Shown here: positions 1-64,000 of the stretch, in pieces | Numbering within the stretch: the stretch's first letter is position 1 | Layout of the letters: each line of letters starts with the position of its first letter | Assembly: GCF_018139545.1 (NCBI RefSeq) | Contig: NZ_JAGSPJ010000008.1 | Location: 62,001-126,000, forward strand | Reading direction: 5' to 3' | DNA length: 64,000 nt | From: Affinundibacterium fentianense | GTDB taxonomy: Bacteria; Pseudomonadota; Gammaproteobacteria; Burkholderiales; Burkholderiaceae_D | The notes under the pieces: generated by a model | The model's database searches: none | The model's input: the letters and a program-made list of their open reading frames with translations, nothing else | What the model was told of the DNA's origin: nothing | Position numbers and translations under genes: made by a program

Positions 1-5
1 ACCCC

Positions 6-833
6 TTATTTCTTGCCACGGCGTGAAACGATCATGGAAGTCGTACGCTTGTTGCGACGTGTCTTCTTACCCTTAGTTTGCTGACCCCATGGAGAAACTG
101 GATGACGTCCTGCTGCTGTCTTACCTTCACCACCACCGTGTGGGTGATCGATAGGATTCATGACAACACCGCGAACTGTTGGGCGAACACCGCGCCAACG
201 CATCGCACCAGCTTTACCAATTTTACGGAGGTTATGCTCACCGTTACCTACTTCACCGATCGTTGCACGGCATTCGATATGGATACGACGCACTTCACCT
301 GAGCGCAAACGCACTTGGGCGTATGTACCTTCGCGAGCCATCAACACCACGCCAGCACCAGCCGTACGAGCAATCTGCGCACCCTTACCTGGCAACATTT
401 CTACGCAGTGCATAGTCGTACCAACTGGGATATTGCGGATTGGCAAGCAGTTACCAGATTTGATTGGCGCTTGAGAGCCATTCATAATCTGATCGCCAGC
501 AGCCATACCTCTAGATGCAATGATGTATGCACGCTCACCGTCCGCGTAGCACAACAATGCGATGTGCGCCGTACGGTTAGGATCGTATTCAATGCGCTCA
601 ACTTTCGCAGGAATACCATCTTTAGAACGCTTAAAATCGACTACGCGATAATGCTGCTTATGACCACCGCCAATGTGGCGTGTAGTGATATGACCGTTGT
701 TGTTACGACCAGCAGTTTTATTTTTCTTTTCCAACAAAGCAGCAAACGGACGGCCTTTATGCAAGCCTTCAGTTACCACTTTAACCATACCACGACGGCC
801 TGGTGAGGTTGGCTTCATCTTAACGAGTGCCAT
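6..833 (-). CDS. rplB: 50S ribosomal protein L2
   Basis: L2 is a large-subunit core protein near the peptidyl transferase centre, needed for subunit association. The 275-residue product matches the usual length of about 273-277. It carries the family's C-terminal signature with the conserved His around PHGGGEGK, and the basic [11 protein letters not shown] tail. It is the last gene visible in the S10 operon here: its stop codon lies five bases inside the window edge, so rpsS and the rest of the operon presumably continue outside. It starts two bases after the rplW stop, which points to one transcript with translational coupling. Confidence 0.98.
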
Positions 834-835
834 GC

Positions 836-1147
836 TTATGCCCCCTCGGTAAAGTTAATTTCTTGACCTGGCTTCAAGCATACAAAAGCGCGTTTTGTAT
901 GATTGCGACGGCCATTAAATTTACCAGTACGTTTTTGTTTGCCCAAGCGGTTAGCTACTTGCACAGATTCAACCTGAACCTTAAACAGCAACTCAACTGC
1001 AGCCTTGATTTCTGGCTTAGTTGCATCTGGCATTACCAGGAAAACAACTTGCTCGTTTTTCTCTGCAACCATGGTTGCTTTTTCAGAGATCACCGGAGCC
1101 AGCAACACCTTCATCAGGCGTTCTTCACTATGCTTGATTACGTTCAT
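836..1147 (-). CDS. rplW: 50S ribosomal protein L23
   Basis: L23 binds 23S rRNA domain III beside the exit tunnel and docks trigger factor and SRP. The 103-residue product has the family N-terminus ([18 protein letters not shown]) and the basic loop [19 protein letters not shown]. Its ATG overlaps the rplD stop by four bases (ATGA type), so the first Met is kept rather than the internal Met before KVLLAP. It sits between rplD and rplB, the normal S10 operon order. Confidence 0.97.
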
Positions 1148-1767
1148 GCCAGCATCTCCTCAATCTTTGTCAAGGCCGCTTTAGTAATCAACACTTTCTT
1201 GTAGAACACCAAAGAAACTGGATCAGCATAACGTGGCTCAACAACCAATACGTTAACCAGATTGCGAGCAGCCAACATCAAGTTTTCGTTGAAGTCTTCA
1301 GTGATAATCAATACTGAATCCAAGCAACCCATTGTCTTCAATTTCTCAGACAACAACTTAGTTTTTGGTGCATCAACAGTCATACTGTCAACAACATTCA
1401 AACGACCTTCACGTGCCAACTGAGACAAGATCGAGCAGATACCTGCGCGATACATCTTCTTGTTAACTTTGTGAGAGAAGTTCTCATCAGGAGAGTTCGG
1501 GAAAGCGCGACCGCCTCCACGCCACAATGGGGAAGATGACATACCAGCACGAGCACGACCCGTACCTTTTTGACGCCATGGCTTCTTAGTTGTGTGGTGA
1601 ACTTCGTCACGACCCAATTGTTTGCGGTTACCACTACGAGCATTCGCTTGGTAAGCAACAACAACTTGGTGAATCAAAGCTTCGTTGTAATCACGACCAA
1701 AAATAGTATCTGGTGCAGCAACATTAGAAGCAGCTTGACCCTCTGCATTTAGGAGCTTCAGTTCCAT
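1144..1767 (-). CDS. rplD: 50S ribosomal protein L4
   Basis: L4 is a primary 23S rRNA binder whose long loop lines the exit tunnel. In enterobacteria it also represses its own S10 operon. The 207-residue product begins [11 protein letters not shown] and contains the tunnel-loop region [15 protein letters not shown] with the expected Lys/Arg density. Three bases separate it from rplC upstream and it overlaps rplW by four bases. Whether it autoregulates here depends on the rpsJ leader, where a strong hairpin is present at 3186-3216. Confidence 0.97.
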
Positions 1768-1770
1768 AAA

Positions 1771-2427
1771 TTAAGCCCCCTTCTTTGCTTTAACTTTAAC
1801 AGCTGGCGATACAATCACCTGACCGTTTTTCGCACCTGGAATAGCACCTTTCACCAATAGCAATTGGCGATCAGCATCTACACGAGCGATAACAAGATTT
1901 TGCACAGTACGCGTAACATCACCCAAGTGACCAGTCATGCGCTTACCTGGGAAAACGCGACCAGGATCTTGCGCCATACCGATAGAACCAGGTACGTTAT
2001 GTGAACGTGAGTTACCGTGCGTTTGACGACCGGATGCGAAGTGGTGACGCTTAATAGTACCGGCATAGCCTTTACCAATTGTCACACCTTGCACGTCGAC
2101 TTTTTGACCAGCTTCGAACAAGCCAACAGGCACAACATCGCCCGCTTTTAGTTCAGCAGCTTTAGCAGCGTCAACACGGAATTCTTTTAAGACAGTACCA
2201 GCTTCCACGCCCGCTTTTGCGAGGTGACCTGCAGCCGCTTTAGTTACACGGGATGCACGGCGCTGACCGAATGTCACCTGAACAGCGGAGTAACCGTCTG
2301 TTTCAGGAGTTTTGATTTGTGTCACGCGGTTGTTTGACACATCTAACACTGTGACTGGAATTGAATCACCGTCTTCAGTAAAGATACGCATCATACCAAC
2401 CTTGCGACCAACTAGGCCCAAGCTCAT
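1771..2427 (-). CDS. rplC: 50S ribosomal protein L3
   Basis: L3 is an assembly-initiating large-subunit protein that reaches toward the peptidyl transferase centre. I placed the start at the Met of [16 protein letters not shown] because a GGAG Shine-Dalgarno lies seven bases upstream; an in-frame Met six codons earlier has no such site. The product is 218 residues. It shows the conserved central loop around [31 protein letters not shown], including the Gln that PrmB methylates in relatives. About 356 bases separate it from rpsJ, unusually long for this operon, and that gap holds an 88-nt imperfect hairpin. Confidence 0.97.
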
Positions 2428-2677
2428 TGTTTTCTCCATTCTCACCTACGATTGGGTGAGGCTGATGTTTAGAAACTTACTTTTAAAACTTAAAAATAGA
2501 CAAGCCAAAGCCTATCAAAATTTAAGCCTTCGATTTTAACCCGAATAATTTCCACTTACAAGAAAAATTTATTTGAAAATGGAAAAAATTATGGTATGTC
2601 AGTTTTTTCTTAGCACTTAAACGATTCTTACTATTTTCAAAATCTTTTTAGCACGTCGAAAGCCAGCTTGAGAAATT

Positions 2678-2765
2678 CAATTATGGGGATGCAGAACAAG
2701 GCGCTTCCCGCAGCAATACTTAGGTATTGCGAGGACAAGCAACGCCGTGCTGCACCCCAGAATTG
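2678..2765. repeat. 88-nt imperfect inverted repeat in the rpsJ-rplC gap
   Basis: Outer arms CAATT..GGGG.TGCAG and CTGC.CCCC..AATTG pair across the whole element. The centre is a perfect seven-base stem, GCAATAC-TTAG-GTATTGC at 2713-2730. The middle pairing is imperfect. It begins 18 bases after the rpsJ stop on the transcribed (minus) strand, so it would fold in the operon mRNA. There is no clear U-run, so it does not look like a simple terminator. A dispersed palindromic repeat or a processing/stability hairpin are both possible. Confidence 0.7.
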
Positions 2766-2783
2766 GATTTATCGAGTTAGCAA

Positions 2784-3101
2784 TTATTGCAATTTGATTT
2801 CTACGTCGACACCAGCTGGCAAGTCGAGCTTCATCAATGCATCAACAGTTTTATCTGTAGGATCAACAATATCCATCAAACGCTGATGCGTGCGGATTTC
2901 AAATTGATCACGGGAAGTTTTGTTGACGTGAGGGGAACGCAATACGTCGAAACGTTGAATACGTGTTGGCAAAGGAACTGGACCTTTAACAACAGCGCCG
3001 GTACGCTTAGCTGTTTCTACGATTTCCAAAGCTGATTGGTCGATCAATTTGTAATCGAAAGCTTTCAAGCGAATACGGATTTTTTGATTTGCTGTAGACA
3101 T
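2784..3101 (-). CDS. rpsJ: 30S ribosomal protein S10
   Basis: S10 (NusE) is a small-subunit head protein and an antitermination partner of NusB/NusG. I started it at [17 protein letters not shown] because this gives 105 residues, matching the family, and an AGGA Shine-Dalgarno lies just upstream. A longer in-frame extension (Met at 3197) is not family-like. Conserved segments [28 protein letters not shown] and [11 protein letters not shown] are present. A candidate promoter and leader hairpin lie upstream at 3178-3249, consistent with S10 starting its own operon after tuf. Confidence 0.97.
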
Positions 3102-3177
3102 GATATTTCCTGTAAAGAACGAGCCACGATGTAGTAAATGTGGCATTTTTAACAAAGAGCGCTTATTACGACCGCTA

Positions 3178-3216
3178 AAACAAAACGGCTGCCGCACTCA
3201 AAAAGCACGACAGCCG
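3178..3216 (-). terminator. Hairpin plus T-run between tuf and rpsJ
   Basis: On the minus strand a 12-bp stem (CGGCTGTCGTGC paired with GTGCGGCAGCCG, some G-T pairs) is followed by TTTTGTTTT. It could end the fusA-tuf transcript. Because it begins at about +1 of the candidate rpsJ promoter at 3220-3249, it could instead be an S10 leader attenuator. Sequence alone does not decide. Confidence 0.6.
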
Positions 3217-3219
3217 ACT

Positions 3220-3249
3220 AGTGTACACCAATTTTTGATTTTCTCTAAA
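3220..3249 (-). promoter_or_regulatory. Candidate S10 operon promoter
   Basis: Minus strand: -35 TTTAGA (3244-3249), 18-base spacer, extended -10 TGTACACT (hexamer TACACT at 3220-3225). The same TACACT hexamer with an 18-base spacer occurs in the candidate rpsL promoter at 8038-8067, which adds weight. The predicted start is about 110 bases before the rpsJ ATG. Confidence 0.5.
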
Positions 3250-3299
3250 TTTTATCGCGATTACTCACGATCAAACTTCAGAGCTTAATTCAAAATAAA

Positions 3300-4490
3300 T
3301 TACTCGATGATTTTAGCAACAACACCAGCACCAACAGTACGACCACCTTCACGGATCGCGAAACGGAGACCTTCTTCCATCGCAATCGGGTTGATCAACT
3401 TAACTGTGATAGAAACGTTATCACCTGGCATCACCATTTCTTTATCCTTCGGCAACTCGATCGAACCAGTTACGTCCGTTGTACGGAAGTAGAACTGTGG
3501 ACGGTAGTTGTTGAAGAATGGTGTATGACGACCACCTTCATCTTTAGACAAAACATAGATCTCGCCTGTGAAGTGGCTATGTGGCTTGATTGAACCTGGC
3601 TTCGCCAAAACTTGACCACGTTGGATATCTTCACGTTTAGTACCGCGCAACAATACACCTACGTTGTCGCCTGCTTGACCTTGGTCGAGCAATTTACGGA
3701 ACATTTCAACACCAGTACACGTTGTTTTAACTGTGTCTTTAATACCAACGATTTCGATCTCTTCGCCGACTTTGATGATGCCGCGCTCAACACGACCAGT
3801 AACAACTGTACCGCGACCAGAAATAGAGAATACGTCTTCTACTGGCAACAAGAATGCGCCGTCAACAGCACGTTCTGGTGTTGGGATGTAAGAATCCAAC
3901 GCATCAGCCAATTTCATGATCGCTTCTTCGCCCAATGGACCTTTGTCGCCTTCGAGCGCCAATTTTGCAGAACCTTGGATGATTGGCAAATCGTCGCCTG
4001 GGAATTCGTATTTAGACAATAATTCACGAACTTCCATTTCAACCAATTCCAACAACTCAGCGTCATCAACCATGTCGCATTTGTTCAAGAATACGATGAT
4101 GTATGGAACACCAACTTGGCGAGCCAACAAGATGTGCTCACGTGTTTGTGGCATTGGACCGTCTGCTGCGGAGCAAACCAAGATCGCGCCGTCCATCTGA
4201 GCAGCACCAGTAATCATGTTTTTAACATAATCAGCATGGCCTGGGCAGTCAACGTGCGCATAGTGACGCGCTGCTGTTTCGTATTCTACGTGTGCTGTAT
4301 TAATTGTAATACCACGTGCTTTTTCTTCTGGAGCCGCATCGATTTCGTCGTATTTCTTTGCTTCGCCGCCGAATTTTGCTGACAATACTGTCGCAATCGC
4401 TGCTGTCAATGTCGTTTTACCGTGATCCACGTGACCAATTGTACCGACGTTAACGTGCGGCTTGGTGCGTTCGAACTTACCTTTTGCCAT
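3300..4490 (-). CDS. tuf: Elongation factor Tu
   Basis: EF-Tu delivers aminoacyl-tRNA to the ribosomal A site at the cost of GTP. The 396-residue product has the full GTPase motif set: GHVDHGKT (G1), [10 protein letters not shown] (G3), NKCDMVD (G4) and SAK (G5), followed by the two beta-barrel domains ending [13 protein letters not shown]. It follows fusA by 95 bases and precedes rpsJ, the order usual in betaproteobacteria. These bacteria usually carry a second tuf copy, which is not in this window. Confidence 0.99.
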
Positions 4491-4585
4491 TTTATTCTTC
4501 CTTCAAAAAGAACGATTAGATTAATTAACTGCCTCGCTTGCAGGTAGCAAACAAGGCAGGATTTCCGATTTAAATTACTTAATAC

Positions 4586-6691
4586 TTATTTTGCTTTAGA
4601 TGTAACGATTGCGTCGATTACATTTTTCGGTGCTTCAGAGTAGTGCTTAAATTCCATAGAATAAGTCGCACGACCTTGCGTTGCAGAACGCAAAGATGTT
4701 GAGTAACCAAACATCTCTGACAATGGCACTTCAGCCTTAATGATCTTACCGCCACCACCAGCAATCTCATCCATACCTTGAACCATACCGCGACGCGAAG
4801 ACAAATCACCCATCACTGTACCAGCGTAGTCTTCAGGTGTTTCCACTTCAACCGCCATCATTGGCTCCAGAATAACTGGACTTGCTTTGCGGCAGCCATC
4901 TTTAAACGCCATCGAACCCGCCATACGGAACGCGTTTTCGTTGGAGTCAACGTCATGGTAGGAACCGAAGAACAAAGTCACTTTAACGTCAACCACTGGG
5001 TAACCAGCCAACACACCGGAAGTCAATGTTTCACGTACACCTTTTTCAACCGCCGGGATGTATTCGCGTGGAACTGTACCGCCTTTGATCGCGTCAACGA
5101 ATTCGAAACCTTTACCTGGTTCTTGCGGTTCGATCTTCAAGACAACGTGACCGTATTGACCACGACCACCAGATTGCTTAACGAACTTACCTTCGATTTC
5201 TTCGCATGTTTTGCGAATTGTTTCGCGGTATGCAACTTGTGGCTTACCAACAGTTGCTTCCACGTTGAATTCACGCTTCATACGGTCAACGATAATATCC
5301 AAATGCAATTCACCCATACCCGCGATAATTGTCTGACCAGATTCTTCGTCAGTACGTACGCGGAAAGATGGATCTTCAGCAGCCAAACGGTTCAATGCCA
5401 AGCCCATTTTTTCTTGGTCAGCCTTGGTTTTTGGCTCAACCGCTTGAGAAATAACTGGCTCTGGGAACACCATGCGCTCCAAAACAACAATTGCCTTGTC
5501 ATCACACAATGTGTCACCGGTTGTCGTTTCTTTCAAACCAACAACCGCAGCGATATCACCCGCCATCATTTCTTTAATTTCTTCACGTTGGTTCGCATGC
5601 ATTTGAACCAAACGACCGATACGCTCTTTCTTACCTTTAACAGAGTTAAATACACTGTCGCCAGAATTCAAAGTACCGGAGTAGCAACGAATAAAGCACA
5701 ATTGACCAACGAATGGATCGGTTGCGATTTTGAATGCCAAAGCGGAGAATTTTTCATCGTCTTTCGCTTCACGCACTACTGGCTCATCATCTTCATTCAA
5801 ACCAGGAACTGGTGGAATATCTAATGGAGATGGCAAGTATTCAATAACCGCGTCCAACATTGCCTGTACGCCTTTGTTTTTAAACGCAGTACCGCACATC
5901 ATAGGAACGATTTCAGAAGCGATCGTACGTTGACGCAAAGCTTTTTTAATTTCAGCTTCAGACAAATCACCTTCTTCGAGGTATTTGTTCATCAACTCTT
6001 CACTGGCTTCAGCAGCTGCTTCAACCATGTTTTCACGCCATTTTTTGGATTCTTCTACCAAATGCGCAGGGATATCTTGGTATTCAAATTTCATACCTTG
6101 AGATGCTACATCCCAAATGATCGCTTTCATCTTAACCAAATCGATCACGCCTTCGAACAAATCTTCAGCGCCGATAGGTACTTGCAAAGGCACTGGATTT
6201 GCTTTCAAACGTGCACGCATTTGATCGTACACTTTGAAGAAGTTCGCGCCAGTACGATCCATCTTGTTGACGAACGCCAAACGTGGAACTTTGTACTTAT
6301 TAGCTTGACGCCAAACTGTTTCAGATTGTGGCTGAACGCCGCCAACTGCACAGTAAACCATGCAAGCGCCGTCCAGAACACGCATAGAACGCTCAACTTC
6401 AATCGTGAAGTCAACGTGGCCTGGGGTATCAATAATATTGATATGGTGCGGCTGGAAATTATTTGCCATACCACTCCAGTAGCAAGTCGTCGCAGCGGAT
6501 GTAATAGTAATACCGCGCTCTTGCTCTTGCTCCATCCAGTCCATGGTAGCCGCGCCATCATGCACTTCACCAATTTTATGATTTACACCGGTGTAGAACA
6601 AAACACGTTCGGTTGTCGTGGTTTTACCAGCATCAATGTGAGCCGAAATACCGATATTACGGTAGCGCTCAATGGGGGTCTTACGGGCCAT
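4586..6691 (-). CDS. fusA: Elongation factor G
   Basis: EF-G catalyses ribosomal translocation and, with RRF, recycling. The 701-residue product has the GTPase motifs [17 protein letters not shown] and NKMDRTGA. Domain II/III follow, then the domain IV loop region ([12 protein letters not shown] with the conserved GQ(Y/F)G core) and a domain V ending. Length is normal. It lies 144 bases downstream of rpsG and 95 bases upstream of tuf in the str operon. I saw no truncation or frameshift. Confidence 0.99.
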
Positions 6692-6835
6692 AGCTATTCC
6701 TAAATCTTTTAATGGACAAAACCGAGCGTAATTTTCAAGAAGAAATCACGCCCGGCCTGATTCAATATACCTAGAAAAACCACTGTAAAAACTTCATACA
6801 ATGGCCTCTCACTTTTAACGCAAAGCCTAAATAAA

Positions 6836-7306
6836 TTAGAAGCGGAAGTGGGAGAAGGCTTTATTGGCTTCTGCCATACGGTGCACTTCATCACGCTTCT
6901 TCATTGCGCCGCCGCGACCTTCAGCGGCTTCCAACAATTCACCTGCCAAACGTTGTGGCATAGATTTTTCGCTACGCTTGTTTGCTGCTTCACGCAACCA
7001 ACGCATAGACAAAGCCAAACGGCGAACTGGACGAACTTCAACTGGAACTTGATAGTTAGCACCACCAACACGGCGGGATTTAACTTCAACCAATGGCTTA
7101 GCATTGTTAATTGCAGTTGCAAACACTTCCAATGGATCTTTACCAGATTTAGATTGGATGTGATCAAACGCGCCATAGATAATGCCTTCAGCAACAGACT
7201 TCTTGCCAGACAACATCAACACGTTAACGAACTTAGATACTTCTACATTACCGAATTTTGGATCCGGCAAAATGTCCCGTTTCGGGACTTCACGACGACG
7301 TGGCAT
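6836..7306 (-). CDS. rpsG: 30S ribosomal protein S7
   Basis: S7 nucleates assembly of the 30S head and contacts E-site tRNA. I started it at [18 protein letters not shown], the universal N-terminus, with AAGGAA seven bases upstream; the in-frame Met five codons earlier is not family-like. The resulting 156 residues match the family. Conserved segments [34 protein letters not shown] and [22 protein letters not shown] are present. Confidence 0.97.
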
Positions 7307-7483
7307 TTCAATTCCTTTCAATCTTCAGTTGAGCGGTCGATAACAACTTATCAACGCTCGCGGTAAGCCATCATAGCCACCACTTACTCGGCTCATTCGA
7401 GACCGACACCTTTCCGAATTACGGAGATATTACTGAGTTTAATTTACAAGCAGGTTACAAAGAATTTTTAGTGAACTAAAAAA

Positions 7484-7867
7484 TTACTTCTTAACAGCTT
7501 TAGCGCGCTTAGAACCATATTTGGAACGAGCTTGCTTACGGTCTTTAACGCCTTGAGTATCCAAAGCACCGCGAACCATGTGATAACGCACACCCGGCAA
7601 ATCCTTTACACGACCACCGCGAATCAAAACTACGCTGTGTTCTTGCAAGTTATGGCCTTCACCGCCGATATACGAAATGACTTCGAAACCGTTGGTCAAG
7701 CGTACTTTGGCAACTTTACGCAAAGCCGAGTTAGGCTTTTTTGGAGTTGTCGTATAAACGCGGGTACATACGCCACGTTTTTGCGGGCTGTTTTCCAGCG
7801 CCGGAGATTTGCTCTTAACCACTGCGGAAACGCGTGGTTGGCGAATCAGTTGATTGATGGTTGGCAT
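7484..7867 (-). CDS. rpsL: 30S ribosomal protein S12
   Basis: S12 sits at the decoding centre and controls accuracy. I started it at [12 protein letters not shown], the universal N-terminus; an upstream in-frame Met at 7927 adds 20 residues unlike S12. The product is 127 residues. The streptomycin-relevant loop [12 protein letters not shown] shows the wild-type KKPNSA, and the second loop has [13 protein letters not shown], so no resistance substitution is visible. It is the first gene of the str operon here, about 170 bases after a candidate promoter. Confidence 0.98.
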
Positions 7868-8037
7868 CGTTTTTAATCCAACAAAATACAACGTTAAACA
7901 CACGCCCAGAAACGGTTGCCTGGGCACTTAAATCTATATATTCACCCGCAAATAAGGCTTACGAGCTCTCAACCATTCACACCCACTCACAAATTGGCAG
8001 TGCGTAAGTATAAACCATATAAAATCGAGAACTCGCG

Positions 8038-8067
8038 AGTGTACACCTCAAGAAGACGCGAAGTCAA
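8038..8067 (-). promoter_or_regulatory. Candidate str operon promoter (rpsL)
   Basis: Minus strand: -35 TTGACT (8062-8067), 18-base spacer, -10 TACACT (8038-8043). It lies in the 414-base gap (7868-8281) between rpsL and the divergent sulfatase gene. The leader to the rpsL ATG is about 165 bases. Nothing else in that gap is clearly assignable; an in-frame plus-strand ORF there is not convincing. Confidence 0.6.
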
Positions 8068-8281
8068 CAAGAAAAACAAATTGGAACAAGTACTTATGCC
8101 AGAGGATCTGTTTAAAAAAAGGGCAATTCATCAACTCAACGATACGTGTCCTTTACGTAAAAATTTCCAAGAAGCTATTTTCACGGATCGAGGATAAAAT
8201 AAGCGGGCTTCTAAGTTGTAAGAATGAAGTTGTATTCTTTCTTGCTCTATCTACCCACTTTAGCTTAATAGATGTGCATCA

Positions 8282-10105
8282 ATGCTTCGCAACACAAACT
8301 TTCAGAAAGCATACTTGTTAGGCAGCTATCTTATTCTTAGCTGTATACCATTTATTCCTTACATTTTCGGCAAGAAGCTTGCTTTTCCAATTCGATTAGT
8401 CTCCTACGAACTTTTCTCTTGGTTTTGCCTATGGGTTTTATTTAAGAGCCCGCGATATTTACATTACGCACTATTACCAGCTTTTTTCGCACTCCCTGTT
8501 GAAGTTTATCTTCAAGTCTACTTTGGGCAAGGCATATCCCCTCATCACCTAGGCATCATCACAGAGACAAGCCCAAACGAAGCTCTCGAATTTCTCGGAA
8601 ACAAGATCTGGCTGCTACTCGCTTCGCTAATTGCTATTTTGGCATGGTGGTGGAGCAGCTTACGAACAACGAATCATTTTAAAGATTTAGACTGGCAGCA
8701 TCGCTCTCGATGGTTCGCAGCAGCCGGACTTCTCATCTGCGCTCTTTGTTGGGGTTACGGGCTACGCATTGGGGTTGCTAGCCAAACTCAGACTGCAAAG
8801 AAAGATGAATCTTCAATAAATGTCTGGGAGATTCGGTCTTGGAATGCATTTGAGACTTTCCTAGACAATCAAGACCCGCTCCCTAAATGGGCGGAAACTT
8901 TTTATGATGACGAAAGTTTTGCTCGTAGTTGGCCCTTGGGAATTTATGCTCGCAGCATCGACTTTTTTAAAGAACGAAAATATCTCGCAGAATTAAGTGC
9001 GAAAAATAATCGATTTCAATTTCAAGCCTATCAAATCAACAACGATAAAGAGATGGCACAGACCGTTGTCGTTGTCCTAGGTGAATCGTCTCGCTACGAT
9101 AGGTGGAGCTTGAACGGATACGACAGAGACACAAACCCCTACTTAAGCCAAGAAGAAAACTTGGTGAGTCTAAGCGACGTCATCACCTCAGTCGCGGCGA
9201 CCCGATTATCAGTACCTATCATCGCAACTCGAAAGCCAGCAACGCAAAGCCTAAAACCCGGCTTTACCGAGAAATCTTTCATAAGTGCTTATAAAGAAGC
9301 TGGTTTTAAAACCTTTTGGCTGTCCAATCAAATGAGCTTCGGTCAATTTGATACGCCTACCTCCGTTATCGCGAAAGAAGCGGATGTTACTCGCTTCCTT
9401 AACTTAGGAGGATATACAAACAGCTCCAGCTTTGATCATGAATTGTTCGCACCATTTCAACTAGCTCTGAAAGATCAATCCAATAAAAAACTGATTGTGC
9501 TACATACTCTTGGCAACCATTGGAACTACAGTCATCGATACCCACAGAGCTATGACAAGTGGCAACCATCACTGTTTGGCGTCGTTAATCCTGCCTATAC
9601 CAATTTGAAGAACAAAGTGGCGATTAATAACAGCTACGACAATTCGATCTTATACACAGATTGGGTGCTGTCCAATTTGATTCAAATTTTGAAAACGCAG
9701 TCCCAGCTAAGCGCACTCTGGTACATTTCTGATCATGGGCAAACGCTTTACGATGGCAGTTGCAATCTTGCTTTTCACGGGCACAACACGCAATTCGAGT
9801 TCCACGTTCCGTCATTTGTTTGGTTTTCCTCTAGCTTCGCGAAGCGGTTTCCAGAAAAAATTGACCAATTAAAGGCGCATCAAAACGCCCAATTGAGTAC
9901 CGAAAATTTCTTTCACTCGGTACTCGACTTAGCCGCAATACACTATCCAGATGAGAAACTCGAACGAAGTATCTTTCATCCTAGTTGGCGATTTCATACA
10001 CGCTATGTCGACAGCTATGGTTGGAGTAACTACGATGATTCCCACCTGAAAGGAGATTGTCGCGAGGTGATCGATAATAAAACTCCTTTACCTCAGGAGA
10101 AATAG
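8282..10105 (+). CDS. Phosphoethanolamine transferase, sulfatase superfamily (EptA/CptA-like)
   Basis: This is an inner-membrane enzyme of the alkaline-phosphatase superfamily that transfers phosphoethanolamine, probably to lipid A or LPS core. The N-terminal ~150 residues are hydrophobic, giving several membrane segments. The catalytic domain follows with GESSRYDRWSLNGYDRDTNP at about 267-286, where the family nucleophile Thr is replaced by Ser269 after Glu268. Later come HTLGNHW, the metal motif SDHG and a FHGHN histidine pair. At 607 residues it is slightly longer than EptA (about 550). It stands alone, divergent from the str operon, with no two-component system beside it. The exact acceptor cannot be told from sequence. 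Confidence 0.82.
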   Translation: MLRNTNFQKAYLLGSYLILSCIPFIPYIFGKKLAFPIRLVSYELFSWFCLWVLFKSPRYLHYALLPAFFALPVEVYLQVYFGQGISPHHLGIITETSPNEALEFLGNKIWLLLASLIAILAWWWSSLRTTNHFKDLDWQHRSRWFAAAGLLICALCWGYGLRIGVASQTQTAKKDESSINVWEIRSWNAFETFLDNQDPLPKWAETFYDDESFARSWPLGIYARSIDFFKERKYLAELSAKNNRFQFQAYQINNDKEMAQTVVVVLGESSRYDRWSLNGYDRDTNPYLSQEENLVSLSDVITSVAATRLSVPIIATRKPATQSLKPGFTEKSFISAYKEAGFKTFWLSNQMSFGQFDTPTSVIAKEADVTRFLNLGGYTNSSSFDHELFAPFQLALKDQSNKKLIVLHTLGNHWNYSHRYPQSYDKWQPSLFGVVNPAYTNLKNKVAINNSYDNSILYTDWVLSNLIQILKTQSQLSALWYISDHGQTLYDGSCNLAFHGHNTQFEFHVPSFVWFSSSFAKRFPEKIDQLKAHQNAQLSTENFFHSVLDLAAIHYPDEKLERSIFHPSWRFHTRYVDSYGWSNYDDSHLKGDCREVIDNKTPLPQEK

Positions 10106-10187
10106 TGCGTCTAATTGGATTTAGTGCCATTCGAATGATTAACTAATCAAAATTACTTAAACCACTTTCGTCGAGTTCATTGCTGAC

Positions 10188-11312
10188 ATGCGCAAAGAAA
10201 CAAAGCCTAGTCTTACTATTTTAAGTGACCAGGGTCCTAGTGCTCTCGTCAAGGGCTCTTGGCTCATTGACATGCTTGCGGAAAACGGGCATATGCAAGC
10301 ATTACATCAACAACTTTTAGAATTACAACATCATCCGAATTTGCAATGGGATTTACGGCAATTAAATAGCCTCGACCATATAGGCGCCCAACTACTTTGG
10401 GTGAGTTGGAACCGACAATTTCCTGACAACATCCAACTCCATGACACGCACAAAATTTTATTTGAGCGGCTCGCACATGTACAAGCGTTACCAATCCCAA
10501 AGGTGCAAAAATCGAAACAGTTGCCTTTTGGTCGATTAGGACTACTTGCACTTAATTTTGCTCTACATGTTGTTGCGATCATCGAGCTCTTAGGTCAACT
10601 CGTGCTCGACCTTGGTCGACTCATTCGACATCCACTACAAGGTCCATGGAAAGAAATATCTGCCAACGTCTATCGAACTGGTTTTCAAGCGCTCGCCATC
10701 ACCGCGCTGGTTGGCTTGCTTATCGGTGTTGTTTTATCCTACCTAACGGGACAGCAATTAAAGAATTACGGTGGCGATCTATTTATCGTCAACTTGCTCG
10801 GCATCAGTATTATTCGAGAATTAGGGCCCATGCTAGCCGCAATATTGATAGCGGGTCGATCCGGCTCCGCTATCACTGCGCAACTTGGGGTCATGAGGGT
10901 GACCGAAGAACTCGATGCCATGCGTGTGATGGGCATTCCCGTCGGATTTCGACTGATTATGCCCAAAGTGATTGCCCTCACAATCACCATGCCTTTAATA
11001 ATCATATGGACAGATGTGATGGCATTGATCGGTGGGGCTTTGTCAGCACAAGTTATCCTCGATATGTCACCGGGATATTTCTTACACAAGTTGCCAGAAG
11101 CTGTCTCTTTAGCGAATTACTGGATCGGCCTTAGCAAAGGTATCGTTTTCGGTTTATTGATCGGCTTAGTTGCTTGTCACTATGGATTACGAATAAAACC
11201 GAACACCGAAAGTCTCGGACTAGGAACGACGAGTTCAGTTGTCGTTTCAATCACGACTGTGATTATTGCGGATGCCTTTTTTGCGATCCTATTTAGTAAA
11301 GTGCCCTATTAA
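10188..11312 (+). CDS. MlaE-family lipid ABC permease with N-terminal STAS domain
   Basis: Predicted inner-membrane permease of an Mla/Pqi-type system that moves phospholipids or related lipids across the envelope. Residues 1-100 resemble a STAS domain (cf. MlaB), here fused to the permease. From about residue 120 the MlaE fold follows, with GFQALAITALVGLLIGVVLSY, the conserved RELGPMLAAILIAGRSGSAITAQLG segment and EELDAMRVMGI. The ATP-binding protein, MCE protein and lipoprotein follow immediately (5-base gap to the ATPase), forming one operon. The STAS fusion is typical of the stand-alone paralogues rather than canonical mlaFEDCB, so I leave the symbol empty. Confidence 0.9.
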   Translation: MRKETKPSLTILSDQGPSALVKGSWLIDMLAENGHMQALHQQLLELQHHPNLQWDLRQLNSLDHIGAQLLWVSWNRQFPDNIQLHDTHKILFERLAHVQALPIPKVQKSKQLPFGRLGLLALNFALHVVAIIELLGQLVLDLGRLIRHPLQGPWKEISANVYRTGFQALAITALVGLLIGVVLSYLTGQQLKNYGGDLFIVNLLGISIIRELGPMLAAILIAGRSGSAITAQLGVMRVTEELDAMRVMGIPVGFRLIMPKVIALTITMPLIIIWTDVMALIGGALSAQVILDMSPGYFLHKLPEAVSLANYWIGLSKGIVFGLLIGLVACHYGLRIKPNTESLGLGTTSSVVVSITTVIIADAFFAILFSKVPY

Positions 11313-11317
11313 ACGCA

Positions 11318-12163
11318 ATGACAAAAATAGTCTCAAATCCCCTGCCAACAACTATCATCGAAATTGATCATTTGCGCACACAGTTTGGACGCACTGTGAT
11401 TCACGATGATCTGAATTGCGAAATTCGTCGCGGAGAAATCTTCTCTATTGTCGGCGGATCGGGGTCGGGCAAAACTGTCTTGATGCGTCAAATGTTGGGG
11501 CTAGAAACGCCAAAGAGTGGCACGATCAAGGTATTTGGAGAGAACATTCACGCGCCAGCGGAACATCACATGGAGCATTTGCGGCGACGATCTGGTATGT
11601 TATTCCAACACGGTGCCTTGTATTCCGCCCTCAATGTCATTGAAAATATCGCGCAACCATTAAAAGAGCTCGGTGAAATTCCCAAAGACATGATCATGGA
11701 TATCGCATACCTCAAACTCCACATGTCTGGCATCGGTTTTGAACATGCGAAGAAAATGCCCTCCGACCTATCCGGAGGGATGATCAAACGAGTCGCTCTC
11801 GCGCGAGCGATCGCACTCGATCCAGAATTGTTATTTCTCGACGAACCTACAGCGGGCTTAGACCCGGATAGTTCAGATAGCTTCGTCAACTTGATTCAAT
11901 CACTACATCAATTACTGAATTTAACCGTAGTGATGGTGACGCACGATCTCGATACTTTGTTTGCTTTATCATCTAGGATTGGTGTCATTGCCGACAAAAA
12001 AATAATAGCAACGGGAACTGCTATGGAAGTTACTCAACTCAAACACCCATTCATTCAAACCTATTTCCAAGGTGGCCGAGGTCAAAGAGCGATGGAAGTC
12101 CTGCGGTCGGAAACACTTGAACAACCCGTGAACACGAAATCGGGAGCACGAAATGGAAAGTAA
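11318..12163 (+). CDS. MlaF-like ABC transporter ATP-binding protein
   Basis: ATPase subunit that would energise the adjacent MlaE-type permease from the cytoplasmic side. Walker A is GGSGSGKT at residues 46-53, the ABC signature is DLSGGM, Walker B is LLFLDEPTAGLD, and the switch His lies in VMVTHDLDTL. The length of 281 is ordinary. The C-terminal ~25 residues are Ser/Asn/Thr/Arg-rich and poorly conserved in look. Its 3' end overlaps the MlaD-like gene by 11 bases, so the two are co-translated. Confidence 0.92.
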   Translation: MTKIVSNPLPTTIIEIDHLRTQFGRTVIHDDLNCEIRRGEIFSIVGGSGSGKTVLMRQMLGLETPKSGTIKVFGENIHAPAEHHMEHLRRRSGMLFQHGALYSALNVIENIAQPLKELGEIPKDMIMDIAYLKLHMSGIGFEHAKKMPSDLSGGMIKRVALARAIALDPELLFLDEPTAGLDPDSSDSFVNLIQSLHQLLNLTVVMVTHDLDTLFALSSRIGVIADKKIIATGTAMEVTQLKHPFIQTYFQGGRGQRAMEVLRSETLEQPVNTKSGARNGK

Positions 12164-13088
12164 GTCACATGCACTTATCGCCGGCGTCTTTGCAATTGGT
12201 CTCATGATACTTGCAGGGATACTGGCACTTTGGCTGGGCAAAGATGAAATCCAGAGAACACCTTACACAATTGCGACCAAACTGAAGGTTTCTGGCCTCA
12301 ATATCCAAGCAGCAGTTCGCTATAAAGGAATTAAAGTTGGAAAGGTAACCGATATCGATTTCGATCCCAAAGTCCCAGGGCAGCTTTTACTCAGCTTGGA
12401 TATTGTTTCAGATACGCCCATCACCCAATCGACGTTTGCTAGCCTCGGCTACCAAGGCGTAACAGGTATTGCGTACATTGAGCTTGATGATGATGGAAGT
12501 CAACCGGCGGCGGTGATCAGAGACCCTCAACTTGGCGCTAGAATTCCTTTGCGGCCAGGACTACTTCAAGAAGTGGAAAAACGGGGGTTAGCTATTCTGA
12601 GTCAGACCGAGGAAATAAGTAGAAGTTTGAATCGCTTACTCAGCCTCGACAATCAAAAAATCTTGACGAACACAGTGCAACAAATGGGACGAACTGCAGC
12701 GGCATGGGAAACTCTACCTAACAAGCTAGACCCGATCCTCGCGACCCTTCCTCAAGCGATCTCCCAAGCAAGAGAAAGCGCTCTAGCGTTCAAACAGTTC
12801 TCCGACAATGCGCGAAACACAAGCGCAAACGTCAATCAATTGGTTAATAGTTTGCAGGGTGAACAAGGCAGCATCCGTCATTTGAGTCAACAAGTAGAAC
12901 AATTAAGCTCGAGTTTACAGTATGAAACCCTGCCTGCTCTTCAAGGCGTATTGCATGATGCGCGCGGAACATTGCGTGGGATCAATCGCAGCACGGATTC
13001 ACTTTATGAGCGCCCTCAGAGCTTATTATTTGGTCCAAAACCCACTCCGCCTGGCCCGGGCGAACCTGGCTTTCACTCACAAAAATAG
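12153..13088 (+). CDS. MlaD-family MCE protein
   Basis: Periplasmic MCE-domain protein, anchored by one N-terminal membrane helix (ALIAGVFAIGLMILAGILALWLG, about residues 6-28), that forms the lipid conduit over the permease. The MCE domain follows (residues ~40-115, including GLNIQAAVRYKGIKVGKV and GYQGVTGIAYIEL). A long helical region to about 285 and a Pro-rich end (PTPPGPGEPG) complete it. At 311 residues it is longer than E. coli MlaD (183) and fits single-MCE proteins with an extended helical tail. It overlaps the ATPase gene and is followed 42 bases later by the auxiliary lipoprotein gene. Confidence 0.92.
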   Translation: MESKSHALIAGVFAIGLMILAGILALWLGKDEIQRTPYTIATKLKVSGLNIQAAVRYKGIKVGKVTDIDFDPKVPGQLLLSLDIVSDTPITQSTFASLGYQGVTGIAYIELDDDGSQPAAVIRDPQLGARIPLRPGLLQEVEKRGLAILSQTEEISRSLNRLLSLDNQKILTNTVQQMGRTAAAWETLPNKLDPILATLPQAISQARESALAFKQFSDNARNTSANVNQLVNSLQGEQGSIRHLSQQVEQLSSSLQYETLPALQGVLHDARGTLRGINRSTDSLYERPQSLLFGPKPTPPGPGEPGFHSQK

Positions 13089-13130
13089 AGTCCCGCATTT
13101 GGAATCGAATATTATTTTTAGGAATACGCC

Positions 13131-13760
13131 ATGAAGTCACACCTGTTTTTGACAAGAAGCATACGGTACGTCACCAATGCTTTGCTTATCTTTTGCATAT
13201 TAACCGGATGTGTCAATACGCCACCAATCCAGTCATTCGACTTTGGTGGTGCAGAACACCCAGGTATCAACGACAAATTGAACAAGTTACAAATTAATTT
13301 GCATCCTATTCAGGTTGCGCCCAATCTCGAAGGCTCTTCAATGTGGTATCGGCTCATTTACGAGAATGCGCAACAACTAAGACCCTACGCGCAAAGTCGA
13401 TGGAGTGTGCCGCCATCCGAATTGCTTAAACAACGATTTATTCAACATATCCAACAACAAGGTGGTTTGGTCAGTGCACAGTTTGAAGGGGTGCAAAGCG
13501 CGCAGCATCTACGCATCGACTTAGAAGAATTTTCTCAGTATTTTTCACAGGTTAACGCAAGTAAAGTCGTCATTCGCTTGCGCGCTACCTTGATCCGAAA
13601 CAAGCAACTCGTAGCTCAAAAAACATTTTATGCCGAGCAATCTTGTACAACACCGGATGCTCTAGGTGGTGCGAGCGCAATGCCGATTGCTACCGACCAG
13701 CTTATTACTGAACTCGTAACTTGGATACAAGCGGTAGTCAACGTGCCTCAACAGCGGTAG
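13131..13760 (+). CDS. ABC-type transport auxiliary lipoprotein (PqiC/YmbA-like)
   Basis: Predicted outer-membrane lipoprotein of the ABC_trans_aux family. It would complete the bridge from the MlaD-like ring to the outer membrane. The N-terminus has a signal peptide with lipobox LTGC (Cys at about residue 26). The mature part of ~184 residues contains the family-like stretches MWYRLIYENAQQLRPYAQSRWSVPPSELLKQR and a late TRYDVRATL-like strand set, VVIRLRATLIRNKQLVAQKTF. It is the fourth gene of the operon. No MlaC-like periplasmic carrier is present, as expected for a Pqi-like rather than Mla-like arrangement. Confidence 0.85.
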   Translation: MKSHLFLTRSIRYVTNALLIFCILTGCVNTPPIQSFDFGGAEHPGINDKLNKLQINLHPIQVAPNLEGSSMWYRLIYENAQQLRPYAQSRWSVPPSELLKQRFIQHIQQQGGLVSAQFEGVQSAQHLRIDLEEFSQYFSQVNASKVVIRLRATLIRNKQLVAQKTFYAEQSCTTPDALGGASAMPIATDQLITELVTWIQAVVNVPQQR

Positions 13761-13798
13761 CATTGACTTTCATTTTCGCATTTTCGACTTATTAGATC

Positions 13799-14932
13799 GT
13801 GTCCAATCAAGAGCCTCAATCGTCCCCCTTCTTCCGTGCGAGCTTAGTTGCCTACGCCGTCCTAATTATCTACGCCAGCCTTTATCCATTTTCGGGGTGG
13901 CATTTTGAAAATCTCGCGGCATTTGGCGAACAATTTCGCCAGTGGCCTCGATATCGGCCGCTATTTGACTCGATTGTAAATATTTTGGGTTACATCCCCT
14001 TTGGCAGCCTAATCGTTTTTGCGATGTACCCGCGTTTTGCACGCTGGTCAGCCGTGTTAGGTGCCTGCCTTATTGGGATCACAATGAGCGCTTGTATGGA
14101 AAGCACACAGTTCTTTTTACCCACTCGTGTCACCTCTTTACTGGATCTGATCACAAACGGAATAGGGACTATCCTAGGTGCAATCATTGGCGGCGTCGTC
14201 GCTCCTTCGGTATTTCGTAGTGATGCGCTTCAACGTCTACGAACCCATTGGTTACAACAAGGGAGTTCACGAGAGTTAGTCGTTCTGGGCCTGTGGCCGC
14301 TTGCACAATTGTTCCCACAGGCTTTTTTGTTTGGACATGGACAGATCCTGCCTATCATCTCATTGTGGTGTGAGGAATACCTCGATATCAGTATTGATCT
14401 AAGCGACATATTACGAAATGGAATTGAGTTAAGCGCAGAAAACTACCTGCTCTCAGAAACCATCATTACAGCATGCGGTTGTTCTGGCGCGATATTGCTC
14501 TGGCTTTCTCTATTTAATCGGCATGCACCAAAATTCGTTTTGTCTTGCCTTTTACTAGTATCGGCTCTCGCAATTAAAGCCCTGTCTTATGCGCTCATGT
14601 TCCAACCTGAGAATGCTTTTCTGTGGCTGGCACCGGGTGCACAAGGTGGCATCGCCATCGGCATATTAATGCTCTATGGTTTCTCATTCACTCCCAACTA
14701 TGTTCAGCGCCGCTTGGCGATGATCCTTTTAATCATTAGTTTTTTCATGGTGAATTTAATTCCCAGTAATCCTTACTTCCTCAATACACTACAAACTTTG
14801 GTACAAGGGAAGATGCTGAACTTCTACGGTGCTGCGCAATTCCTGTCCGTAGTTTGGCCTTTAATGGCAATCTGGTATCTCATCAATCCCAAACGCCTGT
14901 CCACAGATCAACATACGCAGCAAACAAATTAA
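13799..14932 (+). CDS. VanZ-family membrane protein
   Basis: Polytopic membrane protein of 377 residues with a GTG start at 13799. The N-terminal ~140 residues carry the VanZ-like pattern: ILGYIPFGSLIVF, then Glu/Gln in MESTQFFLP, Arg-Thr-Ser, and DLITNGIGTILGAIIGG. The C-terminal ~190 residues add several further hydrophobic helices of no recognised family. VanZ proper confers low teicoplanin resistance, but most chromosomal VanZ-like proteins have no proven role, so I infer none. It lies 38 bases after the lipoprotein gene and may be co-transcribed. Confidence 0.8.
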   Translation: MSNQEPQSSPFFRASLVAYAVLIIYASLYPFSGWHFENLAAFGEQFRQWPRYRPLFDSIVNILGYIPFGSLIVFAMYPRFARWSAVLGACLIGITMSACMESTQFFLPTRVTSLLDLITNGIGTILGAIIGGVVAPSVFRSDALQRLRTHWLQQGSSRELVVLGLWPLAQLFPQAFLFGHGQILPIISLWCEEYLDISIDLSDILRNGIELSAENYLLSETIITACGCSGAILLWLSLFNRHAPKFVLSCLLLVSALAIKALSYALMFQPENAFLWLAPGAQGGIAIGILMLYGFSFTPNYVQRRLAMILLIISFFMVNLIPSNPYFLNTLQTLVQGKMLNFYGAAQFLSVVWPLMAIWYLINPKRLSTDQHTQQTN

Positions 14933-15533
14933 ACCCGAGATCAGTCAAACAAAAAGTAAATTGATTCAATGTTTCAATGCATTCTTTCGGCCACAGAACG
15001 CCTGCGGTGAGTTTCTCAAGTTCTGCTACAGGTGCTTGCTTATTCTCACCAAGATCTCTTTCAGTTCATTACATTTAGACTTTTTGACGGCTCAATCGTA
15101 CATTGAGGGGGCTCTTTTCCTGTTAGTCAATTTAGAATTCACATCAGGACTTTAGAGTAGCGAATCGCCCCATTGCTTACTTTCGCATTGCATACCGAAC
15201 TGATTGTCGCCCAAATAGGTAGTATTGTTTTGTACTGTACTTACAAGATAAATTTAATAGGTCGAAGCTTGCTTAAAGATTTAAAATGGTGTGGTCTGCA
15301 CAAATGCAACAACACTGAGCTGAATCGGTTTTACGCCACCATTTTTATCGGGAATTTAGTTTTTTCAATACAAATACAAATCACCTAATGCGTTCCAAAC
15401 AATATCAACAAGGTTTTGATTGGAGTACGAACTAAATCCCCGAAGTGGATCACAATGAGAGAACTTGGCGTGCGCGCCTAGCAGAACCCCTAAAATTTCC
15501 TTTAAAAACCAAATAATCAAGCGAGGTATATCA
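14933..15533. other. Gene-poor stretch of 600 bases
   Basis: No convincing gene. Two short plus-strand frames (about 64 and 71 codons) lack ribosome-binding sites and recognisable sequence. No strong terminator or repeat was seen. The only useful site is GAGG nine bases before the TfoX-like start at the right end. Confidence 0.5.
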
Positions 15534-15872
15534 ATGGCAACAGATCTCCATTTTGTTGAATTTGTGGTTGATCAACTTCGTAATATTGGAACAATTCGAT
15601 ATCGAAAAATGTTTGGTGAATATGCTTTGTATTGCGATGACACTGTCGTGGCATTTTTATGCGACAACCAGTTTTTCTTGAAACCCCATCCAAAACTGCA
15701 TGCCGCACTCGAAAATGCTATCGAAGCACCACCATATCCAGGTGCAAAAAATTACTTATTACTCCGCGATGAGTTAGAACAAGCAGAAAAATTATCTGCG
15801 CTGATTCGCCTTGCCAAACAAGTTTTACCCGCTAGTCAACCCAAGAAAAGCAAAAAGCTCCCCTCCAAATAA
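15534..15872 (+). CDS. TfoX N-terminal domain protein
   Basis: Small cytoplasmic protein (112 residues) of the TfoX_N family. Evidence is the pattern near the start, LRNIGTIRYRKMFGEYALYCDDTVVAFLCDN, then FFLKPHPKL and the PPYPGAKNYLLL segment. TfoX/Sxy regulates competence in gammaproteobacteria, but stand-alone TfoX_N proteins elsewhere have no established function, so competence control is only a possibility. The start at MATDLHF was chosen for its GAGG site; a longer frame from 15465 is not supported. The tail is Lys-rich (KKSKKLPSK). Confidence 0.85.
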   Translation: MATDLHFVEFVVDQLRNIGTIRYRKMFGEYALYCDDTVVAFLCDNQFFLKPHPKLHAALENAIEAPPYPGAKNYLLLRDELEQAEKLSALIRLAKQVLPASQPKKSKKLPSK

Positions 15873-15919
15873 ATTTGAGGAATCGATACATTGTTCGAGA
15901 TGGATCGAAAGTGATTGTC

Positions 15920-16201
15920 CTACTTGGTAAGGTCATCAATTTCTTTTGACTGCACCTGCGCAGCTTTGGCCGCCTCCTGTTCAAGCCGTTTTGCCTTATC
16001 TAAAGTTTGACGGGAGTGATCAGCAATCTTGAATGCGGACTGCGGCAAATTATCTGGCGATACCTCGACTCGCGCACTTGCACCATTCGGCGACGACGCC
16101 CCATCCACAGGCCCACGTACCGGCACTTTCTCACATGCACTGAGACTGATAACTAACCCAAAAACAAAATATCGGAAACCTAACATTTGATTGCTTGCCA
16201 C
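15920..16201 (-). CDS. Small predicted lipoprotein
   Basis: A 93-residue protein with an N-terminal hydrophobic stretch (YFVFGLVISLSAC) ending in a lipobox, LSAC, so probably membrane anchored. After a Pro/Ser-rich linker, the C-terminal half is a charged helix rich in Ala, Lys and Glu (DHSRQTLDKAKRLEQEAAKAAQ). I do not recognise a family. It is convergent with the TfoX-like gene and stands alone. Confidence 0.65.
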   Translation of the reverse strand: MASNQMLGFRYFVFGLVISLSACEKVPVRGPVDGASSPNGASARVEVSPDNLPQSAFKIADHSRQTLDKAKRLEQEAAKAAQVQSKEIDDLTK

Positions 16202-16449
16202 TAGGTGAAGAAGCTAATTGAGATAGCCGAATTCATACAATTTCCGATCTATGGACGAGTACCCAGAGATTCAACCCAGCGCTTGCGCACATGGCAATTG
16301 ATCAAACGAATTCAAGCTAATCGTTGTATCATAGCACTTGCTCGGCTCGCGCCTTGATTTCAGGGAGAGTCTTTAAAAGACACTTGAAAACAGACAAGCC
16401 AATCTGACGATCCATTTCCTCTAAACGACTTTTACTTTGATATTTACTC

Positions 16450-16767
16450 ATGTCCGACGATCTCCATTTTAAGAAACACGTATTCTTTTGTATGAATGAG
16501 CGCGATGACGGACGCCCTTGTTGTGCTGAACGTGGTGCACAAATGGCACAAGAACATGCAAAACGTCGCATTCGACAACTAGATCTGAATGGCGAAGGCA
16601 AAATTCGCATCAACAAAGCAGGTTGTCTCGATCGCTGCGATCAAGGACCAGTACTTGTGATTTATCCGCAGGGCACTTGGTACACTTACGTCGATCAATC
16701 CGACATCGACGAAATTATTGATGTCGATCTAATTGGCGGCAACATCGTTGAAAGACTGAAAGTGTAG
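16450..16767 (+). CDS. Thioredoxin-like (2Fe-2S) ferredoxin
   Basis: A 105-residue cytoplasmic protein of the shethna/NuoE-like ferredoxin fold. Four candidate ligands are visible: a Cys in HVFFCMN, the pair in RPCCAERGA, and two in AGCLDRCDQGP. YPQGTWYTYVD is typical of the family. It probably transfers electrons, but no redox partner is adjacent. It is followed six bases later by an alpha/beta hydrolase gene, a pair I believe recurs in betaproteobacteria. The upstream 248-base gap (16202-16449) shows no clear gene. Confidence 0.88.
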   Translation: MSDDLHFKKHVFFCMNERDDGRPCCAERGAQMAQEHAKRRIRQLDLNGEGKIRINKAGCLDRCDQGPVLVIYPQGTWYTYVDQSDIDEIIDVDLIGGNIVERLKV

Positions 16768-16773
16768 TAAAGC

Positions 16774-17406
16774 ATGAATATTCACACCGAACAATTTCTT
16801 ATAAATGGTGACGCAGGCAATTTGGAATGTGCGGTTAACTATCCAGATCAAGAAATGTTTCCTAGCTTCGCTGGTTTAGCTTTGGTTGCTCATCCTCATC
16901 CACTATTTGGTGGAACCATGGAAAACAAAGTTGCGCAGACGCTAGCACGTACTTTTGTAAGCCTAGGATATGTCACAGTCAGAATGAATTTCCGTGGTGT
17001 CGGCAAGTCAGAAGGTGTCCATGATGCGGGGATTGGTGAAACTGACGACATGGAAACTTTGCTTCATTTTATGCGCCAGCGTTACCCTGATTTACCACTT
17101 GTCCTAAGCGGCTTTTCTTTTGGTACCTTCGTACAGTCTCGTCTCCACCAACGCCTCAGCGACGCGGGAATTTCTGTGCAAAGATTAGTTCTTGTTGGCG
17201 CTGCCGCAGGGAAATGGGCTATGCCAGACATTCCCACAGATACCATCTTAATCCATGGTGAGCTAGACGATACGATCCCTTTACAAGCCGTCTTCGAATG
17301 GTTGAGGCCACAAGATATCCCCGTGATGGTGATTCCTGGCGCGGATCATTTCTTCCATCGTCGGTTGCCTCATATCAAAAAAATTATTAGCGATCTGTGG
17401 CATTAA
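16774..17406 (+). CDS. Alpha/beta hydrolase (COG2945-type)
   Basis: A 210-residue soluble hydrolase. It has the oxyanion-side motif VAHPHPLFGGTMENKVAQTLA typical of this family, then NFRGVGKSEG. The nucleophile elbow is GFSFG at about residue 114. An Asp lies in HGELDDTIP, and the final catalytic His is in PGADHFFHRRL. The substrate is unknown. It overlaps an in-frame extension of the dacC frame, but the true dacC start is 50 bases downstream. It is likely co-transcribed with the ferredoxin gene. Confidence 0.88.
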   Translation: MNIHTEQFLINGDAGNLECAVNYPDQEMFPSFAGLALVAHPHPLFGGTMENKVAQTLARTFVSLGYVTVRMNFRGVGKSEGVHDAGIGETDDMETLLHFMRQRYPDLPLVLSGFSFGTFVQSRLHQRLSDAGISVQRLVLVGAAAGKWAMPDIPTDTILIHGELDDTIPLQAVFEWLRPQDIPVMVIPGADHFFHRRLPHIKKIISDLWH

Positions 17407-17456
17407 AAATTATTTACTTTTTTGTTTTAACTTTAGGCTTTTTTGTATTAACCATA

Positions 17457-18638
17457 ATGAATAAATCTCTCTCTGTTTTTTTTCAAACTATTTGCACCAC
17501 CATCTTCGTTGGTGTTGCCAGCTTGGCGCCTGTCAATCAAGTAAGCGCGCAAACCTTACCTAAACCCCTGATCGAAGCAAAATCTTGGATTCTGCTTGAC
17601 GCGACTAGTAACCAGGTCATCAACTCAGACAACGCAAGTTTACAAATTGAACCTGCTTCCCTGACTAAAATCATGACGGCCTATCTCGTTTTCAACGCAC
17701 TCAAAGAAAGACGCCTAGACCTCAATCAGCAAATCACTGTTTCTACTCGCGCTTGGAAGGTTGACGCCAGCAGTTCGAAAATGTTTATCGATCCCGCAAC
17801 ACCAGTGAGCATCGGTGATTTGTTATATGGCCTAATCGTACAATCAGGTAACGATGCCTCTGTTGCATTAGCTGAAGCGGTAGCAGGTAGTGAAGAAGCA
17901 TTCGTCGTGCAAATGAATCGCGAAGCGGCGCGTCTCGGCATGAAAGCAACACGCTATGCCAACTCTCATGGATTACCTAGCCCCGACAATTTCTCAACGG
18001 CTTACGACCTAAGTATTTTGGCGTCGCGATTAATTGCCGATCACCCTGAGTTTTACAAAACCTACTATTCAACGAAAAGCTTTACCTATAACAAGATCAC
18101 CCAAGCGAATCGCAACCGTTTGCTTTGGTTGGATCCTACCGTTGACGGTATGAAAACTGGACATACGGAAGCCGCTGGATACTGTTTAATTTCCTCTGCA
18201 ATTCGCCCAAATGGGAGTGGGTTTCGTCGTTTAATCTCGGTAGTAACCGGAACCAAGAGTGATCAAATTCGCGCGCAAGAAAGCTTGAAGATCTTGAACT
18301 GGGGCTTTTTAAATTACGACACGGTCAAACTTTATGACAAAGCCCAAGCCATTGAGACTCTCGATGTTTGGAAAGGCAGTCAAGCTAAATTGAAAGTTGG
18401 CTTCACACAGGACCTATATGTCACTTTGCCAAAAGGTAGTGCTACACGTTTGAAACCGACACTAGAAAGAAAAGATCCCTTGGTTGCGCCGATTGCTGCA
18501 AATAGTAAAGTCGGCACAATGAAAATGATGCTCGATGGTAAGCCTGTAGCCGAGTTTCCCGTACTCGCGCTTGAGGAAGTATCGCAAGCAAGTATATTTG
18601 GTCGCGCTTGGGATTCGATTCGTTTGCTATTTAAATAA
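17457..18638 (+). CDS. dacC: Serine D-Ala-D-Ala carboxypeptidase (PBP5/6 family)
   Basis: Low-molecular-weight penicillin-binding protein that trims terminal D-Ala from peptidoglycan stem peptides in the periplasm. I took the Met of MNKSLSVFF as start because it opens a proper signal peptide ending near VSAQ; an upstream frame adds a second hydrophobic stretch. The active site is SLTK (Ser68-Lys71), followed by SGN in QSGNDASVAL and KTG in GMKTGHTEAAG. A C-terminal PBP5_C-like beta domain and an amphipathic tail (GRAWDSIRLLFK) anchor it to the membrane. It is 393 residues, full length. The gene could equally be named dacA. Confidence 0.93.
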   Translation: MNKSLSVFFQTICTTIFVGVASLAPVNQVSAQTLPKPLIEAKSWILLDATSNQVINSDNASLQIEPASLTKIMTAYLVFNALKERRLDLNQQITVSTRAWKVDASSSKMFIDPATPVSIGDLLYGLIVQSGNDASVALAEAVAGSEEAFVVQMNREAARLGMKATRYANSHGLPSPDNFSTAYDLSILASRLIADHPEFYKTYYSTKSFTYNKITQANRNRLLWLDPTVDGMKTGHTEAAGYCLISSAIRPNGSGFRRLISVVTGTKSDQIRAQESLKILNWGFLNYDTVKLYDKAQAIETLDVWKGSQAKLKVGFTQDLYVTLPKGSATRLKPTLERKDPLVAPIAANSKVGTMKMMLDGKPVAEFPVLALEEVSQASIFGRAWDSIRLLFK

Positions 18639-18663
18639 ATCTACACCTCATCGCATCCCAAAA

Positions 18664-18697
18664 AAGCCCGCTTCAATGATTTGTTGCGGGCTTTTTG
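18664..18697. terminator. Rho-independent terminator after dacC
   Basis: AAAGCCCGC and GCGGGCTTT pair around a 14-base loop and are followed by TTTTT on the plus strand. A-richness on the left side means it could also serve the convergent minus-strand membrane-protein gene. Confidence 0.85.
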
Positions 18698-18720
18698 TTG
18701 CAAATGGATTACGAGTATAA

Positions 18721-18969
18721 TTAATTGGGTCCGGCTTCCCTATCCATCACGGATTTCGCCAACTTTGGCATAAAACCGACCATCGCCAGCCACGCAACGA
18801 ACTGCAAACCAGTTCGTAATGCTGCAAAACAAAGCGCGAACACTAACATTTGTGAAACACTTTCCAATCCACCGATTCCAGCAGCTTGCACTAATAGGAA
18901 CGCAGCGTAGCCAGAAATAAATGTAATCGGAAACATAAACCACCACTGTTTTTGCAAATTCTTAGGCAT
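18721..18969 (-). CDS. Small membrane protein, function unknown
   Basis: I chose the Met of MPKNLQKQWWFMFP as start because GAGAGGA lies nine bases before it, giving 82 residues; the longer frame from 19062 has no such site. Three hydrophobic segments are visible (ITFISGYAAFLLVQAAGI, MLVFALCFAALRTGLQFVAWLAMVGF and the N-terminal FMFP region). I do not recognise the family. It is probably separate from the DUF2157-DUF4401-GDYXXLXY operon, which ends 139 bases upstream on the same strand. Confidence 0.65.
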   Translation of the reverse strand: MPKNLQKQWWFMFPITFISGYAAFLLVQAAGIGGLESVSQMLVFALCFAALRTGLQFVAWLAMVGFMPKLAKSVMDREAGPN

Positions 18970-19107
18970 CGTTTTTCCTCTCTCAACCTCGTTATAATAC
19001 CCGAAACACGCGCCTGAACCAGACACTACGGCAATCACCAGCAATATAGCTGCCGATGACAACTTACTTTAGCTAGCAATTCATCACCAACTTCTTCAGA
19101 ACGAAAA

Positions 19108-19683
19108 CTATTCTGATTTTTCGTTTAATTGCTTGCCCAATGTGGCACGATTGAGGTCATGCAAACTCACTAAGATCATATCGCCATTTGGTGCTACCCG
19201 AAACCCACCATATTTAGCTTGATCAAACATCGCAGCCTGTCCTTCCTCAAAGAAATAAGCATTCGTTGCAAGTTTAAGCTGGCCATTTCGAATTCGAAAC
19301 CGAATCAATGCTTGATCAATCCGCACAGGAGCGTCCACATTCGCAATTTTTTCGAAATGTCCGATGCCCAGCGCATCGACTCGTATCAATATTTTTCCAT
19401 CAACTGGATAGTCGGACTCGGTCACACCGGACAATTGTCGACGCCGTGGAGTCAGTGTTGGAAATGCTTGATTTGCGATAGCAAAGCGCAATGCCATGTA
19501 ATCCCCTTGCATTAAGGATCGCGGATCGACCGGTGCTAATTCCAACAGGATAAAACGACCTTGATTTAACAATCGCTCGCGCTCAACGACATTCCAATTA
19601 ACGACTACCAGAATGATGAGACCAGCGAGAAGCGCCAGCAATGCTCGTGTCTTGCCTTGCAAAAATGATAGGAATTTATGCAT
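19108..19683 (-). CDS. GDYXXLXY-family membrane-anchored protein
   Basis: A 191-residue protein with one N-terminal membrane helix (ALLALLAGLIILVVVNWNVV), then an exported or periplasmic domain. It bears the motif that names the family, GDYMALRF, within ELAPVDPRSLMQGDYMALRF. The role is unknown. It overlaps the DUF4401 gene by eight bases and is the third gene of a translationally coupled trio, a set that recurs in Proteobacteria. Confidence 0.88.
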   Translation of the reverse strand: MHKFLSFLQGKTRALLALLAGLIILVVVNWNVVERERLLNQGRFILLELAPVDPRSLMQGDYMALRFAIANQAFPTLTPRRRQLSGVTESDYPVDGKILIRVDALGIGHFEKIANVDAPVRIDQALIRFRIRNGQLKLATNAYFFEEGQAAMFDQAKYGGFRVAPNGDMILVSLHDLNRATLGKQLNEKSE

Positions 19684-20797
19684 TTAGTTCCTCCATCGGT
19701 TCAACAATGAATGGCGACTGGGGGAACACTCTGTGTACGATTAATCTCACTAAGAATAAGGTACAAGCGAGAACTGCCAACACAATAGATTTATAAAGAA
19801 GCGTGACTTGCATCTGGTAATAGTAATGCGCAAGATAACTTAACATCGCGATGAACCCCAATCCAAGTAATACGCGATTCGAAAAGCTAAACGCGATCAA
19901 AATCAAAAGACTTGCCGCACTCAATCCGGTCACCACATACGCAAAAGCAGCAATTACAAGCGCGCCAGAAATCGCCCAGACGCCAAGCAAAGAGCGAAAT
20001 GAAATTTGCTCGCGGCGCAATAAAAGCAAGGTGCTCACTATGAAACTGAGATTCACCATACTTGTCCCCAAATACCAACCATTTTTGAGCCACCATGTTT
20101 GCGCAGAATGGATCTCAAACCAACTCACAAAGCGCCCCCCTTCTGACATCACGAGTGCAATCGCCAAGGCAAAAGCGATCGGGCGCCAAATTGCAGGCTG
20201 ACGCAATATCTGCGTTGACCACCAAGCTGAAGCTAGCCCGATAGCTAACAAACCTTGTAGGCAAGACGCCATTTGCGATTCCTGTAACAAGAAATAGACT
20301 GCATAGATAGCCGCCATCGTTGTCAAAAACCGATGAATAAAATTGGGAATGAAGAAGGTCAATAAAATTTCGAAGACCAAGATCACGAGTGCGTTCACCG
20401 AATTCTGTGAATGATTATGCTGAAAAAGCGCTAGGATAAAAAATCCCTGTCCTGCTAAGCTCATCGCCAACCCGAACTGCTGCGCAAAATCATTATTTTT
20501 TGCGGATTTAAAAATGGTGTAAGAAAGTGTACAAAGCGCAATTCCAATACAAATTCCGGCAATCAAATTGTCCATCGCAAATTTCAGCCCGATCCCAACA
20601 AAGCCCATCATAAATAGTGCTCCGAGCCAGCCAGCAAACCCAAGCAGAATCCGGATATACCACGCTTGATTGACACTACTTTGATCGTCACTCATTTCAG
20701 GCAAAGCTCCCCGGACAATATCTTGTTCGCTTAATTGCTTCCATATCCACGCGCGCTTTTCTGCGTGAGAGGCGCCACTCAAATTTATTGATTTCAC
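19676..20797 (-). CDS. DUF4401 polytopic membrane protein
   Basis: A 373-residue protein with a short cytoplasmic head (residues 1-45, containing KRAWIWKQLSEQDIV) and about ten hydrophobic helices. It starts with GTG, whose G is shared with the TAG stop of the DUF2157 gene, and GGAG lies eight bases before it. That makes coupled translation very likely. The family is uncharacterised. The head resembles that of the DUF2157 partner in layout, so the two may be distantly related or form one complex. Confidence 0.85.
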   Translation of the reverse strand: MKSINLSGASHAEKRAWIWKQLSEQDIVRGALPEMSDDQSSVNQAWYIRILLGFAGWLGALFMMGFVGIGLKFAMDNLIAGICIGIALCTLSYTIFKSAKNNDFAQQFGLAMSLAGQGFFILALFQHNHSQNSVNALVILVFEILLTFFIPNFIHRFLTTMAAIYAVYFLLQESQMASCLQGLLAIGLASAWWSTQILRQPAIWRPIAFALAIALVMSEGGRFVSWFEIHSAQTWWLKNGWYLGTSMVNLSFIVSTLLLLRREQISFRSLLGVWAISGALVIAAFAYVVTGLSAASLLILIAFSFSNRVLLGLGFIAMLSYLAHYYYQMQVTLLYKSIVLAVLACTLFLVRLIVHRVFPQSPFIVEPMEELNA

Positions 20798-21786
20798 TAT
20801 TGCATCTCCTTAGTCAATTTCTTCAACCAAATACCACTGATTGCAGATGAACCAATAATCAGCAAACTCAACAATAAAAATCCCCCCGCATCATGTTGAT
20901 CAAGCACCAATTTGGCGACAGCAAGATTTCCGGTGACCAACAAACTGAGCAAACCACCAGCAATCACAAACAAATCCTTGATCCTAAATCTATAGGCGAA
21001 ATAGATTGCAGCCAACCAAATCAAATAGATCAAGTAGGTCAGCCCCGCGCCGACATGCGGACTTTCACCAGAATAATGACTAGGTTGAAAGATGGCATGC
21101 AAGACCAGCATTGTGACGTACGCTCCGCTGGCCACTGCGATAAGTCGCGCTGGCCAGCGCTCTTGCAGATGTTGGACTTTTTTTGCAGCAGCGAACTCCC
21201 AGATCACCATGGCTAAAGTATTTAAGCCAAACAACATCCAGAGCTGATCGTCAATTGCGAACAACATTCCCCAAATTATCCCGGTGGCTTGGAAATATAA
21301 GGCAACTGCCAAGTTGACCAGCACCAACCAAAAGACATAGAGAACCGCCATCTGCGCAAGTGCAACCCAAATCAAACAAGCGATTGCCCAAGCCTGAAAC
21401 AGCTCATAGGTGTCCGCACCCGTTTGGTAAATTTGACCAACTAAAGCGAGAAGTGCACCAACCAACAAACTTGCCAACAGCAGGCACGCTTTGCCAGCCT
21501 GACTACGCAAATCCACATGCAAACAGACCAACAAGCACAACACAATCGCGGCCTCGACTAAACCCAATTTCGCAAAGCGCCCCATGTACTGCCAGTTATA
21601 GGCAAGAAAAAAAATCAAAGACACTGCGAGGCCAACCACGCTACTCCAGAGTAAACACTGATCGATGAATCGACGCCAAGCCAATCGGTCTGGAATCAGA
21701 CCAGCGTGTCTCAGGGCATCTTGCTCCCGTCCCGGCTCGATTCGTTTCTGTGCAATCCAGTCCAAAATTTCAGGATATCTTTCCAT
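20797..21786 (-). CDS. DUF2157 polytopic membrane protein
   Basis: First gene of the trio. I took the Met of MERYPEILDWIAQKRI as start (329 residues), since DUF2157 proteins open with a short soluble helix of this type; a longer frame runs to 21855. A head of about 50 residues is followed by roughly ten membrane helices. The family is uncharacterised but often neighbours DUF4401 and GDYXXLXY genes. There is no enzyme motif to suggest activity. Confidence 0.85.
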   Translation of the reverse strand: MERYPEILDWIAQKRIEPGREQDALRHAGLIPDRLAWRRFIDQCLLWSSVVGLAVSLIFFLAYNWQYMGRFAKLGLVEAAIVLCLLVCLHVDLRSQAGKACLLLASLLVGALLALVGQIYQTGADTYELFQAWAIACLIWVALAQMAVLYVFWLVLVNLAVALYFQATGIIWGMLFAIDDQLWMLFGLNTLAMVIWEFAAAKKVQHLQERWPARLIAVASGAYVTMLVLHAIFQPSHYSGESPHVGAGLTYLIYLIWLAAIYFAYRFRIKDLFVIAGGLLSLLVTGNLAVAKLVLDQHDAGGFLLLSLLIIGSSAISGIWLKKLTKEMQ

Positions 21787-22193
21787 GCCGCTTCCCTTCA
21801 ATGAATCAAACGTGCGCTCGCGATGCCGTTTCTGATAATTTGTTCGAGTCTGCAAGCAGACGCTAAACGAATAAAAAAAGTATCACAATAGTAACACCCC
21901 CCTTCAGTGAGAAGTAAAGCGGTGTGGAGAAAGTCGCAGTTTTATCTACTTAAAGTGGCGCTACCAGCGACTTATCTCGCTTACCAAGTCATAAGAGTTT
22001 TACCTTAATAATGGAAAACAAGGCTTGCGAAGAGCTGGTTTGAAGTTCAAACTATTGGTTTTCAGAGTTTCATCCCCAATTGTTGTGTGAAACTATCGAG
22101 AACCCATCGATGCCTTCGCGCTTGACGCTGGGCAAGTCCACTGCTGTGGATACCCTCACAGCACAGTAATCTGATCATCTTAGAATATTTAGC
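21787..22193. other. Divergent intergenic region, DUF2157 / ybeD
   Basis: About 400 bases between divergent genes, expected to hold promoters for both. A perfect 13-base palindrome, TTTGAAGTTCAAA, lies at 22039-22051 and could be an operator. I could not pick clear -35/-10 pairs and see no gene. Confidence 0.4.
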
Positions 22194-22469
22194 ATGCGTG
22201 AAATTACACCCGAAGAAAGCCTAATTGAATACCCATGTGACTTTCCGATTAAAGTCATGGGTCTAATGCAAGATGCTTTCGCGCAAACCATTGTTGAAGT
22301 TGTCATGCTACACGACCCGACTTTTCACGCTGGAAAGCTAGAAATGCGACCATCGAGCAAAGGAAATTACTTGTCCCTGACCGTCACAGTGCGAGCGATA
22401 CATCGTGAGCAATTAGACAATATTTATCGCGCTCTATCATCCCACCCGATGGTAAAAATGGTGCTTTAA
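22194..22469 (+). CDS. ybeD: DUF493 protein YbeD
   Basis: A 91-residue cytoplasmic protein of the YbeD/DUF493 family. It shows YPCDFPIKVMG near the start, then SSKGNYLSLTVTV and an IYRALSSHPMVKMVL end, all typical. The fold is ACT-like and the function is unproven. Its position upstream of lipB-lipA matches the E. coli neighbourhood, which supports the call and suggests a link to lipoate metabolism or simple co-transcription. Confidence 0.92.
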   Translation: MREITPEESLIEYPCDFPIKVMGLMQDAFAQTIVEVVMLHDPTFHAGKLEMRPSSKGNYLSLTVTVRAIHREQLDNIYRALSSHPMVKMVL

Positions 22470-22562
22470 TTCTTAGTCGCTTTTCCAGTCAAAAGACTAA
22501 GCTAGATATTCCGCTTGCTTGTGGACGATCCACGTGTCAATTGACCACCCAAAACAAAAATC

Positions 22563-22793
22563 ATGCTAGATGTCCAATCATTCGTTGAAAAACAAAAAAT
22601 CGGAGCCCGATTTGTTCTATCAGCACAAATGCTAGGAATGCCGCTACGCGATTTTGATCAACTTGCGCAACAATGGATACAAAAAGGTGGGCCCGGCTTC
22701 GTTGCTGATGGCATTCCATTCAGAAAAGTTGAGAATGGTGAATTTTTTATTCAGCGACTAACGCTTAAACGCCTTGCACAACATGTCAAATAA
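22563..22793 (+). CDS. Hypothetical 76-residue protein upstream of lipB
   Basis: A short frame starting ATG at 22563 whose last 11 bases overlap the lipB start, an arrangement typical of coupled operon genes. The sequence is globular in character: a helix around [20 protein letters not shown], a middle segment [18 protein letters not shown], and a basic end. No family is recognised. The absence of signal peptide or membrane helix makes it cytoplasmic. It could be a lineage-specific gene; if it is not translated, the lipB start would still stand. Confidence 0.6.
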
Positions 22794-23436
22794 GCAAGCA
22801 ATTATTATTCGCCAACGAGGGCGAGAGGACTACGAGACAAGTTTCGCCGCGATGCGTGCATTCACCGACGCGCGCACTGCGGAAACAAATGATGAACTGT
22901 GGATTGTCGAGCATGCTCCCGTTTTCACACTCGGTCTAGGCGCTGATCGGTCCCACATCATAGACCCTCATGACATTCCGGTGGTACAAACGGATCGAGG
23001 CGGCGAAGTCACTTTTCATGGGCCTGGACAAGTTGTTATTTACTTATTAATCGATCTAAAACGACGCCATAGTAAAGGTCGTCTTTTTGCACGCGAATTC
23101 GTTTATCAAATTGAACAGGCGGTCATCGATACCTTGGCAGCGTATAATATCGCTGGCGAAAGGATTGCTGGTGCCCCAGGGATCTATCTCAGCGCAGGAA
23201 AATGGCAAGGTGCAAAAATTGCTGCCCTTGGATTAAAAGTGCGCGCGAATGGATGTACTTATCATGGCGTTTCTTTGAATGTCGCGATGGATTTACAAGC
23301 ATTTTCTTGGATCAATCCTTGTGGCTATAAGGGGCTCGCAACCATTGACATGCAAACATTGGATGTGCATGTACCACTCGAACAAGTCCAGTCTGCACTG
23401 GCACAACGATTACAACATTTACTGACTGTCGCCTAA
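22783..23436 (+). CDS. lipB: Octanoyl-[ACP]:protein octanoyltransferase
   Basis: LipB moves octanoate from acyl carrier protein to lipoyl domains, the first step of de novo lipoylation. I started at MSNKQAIII (217 residues). Motifs are [14 protein letters not shown] (substrate pocket), the catalytic Lys in [11 protein letters not shown] and the catalytic Cys in [12 protein letters not shown]. It overlaps the small gene upstream by 11 bases and is followed nine bases later by lipA, so the pathway is in one operon. Confidence 0.96.
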
Positions 23437-23444
23437 TTTGAGCT

Positions 23445-24431
23445 ATGACTACTGATAACACTCCACTCGCCACCGACTCGGCCGCTTATGATCCGACCGA
23501 AAAACAAAAAGGTGCTAGCAAGACATCTCGCATTCCCATCAAAATTATCCCAGCTGAACGCTTACCTAAACCTGATTGGATTCGTGTCAAGGCAGGTTCT
23601 CCAACGACTCGCTTTTATGAGATAAAAGATATTTTACGTGCCAACAAATTGGTCACCGTTTGCGAGGAGGCGACCTGCCCCAATATTGGAGAATGTTTTG
23701 GCAAGGGAACAGCCACATTCATGATTATGGGTGACAAATGTACACGTCGATGCCCGTTTTGCGATGTGGGACATGGCCGTCCCGATCCGCTGGATGTGAA
23801 TGAGCCTCTCAACTTAGCAAAAACAATCGCTGAATTGCGCTTGAGCTACGTTGTCATTACTTCCGTTGACCGGGATGATCTAAGAGACGGGGGAGCCGCG
23901 CATTTTGCTGAATGTATTACAAAAATTCGCGAGCTATCACCAACGACAAGGATAGAAATTCTGACACCCGACTTTCGTGGACGCATGGACCGTGCATTAG
24001 AGATACTAAATATGGCGCCTCCTGACGTCATGAATCACAATCTAGAGACCGCTCCTCGATTATATAAGGAAGCACGTCCAGGTTCAGACTACGAATACTC
24101 GCTCAATTTACTAAAGCGTTTCAAAGCTTTACACCCCAACGTGCCGACAAAATCGGGAATTATGGTTGGTCTAGGCGAAACGGATGAGGAGATCTTGCAA
24201 GTCATGCGAGACATGCGCGCACACGATGTTGACATGCTGACGATTGGTCAATACTTGGCGCCGAGCGGCCACCATTTGCCTGTACGTCGCTACGTCCATC
24301 CCGATGTTTTCAAAATGTTCGAAGAAGAAGCCTACAAGATGGGTTTTGCGCATGCAGCGGTAGGAGCGATGGTTCGTTCCAGCTACCATGCAGATCAGCA
24401 AGCGCACGGTGTCGGAACAGAGTCAAAATAA
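23445..24431 (+). CDS. lipA: Lipoyl synthase
   Basis: Radical SAM enzyme that inserts two sulfurs into protein-bound octanoyl groups. The auxiliary cluster ligands are in [12 protein letters not shown] (CX4CX5C), the radical SAM cluster is CTRRCPFC (CX3CX2C), and the C-terminal RSSYHA provides the Ser ligand of the auxiliary cluster. At 328 residues it is full length, with an N-terminal ~40-residue polar extension. A good terminator follows at 24503-24533. Confidence 0.97.
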
Positions 24432-24502
24432 AGCAACGCTTGCTCCGCAACTGCGATGTTTTGCACGCGGGCGGACGATTAATCCTCAACAAAAGCAAAG
24501 TG

Positions 24503-24533
24503 AACGGCAGAACTCCGATGAGTTTTGCCGTTT
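24503..24533 (+). terminator. Terminator after lipA
   Basis: A 13-bp stem (AACGGCA plus AACTC paired with GAGTT plus TGCCGTT, one G-T pair) closes a CGAT loop. It is followed by TTGCATTTCTT, a weak U-tract, so termination may be partial. Confidence 0.65.
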
Positions 24534-24658
24534 GCATTTCTTAAAAAAATCCAACGAACAAACATTTCCACCGCGCAACCCTTTGTTTTTTAAGGAAATT
24601 TCTAAAGTTTACGGCAATACTTGCCGTAATACTACGATCTCTCAATTAAGCAAGCTGC

Positions 24659-24952
24659 ATGTCTATGTTACCGCTGCAATTCAGCCGCATTCTCGACTAT
24701 CAACAACCGGCAATCGAAACACATCGATCGCGCCCTGCGCGGAATGAAACCGAGGCAGGTTCCGATGCCAATACAAAAATTACTTACGCGGAAGAACGAC
24801 GCTTGCAAAACGACAGACGTCACAATGATCGCCGCGAGAAACAGCATGCAACATTTCTCAATACCCGCAAAGTACAGGGGCGGCGCAAGTCAGCTGGCCG
24901 TCGAGCAGGCGATTTACACTATGCTTATACACCGATTTCCTTAAAAGGTTAG
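24659..24952 (+). CDS. Arg-rich small protein A (tandem paralogue)
   Basis: A 97-residue protein of unknown function. The N-terminal half is low in hydrophobics. The C-terminal half carries ERR-LQN-DRR, then a second RR after four residues, then NTRKVQGRRKSAGRRAGD. The gene at 25226 encodes the same pattern with identical spacing (21 of 41 positions identical, no gaps). The strong basic charge suggests nucleic-acid, phospholipid or nucleotide binding, but this is inference. No clear ribosome site fixes the start; the Met two codons later is an alternative. Confidence 0.65.
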   Translation: MSMLPLQFSRILDYQQPAIETHRSRPARNETEAGSDANTKITYAEERRLQNDRRHNDRREKQHATFLNTRKVQGRRKSAGRRAGDLHYAYTPISLKG

Positions 24953-25134
24953 CGTCAAGCATTAGCCTGCCCCCTTAAGATTTTACATGTCAACATTTCC
25001 TTTACACGCCTGACGAGCGAGTCCTCGCGCCAACGCAAGCCACCCAGGCCCCCTACTCAGCACAGATTCCCAAGTTTCTCCTCAGATTTAAAGATCGTTA
25101 ACAGTTACTAACTTTCTCTTCAAGTTTCACTCTC

Positions 25135-25140
25135 TATAAT
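25135..25140 (+). promoter_or_regulatory. Perfect -10 hexamer before Arg-rich gene B
   Basis: TATAAT lies about 90 bases upstream of the start at 25226. The -35 side is weak (TTTCTC region near 25112-25118), so activation or a partial promoter is possible. Confidence 0.4.
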
Positions 25141-25225
25141 GGTCACAACAAACAAATGCTCCAAAACAGGCATAAATGCTGCTTAGTAAATGCTGACACA
25201 CTCGTTGAAAGTGGAGGAAATGAAC

Positions 25226-25504
25226 ATGTCACTCTTACGCCTTTTCCAAACTTTAGATATCTTCTCATCAAAGAGAAATCGCAATTTGGCTCCGGGTCTT
25301 TTGAGTACAACAATGACGGGCGCCAACACTAGTTCGTTTGATCTCACTTGGCCGGCAGTCGAACGTCGCACAATCGCTGATCGCCGCCTACATGAAAGAC
25401 GAGTAATTAATTGCCAACCATATATCGATACACGTAAAAATAACGGGCGGCGCCGCAGTTTCGGCCGGCGAGCTGGGGATGAATCAACTGCATTGCCATT
25501 CTAA
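25226..25504 (+). CDS. Arg-rich small protein B (tandem paralogue)
   Basis: A 92-residue protein starting at MSLLRLFQTLD, chosen because GGAGGA lies seven bases upstream. The C-terminal half holds the same module as the gene at 24659: ERR-TIA-DRR, a further RR pair, DTRKNNGRRRSFGRRAGDE. The N-terminal halves differ, apart from a short hydrophobic start. The two genes lie in tandem between lipA and minC. I know no family name. A separate TATAAT upstream suggests independent expression. Confidence 0.72.
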   Translation: MSLLRLFQTLDIFSSKRNRNLAPGLLSTTMTGANTSSFDLTWPAVERRTIADRRLHERRVINCQPYIDTRKNNGRRRSFGRRAGDESTALPF

Positions 25505-25925
25505 AACGCGCCTTGCATCGACAAGACTTGGGCTTATCGATCGATGATGAAGAAATACGAATCGCCGACAAACATTCAAATCTCACCGCCAACTAATCCT
25601 CTACGCATAACCATTTTTCTCGCCATCGCCGCCGTTACTGAGTCAATCTAAGCCTACCCTTACCACTAGGATTTTGATACTTCAAAGTCCTAAGCGTCGT
25701 CCCCGTCGATCGCCACTAAATTCGCGGAAATACACAAATACACGCTTTTTAGTCTATTTTCACGCAGTTTTTTTGCTAAGTGGGCAATCAATTGGTACGA
25801 TGGCGGTTGTGCAAAAAAGTCAGATAAATCCGACATTGCGACACGTTCTTGCAAGCTTTCGTCATATTGCGGATCAACCGACGCTGCACCACGACAATTA
25901 TTTTTCTCATCAAAAGAATCACAAC
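25505..25925. other. Intergenic region before minC
   Basis: About 420 bases. A minus-strand frame and an in-frame upstream extension of minC both run through it, but neither has a ribosome site or family sequence. I see no strong repeat or terminator. It presumably holds the min promoter. Confidence 0.4.
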
Positions 25926-26672
25926 ATGCAAAACAGCCTGACCCGTAAACCCATTGAAGTCAAAATATCCACGGTTGTGGCTGTCGCTGTCATTTTGAAC
26001 GAGTCATTATTGAGCTCGCTGGAGCTCGCGCTGAAAGAAATGACAGGCGGCTCACCCGACTTCTTCGACGATGAATTTGCAATTATTGATGTCGAAAGCA
26101 TTGCGGCAGAAACGCTCGACTGGCCTGCCATCATTGCTTTGTTCAAGTCTTGTGGACTGCACGCAGTTGCAGTTCGAAACGCGGCAGAAGAGCAACATGC
26201 AACGATTCGTGCTCACGGATTAAGCATTGATGTTGTCAGCAAGGCCAAGCCCGAATTACCGCGAGAACAGCAAGAAGCGCCTGAAATTCAAAAACCTGTC
26301 ACAGCGACACCGATGCCAACAGCCGTCGAGCACATTCCGGCCATGATTATTGATACGCCAGTGCGAGCAGGACAACGAGTTTATGCGCGTGGGTGTGATT
26401 TGATCGTGACCGCATCAGTCAATAATGGTGCGGAAGTCATCGCTGATGGGAGTATTCATATTTATGCGCCGTTACGTGGCAGAGCGCTCGCAGGAGCACG
26501 TGGCAATACCAATGCACGAATTTTTGTCACTTCAATGGAAGCAGAATTAGTATCAATCGCGGGTATTTACCAAACTTTTGATTCGGGCTTTCCAAAATTG
26601 AGTCCGAATCAACCTATACAAATCAAGTTGGTCGGTGACAGTATTGAAGTATCATCACTGAAATCCACCTAA
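25926..26672 (+). CDS. minC: Septum site-determining protein MinC
   Basis: MinC inhibits FtsZ polymerisation away from midcell, recruited to the membrane by MinD. I started at MQNSLTRKPIEVKIS (248 residues); the frame extends 84 codons upstream with unrelated sequence. The N-terminal FtsZ-binding domain covers about residues 1-105. A Pro/Gln/Glu linker follows to ~140. The C-terminal beta-helix carries the MinD-binding RGRALAGARGN motif and GIYQTFDSG. It precedes minD by 56 bases. Confidence 0.95.
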   Translation: MQNSLTRKPIEVKISTVVAVAVILNESLLSSLELALKEMTGGSPDFFDDEFAIIDVESIAAETLDWPAIIALFKSCGLHAVAVRNAAEEQHATIRAHGLSIDVVSKAKPELPREQQEAPEIQKPVTATPMPTAVEHIPAMIIDTPVRAGQRVYARGCDLIVTASVNNGAEVIADGSIHIYAPLRGRALAGARGNTNARIFVTSMEAELVSIAGIYQTFDSGFPKLSPNQPIQIKLVGDSIEVSSLKST

Positions 26673-26728
26673 GCATAGCGCAACATTCAATTTTTTTAGC
26701 AATCAACAAGATCAATAAGGAGTTCCCT

Positions 26729-27544
26729 GTGGCAAGAATCATCGTTGTGACATCAGGCAAAGGCGGGGTAGGCAAAACCACATCGAGTGCGAGTTTTGCA
26801 TCAGGTTTAGCTTTGCGCGGACACAAGACCGCTGTTCTCGATTTTGACGTAGGTCTACGCAATCTCGATTTAATTATGGGTTGTGAGCGTCGTGTCGTGT
26901 ATGACTTGGTGAACGTCATTAGCGGTGAGGCCACATTAAACCAAGCACTGATCAAAGACAAACATTGCGACAATTTGTTTATCTTGCCAGCTTCGCAAAC
27001 TCGGGATAAAGATGCTTTGACGGAGGAAGGTGTCGAGCGTGTGTTAAATGATTTAATCAAAATGGATTTTGAATTTATCGTTTGCGATTCTCCTGCTGGT
27101 ATCGAGCGAGGCGCAGTGATGGCACTGACATTTGCAGATGAAGCAATCGTCGTGACAAATCCAGAAGTTTCTTCTGTACGGGACTCAGATCGCATTTTGG
27201 GTATTATTCAGGCCAAGTCAAAACGTGCGCAAGCCGGTGGTGAACCTGTAAAAGAGCATTTACTCATCACGCGCTATTCTCCCAAACGTGTTGAAGCTGG
27301 AGAAATGCTTTCCTATACCGATGTCCAAGAAATTTTACGTATTCCGTTGATAGGTGTCATTCCGGAATCTGAAGCAGTGCTTCATGCATCGAATCATGGA
27401 AACCCCGCCATCCACGTCAAAGGTAGCGATGTTTCGGAAGCCTATGGTGACGTGGTTGCACGTTTCTTAGGTGAACAACCTTCATTGCGCTTCGTCGATT
27501 ACGAAAAGCCTGGCTTGCTGCAACGTATTTTCGGAGGTAAGTAA
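26729..27544 (+). CDS. minD: Septum site-determining ATPase MinD
   Basis: MinD is a membrane-associated ATPase whose oscillation positions MinC. The start is GTG with AAGGAG seven bases upstream. The deviant Walker A is SGKGGVGKTT (residues 9-18), CDSPAGIERGA contains the switch, and the C-terminal amphipathic membrane helix is PGLLQRIFGGK. It is 271 residues, full length. One base separates its stop from minE. Confidence 0.98.
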   Translation: MARIIVVTSGKGGVGKTTSSASFASGLALRGHKTAVLDFDVGLRNLDLIMGCERRVVYDLVNVISGEATLNQALIKDKHCDNLFILPASQTRDKDALTEEGVERVLNDLIKMDFEFIVCDSPAGIERGAVMALTFADEAIVVTNPEVSSVRDSDRILGIIQAKSKRAQAGGEPVKEHLLITRYSPKRVEAGEMLSYTDVQEILRIPLIGVIPESEAVLHASNHGNPAIHVKGSDVSEAYGDVVARFLGEQPSLRFVDYEKPGLLQRIFGGK

Positions 27545-27545
27545 G

Positions 27546-27812
27546 ATGGCTTTGCTTGATTTTTTGTTTAAATCGCAGCCGAAGAGCGCAAGCGCAGCGA
27601 AAGAACGTCTGCAAATTATCATTGCTAGGGAACGCAATTCTGGACGTGAAGGCTATGACTTTCTTCCCGCGTTACGAGAAGAATTAATTGCGGTCATTTC
27701 CAAATACACCAAAGTGAACCCCGACGATATTAAAGTTTCACTTGATAAGCAGGGCAATCTGGAAGTATTGGATGTGAATGTCATTCTTCCCGACGCTGAA
27801 TCCAGAAATTAA
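27546..27812 (+). CDS. minE: Cell division topological specificity factor MinE
   Basis: MinE stimulates MinD ATPase and drives pole-to-pole oscillation. The 88-residue product begins MALLDFLF (membrane-targeting segment). The MinD-contact helix ASAAKERLQIIIARERN follows, then the topological specificity domain ending VLDVNVILPD. A longer frame from 27471 lies inside minD and is not the real start. Confidence 0.97.
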   Translation: MALLDFLFKSQPKSASAAKERLQIIIARERNSGREGYDFLPALREELIAVISKYTKVNPDDIKVSLDKQGNLEVLDVNVILPDAESRN

Positions 27813-27898
27813 ATCTGCCGGTCATAGTTGAGAGCGTGCGTAATGCGCTCTCAAGTTTTCCGTTTTTTGTTCGTAACCCCATTTTTTGTAAAGAAAAT

Positions 27899-28591
27899 AT
27901 GCGAATTGCCATACTGGATGATGATCAGAACTTACTCGACCTAACGGTAGCAACGTTGGCAGATGCGGGACATGCATGCCATCCTTTCAGCAGTGGAAAA
28001 GCCATGCTGCATCAATTGCATAGAGAAAGTTTTGATTTGCTGATCCTCGATTGGCAAGTCCCCGATTTGAGCGGTACCGAAATCTTGCATTGGGTCCGTG
28101 AGAAATTGTCGACTACTTTGCCAGTATTGTTTATGACAAGTCGTTCTGGCGAGGACGATATCGTCGCCGGATTAGCTGCGGGCGCGGATGATTACATGAT
28201 CAAACCGATTCGTCGCGCAGAACTCATTGCACGTGTGAATGCCTTGTTACGGCGCGCCTATCCGACACAAACAGCCAGCGAAATAATACAGTTTGGGCGC
28301 TATGAATTCGACGTACGTGCTAGTCGAGCCAAACTAAATGGGGAAGGCATCGAACTGACGCAAAAAGAATTCGATTTGGCACTGTTACTATTCCAAAACT
28401 TGGGTCGACCACTTTCACGCGCTTATATTTTAGAAGCGGTCTGGTCACGCGATATCGAAATTCCGTCTAGAACTATGGACACCCATATTTCCCGAGTTCG
28501 AAGCAAACTTGATTTACGCCCTGAAAATGGCTACAGATTAGCACCTGTGTATAGCTACGGTTATCGCTTAGAACAAATCTCAAATCCCTGA
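27899..28591 (+). CDS. OmpR-family response regulator
   Basis: A 230-residue DNA-binding regulator. The receiver domain has the acidic cluster DDD (7-9), phospho-acceptor Asp51 in LLILDWQ, a Thr/Ser switch in FMTSR, and Lys in DDYMIKPI. A C-terminal winged helix follows (LTQKEFDLALLLFQNLGRPLSR..MDTHISRVRSKL). I chose MRIAILDDD as start. It is followed by a FecR/LysM exported protein and a CHASE2 histidine kinase, the probable cognate sensor, in a run of plus-strand genes with gaps of 43 and 86 bases. The targets are unknown. Confidence 0.93.
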   Translation: MRIAILDDDQNLLDLTVATLADAGHACHPFSSGKAMLHQLHRESFDLLILDWQVPDLSGTEILHWVREKLSTTLPVLFMTSRSGEDDIVAGLAAGADDYMIKPIRRAELIARVNALLRRAYPTQTASEIIQFGRYEFDVRASRAKLNGEGIELTQKEFDLALLLFQNLGRPLSRAYILEAVWSRDIEIPSRTMDTHISRVRSKLDLRPENGYRLAPVYSYGYRLEQISNP

Positions 28592-28634
28592 TTGACCAAG
28601 GCCAGTGAATCAATAGAGCTGGCAGGAGACCTTC

Positions 28635-30332
28635 ATGAAATGCATTTCTTCTCAGGCTGCAAAGTCCTACTTTGCCAGCCTGTTTTTTCTTGCCACCATC
28701 ATTACCAGCAATCCCGCGTCGGCTCAAGTTTTTAAAGGTAGCGCCGGGAGTCTCACCATCAAAGCTGGGGAAATTACTTTTTACCCATCAGAGAATACGA
28801 CTCTGTCGGAGATTGCCGCACAATTCACGCAGAATCCCAATAATTGGCAAGCGATCGCGAAACATAACAAACTCAAGACGAATCAAACAATGGGAATCGG
28901 TAGTTCAATTGCCATCCCTTCAGAATTGCTTCCAGAAGAACCCAGCCAAGCAACTGTCATCGCCATGGCCGGAGAAGTAATGGAAATAAAGAAAAATGGT
29001 AGCGAGTCGAACCTCGCCATGGGCAATGTCGTCCAAGAAGGAAGTCAACTCAAAACCGGAAAAAATGGTTTTCTAACCCTTTCCTTACCTGACAATTCAC
29101 GTATTTCCATTCCTTCGAACAGTCAAGTTGCGATCGCCAAACTTAGAATGGCAAAGTACACCCGAAGCCCTAGAACCGAAATTCGTTTAGTTCAAGGAAA
29201 AGTGGAATCTAAAGTTAGCCCATTATCGAGTAATCGCGGACGTTTTGAAGTGACTTCGCCTCTCGCAATCGCGGGCGTTCGAGGCACCCATTTTAGGGTT
29301 GGGGTGAACGAGAACGGGATAGGAAATGAAGTCCTTGAAGGTGGCGTCGCGGTAGGTCAACAAGAAAAACCAAACGCGCTGGTACTTCCAGCAGGACAAG
29401 GCAATATCATTAATAAAACGGGAGTGGGTAACCCAGTCGCTCTGCTCCAAGCACCAAATCTCAAAACAGATTATCTTCTACAAGAACGGCCTGCATTGCA
29501 CTTCACTGTCGACAGCATTCCCGAAGCCGCGCGCTATCGAGCGCAGATTAGCCTCGATATGTCGGCACAAAATATTATTGCGGAGTCCTACTCACAGGAA
29601 AATCGCTTCAAATTTGACGGCATCGCCGACGGCAACTATTTCATACGTCTAACTGCGATCGACAAGAATAATTTGGAAGGGATGCCTTACGTGACGGCTT
29701 TCAAACACAAGGCGAACCCCATTCCGCCCTTCACTTTGCAACCGAAAAAGAAAGTCCGTTCTGAGACCTTGGAGTTTCTATGGACGGAGAGTAGTGAGGC
29801 AAAAAGTTATCATTTACAGATTGCAAAAGACCCCAGCTTTCAACAAATCGTAACAGACCAAGCAAATCTGAAACAAACGAGTTTTTACACTAGTCAGTTG
29901 CCCTTTGGCGATTACTTTTGGCGGGTTGCCACAGTCACAGAAACAAACGGCAAACCCGATCAGGGTCCATTTTCAGTACCTGACGCTTTCACCACGCTCG
30001 CCCCGCAGACGATGAATACATTTGCGGATAGCGGGAGTGACCAACTTGAATTTAGTTGGCCGGGAGAAGCGGGACAAACTTACGAGGTCCAAGTCGCGGA
30101 CGAGCCTTCATTCAAATTGCCCATCTTGAATCAACAATCAAAACAAGCGAACTTAAGTATGGCGCGTCCTGCTCCAGGTGAATACTTTATCCGTGTGCGG
30201 GCAACCGATGCAGATGGCTTTGTTGGTCAGTTCTGCAAACCGCAAAAATTCGAAATACATATGCGATGGATGACTGGCAGTGGCGAACTATTGAATTCGG
30301 CTGGCGGTACGGTTCGTCCAAACAAACCATAA
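28635..30332 (+). CDS. Exported LysM/FecR-domain protein
   Basis: A 565-residue secreted protein. A signal peptide covers residues ~1-30 (cleaved near ASAQ). A LysM-like segment follows at ~45-95 (TLSEIAAQFTQNPNNWQAIAKHNKL), so it may bind peptidoglycan. A FecR-type domain lies at ~115-235 (GNVVQEGSQLKTGKNGFLTLSLPDNSRI, and SPLAIAGVRGTHFRV). Two or three fibronectin-like repeats then run from ~285 to 545, with recurring YHLQIAKDPSF / YEVQVADEPSF units. The gene sits between a response regulator and a CHASE2 kinase, suggesting it delivers an envelope cue to the kinase, which is inference. The GAGRTEL-like iron receptors of true FecR systems are absent. Confidence 0.88.
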   Translation: MKCISSQAAKSYFASLFFLATIITSNPASAQVFKGSAGSLTIKAGEITFYPSENTTLSEIAAQFTQNPNNWQAIAKHNKLKTNQTMGIGSSIAIPSELLPEEPSQATVIAMAGEVMEIKKNGSESNLAMGNVVQEGSQLKTGKNGFLTLSLPDNSRISIPSNSQVAIAKLRMAKYTRSPRTEIRLVQGKVESKVSPLSSNRGRFEVTSPLAIAGVRGTHFRVGVNENGIGNEVLEGGVAVGQQEKPNALVLPAGQGNIINKTGVGNPVALLQAPNLKTDYLLQERPALHFTVDSIPEAARYRAQISLDMSAQNIIAESYSQENRFKFDGIADGNYFIRLTAIDKNNLEGMPYVTAFKHKANPIPPFTLQPKKKVRSETLEFLWTESSEAKSYHLQIAKDPSFQQIVTDQANLKQTSFYTSQLPFGDYFWRVATVTETNGKPDQGPFSVPDAFTTLAPQTMNTFADSGSDQLEFSWPGEAGQTYEVQVADEPSFKLPILNQQSKQANLSMARPAPGEYFIRVRATDADGFVGQFCKPQKFEIHMRWMTGSGELLNSAGGTVRPNKP

Positions 30333-30418
30333 GCAAGCGATCCATGCCCCTATTCAACTCACGACGACAAGTCACATTGCGGCTTGCTTGATATCCAAGC
30401 GAACAAGGAACAGAGCGG

Positions 30419-32881
30419 ATGTCACACCAAGCAAAGATGAATTTCAGTTCACAGGCAAGCAAGCAAATCGCTTTGCGTGAATGGCTGATATTAGGCTTTT
30501 TTCTATTTGGATTAGTTGCGATTTTAGGGTACACAGATAGCCTGCGGCGACTTGACCAAACCACTTACGATCAATTGCTACGCACGCAAAAACATCCCGC
30601 TCGTGAAGACATCATTATCATCGCAATAGACGACTATAGTCTCGCCGAATTGGGGAAGTGGCCATGGCCACGTGCGCGCCATGCCGAGCTATTACGCCAA
30701 CTCCATGTGGCGAAGCCGCGTGCTGTGGGCATCGACGTTTTATTTGCAGAGGCCGAGCCAGATACCAATCTATCGACGCAAAACGGCCTTTCGGCAGGCG
30801 ATGATTTACTGGCTTCTGCAATTACCGATAGTCGAAATGTCGTCTTACCCTTGGTATCCGTCAATGCTGGGAAAGGCTTGCGCGCGGTGCAACCGATTCC
30901 CGCGTTAACAAATGCTGCTGCGCGAATTGGGCATATTCATATAGAACTTGATGATGATGGCGTCGCACGTAGCGTCTTTCTACAAGAAGGAACCCAGGGA
31001 ATATGGTGGCCTCATTTTGCACTCGCTATGATGGAAGTCGGCGCAGCGACAAAAACGGCAGATAGTGCACAGAAATCCTTGCCGAAAACCATCCGAAATC
31101 CACTCGAGAATCGATATCAAGATGGTATTTGGAATCGGGACTTACAAATGCATATTCCATTTTATGGAAGTAGCGGTCATTTCAGCTCTGTTCCTTTCGT
31201 CTCTGTCTTACGAGGCGAAGTACCAGCAGAGTTTTTCCGTGATAAATATGTATTGGTCGGTCCTACCGCGCAAGGCATGGCAGATGCGTTTCCTACACCG
31301 GTGACCTCGAACGAAGGTGCACTCTCGGGCATCGAGATTAATGCCAATATTCTGGCTAGCTTGCTGGACGGACGTTCCATCAATAAGGCTAAGCCATGGC
31401 AAGTTATCTGCATCGGCATGCTCACACTCTTCATCGCTCTCCTAAGTTTTTTATTTCTATCACCACGACAAGCTCTATTGACGATCATCGGATTGATCAG
31501 CCTCACGTTGCTGGGGAGTGTTGTTGCTCTTCGATTTGGTTATTGGCTCCCCCCTTCAACAACGATTTTGGTATTACTCATTTCCTATCCATTATGGAGT
31601 TGGCGGCGCTTAGAAGCAGCAATTGGTTTTTTAGGAGAGGAGTTTTTATTATTAGATCAAGAACCAAGTCTATTACCCGAGTTCAACCCGGATATGACTT
31701 TGGCTAGCGATGCAAAAACTCATGTGCGACGCCAGATTCAAGACAAATTAGAACGCCATATTACGGCCATGCGAGCCGCCGCACGCCGTGTGCGTGACTT
31801 GCGTCAATTTGTTACTGACAGTTTGCATAGCCTACCCGATGCCACTATGGTCACAACTACAGATGGCAATGTGGTTTTAACCAATCCCGCAGCAATCGCC
31901 TATTTCAAAAGTATCGGTATGCCACATGTTATCGATACCTTAGTACCTTACTTGTTCTCGAATATGAGTCAGCCAAACACGGTGTATAGCACGGAGCAAG
32001 AGCACTTTAGTTGGTGGCATATTCTCGATCTCGATCAAACAGATATCCTGCAAAAAGGTGTCGAAGTAGTCGATCCCAAGAATCGCGATTTGATTATCAA
32101 AAGTGCTCCTTGCTATTCTGGACAGAAAATTCTTATTGGCTGGATTGTCAGCATGATCGATATCTCCGAAATTCGACAAGCTGAAAGGCGTCGAGATGAG
32201 ACCTTGCACTTCATCTCGCACGATATGCGCGCGCCGCAAGCCTCAATTTTGGCCTTAATCGAATTGCAAAAAAATCCCAAGACCGCAATTGATCACCAAG
32301 ATTTTTTGAGTCGCATTGAAAAAGCTTCGAATACGACGTTGAAGTTAGCCGACAGCTTTGTACAATTAGCGCACGCGGAATCGAATGAATATCGTTATAG
32401 CGATCTCGACTTCCAAGATATCCTTATCGATGCGAGCGAGGAAATGTGGACACTAGCAAAGGCGAAACGCATTCAAATCGTGACAGAAATCCCTGAAGGC
32501 GAATATCCAGTTAGAGTCGACCGCAGTCTTATGACGCGCGTACTCACCAATCTCTTATCGAATGCGATTAAATATAGTCCAGTCGAGACTATTGTGACCT
32601 GCCGACTTTCATTTGAAACAAAAAATCTCAATGACAAAATAGTTTGCACCGTAGAAGATCAAGGTTATGGAATCGCGCGTTCTGATCAAGGACGGCTATT
32701 TCAGCGCTTTCAACGTCTGGGTCATGGCAAATCGGCTGAACAAATCAAAAATGATGGAATTGGATTGGGGATGGTGTTCGTCAAAACTGTGATTGATCGT
32801 CATTTCGCTCAGATCAGCTTTACCAGTGTGCCTGGGGAAGGAACCACTTTTAAGATTGAGATTCCTGCAAACAATCGATAG
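30419..32881 (+). CDS. CHASE2-domain sensor histidine kinase
   Basis: An 820-residue membrane sensor. An N-terminal helix (WLILGFFLFGLVAILGY) leads to a periplasmic CHASE2 domain (~40-325, with ARIGHIHIELDDDGVARSVFL and the family-like GLSGIEI segment). Three membrane helices span ~328-395. A linker and PAS-like region (LPDATMVTTTDGNVVLTNPAA) come next. The dimerisation domain has phospho-acceptor His601 in HFISHDMRAP. The HATPase domain has N-box LSNAIKYSP and G-boxes DQGYGIA and GIGLGMVFVK. It is the expected partner of the response regulator at 27899. Confidence 0.93.
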   Translation: MSHQAKMNFSSQASKQIALREWLILGFFLFGLVAILGYTDSLRRLDQTTYDQLLRTQKHPAREDIIIIAIDDYSLAELGKWPWPRARHAELLRQLHVAKPRAVGIDVLFAEAEPDTNLSTQNGLSAGDDLLASAITDSRNVVLPLVSVNAGKGLRAVQPIPALTNAAARIGHIHIELDDDGVARSVFLQEGTQGIWWPHFALAMMEVGAATKTADSAQKSLPKTIRNPLENRYQDGIWNRDLQMHIPFYGSSGHFSSVPFVSVLRGEVPAEFFRDKYVLVGPTAQGMADAFPTPVTSNEGALSGIEINANILASLLDGRSINKAKPWQVICIGMLTLFIALLSFLFLSPRQALLTIIGLISLTLLGSVVALRFGYWLPPSTTILVLLISYPLWSWRRLEAAIGFLGEEFLLLDQEPSLLPEFNPDMTLASDAKTHVRRQIQDKLERHITAMRAAARRVRDLRQFVTDSLHSLPDATMVTTTDGNVVLTNPAAIAYFKSIGMPHVIDTLVPYLFSNMSQPNTVYSTEQEHFSWWHILDLDQTDILQKGVEVVDPKNRDLIIKSAPCYSGQKILIGWIVSMIDISEIRQAERRRDETLHFISHDMRAPQASILALIELQKNPKTAIDHQDFLSRIEKASNTTLKLADSFVQLAHAESNEYRYSDLDFQDILIDASEEMWTLAKAKRIQIVTEIPEGEYPVRVDRSLMTRVLTNLLSNAIKYSPVETIVTCRLSFETKNLNDKIVCTVEDQGYGIARSDQGRLFQRFQRLGHGKSAEQIKNDGIGLGMVFVKTVIDRHFAQISFTSVPGEGTTFKIEIPANNR

Positions 32882-33155
32882 CAAACCGACCACAAATTAG
32901 GGCGAACTGGAAATGGTCTACGATTATCAACACCATCGTTCTCGGAGTAATGCTTCCAATCACTTGTCGTGCATGTATGAAAAATACATCCACGACAAGA
33001 TTGAGGCCTAACTTATCTTTCTTTTGCTTAGCTTCTTTTGAACAGTTTCTTTTGATTTCACACTGCATAATTGCTGCTACAACGACTATCCACCAGCCAT
33101 TTACTTAAAATCAATGTAATTAAGCTTGATTTGGAGCAAGATTTAGTTAGCAAAG

Positions 33156-33184
33156 ATGAAGTGTAAGACGACTCGCGCTATAAT
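33156..33184 (+). promoter_or_regulatory. Candidate hemA promoter
   Basis: A perfect TATAAT at 33179-33184 lies 26 bases before the hemA ATG, giving a very short leader. The -35 region at 33156-33161 (ATGAAG) is weak. The rest of the 329-base gap after the kinase gene (32882-33210) shows no gene. Confidence 0.5.
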
Positions 33185-33210
33185 GACGGCCTAAGCTCCC
33201 ACCTTATTCT

Positions 33211-34485
33211 ATGCAATTACTCGCCGTCGGCCTCAATCACACCACCGCACCCGTTTCTCTTAGAGAAAAGGTCGCATTCACCCCTGAGCAGATTTCTCAG
33301 GCGGTAGTTTGTGCGCGCTCATGGTTTGCGCGCAACGGTGCAGCACATGCCTCTGAGACTGCAGTATTGTCGACTTGCAATCGTACCGAACTGTATGCCG
33401 TTGCTGATGTCGATAATCCTATCGATATGACCGCGCATTTCTTGGCCGATTTTCACAAACTGCCTTATGCAGATTTGCGCCATCATTTGTACACGCTGCC
33501 GCAAGACAATGCTGTACGTCACGCGTTCCGCGTCGCATCGGGTTTAGATTCGATGGTGTTGGGCGAGCCACAAATTTTAGGGCAGATGAAAGAAGCAGTA
33601 CGCCAGTCTGATGAAGCAGGTGGACTTGGCACGTATCTGCATCAACTGTTCCAGCGCACCTTTGCAGTCGCCAAAGAAGTACGTAGTACGACCGAAATCG
33701 GCGCACATAGTGTGTCGATGGCAGCCGCAGCGGTCCGTTTATCGCAACGTATTTTCGACAAAATCGCCGATCAAAAAGTCTTGTTTATCGGCGCAGGTGA
33801 AATGATAGAACTATGCGCAACGCACTTTGCTGCGCAGAATCCTAAAACCATCACCATCGCCAACCGTACTTTAGAACGTGGCGAAACCCTCGCCAATCGT
33901 TTTGGCGGTAAGGCGATTCGCTTAGCCGAATTACCAAATTGCTTGCACGAATTCGACATCATTATTTCTTGTACGGCTTCGTCCTTACCTATCATTGGTT
34001 TAGGCTTGGTCGAACGTGCAATTAAAGCGCGCAAGCACCGTCCAATTTTTATGGTTGATCTCGCGGTACCACGCGATATCGAATCAGAAGTTGCAAAGCT
34101 GGATGACGTGTTTTTGTACACAGTCGATGATCTCGCCAGCGTAGTACAAAGCGGTTTAGAAAATCGTCACGCCGCTGTAGCGCAAGCCGAAGCGATTATC
34201 GAAACCCGCGTGCAATCGTTTATGCATTGGGTCGATGGTCGTCACGTGGTTCCTGTGATCCAAGATTTACACGAAAGCGGCGAACAAGTTCGCCAACACG
34301 AATTAGAACGTGCACGAAAAATGCTGGCACGTGGCGACGATATCGAAGTGGTTTTGGAAGCCCTTTCCAAAGGCATTACAGCAAAATTTTTGCATGGCCC
34401 ACAACAAGCCTTGCATCAAGCCCACGGCGAAGAACGCGCGCATCTGGTGCGTTTGCTGCCACAATTATTCCGTACTAAGCGTTAG
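33211..34485 (+). CDS. hemA: Glutamyl-tRNA reductase
   Basis: HemA reduces Glu-tRNA to glutamate-1-semialdehyde, the committed step of C5 tetrapyrrole synthesis. The 424-residue product has the N-terminal catalytic region with the active-site Cys in [10 protein letters not shown], the [22 protein letters not shown] segment, an NADPH-binding FIGAGEM motif, and the helical dimerisation domain at the end. The same tetrapyrrole branch supplies cobalamin, needed by KamDE downstream, although no cob genes are in the window. Confidence 0.97.
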
Positions 34486-34620
34486 CTGCCTCACGCATTC
34501 TACGCATGCCTTTGCGCATGCTCTAGCGTCATCACGACGATACTCTCAATTCAATTAATTACGGCTCAACGAGATTTAAGATCTCACGAAAGAGCCAAGC
34601 AAGCATAAAGCAAAAAAATC

Positions 34621-35700
34621 ATGAAACCATCCATGCTACATAAACTCGATCAACTCTCTGAACGTCTAGTTGAGGTTGGTCAATTGCTGGTACAAGAAGG
34701 CGTCACGAATGATATGGACGCTTATCGCAAGCTCAATCGTGAGCACGCAGAGCTAGAACCTTTGGTCGCGCTGTATCACAACTATCAGCAAGCGCAGAGC
34801 GACATCGTCGAAGCGCAAGAGATGTTGAATGATCCCGACATGAAAGAATTCGCGCAGGAAGAAATCCAAGCCGCGAAAGATCGTATCGAAGCATTGCAAC
34901 GCGAATTACAAACTATGTTGCTACCGAAAGATCCTAATGACGAACGCAATATTTTGTTAGAGATCCGCGCAGGAACCGGTGGTGACGAAGCGGGACTATT
35001 CGCAGGTGACTTATTGCGTATGTACACCCGCTTCGCCGAACGCAATCGCTGGCAAGTCGAGGTGATGTCGGAATCACCGTCAGAACTCGGTGGCTATAAA
35101 GAGGTCATCATTCGTATCGCCGGTTTTGGCGCGTACTCCAAACTCAAATTTGAATCCGGCGGGCACCGTGTACAACGCGTACCCGCAACAGAAACCCAAG
35201 GTCGAATTCATACCTCAGCTTGTACCGTCGCAGTCATGCCAGAAGCGGATGAATTGACCGACGTCGTAATCAACAACGCCGATTTGCGTATCGATACTTT
35301 CCGTGCCTCTGGTGCTGGTGGTCAGCACATCAATAAAACGGATTCCGCAGTACGTTTAACCCACATCCCAACCGGCATCGTAGTGGAATGCCAAGATGGT
35401 CGTAGTCAACATCAAAACAAAGCGCAAGCGATGCGCGTGTTAGCCACCCGCATCATGGACGGTCAACTGCGTAAGAAACAAGCCGAAGAAGCCGCCACGC
35501 GTAAGAGCTTAATCGGCTCAGGTGACCGCAGCGAACGCATACGCACCTACAACTACCCACAAGGCCGCATGACCGATCATCGTATCAATCTGACTTTGTA
35601 CAAGCTTGATTTCATTATGGACGGTGATTTGACCGAACTGACCAATGCACTGGTGGCTGAGCATCAGGCTGAGTTGTTGGCTAGTTTGGGGGATGATTGA
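34621..35700 (+). CDS. prfA: Peptide chain release factor 1
   Basis: RF1 ends translation at UAA and UAG. The 359-residue product contains the PxT-type codon-recognition region ([19 protein letters not shown]) and the catalytic GGQ in [16 protein letters not shown] at about residues 230-235. It follows hemA as in many Proteobacteria. The prmC gene for the methylase that modifies the GGQ Gln usually comes next in relatives, but it is not here. Confidence 0.97.
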
Positions 35701-35723
35701 TTCTATCTAAAGGATAAGAACAA

Positions 35724-36008
35724 ATGCGGAGTCACGAAATACAAAAGCTAATTGACGCGGTCGAACTCGAATATGGAACGATCATTTTATATGGTTCAAT
35801 TGCTAAAGAAGAACATGGGACCTGCTTTATGATCAAAGACGTGCATGCGACTTTTTCAGTGAATACCAACGATGGCGAGCTCCCCTCTGGTCAATACGAT
35901 ATCCAGATCGAAAGCCAACCAGCAGGCGATTATATTTATACTGCTGCAGTAAGCTTAGACAGCTTTCTCGGCTTAGTTAAAACGATGCATAAGTCGATGG
36001 ATAAGTAG
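35724..36008 (+). CDS. Hypothetical 94-residue protein after prfA
   Basis: A small soluble protein starting ATG at 35724 with AAAGGA nine bases upstream. The sequence alternates short helices and strands (VELEYGTIILYGSIAKEEHGTCFMIKD; GQYDIQIESQPAGDYIYTAAVSLDSFLGLVKTMHKSM). No family is recognised, and there are no Cys pairs, signal peptide or membrane helix. It fills the place where prmC is expected and ends before a strong terminator. It may be a lineage-specific gene. Confidence 0.7.
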   Translation: MRSHEIQKLIDAVELEYGTIILYGSIAKEEHGTCFMIKDVHATFSVNTNDGELPSGQYDIQIESQPAGDYIYTAAVSLDSFLGLVKTMHKSMDK

Positions 36009-36101
36009 CCAGTCACAATTGACTGACAGACCACTTATCGTTTTAGTTTCGAGACACGCGAATATCGTATTAATTTCCGCCAGTCTGAATTGATGATAAA
36101 G

Positions 36102-36136
36102 AAAACTGATATACACATGAACGTATATCAGCTTTT
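36102..36136. terminator. Bidirectional terminator between the 94-residue gene and kce
   Basis: A perfect nine-bp stem, CTGATATAC / GTATATCAG, is flanked by AAAA on the left and CTTTTCTTT on the right. It can end the plus-strand transcript and the minus-strand kam cluster. Confidence 0.8.
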
Positions 36137-36156
36137 CTTTAAGTCAAAAACACATA

Positions 36157-36978
36157 TTAACTACGTGCTGGCATCCCTAAAATCTTACGCGCTTCGTCCG
36201 GAGTCGCCACTGCTCTATCATGTTCACGACTGATGCGTGCCACGCGCTCTACTAATTGTGCATTGCTGGTAGCGAGTTCACCTTTGCGGTAATACACGTT
36301 ATCTTCAAAACCAACACGCACGTGACCACCGAGGATGATTGCCATAGTCGCTAGTGGCAATTGCGCAGCACCGATTCCTGCAACGGTCCAACTTGCCTCT
36401 GCTGGCAATTGCGAACGCATATACATCAAGGCTTCTGGCGTACCCGCCATTGCACCAGGAATACCTAGTACGAAATCGACGTGTAATGGCGCGGTGATTA
36501 AACCTTTTTTCAACCAGCGATTCACGGTGGTGATCATGCCGGTGTCGAACACTTCGTATTCGATTTTAACGCCCAAGTCTTTCATCGTCGTCGCGAAGAT
36601 ATCCATGTCATCGGGATGATTCATGAACACGTCGTTGCCGAAATTGACTGACCCCATCGAGAGGGTTGCCATTTCTGGTTTCAAAGTGACTGGCGCCAGA
36701 CGTTCTTGCGCTGTCATGCCAACTGCGCCGCCTGTAGAAACTTGCACGATCACATCGCAGCGCTCGCGGACTTTGTTGATGATTTGGCGATAGATTTCTT
36801 TATCTTGGGTTGGCGTGCCGTCGTCATAGCGTCCATGTACGTGCACGATGGAGGCACCAGCTTTGGCGCATTCGAATGCTGCATCGGCGATTTCGTCTGG
36901 GGTGATGGGGAGGTTTGGTTGTTGTTCGCGGGTGACTTCTGCGCCGGTTAGGGCTGCGGTGATGATGAGTTTTTCCAT
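36157..36978 (-). CDS. kce: 3-keto-5-aminohexanoate cleavage enzyme (BKACE family)
   Basis: Zn-dependent enzyme that condenses 3-keto-5-aminohexanoate with acetyl-CoA to give acetoacetate and 3-aminobutyryl-CoA, a late step of lysine fermentation. Residues seen are Glu in GAEVTREQQP, the Zn histidines in HVHGR, the STGG loop, and the catalytic-side RVGFEDN near residue 228. It is 273 residues, the family norm. BKACE enzymes vary in substrate, but the surrounding kam/kdd/kal genes make this assignment strong. It is the last gene of the cluster, separated from kal by an 870-base repeat-filled gap. Confidence 0.93.
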   Translation of the reverse strand: MEKLIITAALTGAEVTREQQPNLPITPDEIADAAFECAKAGASIVHVHGRYDDGTPTQDKEIYRQIINKVRERCDVIVQVSTGGAVGMTAQERLAPVTLKPEMATLSMGSVNFGNDVFMNHPDDMDIFATTMKDLGVKIEYEVFDTGMITTVNRWLKKGLITAPLHVDFVLGIPGAMAGTPEALMYMRSQLPAEASWTVAGIGAAQLPLATMAIILGGHVRVGFEDNVYYRKGELATSNAQLVERVARISREHDRAVATPDEARKILGMPARS

Positions 36979-37035
36979 GTTTTGCCTCTTATAGTTGGCG
37001 TTTTTTTCTAACTAATTCATTGGCTTATTTATAGG

Positions 37036-37650
37036 GCGGGTGCAACCCGCGTTTTTTCTTTTCTACTTCGTTTTCGCGTTCGCATTTGCTGATCGTTCAC
37101 TGGTCGGGGGTAGCCCGACAGCTAGTTACCTTTTCTGCTTCGCCAAAAAAGATAACCCAAAAAAGGCGACCGTAGACTCGCCCTGCGGGGTGCTTACGCT
37201 ACGCTTCAGCATAATTTGTGCATCACAAAAAATGGGAAAGTGTTGAAACTCGCCTTCGGCTCAAACAACAACACTTTCTTATCCATTTTCTGTGACGCAC
37301 AAATTACATCGTCTCAAACGGAGGTAAGTCAAATTCAAAAACAACAGCAACACCAAAACAATCATTCTCAACGAACGCATATTTTTCTACTGACGGCTCT
37401 GTGTCGTTGCTTTTGACTTTGCTTTTGACTTTGCTTTTGACCTTCATCCACTTCTGACACTGCCAATTGTGCGAGACAGAAAATGGATAAAGAAAGTGTC
37501 GTTGTCTGAGCGCAGCGAGTTTCGACACTTTCCCATTTTTTGTCTTGCACAATTGGGAAGCCGAAGGCCAGTGGCAGCGTGGTCGCCTTTTTTGGGTTAC
37601 CTTTTTTGGCGAAGCAAAAAAGGTAACTGGCTGTCGGGCCACACCCGACC
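37036..37650. repeat. Composite inverted-repeat element between kce and kal
   Basis: Outer 70-base arms at 37102-37171 and 37581-37650 are inverted copies with five mismatches. Inside lie two related imperfect hairpins of about 93 bases (37213-37305 and 37463-37556). Each has AATTTGTGC- or CCAATTGTGC-type ends and an AAATGG..AAAGTGT core. Left of the arms is GCGGGTGCAACCCGC (37036-37050). Short frames across it appear to be by-products of the repeats. No transposase is present. It looks like a non-autonomous palindromic element of a type frequent in Burkholderiales. Confidence 0.8.
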
Positions 37651-37734
37651 TACTGAACGACGAACAACAAAAACCGTTAAATCAAATTACAAACGACAGA
37701 ACAACTCAGCTTTCACACAATCTACAAACTAAAT

Positions 37735-37845
37735 CCCATCCCAACCTCCCACCGCGCCGCTTGCAAGCGGCTTAGAAATTGGTGGTGCAAAGCGTGCTTT
37801 GCGAAAGCCCTCCAATTTCCCCTTGAAGGGGAAGGAGCAAGGTAA
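37735..37845. repeat. Structured palindromic repeat downstream of kal
   Basis: Three perfect palindromes in succession: GCCGCTTGCAAGCGGC (37756-37771), GCAAAGC-GT-GCTTTGC (37787-37802) and TTCCCCTT-G-AAGGGGAA (37817-37833). Flanking AAATTGG and CCAATTT also pair. This is a multi-hairpin intergenic repeat immediately downstream of the kal stop, so it may stabilise or end the kal mRNA. Confidence 0.65.
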
Positions 37846-37849
37846 GTAA

Positions 37850-38257
37850 TCAGCGCTTAATCCGCTGAAAATCCGCCGGCACCACACAAGTCCCAGAAGC
37901 CTTACAAACAACAACAGGCTCAGCCAACACATCAGCAGCAGAAACCTGTCCAGCAATCTTCGCAGGAGAAATCACTTTACGCGCTTCAAATTCCATCTTG
38001 CGTGAAGTCTTGCCCATAGAGACAATGCGACCTGTCGCTTCTATGTAATCACCAGCAAACACTGGCGCCATAAATTGCACATTGTCATACGCGACAAACA
38101 AGCCTTCATCACCATCACTACGAATCAATAATTCCGTCGCGACATCGCCAAACAAATTCAACATCTTCGCGCCATCAACCAGATCACCCGCATAGTGTGC
38201 GTCGTGCGAACCCATGCGTAGACGTATCATGCTTGTGTATTTGGATAAGTCTTCCAT
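37850..38257 (-). CDS. kal: 3-aminobutyryl-CoA ammonia-lyase
   Basis: Hotdog-fold lyase that removes ammonia from L-3-aminobutyryl-CoA to give crotonyl-CoA. The 135-residue product has the family-like N-terminal half ([36 protein letters not shown]) and a hotdog core with [23 protein letters not shown]. The identification rests on resemblance plus position between kamE and kce. It is separated from kamE by a REP-like pair, so it may be expressed as its own unit or by read-through. Confidence 0.9.
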
Positions 38258-38288
38258 TTATTACCTCTTTCAAATTCTGTTCAGTGCT

Positions 38289-38453
38289 CCCTTCTCCCGC
38301 AAGCGGGAGAAGGGTTGGGGATGAGGGTGGTTCAGAGCATACCAACAAAATTTTGGGTGAATAAAACATTCAACAATCACGGCCATGTTTCAAACACATA
38401 ATTTCGTTTCTGAACCGCCCTCACCCTAGCCCTCTCCCGCTTGCGGGAGAGGG
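38289..38453. repeat. REP-like inverted pair between kal and kamE
   Basis: Two near-perfect palindromes face each other: 38289-38314 (12-base arms with CCCGC-AA-GCGGG core) and 38430-38453 (11-base arms with CCCGC-TT-GCGGG core). Each has an outward tail GGGTGAGGG-type ending in GGTTCA, on opposite strands, so the pair forms a BIME-like unit. The kal promoter or start region lies at its left edge. Confidence 0.85.
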
Positions 38454-38466
38454 AACTTAAATTCAC

Positions 38467-39231
38467 TTACGCAGCGTGACGTTTAATCCACTCATGAATC
38501 GCAAACGAAGCGACATCTTCTGCATACGACTTGGTACCGAAGCCCGCATCGTAACCCAACTCCTTCGCTAATTCATGCGAAATACGTGGGCCTCCGACCA
38601 CCAAGATCACTTTATCACGCAAGCCTTCTGCTTCTAACAGATCAGATAACTTCGTCAAATTATCGAGGTGAATATTCTTTTGCGTCACGACTTGCGACAC
38701 CAAAATCACGTCGGCTTTTTCTTCAATCGCACGGGCGATCAATTCTTCTGAATCGACTTGTGCGCCCATATTGATCGCGCGAACTTCATGATAGCTTTCC
38801 AAGCCTTTGTGGCCGTTATAGCCCTTCATATTCATGATCGCGTCGATACCGACGGTGTGCGCGTCGGTCTCGATACACGCGCCAATGACGACCATACGAC
38901 GTCCCATTTTTTCCGCGATCAAGGCATTGATCGCGTCTTTATCCAAGGTTTCATATTCTGGCTTGACGACTTGGAAGCTCGATAAATCGACTTGATGTTT
39001 GCACTGACCATACACGACGTAAAAACTAAAACCCTTACCCATGTCTTCGCTATGCACCACTGCTGGCTCTTCTAAACCCATCAATAATGCCAAGCGCTTA
39101 GCACCTTCTTTTGAAGTCTCATCGAGTGCAACTGGTAAGGTGAAAGAAACTTGTACGCGACCATCATTCATCGTGTCGCCGTAAGGCTTAACCCATTGTT
39201 CTGGTTTTTTGATATCTGCCATTGTTGTCAT
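38467..39231 (-). CDS. kamE: Lysine 5,6-aminomutase beta subunit
   Basis: Cobalamin-binding subunit of the adenosylcobalamin and PLP-dependent mutase that turns L-beta-lysine into 3,5-diaminohexanoate. The 254-residue product has an N-terminal dimerisation-like part (~1-110). A B12-binding Rossmann domain then follows with the base-off motif DAHTVG in IGACIETDAHTVGIDAIM, plus VILVVGGPRISHELAKELGYDAGFG. It follows kamD by ten bases. Confidence 0.95.
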   Translation of the reverse strand: MTTMADIKKPEQWVKPYGDTMNDGRVQVSFTLPVALDETSKEGAKRLALLMGLEEPAVVHSEDMGKGFSFYVVYGQCKHQVDLSSFQVVKPEYETLDKDAINALIAEKMGRRMVVIGACIETDAHTVGIDAIMNMKGYNGHKGLESYHEVRAINMGAQVDSEELIARAIEEKADVILVSQVVTQKNIHLDNLTKLSDLLEAEGLRDKVILVVGGPRISHELAKELGYDAGFGTKSYAEDVASFAIHEWIKRHAA

Positions 39232-39241
39232 GTTATTCTCC

Positions 39242-40792
39242 TTACGCTGTCTGTGTTGGCAACATCAATTGTGGGAAAGGATTGTAGTAATCCGCTGCTT
39301 TGCTGATCACACCAGCCAAACCTTTACCTCCAGTTGGGGTGCGTGAAATCTCGGCAAAAGTGCCCTTGCCAATTGCGGCTGATAAACCCATTGCTTCAAT
39401 TTCTGCCAGAATTTTTTCTGTCTCTGCCAACACTTCTTGTGCGCGGGTTTCGATCTTTCCACCGGATTTAAATTCGATTTCCGAGTTCAAATCTTTCATC
39501 GTACCGAACACATACTTCGCATTTTGAATTGCCAAGAAACGATCTTGAATAAATGGCGTATGAATCGCCTCAGTCATCATGCCGAGCAAATGAATATTTT
39601 GATTTGTTACGGTACTGACGATGTTAAATAAAGTGTCCTGAACCTGACCTTTAAAAATATTGCCTGTCATGTGTTTGGTTGGCGGCATGTATTTCAATGA
39701 CGCATCTGGAAATACTTGACGCACCAATTGCGCGTGCGCCATTTCCCACAAGAAGCCGTTTTCTAATTCAGGATTGATTTCAAATGCATGACCGAGACCC
39801 ATTTGATCTGGCTGCAAACCAGACAAGTACGCAAACTGTTCATTGATTAATTGGGATGCCAAGACGGTGTGTGCCGCTTCGTAGGCATCTGCCGTCGTCA
39901 AATAATTGTCTTCACCGGTGTTGATGATAATACCCGCATAGGCATTCACCATGCGTGAGAAGAATTGATCGATGAAAGTACGCTTCATATTGATGTCGCG
40001 GAAGATAATGCCGTACATCGAATCATTCAGCATCATATCGAGACGTTCAATCGCGCCCATTGCCGCGATCTCTGGCATACACAGACCTGAGCAATAGTTA
40101 GTCAAGCGAATATAGCGGCCAAGTTTTTCACCGACTTCATCCAAAGCAGCGCGCATCAGTTTGAAGTTTTCTTGGGTCGCGTAAGTACCACCGAAACCTT
40201 CGGTCGTTGCGCCATACGGCACGTAGTCGAGCAAACTTTGACCAGTTGAGCGAATCACCGCAATGATGTCGGCACCCTGTTCTGCTGCGGCGCGTGCTTG
40301 CACCACATCTTCATAGATATTGCCGGTCGCAACAATCAAATATAACCAAGGTGTTGGTGCTTCGCCCATGGTCTCAATTTGCTTCGCGCGGAATGCACGT
40401 TGACCAGCGATGTGCTGACACATGATCGCAGCTTGTGCTTCTGTCGCTTTACGCGCTGCATCGGCATCTTTTGGTAAAGCTAAGGTCAGTGTGCCTTTTG
40501 ACACGGCTTCTGCTACAGCTTGCGCCGTCATATTGTGTTCTTGCATGGCAGCGACCACGATAGGCGCTGCACCATGTTGCAATAAGTTTTGTGCTTGTAA
40601 ATGATCAACCACCACGTTGGGCAAAGGTACATAGTTTTCATCAATGCCATCGATGCCGAGCAAACGCAAAGTGGCGCGCTCTACCGTCGTCGTCGTGTAC
40701 TGTGACATTTCATCGAACACCTCACGTGCAATGCGACGCGCGGAATCACGTGCACGGTCGATTTGTGCCTGATCTAGTTTTAATTGGCTCAT
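39242..40792 (-). CDS. kamD: Lysine 5,6-aminomutase alpha subunit
   Basis: Catalytic TIM-barrel subunit that binds PLP-lysine and adenosylcobalamin with KamE. The 516-residue product matches family length. Recognisable segments are TTTTVERATLRLLGIDGID near the start, VIRSTGQSLLDYVPYGATTEGFGGTYATQENF, RLTNYCSGLCMPEI and GIIINTGEDNYLTTADAYEAAHTV. Its ATG overlaps the TGA of the P-loop gene upstream (ATGA), so the two are translationally coupled. Confidence 0.96.
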   Translation of the reverse strand: MSQLKLDQAQIDRARDSARRIAREVFDEMSQYTTTTVERATLRLLGIDGIDENYVPLPNVVVDHLQAQNLLQHGAAPIVVAAMQEHNMTAQAVAEAVSKGTLTLALPKDADAARKATEAQAAIMCQHIAGQRAFRAKQIETMGEAPTPWLYLIVATGNIYEDVVQARAAAEQGADIIAVIRSTGQSLLDYVPYGATTEGFGGTYATQENFKLMRAALDEVGEKLGRYIRLTNYCSGLCMPEIAAMGAIERLDMMLNDSMYGIIFRDINMKRTFIDQFFSRMVNAYAGIIINTGEDNYLTTADAYEAAHTVLASQLINEQFAYLSGLQPDQMGLGHAFEINPELENGFLWEMAHAQLVRQVFPDASLKYMPPTKHMTGNIFKGQVQDTLFNIVSTVTNQNIHLLGMMTEAIHTPFIQDRFLAIQNAKYVFGTMKDLNSEIEFKSGGKIETRAQEVLAETEKILAEIEAMGLSAAIGKGTFAEISRTPTGGKGLAGVISKAADYYNPFPQLMLPTQTA

Positions 40793-41898
40793 GCTACTTC
40801 TCCTGTTTCTTTAATTTTTTCATTGGAAGTTGCTTCGAGGACGACGTCACAAACGTCATAGCCAACAAAAGCAGCTTTCGCGACTTGCAAAAACTCAGCA
40901 GCCTCAAAACTGCCACCCATGGGCGAAAATGGATTCAAGGTAATCCCAGTCAAATTAATGCCACGATACCCGACTAATTTCGCACCGAGTTTTTGAAAGA
41001 TCAATAAATCGGTATTTTCTATAAATAATTTCGTGCCATCTGCAACAACCACGTTCAATGCTGAATGACGTTCCGCCAAGCTACTTAAAGCGCGCCACAA
41101 ATTGCGCCCAACAGCACCGCTAACGGCGATGGTGCCAACCTTGGCATCGATGTATTCCATCAACTTCGCACCCGCATTGAGAGTGGCAATTTCTTCTAAA
41201 AAGAGGATCTTCCCATCTTGATCCCAAATACCAACGCCACCTTGTGTAAACACGGCTTCACATTGGGCTTTGACATGATCATCTGCTTGTTTGATACCAA
41301 GAATGCCAAGGCGATCACGTGTTTTGCGGATCACATCTTGAATACCGCCACCAATTGCAGCACCAGTCGCTAAAATCACGCCATCTGCAATCGCTGGAGA
41401 CGCATGATGACTGCGACCTAAAGCGCCATCCAAAATCACCAAGCTTGCACCGCATTGACGTAAGCGCGCGATGACTTTTAGTTGATCACTGCCACGCGAT
41501 GCGCCAGCGACTTCCATCTCACCATATTCCAACACCTTGACCACCAAAATCTCCCCCATAGGGCTGTCGATCTGTGTTGAGTCAATTAATTTCCAACGTA
41601 CTTTGGCACGCTGCAAGGTTTCACGTGCAGTGGCAACGAGATTACCTGGCCACACCATGATCGGTGGTTTGGGATTGAAAAAAACTTGATCTCGGTCTTC
41701 GCCATCACGACCGATTGAGGTCAAGCCGATGTCCACTTGCGCTGCCGCTGCTTGCGCCAGCACATGGTTCATTGCGACAGTCTTACCGGTGTTTTTGGTC
41801 ATGCCCATGACCGCTAAGGTTTGCATGCCACTATCGTGGATGCGTTGCCAGAGCGGACTGGTTTTGATATGACTTAATGTGGGATGTTTGAACTCCAT
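40789..41898 (-). CDS. P-loop protein in the kamB position, possible aminomutase reactivase subunit
   Basis: A 369-residue soluble protein started at MEFKHPTLSH; a longer frame to 41970 overlaps kdd and is less likely. A Walker-A-like GMTKNTGKT lies at residues 32-40. Later features include VILDGALGRSHHASPAIADGVILATGAAIGG and QKLGAKLVGYRGINLTGITLNPFSP. Clusters of this pathway in Fusobacterium and Porphyromonas carry two extra genes, kamB and kamC, proposed to reactivate the B12-dependent mutase. This gene is placed like kamB. No MutS-like kamC is in the window. ATPase and reactivase roles are inferred, not shown. It is coupled to kamD by a four-base overlap. Confidence 0.7.
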   Translation of the reverse strand: MEFKHPTLSHIKTSPLWQRIHDSGMQTLAVMGMTKNTGKTVAMNHVLAQAAAAQVDIGLTSIGRDGEDRDQVFFNPKPPIMVWPGNLVATARETLQRAKVRWKLIDSTQIDSPMGEILVVKVLEYGEMEVAGASRGSDQLKVIARLRQCGASLVILDGALGRSHHASPAIADGVILATGAAIGGGIQDVIRKTRDRLGILGIKQADDHVKAQCEAVFTQGGVGIWDQDGKILFLEEIATLNAGAKLMEYIDAKVGTIAVSGAVGRNLWRALSSLAERHSALNVVVADGTKLFIENTDLLIFQKLGAKLVGYRGINLTGITLNPFSPMGGSFEAAEFLQVAKAAFVGYDVCDVVLEATSNEKIKETGEVA

Positions 41899-41929
41899 CG
41901 TCGGCAACTTTCTAAGTTCTAGAGCGAAA

Positions 41930-42976
41930 TTAAACGTAGAGTTCTGTGAACAACTGACGCAGTTTTTCACTCTCGCGCAAGAGCGCTAAAGAATGCTCCG
42001 CATGCCCCGTCGCGTAACCATTACCCACGATCATTTCCACGTCTTTACCGACACCTTCTGCGCCTAAGGCAGCTGCGGTGAAGCTAGTTGCCATTGAGAA
42101 GAAATAAATTTTTCCATGCTGCTTGGTGGACAAAATACTGCCCATTTCCGTGTTCTGAATATTCACGCAATTGATGACTAAATCCGCCATTGCGCCATTG
42201 GTCACTTTCGCTACGGCTTCCATCAAGGCCAAAGCATTGGTCGCATCAACTTGCAAAGTATGATCGGCCCAACCCAATTCTTGCATGCGTTTGCAGTCTT
42301 TTTCAAATGGGGAAACGCCGATCACGCAACCGTTTTTACCAGCGCGTTTTCTCGCTTCGTACACACACAAAGTACCAGACTTGCCACCACCACCGATAAC
42401 AACGACGGTGTCGCCTTCTTTCACCAAACGTGCTGTCTGCGCAGGTGCGCCAGCCACGTCCAAAATAGCGAGCGCCATTTTTTCATCGATATCATCTGGC
42501 AACTTAGCGTACAAGCCGGTTTCAAACAAAATCGCTTTACCTTTGATATCGACCTGATCTTTTTGCATATGAATTTTGACGATTTCATCAATGCGCAAAG
42601 GTGTCAATGACAAGGAGACCAAGGTAGCAATTTTGTCGCCTACTTTTAAGTCAATCTTGCCGGCTAAAGATGAACCAATTTCCAAGATCGTTCCGATTAA
42701 CATACCGCCAGAACCGGTCACCGGGTTGTGATGTTTACCGCGTTTTTCAACAATGCCTTTGACGATTTCTGCCACTTTGGCTTCATCACCATTCGCTTCT
42801 TGTTTGATTTGCGTAAAGCTGGCGGCGTCGATATTTAAAGCGGAAACGTCGATCAGGATTTCGTTGTCTGTGATCTCCATCGTGTTATCGATCCTCCACG
42901 CGCCTTGTGGCAAGACGCCTTGTGGTTCGATAACGCGGTGAATTCCGTATGGGGAGCTTGGTGTTGTAGTCTTCAT
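41930..42976 (-). CDS. kdd: L-erythro-3,5-diaminohexanoate dehydrogenase
   Basis: NAD(P)-dependent oxidative deaminase that makes 3-keto-5-aminohexanoate and ammonia. The 348-residue product has a GroES-like N-terminal region, PVTGSGGMLIGTILEIG, then a Rossmann domain with VVVIGGGGKSGTLCVYEARKRAG, then MADLVINCVNIQNTEMGSIL and a C-terminal GYATGHAEHSLALLRE. It lies 31 bases upstream of the P-loop gene. The gap to kamA (225 bases) holds the second REP-like pair. Confidence 0.95.
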   Translation of the reverse strand: MKTTTPSSPYGIHRVIEPQGVLPQGAWRIDNTMEITDNEILIDVSALNIDAASFTQIKQEANGDEAKVAEIVKGIVEKRGKHHNPVTGSGGMLIGTILEIGSSLAGKIDLKVGDKIATLVSLSLTPLRIDEIVKIHMQKDQVDIKGKAILFETGLYAKLPDDIDEKMALAILDVAGAPAQTARLVKEGDTVVVIGGGGKSGTLCVYEARKRAGKNGCVIGVSPFEKDCKRMQELGWADHTLQVDATNALALMEAVAKVTNGAMADLVINCVNIQNTEMGSILSTKQHGKIYFFSMATSFTAAALGAEGVGKDVEMIVGNGYATGHAEHSLALLRESEKLRQLFTELYV

Positions 42977-43030
42977 GATGAATTTCGTGAAAATTGGACG
43001 TGCGCAAAAAGAATAATTGCGATGAATGCT

Positions 43031-43183
43031 CCCTCTCCCGCAAGCGGGAGAGGGTTAAGGTGAGGGTGACTGAAATCGCTGCATCGCTGGAAAGAAGCAA
43101 TGCCGAAATTCATGCATTTAATGACTGACATTCATTACTGAAAATCCCTCACCCCCACCCCTCTCCCGCCTGCGGGAGAGGGG
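43031..43183. repeat. REP-like inverted pair between kdd and kamA
   Basis: Palindromes at 43031-43054 (11-base arms around AA) and 43158-43183 (12-base arms around CT), same consensus as the pair at 38289-38453 and again in opposite orientation. The tails GGGTTAAGGTGAGGGTG and CCCTCACCCCCACCC are inverted homologues. Confidence 0.88.
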
Positions 43184-43201
43184 CTTTAACAACGTAACAA
43201 T

Positions 43202-44383
43202 TTAATTACTACGCGTAGGCAAACTAAAGTTATGACCCAAGCCAGGCATATCGATTGTCATGCCTTTGTAGTTACGGCACTTGACTGTGGTGCCGCTACC
43301 GTCTGGCAATTCTTCTTCACGTACATAAGTAGGAATGATAGGCAATTTACCCAAGCCACCCAAACCGTCTACCACGAATGTTGGTACTGCTGGACCACTG
43401 ATCCAACCACGCAAGCCTTCATACAATTCAATCATACGGTGATGTGGCACGATGAAGTGCGCTGCACCTTCAACCATGTCTGTGGAGTACACATAATAAG
43501 GGCGTACGCCCATTTCAATGGTTTGCATGAACAGATCACGCATTACCATCACGTCATCATTCACGCCTTTCAAACAGACTGTTTGCAAGCCCATCATGAT
43601 GCCGGCTTTTTGTATCATCTTCACGCGTTGACGCAGCAATGGGGTGATTTCTTTTGGATGACCGATATGGATATTGATCATCTGTACGCGATGCTTTTCC
43701 AATACCGCACACAATTCTGGTGTAACGCGTGTTGGCAATTGCACGACCATGCGGGAACCCATACGCAAGAAGCGAACATGCGGTGCGCGACGACGAATTT
43801 CGCCGAGGATGTAGTCCAAGCGCTCATCGGTAAATGTCAACGGATCACCGCCAGACAACAACACGTCTTCAATTTCTGGATTGCTAGCGATGTAGTCAAT
43901 CGATGCTTCGATTTCATCTTTCGCAACGGAACCATCAGGCTGCGACACCATACGCTTACGTGTGCAGAAACGGCACAAAGTTGCGCAAGTATTGGAAACC
44001 AAGAACAACACGCGACGTGGATAACGATGCACCACGCTAGTACCAGGAATCGTATCGCCCTCTTCACCCAATTGATCTAAGGATGTCGCGAAGCCAGGAA
44101 CGGTTTGTTCATGGTGCGAAGGCATGTATTGCAAGCGGATAGGACAATTTGGATCATCTTTGTCCATCAATTTCGCCATGTAAGGCGTAATTGCAACTGC
44201 GAATTTTTTGTAGACGGTGTTATCGACGTCTTCTACATTATTCAACACGCCCATCAATTCAGAATGGTGAGAATAACGACGCGTGAATTGCTTTTGCCAA
44301 GATTCTGACTCTGGATCATAAGCGTCTAATTCTTCGCGTGTCAGTAATTTCTTGATAGGATTAAATTCGACTTTTTGGTCCAT
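43202..44383 (-). CDS. kamA: Lysine 2,3-aminomutase
   Basis: Radical SAM/PLP enzyme converting L-alpha-lysine to L-beta-lysine, first step of the pathway. I started at MDQKVEFNPIKK (393 residues) because an upstream frame to 44545 crosses the promoter and operator region. The cluster ligands are Cys133, Cys137 and Cys140 in CATLCRFC. Asp302 and Asp339 have the 37-residue spacing of the two aspartates that hold the lysine epsilon-amino group in the clostridial enzyme. Lys346 lies seven residues on, as expected for the PLP lysine. The PLP loop reads DGLGGLGK rather than the clostridial DAPGGGGK as I recall it. The Asp pair argues against an EpmB or glutamate mutase role. Confidence 0.95.
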   Translation of the reverse strand: MDQKVEFNPIKKLLTREELDAYDPESESWQKQFTRRYSHHSELMGVLNNVEDVDNTVYKKFAVAITPYMAKLMDKDDPNCPIRLQYMPSHHEQTVPGFATSLDQLGEEGDTIPGTSVVHRYPRRVLFLVSNTCATLCRFCTRKRMVSQPDGSVAKDEIEASIDYIASNPEIEDVLLSGGDPLTFTDERLDYILGEIRRRAPHVRFLRMGSRMVVQLPTRVTPELCAVLEKHRVQMINIHIGHPKEITPLLRQRVKMIQKAGIMMGLQTVCLKGVNDDVMVMRDLFMQTIEMGVRPYYVYSTDMVEGAAHFIVPHHRMIELYEGLRGWISGPAVPTFVVDGLGGLGKLPIIPTYVREEELPDGSGTTVKCRNYKGMTIDMPGLGHNFSLPTRSN

Positions 44384-44528
44384 GATTTGGCTCTCTCTGT
44401 TATGTCGCAGCTGTGTCGCTATGACGGCAAAATGTGATGGGTACCCATATGGGCAACAGGGAGATAGTGTAAGGAGGTGTTGTGCCGCCACAAACGTACA
44501 AAATGACTTAAACAACAAACAAAAGTCA

Positions 44529-44543
44529 GTCATAATGTATGAC
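44529..44543. promoter_or_regulatory. Inverted repeat GTCAT-N5-ATGAC in the kamA/lrp divergent region
   Basis: A perfect five-base-arm, 15-base inverted repeat lies 39 bases before the Lrp-type gene and about 145 bases before kamA. Size and A/T-rich centre fit Lrp/AsnC operators, so it is a candidate autoregulatory or pathway site. A related half-match, GTCATAATCATG, lies at 45370-45381 before ald. Confidence 0.5.
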
Positions 44544-44581
44544 ATTCAAACAAAGTGCCTGAAACGCAACTCATTATTCGT

Positions 44582-45025
44582 ATGTCATCATCCTTAGACC
44601 CACTCGATCAGCAAATTATTGATTTACTCAAAGTGAATGCACGCTTACCCATCGTGGCGATGGCAAAAGCGCTAGGCTGCGCCCGCAGCACCGCACAATT
44701 ACGCTTAAAGTCATTAGAGGACCGTGGCATCATCAGTGGCTATACAGTCGATGTCTCTATCAGCCGCAGTCGCCCCAGCATACGCGCAATGGTCTTGATT
44801 TCTATCGAATCGCAGCATGAACCTGAAATCATGCGGGCACTCACTAAGCGGCATGAGATTATCAAATTGTACACGGTTAGTGGTCGCTATGATTTGTGCG
44901 CGATGCTGTCGACGGAATCGACGCACGAACTCGACGCGGTGATTGACAAAATTCGCTTGATTAAAGGCGTGGTAGACACGTTTTCGACGATATTGCTGTC
45001 GACTAAATTAGATAGACCGGAATAA
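44582..45025 (+). CDS. Lrp/AsnC-family transcriptional regulator
   Basis: A 147-residue regulator started at MSSSLDPLD. The N-terminal helix-turn-helix is LDQQIIDLLKVNARLPIVAMAKALGCARSTAQLRLKSLEDRGII, and the C-terminal RAM domain contains IIKLYTVSGRYDLCAMLSTE. It is divergent from kamA with a 198-base shared promoter region. It is likely the amino-acid-responsive regulator of the kam cluster, with lysine or beta-lysine as possible effectors (inference). Confidence 0.93.
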   Translation: MSSSLDPLDQQIIDLLKVNARLPIVAMAKALGCARSTAQLRLKSLEDRGIISGYTVDVSISRSRPSIRAMVLISIESQHEPEIMRALTKRHEIIKLYTVSGRYDLCAMLSTESTHELDAVIDKIRLIKGVVDTFSTILLSTKLDRPE

Positions 45026-45482
45026 TCACTGCCTAGTCAACGTAGATAAAAAGATACCAAAAGTACGCAGAGCCCGTGCGGCAAAGAATGCTCATTTAGT
45101 GTGCAATGTTCGATTCCTAAGACATCATACTTACGACCTGCTCAATACAAGACTATTCGACGGAAATGAAGGACAGTCGAAAATCCCACTTCGATATGAA
45201 CAACAATCAAACTGGCTAATGTCGGCATGAAACCAGAATTTCCGTTCTGATTTCAATACGGCACTGCTAATTTTGTACAGAAATCCATACATTGTGCGTA
45301 CGCACAATCGCTAGATTTGACCAAACTTAAGTTTTTCATAAGAAGCACGAAGATCATCATTTTCTGAATGTCATAATCATGCACGACCGAAGACATATCG
45401 GATCGTTGATAACAATAATAAAGGTGACGTAGGAACGAGTTTTTCCAACGTTTTTTATCCTCAAGTTATAGAAAGAGACATC
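45026..45482. other. Regulatory region before ald with a perfect 18-bp palindrome
   Basis: The 457-base gap has no gene. At 45291-45308 is ATTGTGCGTACGCACAAT, a perfect 18-base palindrome about 175 bases before ald, a strong operator candidate for an Lrp/AldR-type dimer. A GTCATAATCATG sequence at 45370-45381 partly matches the operator before the Lrp-type gene. Confidence 0.6.
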
Positions 45483-46598
45483 ATGATCGTAGGCGTACCT
45501 AAAGAAATTAAAAACCACGAATATCGCGTGGGCATGACCCCATCTTCCGTACGTGAATTGACTTCACGTGGACATCAAGTTTTGGTTCAAAAGAATGCGG
45601 GCACCGAAATCGGCTTAACAGATGAACAGTACAAAGCAGTCGGTGCTGAACTAGTAGAAAACGCAAAAGAAATTTTTGAACGTGCGGAAATGATCGTCAA
45701 AGTAAAAGAACCGCAGCCCGTTGAATGTGCCATGCTGCGTCCAGGTCAAATTTTATACACGTATCTACATCTTGCGCCGGACCCTGAACAGACTGCGGCA
45801 TTAGTCAAATCAGGCGCGATTTGCATCGCTTACGAAACGATCACCGGGGCGAATGGTGGCTTACCTTTATTGGCACCAATGAGTGAAGTTGCTGGTCGTA
45901 TGGCGATCCAAGCCGGAGCCGCACATTTAGAAAAATCCAAAGGTGGCATGGGCTTATTGCTCGGCGGTGTTCCCGGCGTTTCACCTGCACATATAGTCAT
46001 AATTGGCGCTGGTGTGGTTGGCACCAATGCGATGCAAATGGCGGTTGGTACCGGTGCGCGCGTTACTGTGCTCGATAAGAGTGTTGATCGCCTACGTCAA
46101 TTAGATTTGGTTTATGGTAACCGCATCTCAACCGTCTATTCGAATGCGCAATCAATCGAGGAAGCTGTGCTCTCCGCAGATTTGGTTATCGGCGGTGTTT
46201 TGGTACCAGGCGCGGCCGCACCAAAATTAGTGAGTCGCGATCTGATCTCACGCATGAAAAAAGGCGCTGTTGTGGTCGATGTCGCAATCGATCAAGGTGG
46301 ATGCTTTGAAACATCACATGCAACAACCCATGCTGAGCCGACCTACCTCGTCGATGGCGTTATTCATTATTGCGTGGCAAATATGCCAGGAGCAGTCGCT
46401 CGGACTTCAACATTCGCCCTCAACAATGCAACGGTAGGGCATGCGGTTGCACTGGCAAGTAAAGGATGGAAACAGGCACTGCGCGACGATGTACATTTGC
46501 GTAACGGTCTGAATGTTTGTGAAGGGCAGGTAACCTATGAAGCCGTTGCTCGTGACTTGGGCTATCAATACGTCGCAGCCGACGACGTATTGAGATAG
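45483..46598 (+). CDS. ald: Alanine dehydrogenase
   Basis: NAD-dependent enzyme that interconverts L-alanine and pyruvate plus ammonia. The 371-residue product has the N-terminal catalytic domain (MIVGVPKEIKNHEYRVGMTP; Lys in MIVKVKEPQ; catalytic His in LYTYLHLAPDP), a Rossmann motif, VVIIGAGVVGTNA-like IVIIGAGVVGTNAMQMA, and HYCVANMPGAVARTSTFALNNAT. Its place after the Lrp regulator suggests a link with the kam pathway. It could assimilate the released ammonia into alanine while recycling NADH, which is inference. Confidence 0.96.
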   Translation: MIVGVPKEIKNHEYRVGMTPSSVRELTSRGHQVLVQKNAGTEIGLTDEQYKAVGAELVENAKEIFERAEMIVKVKEPQPVECAMLRPGQILYTYLHLAPDPEQTAALVKSGAICIAYETITGANGGLPLLAPMSEVAGRMAIQAGAAHLEKSKGGMGLLLGGVPGVSPAHIVIIGAGVVGTNAMQMAVGTGARVTVLDKSVDRLRQLDLVYGNRISTVYSNAQSIEEAVLSADLVIGGVLVPGAAAPKLVSRDLISRMKKGAVVVDVAIDQGGCFETSHATTHAEPTYLVDGVIHYCVANMPGAVARTSTFALNNATVGHAVALASKGWKQALRDDVHLRNGLNVCEGQVTYEAVARDLGYQYVAADDVLR

Positions 46599-46622
46599 AT
46601 CTTTCAAAAAGCGTTCTGACGA

Positions 46623-46663
46623 AAAAAATGCCGGCAAAATCATCATTCTTGCTGGCATTTTTT
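46623..46663. terminator. Bidirectional terminator after ald
   Basis: AAAAAATGCCGGCAA and TTGCTGGCATTTTTT pair with one G-T wobble around an 11-base loop. A- and T-runs on both sides serve ald and the convergent DUF2807 gene. Confidence 0.85.
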
Positions 46664-46714
46664 GTTAACTAATTCCACCTGATCTTCTCGTTACAACAGA
46701 CCGTAGGGCGCCGT

Positions 46715-47347
46715 TTATTTACCGGCACTGACACCACCAATACCGTCAACTGTCTTACTAATCGATTTAGGATTGCCAAAGTAATTTAACGAACCTATTC
46801 CCTGGACGTTGGCTTTCAGTTTTTCGGTGGCAGTGACTTCAACCGAACCGATACCTTCAACAGTAGCATCCACATTTTCTGCGACTAGACCTTTCGCATC
46901 AACAAACCCAACCCCTTGTGCACGCAATTTGAAATCTCGAACCTTGCCACTCATTTTGAGCAAACCAACACCCTCGTAGTTCAACTCGAATCGGTCTCCT
47001 GCGATCTTACTCACCGTCGTCAAACCTGCCCCCTCCATTTTGAACTTCGACAATGAGGGCATCGTAACGATGACTTTCAGGTCATCGGAAATGCGAATAT
47101 TTTTCTTTTCTTTATAGCTAATCAGTAACTCATCACCGGCGATATCCGTAACGATTTTATCCATGTATTTATCATCGCCCTTCACGAGAATAGAATGGGC
47201 TGAACCAATTACCACCTCAACGGAGAGCGCTCCTTGCGTACGAATTGTGCTAAATGGTGTGACTTTACGTACTTGTTCACCAGCAGCTGCAAGTGAACTG
47301 ACGAGAGCAAGACCAAGGACAAAGCTAGGTACAAATAATTTACGCAT
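46715..47347 (-). CDS. Exported DUF2807 (head GIN) domain protein
   Basis: A 210-residue protein started at MRKLFVPSFVLGLALVSSLAAAGE, with GGAG six bases upstream and a clear signal peptide. The mature part is a single DUF2807 beta-helix: repeated short strands with Gly turns (KFKMEGAGLTTVSKIAG, NYEGVGLLKMSGKV, AQGVGFVDAKGLV, VEGIGSVEVTATE, VQGIGSLNYFG). The recurring G-(V/I)-G unit marks each turn. The function is unknown; members are periplasmic or surface proteins. The preceding 286 bases (47348-47633) show no gene. Confidence 0.88.
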   Translation of the reverse strand: MRKLFVPSFVLGLALVSSLAAAGEQVRKVTPFSTIRTQGALSVEVVIGSAHSILVKGDDKYMDKIVTDIAGDELLISYKEKKNIRISDDLKVIVTMPSLSKFKMEGAGLTTVSKIAGDRFELNYEGVGLLKMSGKVRDFKLRAQGVGFVDAKGLVAENVDATVEGIGSVEVTATEKLKANVQGIGSLNYFGNPKSISKTVDGIGGVSAGK

Positions 47348-47633
47348 GACAAACTCCAAAGTGAGGTTAGAGGGGATTAAAAAGCATCCAGTCACGACAG
47401 TTTGCCTAGATTTCGAAAACTTGTCTTGCAAAAAAGATGAAATGACGGTTAGAGGGAACAGAATGCAAATTTCAAGCTTGAGTTGCCTGAACTGTAGACC
47501 AAGTATTGCGTCCTTGCTATCCACTAAAGTAATCACAAAACCATGCCTGAGATCTATCGAGTCATTGCAACCACGATCAATTAACCGGATGTTTCAGCAC
47601 GATCTTTTTCGTTTAGCGTGCCGATCAAAAGCG

Positions 47634-47665
47634 AAAAAAAAACGGCATCCAAAATTTGGATGCCG
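47634..47665 (-). terminator. Terminator after the Ala-rich gene
   Basis: A perfect 11-bp stem CGGCATCCAAA / TTTGGATGCCG (47643-47665) is followed on the minus strand by a nine-base T-run. Confidence 0.9.
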
Positions 47666-47683
47666 CTATTCCTGACGAAAAAT

Positions 47684-48121
47684 TTACTTCGTTACAGCAG
47701 GAGTGCTTGCACTGACAGCAGCTTTAGCTGGCGCTTTCTCCGCCATTTTTTCATTTACTTTTTCGGTTACTTTTTCAGTCGCTTTTTCAGCATGTTTTTT
47801 AGTAGCTTTCTCTGCATGCTTTTCGACTGATTTCATATGGGTAGCTGGTTTCACATCCGCTGTCGCAGCAGCTTTAGCCGCTGCCGGAACACTTGCCGCT
47901 GCACTTGCTGCCGTCGATGCTGCTACGGTTGCAGATGCCACCGCCTTATGGGCCGAGGCAATACTTGCTGACGCAGAAGCGACGGCTGGAACACTGGCAA
48001 CTGCAGCCGCAGCGCTTGGTTTTGCGGTTGGAGCAGGTGTCGCCGGTGTTTGATTTGCTTGCGCCAATGCTGTACCAAAGGTGATTGCTGAAGCAACGAT
48101 TGTGAGTGCAATTTTTTTCAT
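47684..48121 (-). CDS. Exported Ala/Lys/Glu-rich low-complexity protein
   Basis: A 145-residue protein started at MKKIALTIVASAITFGTALAQA (signal peptide; AGGAA upstream). Residues ~23-100 are mostly Ala, Ser, Pro and Val. The last ~45 residues have heptad-like EKATKKH / EKATEKVTEKV / EKMAEKAPAK repeats, consistent with a long amphipathic helix. I recognise no family. It resembles small histone-H1-like or PHA-granule-like low-complexity proteins in composition only, and export argues against those roles. It has its own strong terminator. Confidence 0.75.
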   Translation of the reverse strand: MKKIALTIVASAITFGTALAQANQTPATPAPTAKPSAAAAVASVPAVASASASIASAHKAVASATVAASTAASAAASVPAAAKAAATADVKPATHMKSVEKHAEKATKKHAEKATEKVTEKVNEKMAEKAPAKAAVSASTPAVTK

Positions 48122-48479
48122 GATGACATTCCTAAAAGTGTGTAGTAAAAAGTGTGTGTAATACTGAAACAACTACCGGTCCTGCTTACTTATTTGACTT
48201 ACTAATTCGCAGTGCTTGCTGCGTACTCCTATAACGAAGTCGAATTTTTTTCTGTTGACACGAATTTCAAAAATTTTTTAAATCAATTCTATGGATTCAC
48301 TTGCGCGTTATCGATAGAACGATACAACCCCCAATCAAATTGAACCCAAAACTAGGATTCTTATACGGCTTGAATGAGAAACAAAATGGGAAGTTAACGA
48401 CTGCGTAAAAAAATAAAACTCGGTGAAATGGGGATCATCAGAGCAGTTTCAAGAGCACAAAAAATTTAAATTATTTTCT

Positions 48480-48508
48480 CTTGAAAAGCGATTTTCTTAT
48501 CTACATAT
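48480..48508 (+). promoter_or_regulatory. Sigma-32-like promoter for hsp20
   Basis: CTTGAAA (48480-48486), a 14-base spacer and CTACATAT (48501-48508) closely match the heat-shock consensus CTTGAAA-N13-15-CCCCATNT. It lies 68 bases before the Hsp20 ATG, in a 455-base gap (48122-48576) otherwise without a visible gene. Confidence 0.65.
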
Positions 48509-48576
48509 CCGTATCAGCAGATGCTCAAGTGAGGTCTGCAAAACAATTTATCGCTTACTTTTAAAGGATATTCATC

Positions 48577-49032
48577 ATGCGTAATTTCGACTTTTCTCCA
48601 CTCTACCGTTCCGCTATTGGTTTTGACCGTTTAGCTCAGCTCATGAACGAGGCTCAGCGTACTGAAGCCACGCCAAGTTACCCGCCTTACAATATTGAAC
48701 TGGTGAATGAAGATCAATACCGTATCAGTATGGCGGTCGCTGGCTTTGATCGCACGGAGATTGAAATTGAGTCTGAACGTGATCTTTTAAAAGTAGTCGG
48801 ACGCAAAACTAAACCTGAAATTCAAGGTACATTTTTACATCGCGGCATTGCCTCTCGTGATTTCGAACATAGTTTCCGCTTAGCGGACCACGTCAAGGTC
48901 GTTGCCGCACGTTTAGACAACGGTCTATTAAATATTGAACTGCAAAGAGAAATTCCCGAAGCTCACAAACCGCGTCGTATTTTGATCGATGCAGAGCCGC
49001 TTAAGACCGTTGATCATCTGCAAGCCGCATAG
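48577..49032 (+). CDS. Small heat shock protein, Hsp20/IbpA family
   Basis: ATP-independent holdase chaperone that binds unfolding proteins. The 151-residue product begins MRNFDFSPLYRSAIGFDRLAQLM, as IbpA-type proteins do. An alpha-crystallin domain follows (YNIELVNEDQYRISMAVAGFDRTEIEIE ... HRGIASRDFEHSFRLADHVKV), with the dimer strand and LNIELQREIPEAHKPRRI. An IxI-like end is weak or absent. AAAGGA lies before the ATG. The sigma-32-like promoter supports heat induction. Confidence 0.95.
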   Translation: MRNFDFSPLYRSAIGFDRLAQLMNEAQRTEATPSYPPYNIELVNEDQYRISMAVAGFDRTEIEIESERDLLKVVGRKTKPEIQGTFLHRGIASRDFEHSFRLADHVKVVAARLDNGLLNIELQREIPEAHKPRRILIDAEPLKTVDHLQAA

Positions 49033-49078
49033 AGATAGGATGTCTCCTTTGTCGAACTGTTCGACACTTGTTTTACGC

Positions 49079-49142
49079 TTTAAATTCTAGTTCCCCTCCT
49101 GGCGTGATCGGCAACGGTCACGCTTTTTTTCTAGAATTTAAA
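49079..49142 (+). terminator. Terminator after hsp20, nested in a 12-bp inverted repeat
   Basis: The core hairpin GCGTGA..TCACGC (49102-49123) with a seven-base T-run ends the transcript. A perfect 12-base inverted repeat, TTTAAATTCTAG / CTAGAATTTAAA (49079-49090 and 49131-49142), encloses it, so an alternative larger fold is possible. Confidence 0.8.
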
Positions 49143-49218
49143 ATAGCTTTGATTTGAACGCGATTGGACTCTGCTAAGATCGATCTATTCTTCCCCATTC
49201 TAAGAATAGAAAATCACT

Positions 49219-50637
49219 ATGCGAATTCAATCTCTACTCTACGCAATCGCTGCACTGCTGATGCTTATGCTGGAAAATGTGAGCATGGCAGGTACCACAC
49301 AGATCGCAACACTGCGTCTAGACTATTTTCATAGCGGCAACGCGAAAACTGAACACTACGCTCTAGATCGAATTGTTATCGAGCCATTACCTTGGCCAGG
49401 CAACCCAAAGAAAAACTTGGACAATACAAATCGCGGCTCGCATTTATTTGAAGTTCGCGACAAGCAAACAGGAAAATTACTCTACTCGCGCGGCTTTGCC
49501 ACCGTGTTTGGAGAATGGCAATCCACCGATCAGGCGAATAAATTAGAACGCGGATTTCAAGAATCCTTGCGTTTCCCCAAACCCGACGCGCCAGTTTCGG
49601 TACACGTTCTCAAACGAGATAATCACAATCAATTCCAATTAGCATGGAGTATCGATGTCGACCCAAATGCACAACAAGTCATTCGACATTCTGCTGCACC
49701 TCAATTCACTCCCGTTTTAGTCCACGGCGATGGAAAGACCCAAAACAAAGTCGATTTATTGATTATCGGCGATGGGTACACCAAGAAAGAGATGACAAAG
49801 TTTATCCGCGATGCAAAACGCATGAGTCGGTATTTATTTACAGTCTCACCGTACAAGGAGCGATCGGACGATTTCAACGTATGGGCGCTCGCAGTTCCCA
49901 CTTTACAAACAGGTATTTCGCGTCCATCAACTGGCCAATTTCACGCGGATAGCACGGGCGCAAGCTATGATATTTTTGGTAGTGAACGTTATGTCCTCAC
50001 TCTAGATAACCGTGCTTTGCGGGAAATCGCACAAAACGCGCCATACGAATTTATTGAAATTTTGGTCAATAACGAGACCTATGGAGGCGGTGGCATATTT
50101 GGACAATTTTCGACCGCAGCCGCAAATAGCGATTGGGCGAATTATCTCTTTGTTCATGAATTTGGACACCATTTCGCCGCGTTGGCAGATGAATATTACA
50201 CGTCGCCAGTAGCCTATCAAACAGGTGCAGACATTTTGGTGGAACCTTGGGAGCCGAATGTCACTGCGTTAAAAAATCCTAGCCAATTAAAGTGGCGAGA
50301 CCTCATTCAAGATGGGACCGCAATTCCTAGTTCCTGGCCAAAAGAACGCTATGAAGCGATTGCACGTGAATTTCAGCAGACTCGCGCGCAACTGCGAAAA
50401 GAACAACGCCCCGAAACAGAAATGAGTGCGCTGTTTAAAAAAGATCTCGCGGAGACCACTGAGTTATTTTCAAAAGATCCGAATTACAACAAGATTGGCG
50501 CCTTTGAAGGAGCAAATTACGAAGCAAAAGGCTATTTCCGTTCACAAATGCAATGTTTAATGTTTGACCGTAGCGAGCAATTTTGTCAGGTATGCCAAAA
50601 CGCTATCCATAACATTATTGATCTGTATAGCCGCTAA
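49219..50637 (+). CDS. Secreted M64-family metallopeptidase
   Basis: A zinc peptidase of the IgA-peptidase M64 family. An N-terminal signal peptide (about 24 residues) precedes an N-terminal domain to ~150. The catalytic part begins near DLLIIGDGYTKKEMTKF, and the zinc site is HEFGH at 313-317 within FVHEFGHHFAALADEYY, the family signature. The C-terminal end has a Cys pair (FCQVCQ) and MQCLMF. At 472 residues it is ordinary in length. The target is unknown; most members are not proven IgA proteases. Confidence 0.9.
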   Translation: MRIQSLLYAIAALLMLMLENVSMAGTTQIATLRLDYFHSGNAKTEHYALDRIVIEPLPWPGNPKKNLDNTNRGSHLFEVRDKQTGKLLYSRGFATVFGEWQSTDQANKLERGFQESLRFPKPDAPVSVHVLKRDNHNQFQLAWSIDVDPNAQQVIRHSAAPQFTPVLVHGDGKTQNKVDLLIIGDGYTKKEMTKFIRDAKRMSRYLFTVSPYKERSDDFNVWALAVPTLQTGISRPSTGQFHADSTGASYDIFGSERYVLTLDNRALREIAQNAPYEFIEILVNNETYGGGGIFGQFSTAAANSDWANYLFVHEFGHHFAALADEYYTSPVAYQTGADILVEPWEPNVTALKNPSQLKWRDLIQDGTAIPSSWPKERYEAIAREFQQTRAQLRKEQRPETEMSALFKKDLAETTELFSKDPNYNKIGAFEGANYEAKGYFRSQMQCLMFDRSEQFCQVCQNAIHNIIDLYSR

Positions 50638-50700
50638 GTGCGACTACAGGATCGACATTAAATGGAAAGGACAGCTTAAATCGACTTGGCAGTCGGGGCA

Positions 50701-51633
50701 TTATTCCGATCCGTTCGTGTCTGAAAAACAGCGCACCAACAATTGTCTTAGCCACTGATTTCCCTCATCTTGAGCAAAGCGTCGATGCCAAAAAATATTG
50801 GTTTGCAAAGAAGGTAGTTTGAGAGGTGGTTTGCAGTACTGCAATCGAAATGGCGCGGCAGCGCTCGAAGCAAGTTTTTGAGGAACGATTGCGATTAAAT
50901 CTGTGGTACTAACAATATACGGTACCGAGGCAAAATGGGGCACAGTGAAACTTGCGCGGGCAATCATTCCTGCCTTTTCCATCGCCTGATGAATCTTGTC
51001 GTAGGGACTTTCTTTGGTCGACACCACGAGGTGCGGAGTCTGTACGAAATCTTTGGCATTCATGCCCTCCCGCATGGTCGGGTGATGTTGGCGATAAAGG
51101 CAAACATACTCTTGTTGGAACAAGCGGCGGTGGTATAGAGCGCCAGAGATTTCATCAAACGCCCCCAATGCGAGATCAATCCGACCAGTCTCCATTTCTG
51201 CCATCAGATCAATACTGTTGGCTCTGACCGTCGCCAAATGAATCTGCGGTGCCAACAGGCGGCATTGCTCAATCAGAATCGGCATGAAATACATTTCGCC
51301 CACGTCTGTCATGGCAATCGTAAAATTCCGTTGACTACGAGCACTATCAAAAGTGTCGTGTTGATTCAATGCTTTGGTAATTGACACCAAGGCGGCCGCC
51401 ACGGGCTCCGCGAGTTGTTGCGCCAAAGGGGTTGGCTGCATACCGTGCGATGTGCGGACAAAAAGCGGGTCATTGAAGGTCTTACGTAGGCGCGCCAGGG
51501 CATTGCTGACCGCAGGCTGCGACAGATTGAGTTTTCGAGCAACCGTGGATATCTGTCTTTCTTGAAAAACTTCTTGAAAGACAACCAGAAGATTTAAGTC
51601 GATGTCTTTGGCTTCTATCAAACCTACCCCCAT
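50701..51633 (-). CDS. LysR-family transcriptional regulator
   Basis: A 310-residue regulator. The N-terminal winged helix is DIDLNLLVVFQEVFQERQISTVARKLNLSQPAVSNALARLRKTFNDPLF, and a substrate-binding domain follows (from ~90). It is divergent from hmgA-fahA with a 238-base shared region, so it probably controls homogentisate catabolism with an aromatic effector (inference). The start has no strong ribosome site and a TTG a few codons downstream is possible. Confidence 0.92.
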   Translation of the reverse strand: MGVGLIEAKDIDLNLLVVFQEVFQERQISTVARKLNLSQPAVSNALARLRKTFNDPLFVRTSHGMQPTPLAQQLAEPVAAALVSITKALNQHDTFDSARSQRNFTIAMTDVGEMYFMPILIEQCRLLAPQIHLATVRANSIDLMAEMETGRIDLALGAFDEISGALYHRRLFQQEYVCLYRQHHPTMREGMNAKDFVQTPHLVVSTKESPYDKIHQAMEKAGMIARASFTVPHFASVPYIVSTTDLIAIVPQKLASSAAAPFRLQYCKPPLKLPSLQTNIFWHRRFAQDEGNQWLRQLLVRCFSDTNGSE

Positions 51634-51645
51634 TATTGATTTTAT

Positions 51646-51660
51646 GAATGATCTACATTC
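51646..51660. promoter_or_regulatory. Candidate LysR box
   Basis: GAATG-ATCTA-CATTC, a perfect five-base-arm inverted repeat with T-N11-A character, lies 13 bases upstream of the LysR start in the region shared with hmgA. The site is close to the regulator, consistent with autorepression. Confidence 0.45.
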
Positions 51661-51871
51661 TAGTATTTATATCGCAAAAAAGGGACGATTACACTACATT
51701 AGCGGATTAAGTTTTATCCATCCCAAGGAAACATTGATAGTTAGGTGATACTTGCTATTTTTACAGGGTACTTTGTGTGCTTGACATCAGGTCTGCATCC
51801 TTTCACATCTTCTTTCTTTTCTGACGTTTAATACCAATTTTTTGAGTATCTCTTTTATTCTGGATATGGTC

Positions 51872-53167
51872 ATGACAATACAATACATGAGCGGGTTTGC
51901 TAACGAATTTGCGACCGAGGCCTTGCCGGGTGCGCTGCCAAAGAATCAGAACTCACCACAACAATGTGCTTATGGCTTATACGCCGAGCAAATTTCTGGA
52001 ACCGCTTTCACCGCACCACGTCACGCAAATCGTCGCTCCTGGACTTACCGCATTCGACCTGCGGCCATGCATCAACCATTTGTGCAAATTGGCAATGGCA
52101 ATATGACCAACGATTTTACCCAGGTGCCAAGTTCCCCCAATCAATTACGTTGGGATCCACAGCCATTCCCAGCAACCCCAACCGACTTTATCGACAGCTG
52201 GCTGACGATGGGCGGAAATGGCTCGGCAGACTCGCAAACAGGTTGTGCAATTCATTTGTATGCCGCCAACCAAGACATGACCGATAGATTTTTTTACGAT
52301 GCGGACGCTGAGTTGCTGATCATCCCTCAGCAAGGACGCTTACATTTGAAAACCGAGATGGGCTTAGTTGATATTGAACCGCAGGAGATCGCGGTCATTC
52401 CACGTGGCGTACGTTTTCAAGTGACGCTTCCAGATGGCGAGGCCCGTGGTTATATTTGTGAGAACTTTGGGGTGATGCTCAAGTTGCCAGACTTGGGCGT
52501 GATTGGCTCAAATGGCTTGGCAAATCCGCGCGACTTTTTAACACCTACCGCATGGTACGAGGATCGTGAAGGCGCATTTCAACTGATCGCTAAATTTAGT
52601 GGTAATTTTTGGCAGGCGTCGATAGATCACTCGCCACTCGATGTCGTTGCATGGCATGGCAACATGGCACCTTACAAATATGATCTGCGCCATTTCAATA
52701 CCATCGGTTCGATTAGTTATGACCATCCTGACCCTTCGATTTTTCTGGTGTTGCAATCGCCAAGCAACACCCCCGGCGTCGACACGATCGATTTTGTCAT
52801 ATTCCCGCCGCGCTGGTTAGCTGCCGAGAACACGTTCCGTCCCCCTTGGTTCCACCGCAATATTGCGAGCGAGTTTATGGGATTAATTCATGGACAATAC
52901 GACGCGAAATCAGGAGGATTCCGTCCGGGTGGTGCAAGTTTACACAATTGCATGAGTGGGCATGGCCCCGATGCTCCGACCTATGAGAAGGCTAGCCAGA
53001 TAGACACGAGCGTACCGCAAAAGGTCGATAACACCATGGCGTTCATGATAGAAACATGTACCATTATCAAACCAACCCATGCCGCAATGAATTCTCCGCA
53101 GCTACAAGCTGACTATTTTCAATGCTGGCAAGGAATCAAGAAAAATTTCAACCCGCATCAAGCGTAA
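51872..53167 (+). CDS. hmgA: Homogentisate 1,2-dioxygenase
   Basis: Fe(II) enzyme that opens the ring of homogentisate to maleylacetoacetate in tyrosine/phenylalanine degradation. I started at [13 protein letters not shown] (431 residues); a GTC-ATG pair leaves MVM two codons earlier possible. The family start [19 protein letters not shown], the iron-site region [20 protein letters not shown] (His and Glu ligands) and [15 protein letters not shown] (His) are all present. It is followed by fahA, with no maleylacetoacetate isomerase gene between. Confidence 0.97.
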
Positions 53168-53197
53168 AAAAATTCAGTCATTAGAAAGCAATTGATT

Positions 53198-54526
53198 ATG
53201 AGCGTTCAACTCAACGAAACTCACAGCCCAGCACTACGTAGTTGGGTTGTTTCCGCCAATGATGGCGCCACAGATTTTCCTATTCAAAACCTGCCATTTG
53301 GCATTTTCCGTCGAGCTGGGAGCAATGAGGCGTTTCGCGTTGGCGTTGCTATCGGAGATCAGATTCTCGATCTGAGTATCGCGTTGCATGCCGGCATATT
53401 TGCTGAAATTAGCAATGCCGCTTTGGCACATGCGCTAACGGCAACCCAACTCAATCCTTTGATGGATTTAGGAAATCAAGTTGCATCACAAGTCCGACTA
53501 TGCCTCTCCAAGGCATTGCGTGAACATGCGGTCGCCCAGAAACAATTGGTCGGTACACTTATCGCGCAAGCGGAGGCTGAGTATGCCTTGCCGGCCCAAA
53601 TCGGCGACTATACCGATTTCTATACCTCCATTCACCATGCTACTTCGGTCGGTAAATTATTCCGTCCAGACAATCCGCTTCTTCCGAACTACAAGTGGGT
53701 TCCCATTGGCTATCACGGTCGCTCGTCTTCGATCGGCATCTCTGGACAAGCATTCCGTCGTCCGATTGGGCAGACCATGCCACCGAACGCAACAACGCCG
53801 ACTTTTGGTCCAGCAAAAAGAATGGACTACGAGTGCGAAGTTGGTATTTTTATTGGACAAGGGAACGCATTAGGAAGCGCAATTGATATTCAAGAGGCAG
53901 AACAACACGTGTTCGGTATGTGCTTGCTGAACGACTGGTCAGCGCGCGATGTCCAAGCTTGGGAATATCAACCTCTGGGCCCATTCCTTGCGAAAAATTT
54001 CGCCTCCACAATCTCGCCTTGGGTCGTAACACTCGAAGCCTTAGCACCTTACCGAAAAGCGTGGTCACGTGAGGCAACAGACCCCCAACCTTTGGCGTAT
54101 CTTGACCACGCAGATGTCCGCAATGCAGGCGCATTCGATATTCAACTTGAAGTTCTATTGCAAACCCGCAAAATGCGTGAAGATGGCTTGCCAGCACAGC
54201 GTTTATCCTTGTCTAATTTCTGCCACTCTTATTGGACTGTTTCTCAAATGGTGGCGCATCATACCGTCAATGGCTGCAATTTGCGGGCCGGTGATTTCTT
54301 AGGGTCAGGCACACAGTCAGGTCCCGCCGCCGAAGAAGCGGGTTCACTACTTGAACTCACGGAAGGCGGTAAGAAACCGATTACTTTTAGTAATGGGGAA
54401 CAACGGATATTCATTGAAGATGGCGATAGTATTGTCATGCGTGGGTGGGCACAAAAAGAAGGCGCACCACGAATTGGTTTTGGCGAAGTTGTTGGCTCCC
54501 TGCTCCCAGCACGTTCAATTCCCTGA
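53198..54526 (+). CDS. fahA: Fumarylacetoacetase
   Basis: Hydrolyses fumarylacetoacetate to fumarate and acetoacetate, the last step of homogentisate breakdown. The 442-residue product has the N-terminal SH3-like domain. The catalytic domain follows with DFYTSIHHATSVGKLFRPDNPLLPNYKWVPIGYHGRSSS, the metal Glu/Asp set in DYECEVGIFIGQGN and LNDWSARDVQAWEYQPLGPF, and GDFLGSGTQSGP. It starts 31 bases after hmgA and shares its operon. Acetoacetate is also a product of the kam pathway, so both feed the same pool. Confidence 0.97.
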   Translation: MSVQLNETHSPALRSWVVSANDGATDFPIQNLPFGIFRRAGSNEAFRVGVAIGDQILDLSIALHAGIFAEISNAALAHALTATQLNPLMDLGNQVASQVRLCLSKALREHAVAQKQLVGTLIAQAEAEYALPAQIGDYTDFYTSIHHATSVGKLFRPDNPLLPNYKWVPIGYHGRSSSIGISGQAFRRPIGQTMPPNATTPTFGPAKRMDYECEVGIFIGQGNALGSAIDIQEAEQHVFGMCLLNDWSARDVQAWEYQPLGPFLAKNFASTISPWVVTLEALAPYRKAWSREATDPQPLAYLDHADVRNAGAFDIQLEVLLQTRKMREDGLPAQRLSLSNFCHSYWTVSQMVAHHTVNGCNLRAGDFLGSGTQSGPAAEEAGSLLELTEGGKKPITFSNGEQRIFIEDGDSIVMRGWAQKEGAPRIGFGEVVGSLLPARSIP

Positions 54527-54781
54527 AAAAAATCACCGAACTCCCCCCAATGCGTACTGACTTTTATGACTAAGTTGGTACGCCATTGGGCCGTTCTGAT
54601 TGCATAAACCGCAAATCCCCGCAAAAAAATCTGGTTGGACCTTATCGAAGTGTTCGTTCACCAAACACTGTAAGAAAAAGACCTCATTATTTCTAGTTTT
54701 CCTTTTCATCACGGTGGGAATTTGCTTAAATAGCTGCACTCCGAAGATTTTAATTATTTGCAAATACAAGACAGGGATAAC

Positions 54782-55624
54782 ATGGCTGGTTTAACTAGAC
54801 TATTTGGCATGGCGCTCGTGATGACGAGCTTCTTAACGGGATGTGCATCAATTAAGATGGCAAGCCAAGCCGAAGACGCAAAAGCAAAATCCTTTGCGGC
54901 AGACCCGAATCAAGCGAATCTTTACATTTATCGCAATGAGTTTATGGGTGCAGCGATCAAAATGCCTGTCGAAATAGATGGGAAAGAAATCGGCAAGACC
55001 GGCTCAAAAACTTACTTTGCCGTAAAAGTTGCTCCTGGAAAGCACACCCTTGTATCGAAAGCGGAGAACGACTTTGTTCTCGATCTAAGCGCAGAGGCTG
55101 GTAAAAATTACTTTATTTGGCAAGAAGTCAAAATGGGACTCTTGATGGCGAGAACAAAATTACAAGTCGTCGATGAGGCAACAGGCAAAGCGGGCGTCAA
55201 TGAATCCCAACTCATCGATACGTCGATCATTGAGACTAAACCGAGTACCGCCCCCAAACAAAACCCAAGTGGATCAGTGTCGTCGGTCAGCGAAGAACCA
55301 AGTAAATCACCAAGCGCAACACTCGTTCCAACGAAGGAAGAGAGGCATTCAACTCATGAATCGCCAACAAAAGGGGCATCAACCGAGACAACATCAACGC
55401 ATCTCACGGACGGCCCCATTAAAGTGGAGCGTGTGCCTTTTGAAATTGGTGTTTCATCGGTCACCGTAGAACGTATTGCAAAGAAAAATAGTTGTGAATC
55501 GAAAAAAGGCGCTGGACTTTTGTATAAAAAAGGTCCACTCGAGGTGTACCGAGTCAATTGTGAAGATGGTCGTGAACTCAAAGCGCGATGTGAATTACGG
55601 CAGTGTGAGATTTTCAACCCTTGA
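54782..55624 (+). CDS. DUF2846-domain lipoprotein with Cys-containing C-terminal tail
   Basis: A 280-residue predicted lipoprotein started at MAGLTRLFG, with AGGGA upstream and a lipobox (LTGC). The DUF2846 domain spans residues ~35-130 (NLYIYRNEFMGAAIKMPVEIDGKEIGKTGSKTYF; KNYFIWQEVKMGLLMARTKLQ). A Ser/Thr/Pro/Lys linker (~150-215) follows. The last ~65 residues contain Cys in KNSCESKK, RVNCEDG and RCELRQCEIF, four candidate disulfide cysteines. The linker and Cys tail are not typical of the domain alone. A hairpin near 54545-54590 lies between fahA and this gene. Confidence 0.82.
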   Translation: MAGLTRLFGMALVMTSFLTGCASIKMASQAEDAKAKSFAADPNQANLYIYRNEFMGAAIKMPVEIDGKEIGKTGSKTYFAVKVAPGKHTLVSKAENDFVLDLSAEAGKNYFIWQEVKMGLLMARTKLQVVDEATGKAGVNESQLIDTSIIETKPSTAPKQNPSGSVSSVSEEPSKSPSATLVPTKEERHSTHESPTKGASTETTSTHLTDGPIKVERVPFEIGVSSVTVERIAKKNSCESKKGAGLLYKKGPLEVYRVNCEDGRELKARCELRQCEIFNP

Positions 55625-55636
55625 ATTCACCCGTCT

Positions 55637-55668
55637 TAAAAAACGTGCAAATTCGTTTGCACGTTTTT
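55637..55668. terminator. Bidirectional terminator with TTCG loop
   Basis: An 11-bp perfect stem AAACGTGCAAA / TTTGCACGTTT closes a TTCG tetraloop (55641-55666), with A-rich and T-rich flanks. It serves the convergent lipoprotein and TPR-glycosyltransferase genes. Confidence 0.9.
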
Positions 55669-55694
55669 GCATTCCTGATCAAAGAATTTAGTTT

Positions 55695-58600
55695 TTACGC
55701 ATTTTTTTGACTGATTGGTGCATCAAGCGACTGTAAATCACTGCGTACTTTTTCAATCACTTGGTTCCAATCACCAACTTGAATTTGTCGGTACAGTCGC
55801 ATACTAGGGTACCAAGGACTATCCTCTCGCTCTATCATCCAACGGAAGTCCGCCTCGTATGGCAAGAGTAAAGAAACCGGAATTCCCAAAGCACCAGCTA
55901 AATGCGCAACTGAAGTGTCGACCGAGATTAAGCAATCCAATTGACTCAATGCACCCGCAGTATCAGCAAAATCATTTAAGTCAGCATCGACAATCGCAAT
56001 TCGCTTACCGAAATTCCTTAAAAGTTCTAAGTTCATCCGATCTGAACGACGAATCTCTTTTTGCAGAATGACGAAATCAGCATCGTATTGAAAGAGCTTA
56101 CTAAATATCGCGAATGGGATACTTCTCTGAGCATCATTCAGATGATGTACCGATCCTGCCCAAACTAAGCCTATTTTCCGCCGAATGCGATTAGCCTGCA
56201 CCGGAAAAGCTGATTCTATTTTCTTACGCCACTCATCCACGGTCGTCTGGTCGATGCGCAAATAAGGTATCGCTTGCGGGATGGTTTCCACGCGAAGTTG
56301 CAGAGCATGTGGAAGACTCATCAATGGACATTGGAAATCGAAGTTCTGTGGGGCCTCGCCTGTCATGAAGACGGTAACTGGCAAGCATTGCAATAACTTA
56401 AAAAGCGGAGCTTGAACTTCGAATACAATTTCGGCACCCCTATTTTGCAGCAATGCTAACAAGCGACAAAACTGCAAAGTATCGCCCAAGCCCTGTTCTG
56501 TGTAGATCAATATGCGTCGACCACGAATGTCTTGCTCCCCAGTCCATCGTGCTTGCCGAAATTCTCGGCGAGAAGCATCCCATTGGGAATTTTTCCAACG
56601 CCATTCATACAGGTGCCATCCTTCCGCAAAATCACCTAAACTGAGCAAGCACATCGCCTTATTCAGGTGTGGGCTCACATAGGTCGGATCTAGGCGTATT
56701 GCAATATCAAACGAGTCAAGGGCTTCTTGATAGCGTCGCAATTTCTGCAAGGCGACACCCCAATTATTGTGCAATTTAGCACTGCTCCCAAATCGCGCAG
56801 CCTCTTGACGATAAATCGCTTCGGCATCATCCCACTTACCTTGCTGAACTAAGCCGTTTGCGACATTCATTTCGCTAGGTGGATGAGTGCGCGCGGTACC
56901 AACTACCCCTGCGACATTGCTGAGTTGGGCTGATCCTAGCGAGGTCAAAACTGGGCGATCGAAACGCCGATTGCAAGCGAGCGCAAGATCCTTCAGGACC
57001 GTACTCCACTGACGTGGCGCGACTTGTCTGAACAATTTCACACTATCGTACCAAGGGCTATCACGCCTTTCGAGTAGCCATCTAAAGTCTGGAACATAGG
57101 ACAACGCGATCCAAGTCTCCACACCCATCGCAGCAGCAAGATGTGCGACAGAGGTATCAACACTAATGACTAAATCCATACACGCAATTAAACCGGCAGT
57201 ATCACTAAAATTAGTGATCTGTGTTGTATGGTTTTGAATCGACAGTCGCGCCAACAGTGCGAGATCATTCACTTTGATCTCTTTTTGCAAAGCGTGAAAT
57301 TCAATTTCTGGATGGAGGAACTGCTGAAATTGGGAGACTAACTGGTCAAGCGCAATACTTCGGTTTTTGTCATTTGTATGCGCTTCAGATCCTGACCAAA
57401 CCAAACCTATCCTTGGTCGTTTCGTCGCGCCAAGTATCTCCTGCCATTTTGCACGGCTCTTGGGTTCAACAAAAAGATAGGGCCCCGAGTTTGGTATCGA
57501 CCTCAATTCCGTTTTTAACACGCGCGGGGCGCTGAGCAAAGGCAATTGATAGTGGAAGACCGGTATTTGTGCGCCGGCGGTCATCACCTCAATTTTTGCC
57601 GCTTCAGGCCACTGCGTAATGCTATGTTGCATTAAACTGTATAAAGGGTCGTTCACCACCAAATAAACCTTTTCTGCTTGCTTGGCGAGGAGCGCAGCAT
57701 AGCGAGAAAACTGTATCGTATCGCCAAAACCCTGCTCAGGATGAAGAATGATGATTTTTCCTTCAAGCGAATTACTGCCATTCCACAAAGGATAAGAGAA
57801 GAGTTCAGCGTGTATCGACATCGCGGCATTTTGCCAACGTGCCTCGTAGAGTGACCATCCCTCTTTCCAACGCCCTGTCAATAGGCAGAGCATCCCCTTG
57901 TTGGCTGCCGCAACGCTGTCGCGCGGATTGCGATCCAAGATGTCTTCATAAGCCAATAAGGCCTCTTCAAACCTATGCAAATTTTGTAATGCATTCGCAC
58001 GATTATTCCGTACCCCCGCCACGTTAGGTTCTAATGTCAATGCTCGATCGAAATTGTCTAATGCCCTTTGATAGTCACACAGCGATAAGTAGGCAATACC
58101 CAAATTACCATAGGCATTCGTATAGTTCGGATTAATTTGAATGGCTGCTTGGTAGGCAAGCACTGCATCTGTTTCTCGCCCCATTCCTAACAAAATGCTT
58201 GCGCGCAAATTGTGCGCTTGCTCCGCATTGGGTCGACGTTGTAATACCGCGTCGACTTCCTCTAAAGCATCGGCATAGTTTTTTTCCTGCTGTAGAACAC
58301 TCGCTAATTGCATCCTCAAATTCAACGATTCTGGCAAATTCTTGACTGCAGTTTGCAATACAGATTTGAGTTCGCTATGTTTGCCTAAACTAGTTAATAA
58401 GGCTAATTTGTTTTTATAGGCGAGTTCATAGCAGGGATCAACGATGAGTGCTCGATCAAAATACTGCAGTGCTCGGTCAAACAGTTTCAGTTGTTTGAGA
58501 CACATTGCGTAATTATGCAATGCCAACAATTTTCGAGGCTTCAATTCGAGAGCACGTTCGAAATAGTGAGCACTTTCGGTTGCATTACCCATTTGTAGAT

Positions 58601-58739
58601 ACAAATTGGCTAAAGAAACCAAAGCATCGATATGGTCTGGCTGGCGCTCTAAGAACTGCAGATACAGGGGCAGTGCTTCTTGTAATTTTCCGGTCTGATG
58701 CAAGCGAAAAATGGTTTTAAAATCGTAATTTGCAGTCAT
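55695..58739 (-). CDS. Duplicated TPR / glycosyltransferase-9-like protein
   Basis: A 1014-residue soluble protein built as TPR-GT-TPR-GT. Residues ~1-305 are tandem TPR units. Residues ~325-600 resemble a heptosyltransferase/GT9-like domain (HPEQGFGDTIQFSRYAALLAK; DLVISVDTSVAHLAAAMG; RDSPWYDSVKLFRQ). TPRs recur at ~640-720, then a second such domain lies at ~735-1000 (TEQGLGDTLQFCRLLALLQ; DCLISVDTSVAHLAGALG; EDSPWYPSMRLYRQ). The matching motif triplets show an internal duplication. Such proteins may glycosylate surface or flagellar proteins, but the target is unknown and neither half has a signal peptide. Close genes give no further clue. Confidence 0.88.
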   Translation of the reverse strand: MTANYDFKTIFRLHQTGKLQEALPLYLQFLERQPDHIDALVSLANLYLQMGNATESAHYFERALELKPRKLLALHNYAMCLKQLKLFDRALQYFDRALIVDPCYELAYKNKLALLTSLGKHSELKSVLQTAVKNLPESLNLRMQLASVLQQEKNYADALEEVDAVLQRRPNAEQAHNLRASILLGMGRETDAVLAYQAAIQINPNYTNAYGNLGIAYLSLCDYQRALDNFDRALTLEPNVAGVRNNRANALQNLHRFEEALLAYEDILDRNPRDSVAAANKGMLCLLTGRWKEGWSLYEARWQNAAMSIHAELFSYPLWNGSNSLEGKIIILHPEQGFGDTIQFSRYAALLAKQAEKVYLVVNDPLYSLMQHSITQWPEAAKIEVMTAGAQIPVFHYQLPLLSAPRVLKTELRSIPNSGPYLFVEPKSRAKWQEILGATKRPRIGLVWSGSEAHTNDKNRSIALDQLVSQFQQFLHPEIEFHALQKEIKVNDLALLARLSIQNHTTQITNFSDTAGLIACMDLVISVDTSVAHLAAAMGVETWIALSYVPDFRWLLERRDSPWYDSVKLFRQVAPRQWSTVLKDLALACNRRFDRPVLTSLGSAQLSNVAGVVGTARTHPPSEMNVANGLVQQGKWDDAEAIYRQEAARFGSSAKLHNNWGVALQKLRRYQEALDSFDIAIRLDPTYVSPHLNKAMCLLSLGDFAEGWHLYEWRWKNSQWDASRREFRQARWTGEQDIRGRRILIYTEQGLGDTLQFCRLLALLQNRGAEIVFEVQAPLFKLLQCLPVTVFMTGEAPQNFDFQCPLMSLPHALQLRVETIPQAIPYLRIDQTTVDEWRKKIESAFPVQANRIRRKIGLVWAGSVHHLNDAQRSIPFAIFSKLFQYDADFVILQKEIRRSDRMNLELLRNFGKRIAIVDADLNDFADTAGALSQLDCLISVDTSVAHLAGALGIPVSLLLPYEADFRWMIEREDSPWYPSMRLYRQIQVGDWNQVIEKVRSDLQSLDAPISQKNA

Positions 58740-59239
58740 GGAAGATGAGGTATTTTTTGTTTCCGAGCAATCAATTTCTATTGGTCATCACTCTAGCTTA
58801 TTTCGCGTTGATTGGGCACAGCTAGACTTTACGAGCTCAAGTCGCGTTGAGGAGTGAGCGCAGAATACGACACCATGTGTATTTTTATATTATCAACAGA
58901 AAAGTAAAAACACCTAATTCTAAAAGGACATAAAAACAGGGGATAAATGGTGTTTTTAAGTTATTTTCGTGGATTGTTTTTTGTTTAAATAGCCCAGATA
59001 AATTTATTGAAAAAGCATGTCAATTGTATATACAAATCAATATCGCTTGAATATACCCGAGGTATATTGAAACGACTATTTTTCTGTTTAACTCTGCCTT
59101 CGTCCCGAATTCTGTTAGCTAATTTCCGGCATGGTTCCATGAAGTTAGTTCTGGTTTCGTCACGAACATAATAATTTAACGATATGCAATCCGGAAAGTC
59201 ATGATTCCTACGGCTTTTCAATCCAAATGGGAGACCAAT
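58740..59239. other. Upstream region of the secreted protease with two palindromes
   Basis: About 500 AT-rich bases with no gene. TTGTATATACAA (59024-59035) is a perfect 12-base palindrome. AATATACC-CGA-GGTATATT (59050-59068) is a perfect eight-base-arm inverted repeat. They lie 14 bases apart, about 170 bases before the protease start. Confidence 0.5.
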
Positions 59240-61102
59240 ATGAAACCGAACAACAAAACAAACAAACAAAGTCACACAAGAAATGCGCAAACAAGTGCTT
59301 TGTGTGGGCTATTGTTACTCGCTCTTACCGCCAATGCGGTTGAGCAAAAACAGGAAGTTGGCAGCGCGACGAGTGTCATTCGCAGCCTTGCCGAGAAATT
59401 CACCAATCCCAATCGAGCAACCGGATTGCGTTCTGGAGAACAAGATTTGGCGAAAAATCAACACCTGAATACACAGATTAGCGACTACCAATTTAAAGAT
59501 GGCAACCTGTCCGTCACCGGTCAAATAAAAGGCGATGCAAAATCGAGTTTTTATCTCAAAGGCTCCGCTTCAAATGTTAGTGGCTATCTCATCAAGCATA
59601 AAGAGAGAAAAGCGTGGGAATACAGTACCGATACACGAGGTATCGTCAGTGTGACAGAAGTTCCCATCAGCAAAGTCGTACCCGATCTGGATGAGAAATG
59701 GTTAAAGGCCACGACCATCAATAATCTCGCAGGCGCAATTCATCCCGTTTACAGCAGTATGGCTTTGCGTCAAGCAAAACATATCGGTCCGTACAACAAT
59801 GAAGATGTCACTAAATTAGAAAGTAAGCCTGGAAGCCCTTGGGTTTTTTATCTCAATCATTCCGCAGTCATGAGTGGATCAACTCCTCTCAATGGTGTGA
59901 CGAAAGAGAATATGTATCGTGCGTGGCAAATCGTTGCGGACCAATACTCGATGTACAACATTAATATCACCACTAATCCTGCAGTTTATAACGCAGCGAA
60001 GTCTGCCAATATTTTACGTACTGGCGTGATTAATTTTGTCAATCAGGATGGCCGCTCTAACGCACCACTCAGCTCTTTCGGAACAACATCCGCAGGAACA
60101 CTATATCGCAATCCCTCGAGTGGTTTTGACTACGGCTATGGAATTGGTATGACCGCTGCACATGAGGTCGGTCATCAAATGGGCATGAATCATGATCACG
60201 GCGGCACCGGTGGTGAGTATTTCGAAGGGATCGCAGCTTATCAATGGGGACCGATCATGGGTAATTACTGGATGGGTGCTAACTGGGCGGCAAGTCGTTG
60301 GACTTGGAGTAAAGGCGAATACAACACGGCAACCAATTTCGAAGACGATTTGCGAATTATGAACGTCAACGAATCGATTCCTTATGTCGTGGACGATAAT
60401 CCGTCGGGTAAAGCTCTAAACATTGATGCTGCAGGAAATATCAGCCCGACGACGAATTTTGGTCAAATCGAAAAAACAGCAGATACTGATGCATTTACAT
60501 TTACGGTAACCGGCAATGGCAAGCTGGATCTCAAAATTGACCCTATTGAATATTTTGGGATGCTTGATGTCGACGCAAAAATTTACACTGCAGCGGGAAC
60601 ATTGATCGCGAGTAGTAATAAGGCTGTCAACCGATCTGCGGAATTTATTGCCCTCAACTTATCAGCCGGCGACTATCGTTTAGTGGTCGCTGGAGGAGCC
60701 GAAGGAACACCGCAGAACGGCTTTTCGAATTATTCCTCATTGGGTTACTATGCAATGAAAGGCACGCTGACTGGGAGCACACCACCAGCCGACGTCATGT
60801 TAACGAGTGGCGTTGGTTTGGCCAATCAGAGCGCGGCGACCGGGGTTTGGAAATACTATGCAATTGATGTTCCCGCCGGCAAAACTAGCGTTACATTCGC
60901 GTTAAACGGAGCCAATGGTGATGCGGATCTCTACACGCAACTTGCGACCAAGCCGACCAGTGCCAGTTTTAAATGCAAATCAGACGGTGCAACATCAGTT
61001 GAAACTTGCTCAATCAACGCCCCCTCCCCTGGTCGTTATTATGTCGGGGTCTACGCCTATTCTGCGTTTAGTGCATTGACGGTCAAAGCCACCATCAATT
61101 AA
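59240..61102 (+). CDS. Secreted zinc metalloprotease with two PPC domains
   Basis: A 620-residue exported protease, started at MKPNNKTNKQ because GGGAG precedes it; a frame from 59201 adds 13 residues. A signal peptide covers ~1-35. A propeptide-like region runs to ~215. The metzincin-type zinc motif HEVGHQMGMNH spans 308-318, with the Met turn in PIMGNYW. Two PPC-like beta domains follow (~395-515 and ~525-620, the second with LYTQLATKPTSASFKCKS and a Cys pair). PPC domains are usually cleaved after export. It is likely an extracellular nutrient protease, which is inference. Confidence 0.9.
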   Translation: MKPNNKTNKQSHTRNAQTSALCGLLLLALTANAVEQKQEVGSATSVIRSLAEKFTNPNRATGLRSGEQDLAKNQHLNTQISDYQFKDGNLSVTGQIKGDAKSSFYLKGSASNVSGYLIKHKERKAWEYSTDTRGIVSVTEVPISKVVPDLDEKWLKATTINNLAGAIHPVYSSMALRQAKHIGPYNNEDVTKLESKPGSPWVFYLNHSAVMSGSTPLNGVTKENMYRAWQIVADQYSMYNINITTNPAVYNAAKSANILRTGVINFVNQDGRSNAPLSSFGTTSAGTLYRNPSSGFDYGYGIGMTAAHEVGHQMGMNHDHGGTGGEYFEGIAAYQWGPIMGNYWMGANWAASRWTWSKGEYNTATNFEDDLRIMNVNESIPYVVDDNPSGKALNIDAAGNISPTTNFGQIEKTADTDAFTFTVTGNGKLDLKIDPIEYFGMLDVDAKIYTAAGTLIASSNKAVNRSAEFIALNLSAGDYRLVVAGGAEGTPQNGFSNYSSLGYYAMKGTLTGSTPPADVMLTSGVGLANQSAATGVWKYYAIDVPAGKTSVTFALNGANGDADLYTQLATKPTSASFKCKSDGATSVETCSINAPSPGRYYVGVYAYSAFSALTVKATIN

Positions 61103-61170
61103 TCGAAGCCGCAGTTGAATGGAGCAGCAAGTTTGATGTGACACTGCCCCACCTAATGCGACAAATCATT

Positions 61171-61205
61171 AAGCCGAAGTATCGTTTTATGTACTTCGGC
61201 TTTTT
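61171..61205 (+). terminator. Terminator after the PPC protease
   Basis: Stem GCCGAAGTA / TACTTCGGC (61173-61200) around a ten-base loop, followed by TTTTT. Confidence 0.88.
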
Positions 61206-61301
61206 ATTTATCGCGAATCAGAGAGAGATCTTCACGGAAGAAATAAACCCTACATTTTGTAGGTTATAATAGCGTGCTTCGTATCTAGTAAGAAAGAAAA
61301 C

Positions 61302-61637
61302 ATGTCTCAATTACCTCCCTGTCCCTTATGCGGAATGGAAAACACCTACCCAGATGATGATAACTACGTTTGCGCAGATTGTGGAAACGAATGGGCAATA
61401 TTAGCTGCCGTCGAAGAATCAGACGAACGCATCGTTAAAGATGCGAATGGCAATGTATTGGCAGACGGTGATGCCGTCGTCTTGATTAAAGATTTGAAAG
61501 TCAAAGGCTCGTCAATAACTTTGAAGCAAGGAAGTAAAGTAAAAAGTATTCGCTTAGTCGGTGGCGACCATGAAGTTGACTGCAAAATGGACACAGGTAA
61601 TTTTATGCTTAAAGCCTGCTATCTCAAAAAAGTCTAA
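61302..61637 (+). CDS. yjdM: Zinc-ribbon protein YjdM (PhnA family)
   Basis: A 111-residue protein. An N-terminal zinc ribbon carries CPLCG and CADCG, and the PhnA_Zn/PhnA domain follows with DANGNVLADGDAVVLIKDLKVKGSS and KVKSIRLVGGDHEVDCKMD. Despite the old PhnA name it is not phosphonoacetate hydrolase; the role is unknown. It stands alone. A weak hairpin (61657-61683, GGCACGTCA / TGACGTGCC) follows the stop. Confidence 0.93.
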   Translation: MSQLPPCPLCGMENTYPDDDNYVCADCGNEWAILAAVEESDERIVKDANGNVLADGDAVVLIKDLKVKGSSITLKQGSKVKSIRLVGGDHEVDCKMDTGNFMLKACYLKKV

Positions 61638-61913
61638 AGCATTTATCCCCAAGTTAGGCACGTCAATCCAATTCTGACGTGCCGGCTTTCAAACACACAA
61701 ATCGATACTCGATCAACTCCCAAGTCGCACTTCAATATTGAATAAGCTTACAAAATCACACTCAAAAACTGTATAAAAAAACATTTTTTATTGTTATTTT
61801 GCATTATCATGTCGTTGTAGCAAGCGAGTCGCTATTTTTTTTCACATGGCACCTAAAGCTCTCGCTACTCTCGATGTTCAACTATCTCTAGTGAATTTCA
61901 ATAGGATCAATTC

Positions 61914-62204
61914 ATGGCTTCGCTCTACAAAAACGCGATTAAATTTCTGACAGCACTGTTAGCCATCACGGCACTACTTCTCGGATTTGCTTATGATGCT
62001 TTCCCGCACACACCTGCTTGGCAGGTCCTGTTTTACTCACTCATTGCCATTGCTATTTTCTGTACATTGGCGTTTGTCGCCATCGTGATTCAAATGCGCC
62101 TCAATCAGACCATAATTAAAGCAGGAGGGATAGATCCAGCATGGTTCTGGTTCAAAGCAAATCCACCCGGTTTTGCAAATAAATCTCCAACCAAAAAGCG
62201 ATAA
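61914..62204 (+). CDS. Small membrane protein with two helices
   Basis: A 96-residue protein of unknown family. Hydrophobic segments lie at ~9-28 (FLTALLAITALLLGFAYDAF) and ~39-60 (VLFYSLIAIAIFCTLAFVAIVIQM). The tail is cytoplasmic and polar, ending KSPTKKR. It is convergent with the next gene, 35 bases away. The 276-base gap before it (61638-61913) holds only the hairpin after yjdM. Confidence 0.65.
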   Translation: MASLYKNAIKFLTALLAITALLLGFAYDAFPHTPAWQVLFYSLIAIAIFCTLAFVAIVIQMRLNQTIIKAGGIDPAWFWFKANPPGFANKSPTKKR

Positions 62205-62239
62205 GTAACAAACACCGTATACCAACAGCCAAATAGCAC

Positions 62240-62620
62240 TTATGCATCGGGTGATTTGATGACCATCCATAGCATCAAGAGAACTGCGATCAGGACAGCA
62301 ATTGAAGAAATCGAAAGTAGAGGCTCCAATTTTTCTTCAGTTACAAACCGACCATACAGTAAAAATAAGCCTGTTCCAATTCCGACTGCACCTAGATGAT
62401 GTAATACAAATTGAAGCCTCGCTATTCCACTACGCAAGCCTGTTAGCCACAATTTGTGGACGATGGCATAGATCATCGACACCACAAAACCGATTAGCAA
62501 TATATGCGCATGCGTGACGTGTTGTGCATGGTCTTTACTGGCCGCCATCACGATTCCCAAACACATCCCAATTGCTGCAAACCCCAAAGCTGAAATCAAG
62601 TATTTACGATCAAATCGCAT
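62240..62620 (-). CDS. Small membrane protein with conserved-looking His residues
   Basis: A 126-residue protein with four hydrophobic helices. The first is ALGFAAIGMCLGIVMAAS. The second starts HVTHAHILLIGFVVSMIYAIVHKLW, the third contains VLHHLGAVGIGTGLFLLYG and the fourth is VLIAVLLMLWMVI. Several His lie at helix starts or inside (HVTHAH, VHK, LHH), which resembles heme-binding membrane proteins, but the family is not recognised. The frame is clean and starts with ATG. Confidence 0.68.
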   Translation of the reverse strand: MRFDRKYLISALGFAAIGMCLGIVMAASKDHAQHVTHAHILLIGFVVSMIYAIVHKLWLTGLRSGIARLQFVLHHLGAVGIGTGLFLLYGRFVTEEKLEPLLSISSIAVLIAVLLMLWMVIKSPDA

Positions 62621-62810
62621 CTTGCTCCCCCCCTTATCTTGTCAAATGGTTTCGAATTATTTGATTCTGACTATCCCCATCTCTTCCAACATCACTGGCC
62701 TAGCTACGAATAGCCGCAACCAGCATAGGCGTGACCAAACTATTTGTCCAATTAATCTTAAAAGCGATATTCAATAACCAGCTTCACCAAGCTTAAAGAG
62801 TCAATATGCG

Positions 62811-63419
62811 TCAATCCGACAATGATCGATTAAACAACCATTCGGCAATAATCAAATTGGGGACCCAACATAACCAAGAGATAATCGGATACCAAAACGA
62901 AAATGACAAACCAAAGATCAAGATTAAAGGGAGATATATGCGCAAGCTAAGCGCAGCGAGACTTAGTGCAAAATTACGTATCATCCACCGCTGATGAGCA
63001 TTGATGTCGCCAATGCGAATCGAACGGTAGGCGCTCAAGCCCGTATACAACCAAAGCAACGCCAATATGCCGAAACCCAAGTTCGAGGCAATGCCACCAT
63101 ACGCTGTGTTAGCCATCACTAAACCGGAGACGCCGCCTAGAAGTACGCCCAAACACAAATATATTTTTCCTAAACGACGATGCCAAATCGGAAAAATTGC
63201 ACGTAACTGAGTTGAGAACTGAAATGGACCAATTAAGAGCGCAAGACAAGAAGCAAAGATATGGGTATACACGATTGCTCGATGCTGTTCAAAATTAGTG
63301 CGCATGTCGGGATGTACCAAAGATCCGAGGGGGAACGCTGCATACGCCACCACTGCATAAGCAGCGATCGCAACACTCGACAAACACATCAGAAAATACA
63401 GCGGCTTTCGCAGTTTCAT
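62811..63419 (-). CDS. DUF2306 membrane protein
   Basis: A 202-residue protein of the DUF2306 family. It has an N-terminal helix, then HRAIVYTHIFASCLALLIGPFQFS, the His-containing PIWHRRLGKIYLCLGVLLGGVSGLVMA, and INAHQRWMIRNFALSLAALSLR. The conserved His positions suggest a cytochrome-b-like or metal-binding membrane fold, with function unknown. Its ATG overlaps the stop of the MazG-like gene upstream (ATGA), so the two are coupled. Confidence 0.88.
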   Translation of the reverse strand: MKLRKPLYFLMCLSSVAIAAYAVVAYAAFPLGSLVHPDMRTNFEQHRAIVYTHIFASCLALLIGPFQFSTQLRAIFPIWHRRLGKIYLCLGVLLGGVSGLVMANTAYGGIASNLGFGILALLWLYTGLSAYRSIRIGDINAHQRWMIRNFALSLAALSLRIYLPLILIFGLSFSFWYPIISWLCWVPNLIIAEWLFNRSLSD

Positions 63420-63862
63420 TTTTTCCCTTGTTGTATTTCTAGTCTTTCAGTCAGCATCGCATGTAGTTTGGGTTCTGGTTTCCAATAATTCGGCCCCTTC
63501 ATTACTTTTCCTCGCTCATCATAAATAGGCTGCCCATCCGCACCCAATTTAGAAAGATTCGACTGCATAATAATGTCCAACACCTCATCCAATGGCAAAC
63601 CAAATTTTGCCATTTCCGACGCGCAATAAACCTGAATATCACCAAGCAAATCCGCAAGCATCGTCAATACTTCAACTGTATCGCGCCCTGTTTTTTGCGC
63701 CTCAATAATTTCATCAATTTCGTGCACTTCTTCAATCAAAATATCTTTGAAAGCGGCCATCCGTTCTGCGGCTGGCACGCCAACATCAAGCGTCGGCGCG
63801 ACACTCACAGGCAATTTATACATGCCGTTAAATTGTTTAATATGCTCGGAAAATACACTCAT
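63416..63862 (-). CDS. MazG-like nucleotide pyrophosphohydrolase domain protein
   Basis: A 148-residue protein started at MSVFSEHIKQF, with GGGGGAAG upstream. It has the all-alpha NTP pyrophosphohydrolase signature: acidic EEVHEIDEI on one helix and LADLLGDIQVYCASEMAKFG on the next, with KLGADGQPIYDERGKVMKGPNYWKPEP at the end. It probably hydrolyses NTPs or related house-cleaning substrates; the substrate is unknown. It is the last gene in the window on this strand. The remaining 138 bases hold nothing clear. Confidence 0.88.
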   Translation of the reverse strand: MSVFSEHIKQFNGMYKLPVSVAPTLDVGVPAAERMAAFKDILIEEVHEIDEIIEAQKTGRDTVEVLTMLADLLGDIQVYCASEMAKFGLPLDEVLDIIMQSNLSKLGADGQPIYDERGKVMKGPNYWKPEPKLHAMLTERLEIQQGKK

Positions 63863-64000
63863 TATTCTGCTTCCCCCACAATAAAAATATTCATTCAATA
63901 CACATGTCCAACTAGAGAAAACAAGGCAATAATGATTCCCAAGCTCACCCGCGATGTTGCGACATTCCGCATACCCTTACGGCTCTTTACGGCGCATTCT

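Follow-up and report, generated by a model that had tools for sequence, protein, structure and literature searches.

Seven minus-strand genes at positions 36157-44383 of a 64-kb stretch of DNA (the whole of what was analysed, hereafter the window) most probably constitute a lysine catabolic operon that is locally controlled by an Lrp-type protein, carries KamB without KamC, and yields C4 products that are most likely oxidised, a reading to which we assign a probability of about 70%. For aerobic and facultative bacteria, lysine breakdown is usually attributed to decarboxylation, delta-aminovalerate or saccharopine routes. Lysine fermentation via 3,5-diaminohexanoate has been described in anaerobes (PMC3149608), and passages from the literature agree with the first-pass annotation of this DNA, which had placed the route there. 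No published description of this cluster in betaproteobacteria was found in the parts of the literature searched. If the reading holds for aerobic or facultative bacteria, a conserved, selected and regulated route built on radical-SAM and B12 enzymes would add a carbon-saving pathway for lysine.

Gene content and proposed pathway

All nine genes named in the first-pass annotation (kamA, kdd, a "P-loop gene", kamD, kamE, kal, kce, an Lrp-type regulator and an alanine dehydrogenase) are open reading frames where it had put them, and NCBIfam matches bear out the identities, the P-loop gene being kamB. The cluster and its regulator are arranged as follows (bit scores against model cut-offs in brackets).

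36157..36978, minus strand: kce (NF052387, 441.6 against 382)
37850..38257, minus strand: kal, 3-aminobutyryl-CoA ammonia lyase (NF052388, 194.4 against 160)
38467..39231, minus strand: kamE (NF052385, 392.3 against 280)
39242..40792, minus strand: kamD (NF052384, 863.3 against 600; match to solved KamD, E 7e-205)
40789..41898, minus strand: kamB, P-loop reactivase subunit of KamDE (NF052386, 335.2 against 210)
41930..42976, minus strand: kdd, L-erythro-3,5-diaminohexanoate dehydrogenase (NF052381, 281.3 against 200)
43202..44383, minus strand: kamA, divergent KamA-family radical SAM aminomutase (TIGR00238 passed, TIGR03820 not)
44582..45025, plus strand: Lrp/AsnC-family regulator (PF01037 and PF13404), divergent from kamA; the open reading frame opens with GTG at 44555

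NCBIfam equivalog cut-offs were passed by six of the seven cluster genes, the exception being KamA, which passed its subfamily model only. A single gene row holds the content of the 3,5-diaminohexanoate route: equivalogs of KamD, KamE, Kdd, Kce and Kal together with a member of the KamA subfamily. KamD and KamE passed both lysine 5,6-aminomutase models and have the B12 motif DxHxxG and the PLP lysine region, with the DAHTVG and NMKG stretches of KamE aligning with the solved beta subunit. The kce product matches 2y7d (KCE) at E 7e-90, with the VHVH and GGHxRxGFEDN motifs aligned. The likely starts of kamA and kamB are 44383 rather than 44545 and 41898 rather than 41970, and that of lrp is likely the ATG at 44582, because an operator overlaps the GTG at 44555. 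The 64-kb window contains no Rfam matches or tRNA genes.

In the proposed pathway, KamA would convert L-lysine to beta-lysine by moving its alpha-amino group; KamDE, with PLP and adenosylcobalamin, would then shift the terminal amino group of beta-lysine, yielding 3,5-diaminohexanoate. Kdd would deaminate this compound oxidatively, Kce would use acetyl-CoA to split the product into acetoacetate and 3-aminobutyryl-CoA, and Kal would take ammonia off the latter to leave crotonyl-CoA. KamB would maintain KamDE activity, here without KamC, while the divergent Lrp-type protein would control the operon locally via phased operators. Acetoacetate would most likely be oxidised via ScoA/ScoB, and crotonyl-CoA most likely hydrated and thiolysed, or stored as PHB, for a net yield of three acetyl-CoA per lysine with no loss of CO2. 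The equivalogs for six pathway genes uphold the earlier assignment to this lysine pathway; its description as near-complete was correct as to the pathway and too modest in wording, since all lysine-specific steps to acetoacetate and crotonyl-CoA are represented and genes for later steps lie elsewhere in the genome.

The window shares all lysine-specific enzymes with the cluster of Fusobacterium, Clostridium and Acetoanaerobium (kal-kce-kdd-kamA-kamB-kamC-kamD-kamE), and identity to loci L092, L093 and L088 (the last from Clostridium sp. OS1-26) is 59-63% for KamD and 60-61% for Kdd. Unlike that cluster, it has no KamC, a different gene order, a KamA from another subfamily, a divergent Lrp gene with phased operators, and no AtoDA-like open reading frames seen beside it. 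The AblA/AblB pathway to the osmolyte N-acetyl-beta-lysine also begins with a KamA-family lysine 2,3-aminomutase, whereas the window cluster consists of degradative genes with no acetyltransferase among its conserved members. In Candidatus Cloacamonas, according to passages of PMC3149608, the same route leads to 3-aminobutyryl-CoA and the aminotransferase Kat replaces kal, which the window keeps. The cluster is a betaproteobacterial variant of a known lysine route, with no KamC, a different KamA and its own regulator.

Conservation and selection

Of 69 pseudomonadotan loci, 60 are complete and share the gene order and strand of the window cluster; kamA comes first in every one of the 60, and 56 have the divergent Lrp gene. 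Compared with U. flavidum, dN/dS is 0.010-0.033 for 8/8 genes; the cluster is under purifying selection. These low ratios and the same-order recurrence indicate that the arrangement is more than chance. The host belongs to Undibacterium and is a betaproteobacterium of freshwater type. Carriage in this genus is patchy (9/43 genomes, two of the nine being partial matches), KamD occurs in only one of 399 genomes of an order-wide sample, namely the host's own, and gaps in the cluster are interrupted by repeat elements. Patchiness and repeats would suit a horizontally acquired passenger of no physiological use in Undibacterium, an explanation that is hardly credible given the low dN/dS, the intact reading frames, the operator array kept in the window, and the position of prfA beside the cluster in four of six Undibacterium loci inspected. 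A plasmid search returned two records only, both chromosome-sized.

A divergent KamA

KamA scored 325.7 bits on the lysine 2,3-aminomutase (AblA) equivalog TIGR03820, below the cut-off of 525.4, with Acetoanaerobium KamA as control reaching 645.2; it passed the subfamily model TIGR00238 (269 against 199.2). The glutamate 2,3-aminomutase model gave 311.4, near the AblA score, and both values are far below their cut-offs. Identity to classical KamA is 40-43% and the stem of the subfamily in the tree measures 2.54 changes per site; by sequence the pseudomonadotan KamA is a separate subfamily, which annotation by the AblA cut-off alone would miss.

The CxxxCxxC motif, R134, D293, D330 and K337 (2a5h numbering) are kept in all 61 pseudomonadotan KamA rows, the window included. 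We take D293 and D330 to be the lysine-binding aspartates of lysine 2,3-aminomutase, and R134, K337 and CxxxCxxC to be among its catalytic residues. The phylum sample contributes 29 further KamA-family rows, all 29 of which keep the same residues, and the aspartates are therefore not specific to this group. Cys268, which together with C-terminal cysteines presumably forms the zinc site, occurs in 0/61 pseudomonadotan rows versus 8/9 Firmicutes/Fusobacterium rows, and the C-terminal segment of classical KamA is absent in the 16/16 pseudomonadotan rows aligned. The structure model is mediocre (pLDDT 75.4). The cluster offers a KamA without a zinc site.

Because the score lies well below the equivalog cut-off and the stem is long, we infer rather than assert that L-lysine is the substrate. 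The near-equal scores on the two models and the long stem would also fit a KamA acting on another amino acid or in another role, with lysine reaching KamDE by a different entry such as imported beta-lysine. This seems very improbable to us: both aspartates are present in every pseudomonadotan row (though in the other family members too), kamA heads the complete loci, and the later steps require a 3,5-diamino product.

KamB without KamC

Genome-wide searches with the KamC model (NF052383) found nothing over cut-off in 17/17 pseudomonadotan carriers tested; it passed in 3/26 genomes, all three Firmicutes, and the best score in the host genome was 164.5 against a cut-off of 300. Of the KamBC reactivase, the KamB half was found and the KamC half was not; at locus L076 kamB is missing as well. 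A Walker A-like GMxKNxGKT motif is present in the window KamB and most aligned rows. The AlphaFold2 model of KamB (pLDDT 91.5) had no PDB match at E <= 0.001 in a fold search and bears a weak partial likeness to the P-loop proteins Get3, MinD, MobB and MeaB. We know of no assay of KamB in the absence of KamC. KamB may work alone on KamDE, and the cluster provides a naturally occurring case in which to test whether reactivation of KamDE can do without KamC.

The nearest KamDE relatives outside Pseudomonadota, which branch next to the proteobacterial sequences in the tree (100/99), come from a Peptococcaceae genome (UBA6129, L080) and two Negativicutes MAGs (L072 and L074). Like the window, these clusters lack KamC and have kamB adjoining kamD; KamC scores 222.3 against 300 genome-wide in L080, and its absence from the MAGs is judged solely from the kamB-kamD spacing. 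In L080, unlike in the window, a class III aminotransferase-like gene is embedded in the cluster, and a partial KamA gene with ~42% identity to the window KamA lies about 7 kb away from kdd. KamA was not seen at the MAG loci, where the contigs end. Because it is common to these three genomes, KamC loss is not simply readable as an oxygen adaptation, and we rejected that explanation. The earlier suggestion of an adapted enzyme set is upheld in part, by the divergent, zinc-free KamA.

Proposed local control by an Lrp-type protein

The divergent regulator is a member of the AsnC/Lrp family whose top NCBIfam match, LysM, is below cut-off (95.6 against 180). Three operators are predicted in the divergent promoter, none assigned a strand.

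44494..44510: operator O3, predicted, weak (7.5 bits), at exactly 32 bp from O2; twelfth match in 64 kb
44526..44542: operator O2, predicted (19.2 bits); top match in 64 kb
44546..44562: operator O1, predicted (16.3 bits), exactly 20 bp from O2; second match in 64 kb

The matrix that ranked O2 first was built without Undibacterium. Phased predicted sites with 20 and 32 bp spacing recur in this promoter across genera: a second site above 5 bits was found in 52 of 59 promoters, and all 52 lay at 20, 32 or 52 bp; seven of the 59 had none, or eight of 59 in a separate scan. With shuffled flanks a second site arose in 33/1180 runs, one of the 33 at these distances; the test shuffles single bases, and leave-one-out matrices still contain close relatives. 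We rely on spacing because the alternative comparison, a mean best match of 13.5/17 versus 9.8/17 in mononucleotide shuffles, is biased by a consensus picked from the same promoters. The Lrp protein probably binds these sites, with lysine or beta-lysine as the presumptive effector. A strict operator pattern occurs seven times in the host genome (reversed control, four), twice at the cluster; the other five sites are in or near genes without a lysine link as judged by eye. A wider Lrp regulon is unsupported by this one pattern and inspection by eye.

Likely fate of the products and possible use with oxygen

Only one CoA-transferase pair is encoded in the host genome; it belongs to the ScoA/ScoB subfamily and lies near a 3-hydroxybutyrate dehydrogenase. 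The genome also encodes cobO, cobB, cobQ, a PduO-type adenosyltransferase and a PhaC_N protein, and the anaerobic ribonucleotide reductase NrdD was not found in it. From ScoA/ScoB, cobalamin adenosylation and the lack of NrdD, the role of the cluster is likely oxidative lysine catabolism to acetyl-CoA, and the cluster may be used where some oxygen is present. The cofactor genes were considered as part of an acquired trait and rejected, the adenosyltransferase families being present in 38/43 and 42/43 genus genomes.

Alternatively, the cluster could be an anaerobic, fermentative route to which the host switches in sediment micro-niches. The enzymes are those of the anaerobic pathway as given in passages of PMC3149608, and groundwater is named in the titles of three related records (L057, L060, L062). 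NrdD occurs in 3/9 genus carriers but also in 8/34 non-carriers, and carriage therefore shows no correspondence with an aerobic or anaerobic lifestyle. Neither butyryl-CoA dehydrogenase nor acetoacetate:butyrate CoA-transferase, the marks of a fermentation that forms butyrate and acetate, was seen next to the cluster. We consider fermentative use unlikely, given the CoA-transferase type, its dehydrogenase neighbour and the missing NrdD in the host; moreover, open reading frames resembling AtoD/AtoA, acyl-CoA dehydrogenase and Etf (by eye) adjoin the Clostridium L088 cluster, and none were seen beside the window's. Building on the oxidative reading, we tentatively propose, at a little under even odds, that freshwater betaproteobacteria run an oxygen-tolerant, KamC-independent route with a zinc-free KamA, KamB acting alone, three acetyl-CoA passing to the TCA cycle or PHB, and an Lrp switch, in which case the pathway would not be an anaerobic speciality.

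Neighbouring genes

Inspection by eye of the neighbouring open reading frames in the window showed no lysine permease, a point against the operon reading. In its favour, amino-acid ABC transporter genes adjoin the cluster in some Rhodoferax and Polaromonas loci; they resemble lysine/arginine/ornithine and histidine systems, with the named models below cut-off. The alanine dehydrogenase is a genuine equivalog (NCBIfam, 536.7 against 391.85), which the first-pass annotation had grouped with the cluster. We rejected it as a pathway member and regard it as a neighbour only: ald lies within the fetched stretch in 3/69 loci, all Undibacterium, and two other Undibacterium loci (L013, L016) extend more than 5 kb beyond lrp with no ald. 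A site near ald (45203-45219) is operator-like but weak, at 8.3 bits. HmgA, noted earlier in the window, was confirmed there, as was FahA; at most, they are tied to the cluster by acetoacetate, which both routes produce.

The lysine cluster and its gene identities

The first-pass annotation had described a row of kam genes on one strand with a divergent Lrp-type gene, and this arrangement is present as claimed:

44383-36157, minus strand: open frames of kamA, kdd, kamB, kamD, kamE, kal and kce, in transcription order
44582-45025, plus strand: Lrp-type gene, divergent from kamA

Six of the seven row products reached NCBIfam equivalog cut-offs, all except KamA, and the gene initially listed only as "P-loop" is kamB, named by NCBIfam as the reactivase subunit of lysine 5,6-aminomutase. 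The lysine cluster is real and functional-looking, and it is a new version of a known pathway, not a new kind of pathway. Among its most interesting points are a KamA subfamily that appears to lack the zinc site, a putative reactivase cut down to KamB, and a phased operator array. PMC3149608 covers the pathway, cluster models that include a MutS-family gene, and a Kat variant, while PMC8473912 and PMC4697335 describe the pathway in anaerobes. The titles and opening abstract lines of the papers that our literature searches listed showed no apparent treatment of the betaproteobacterial cluster, which is weak evidence of absence given the thin coverage of subscription journals.

Distribution and selection

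A scan of species genomes found KamD relatives encoded in 514 stretches, the best 80 of which were analysed; 11 were excluded as non-pseudomonadotan, leaving 69 pseudomonadotan loci. The seven genes occur in identical order on a single strand in 60 of these 69, accompanied by a divergent lrp in 56 of the 60. Eight of the nine incomplete loci miss genes at one end of the fetched locus; the sole internal gap is in a Sphingomonadales MAG (L076), where kamB is missing within the row. Carrier hosts include Rhodoferax, Paucibacter, Ideonella, Aquabacterium, Aromatoleum, Dechloromonas and Accumulibacter. Carriage is patchy: an order-wide draw found KamD in 1/399 genomes, namely the host's own, and within the genus the count is 9/43 genomes (seven over the cut-off, two partial).

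The host draft genome is 4.23 Mb, and its nearest relative by cluster proteins is Undibacterium baiyunense (KamD 99.6-100% identical). Cluster genes are under strong constraint within Undibacterium: dN/dS against U. flavidum was 0.010 to 0.033 for all eight genes, with dS >1 for six of them. Seven of the genes could be compared with the more distant locus L015, and dS had reached saturation in five. Two PLSDB "plasmid" records with lysine clusters, NZ_CP154629.1 (2.6 Mb) and NZ_CP084075.1 (2.1 Mb), look like mislabelled chromosomes.

A KamA subfamily without the zinc site

KamA passed only the KamA subfamily model, scoring 325.7 bits against the lysine 2,3-aminomutase equivalog (525.4 required), on which the control, Acetoanaerobium KamA, scored 645.2 bits. 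Residues 20-357 align to 2a5h, an L-lysine 2,3-aminomutase; the three cluster cysteines are present, as are Arg134, Asp293, Asp330 and Lys337 (2a5h numbering). They are found in 61/61 rows of the proteobacterial KamA group, window included, and the catalytic residues are shared by 29/29 other KamA-family rows from a phylum sample; they are not diagnostic of the proteobacterial group. The zinc ligand Cys268 occurs in none of the 61 proteobacterial rows versus 8/9 Firmicutes/Fusobacterium rows, and in 0/29 of the phylum sample. The C-terminal segment bearing the remaining zinc cysteines is missing in 16/16 aligned proteobacterial rows. A KamA tree gathered its 18 proteobacterial rows into a single group (100/100; stem 2.54 changes per site), but the place of this group among long branches is unsure. 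Among the matches listed from 398 evenly drawn Pseudomonadota genomes, none but the host's own gene was >45% identical to KamA.

KamB without KamC

Classical clusters (Acetoanaerobium, Fusobacterium, Clostridium, Tumebacillus, Thermoactinomyces) have a gene of 487-573 codons between kamB and kamD, which scores as KamC in Acetoanaerobium and Thermoactinomyces. The kamB-kamD gap in proteobacterial loci is at most 359 bp (n = 65 loci). Genome-wide, KamC was over cut-off in 3/26 genomes searched, all three Firmicutes, and below it in 22 pseudomonadotan entries (17 distinct genomes, five repeats) and in Peptococcaceae UBA6129 (L080); the sub-threshold matches in all of these were at a level seen for MutS-type proteins.

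In a KamDE tree rooted by choice on clostridial rows, UBA6129, a long branch of unsure position, and two Negativicutes MAGs join the proteobacteria (100/99), separate from the KamC carriers. Because of this placement, KamC loss seems to be older than the proteobacterial cluster. The same grouping of KamC-less lineages led us to reject the proposal that KamC loss is simply an oxygen adaptation. In the two Negativicutes MAGs (L072, L074), KamC absence is judged solely from a kamB-kamD distance that leaves no room for the gene; their KamD is 73-75% identical to that of the window, and they may represent a donor lineage or misbinned contigs.

KamB keeps the Walker A motif and gave a confident structure model (pLDDT 91.5), which had no match among solved structures at E 0.001 or better. 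According to PMC3958899, recombinant clostridial KamDE undergoes substrate-induced suicide inactivation, so some repair of KamDE would be expected. The Sphingomonadales MAG has a beta-type KamA cluster with neither kamB nor kamC in the row, and KamC is below cut-off throughout its genome.

A predicted phased operator array

Palindromes in the lrp-kamA gap give the consensus TCAGTCATwATGACTGA, and three sites are predicted in the window:

44546-44562: O1
44526-44542: O2
44494-44510: O3

With a matrix built from 45 non-Undibacterium promoters, O1 and O2 are the two best matches in the whole 64 kb; O3 is weak (7.5 bits, rank 12), yet its distance from O2 is exactly 32 bp. Scored together, the three sites reach 43, versus -11.8 at the best place outside this promoter. 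In a search that was spacing-free beyond a minimum of 10 bp from the best site, 52/59 promoters had a second site over 5 bits, every one at 20, 32 or 52 bp; shuffled flanks gave a second site in 33/1180 runs, one of which fitted these spacings. With leave-one-out matrices, 51/51 second sites kept the spacings. The array is not universal: in the leave-one-out test 8/59 promoters were without a second site over 5 bits, and in 4/59 (L020, L054, L068, L087) the best site was <10 bits. The strict pattern occurs seven times in the host genome (reversed control, four), and the five sites outside the cluster are, judged by eye, in or near genes without a lysine link. We read the array as a local operator that the Lrp-type protein would bind, presumably in response to an effector. 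On the kamA side of O3, at ~44465-44493, a further conserved block (CGGC...CTAAA-like) is shared with related promoters and is possibly a promoter or leader.

Downstream steps, cofactor supply and oxygen

The acetoacetate product would need activation, for which the candidate is the single CoA-transferase pair in the genome (ScoA/ScoB subfamily), encoded near a 3-hydroxybutyrate dehydrogenase; a PhaC_N protein is also encoded. A cobalamin gene row has cobO, cobB and cobQ above cut-off, with a TonB-B12-like receptor (434 of 599.7) and a BtuC-like permease below. The host also has a PduO-type adenosyltransferase; nearly all genomes of the genus encode the two adenosyltransferase families (38/43 and 42/43). 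The anaerobic ribonucleotide reductase NrdD was not found in the host genome; in the genus it occurs in 3/9 carriers versus 8/34 non-carriers, so carriage does not track anaerobic growth. From these downstream and cofactor genes, the NrdD distribution and known reactions, we infer an oxidative fate that would yield three net acetyl-CoA per lysine. Use of the pathway with oxygen present is plausible.

Amino-acid ABC transporter genes lie near the cluster in some Rhodoferax/Polaromonas loci. At locus L023, a substrate-binding protein narrowly missed the cut-off of the lysine/arginine/ornithine subfamily model, with 247.4 where 256.35 is required; at locus L021, an ABC ATPase and permease fell below the cut-offs of the named histidine models.

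Other observations

Thermoactinomycetaceae, an aerobic family, have KamA-KamE clusters (L083-L086, L091), with no match to kal or kce within these five fetched stretches; one (L085) has KamC and a classical KamA by model score. In the window, pairs of 24-bp GC-rich palindromes interrupt the gene row, and two further features were recorded:

38290-38313 and 38430-38453: REP/BIME-like palindromes, kamE-kal gap
43031-43054 and 43159-43182: REP/BIME-like palindromes, kdd-kamA gap
37102-37650: element of ~550 bp whose inverted arms are 70 bp long and 93% complementary, kal-kce gap
49219-50637: M64-family peptidase

Sequence similar to the ~550-bp element is present in five other Undibacterium loci, in two of them (L012, L081) in reverse orientation.
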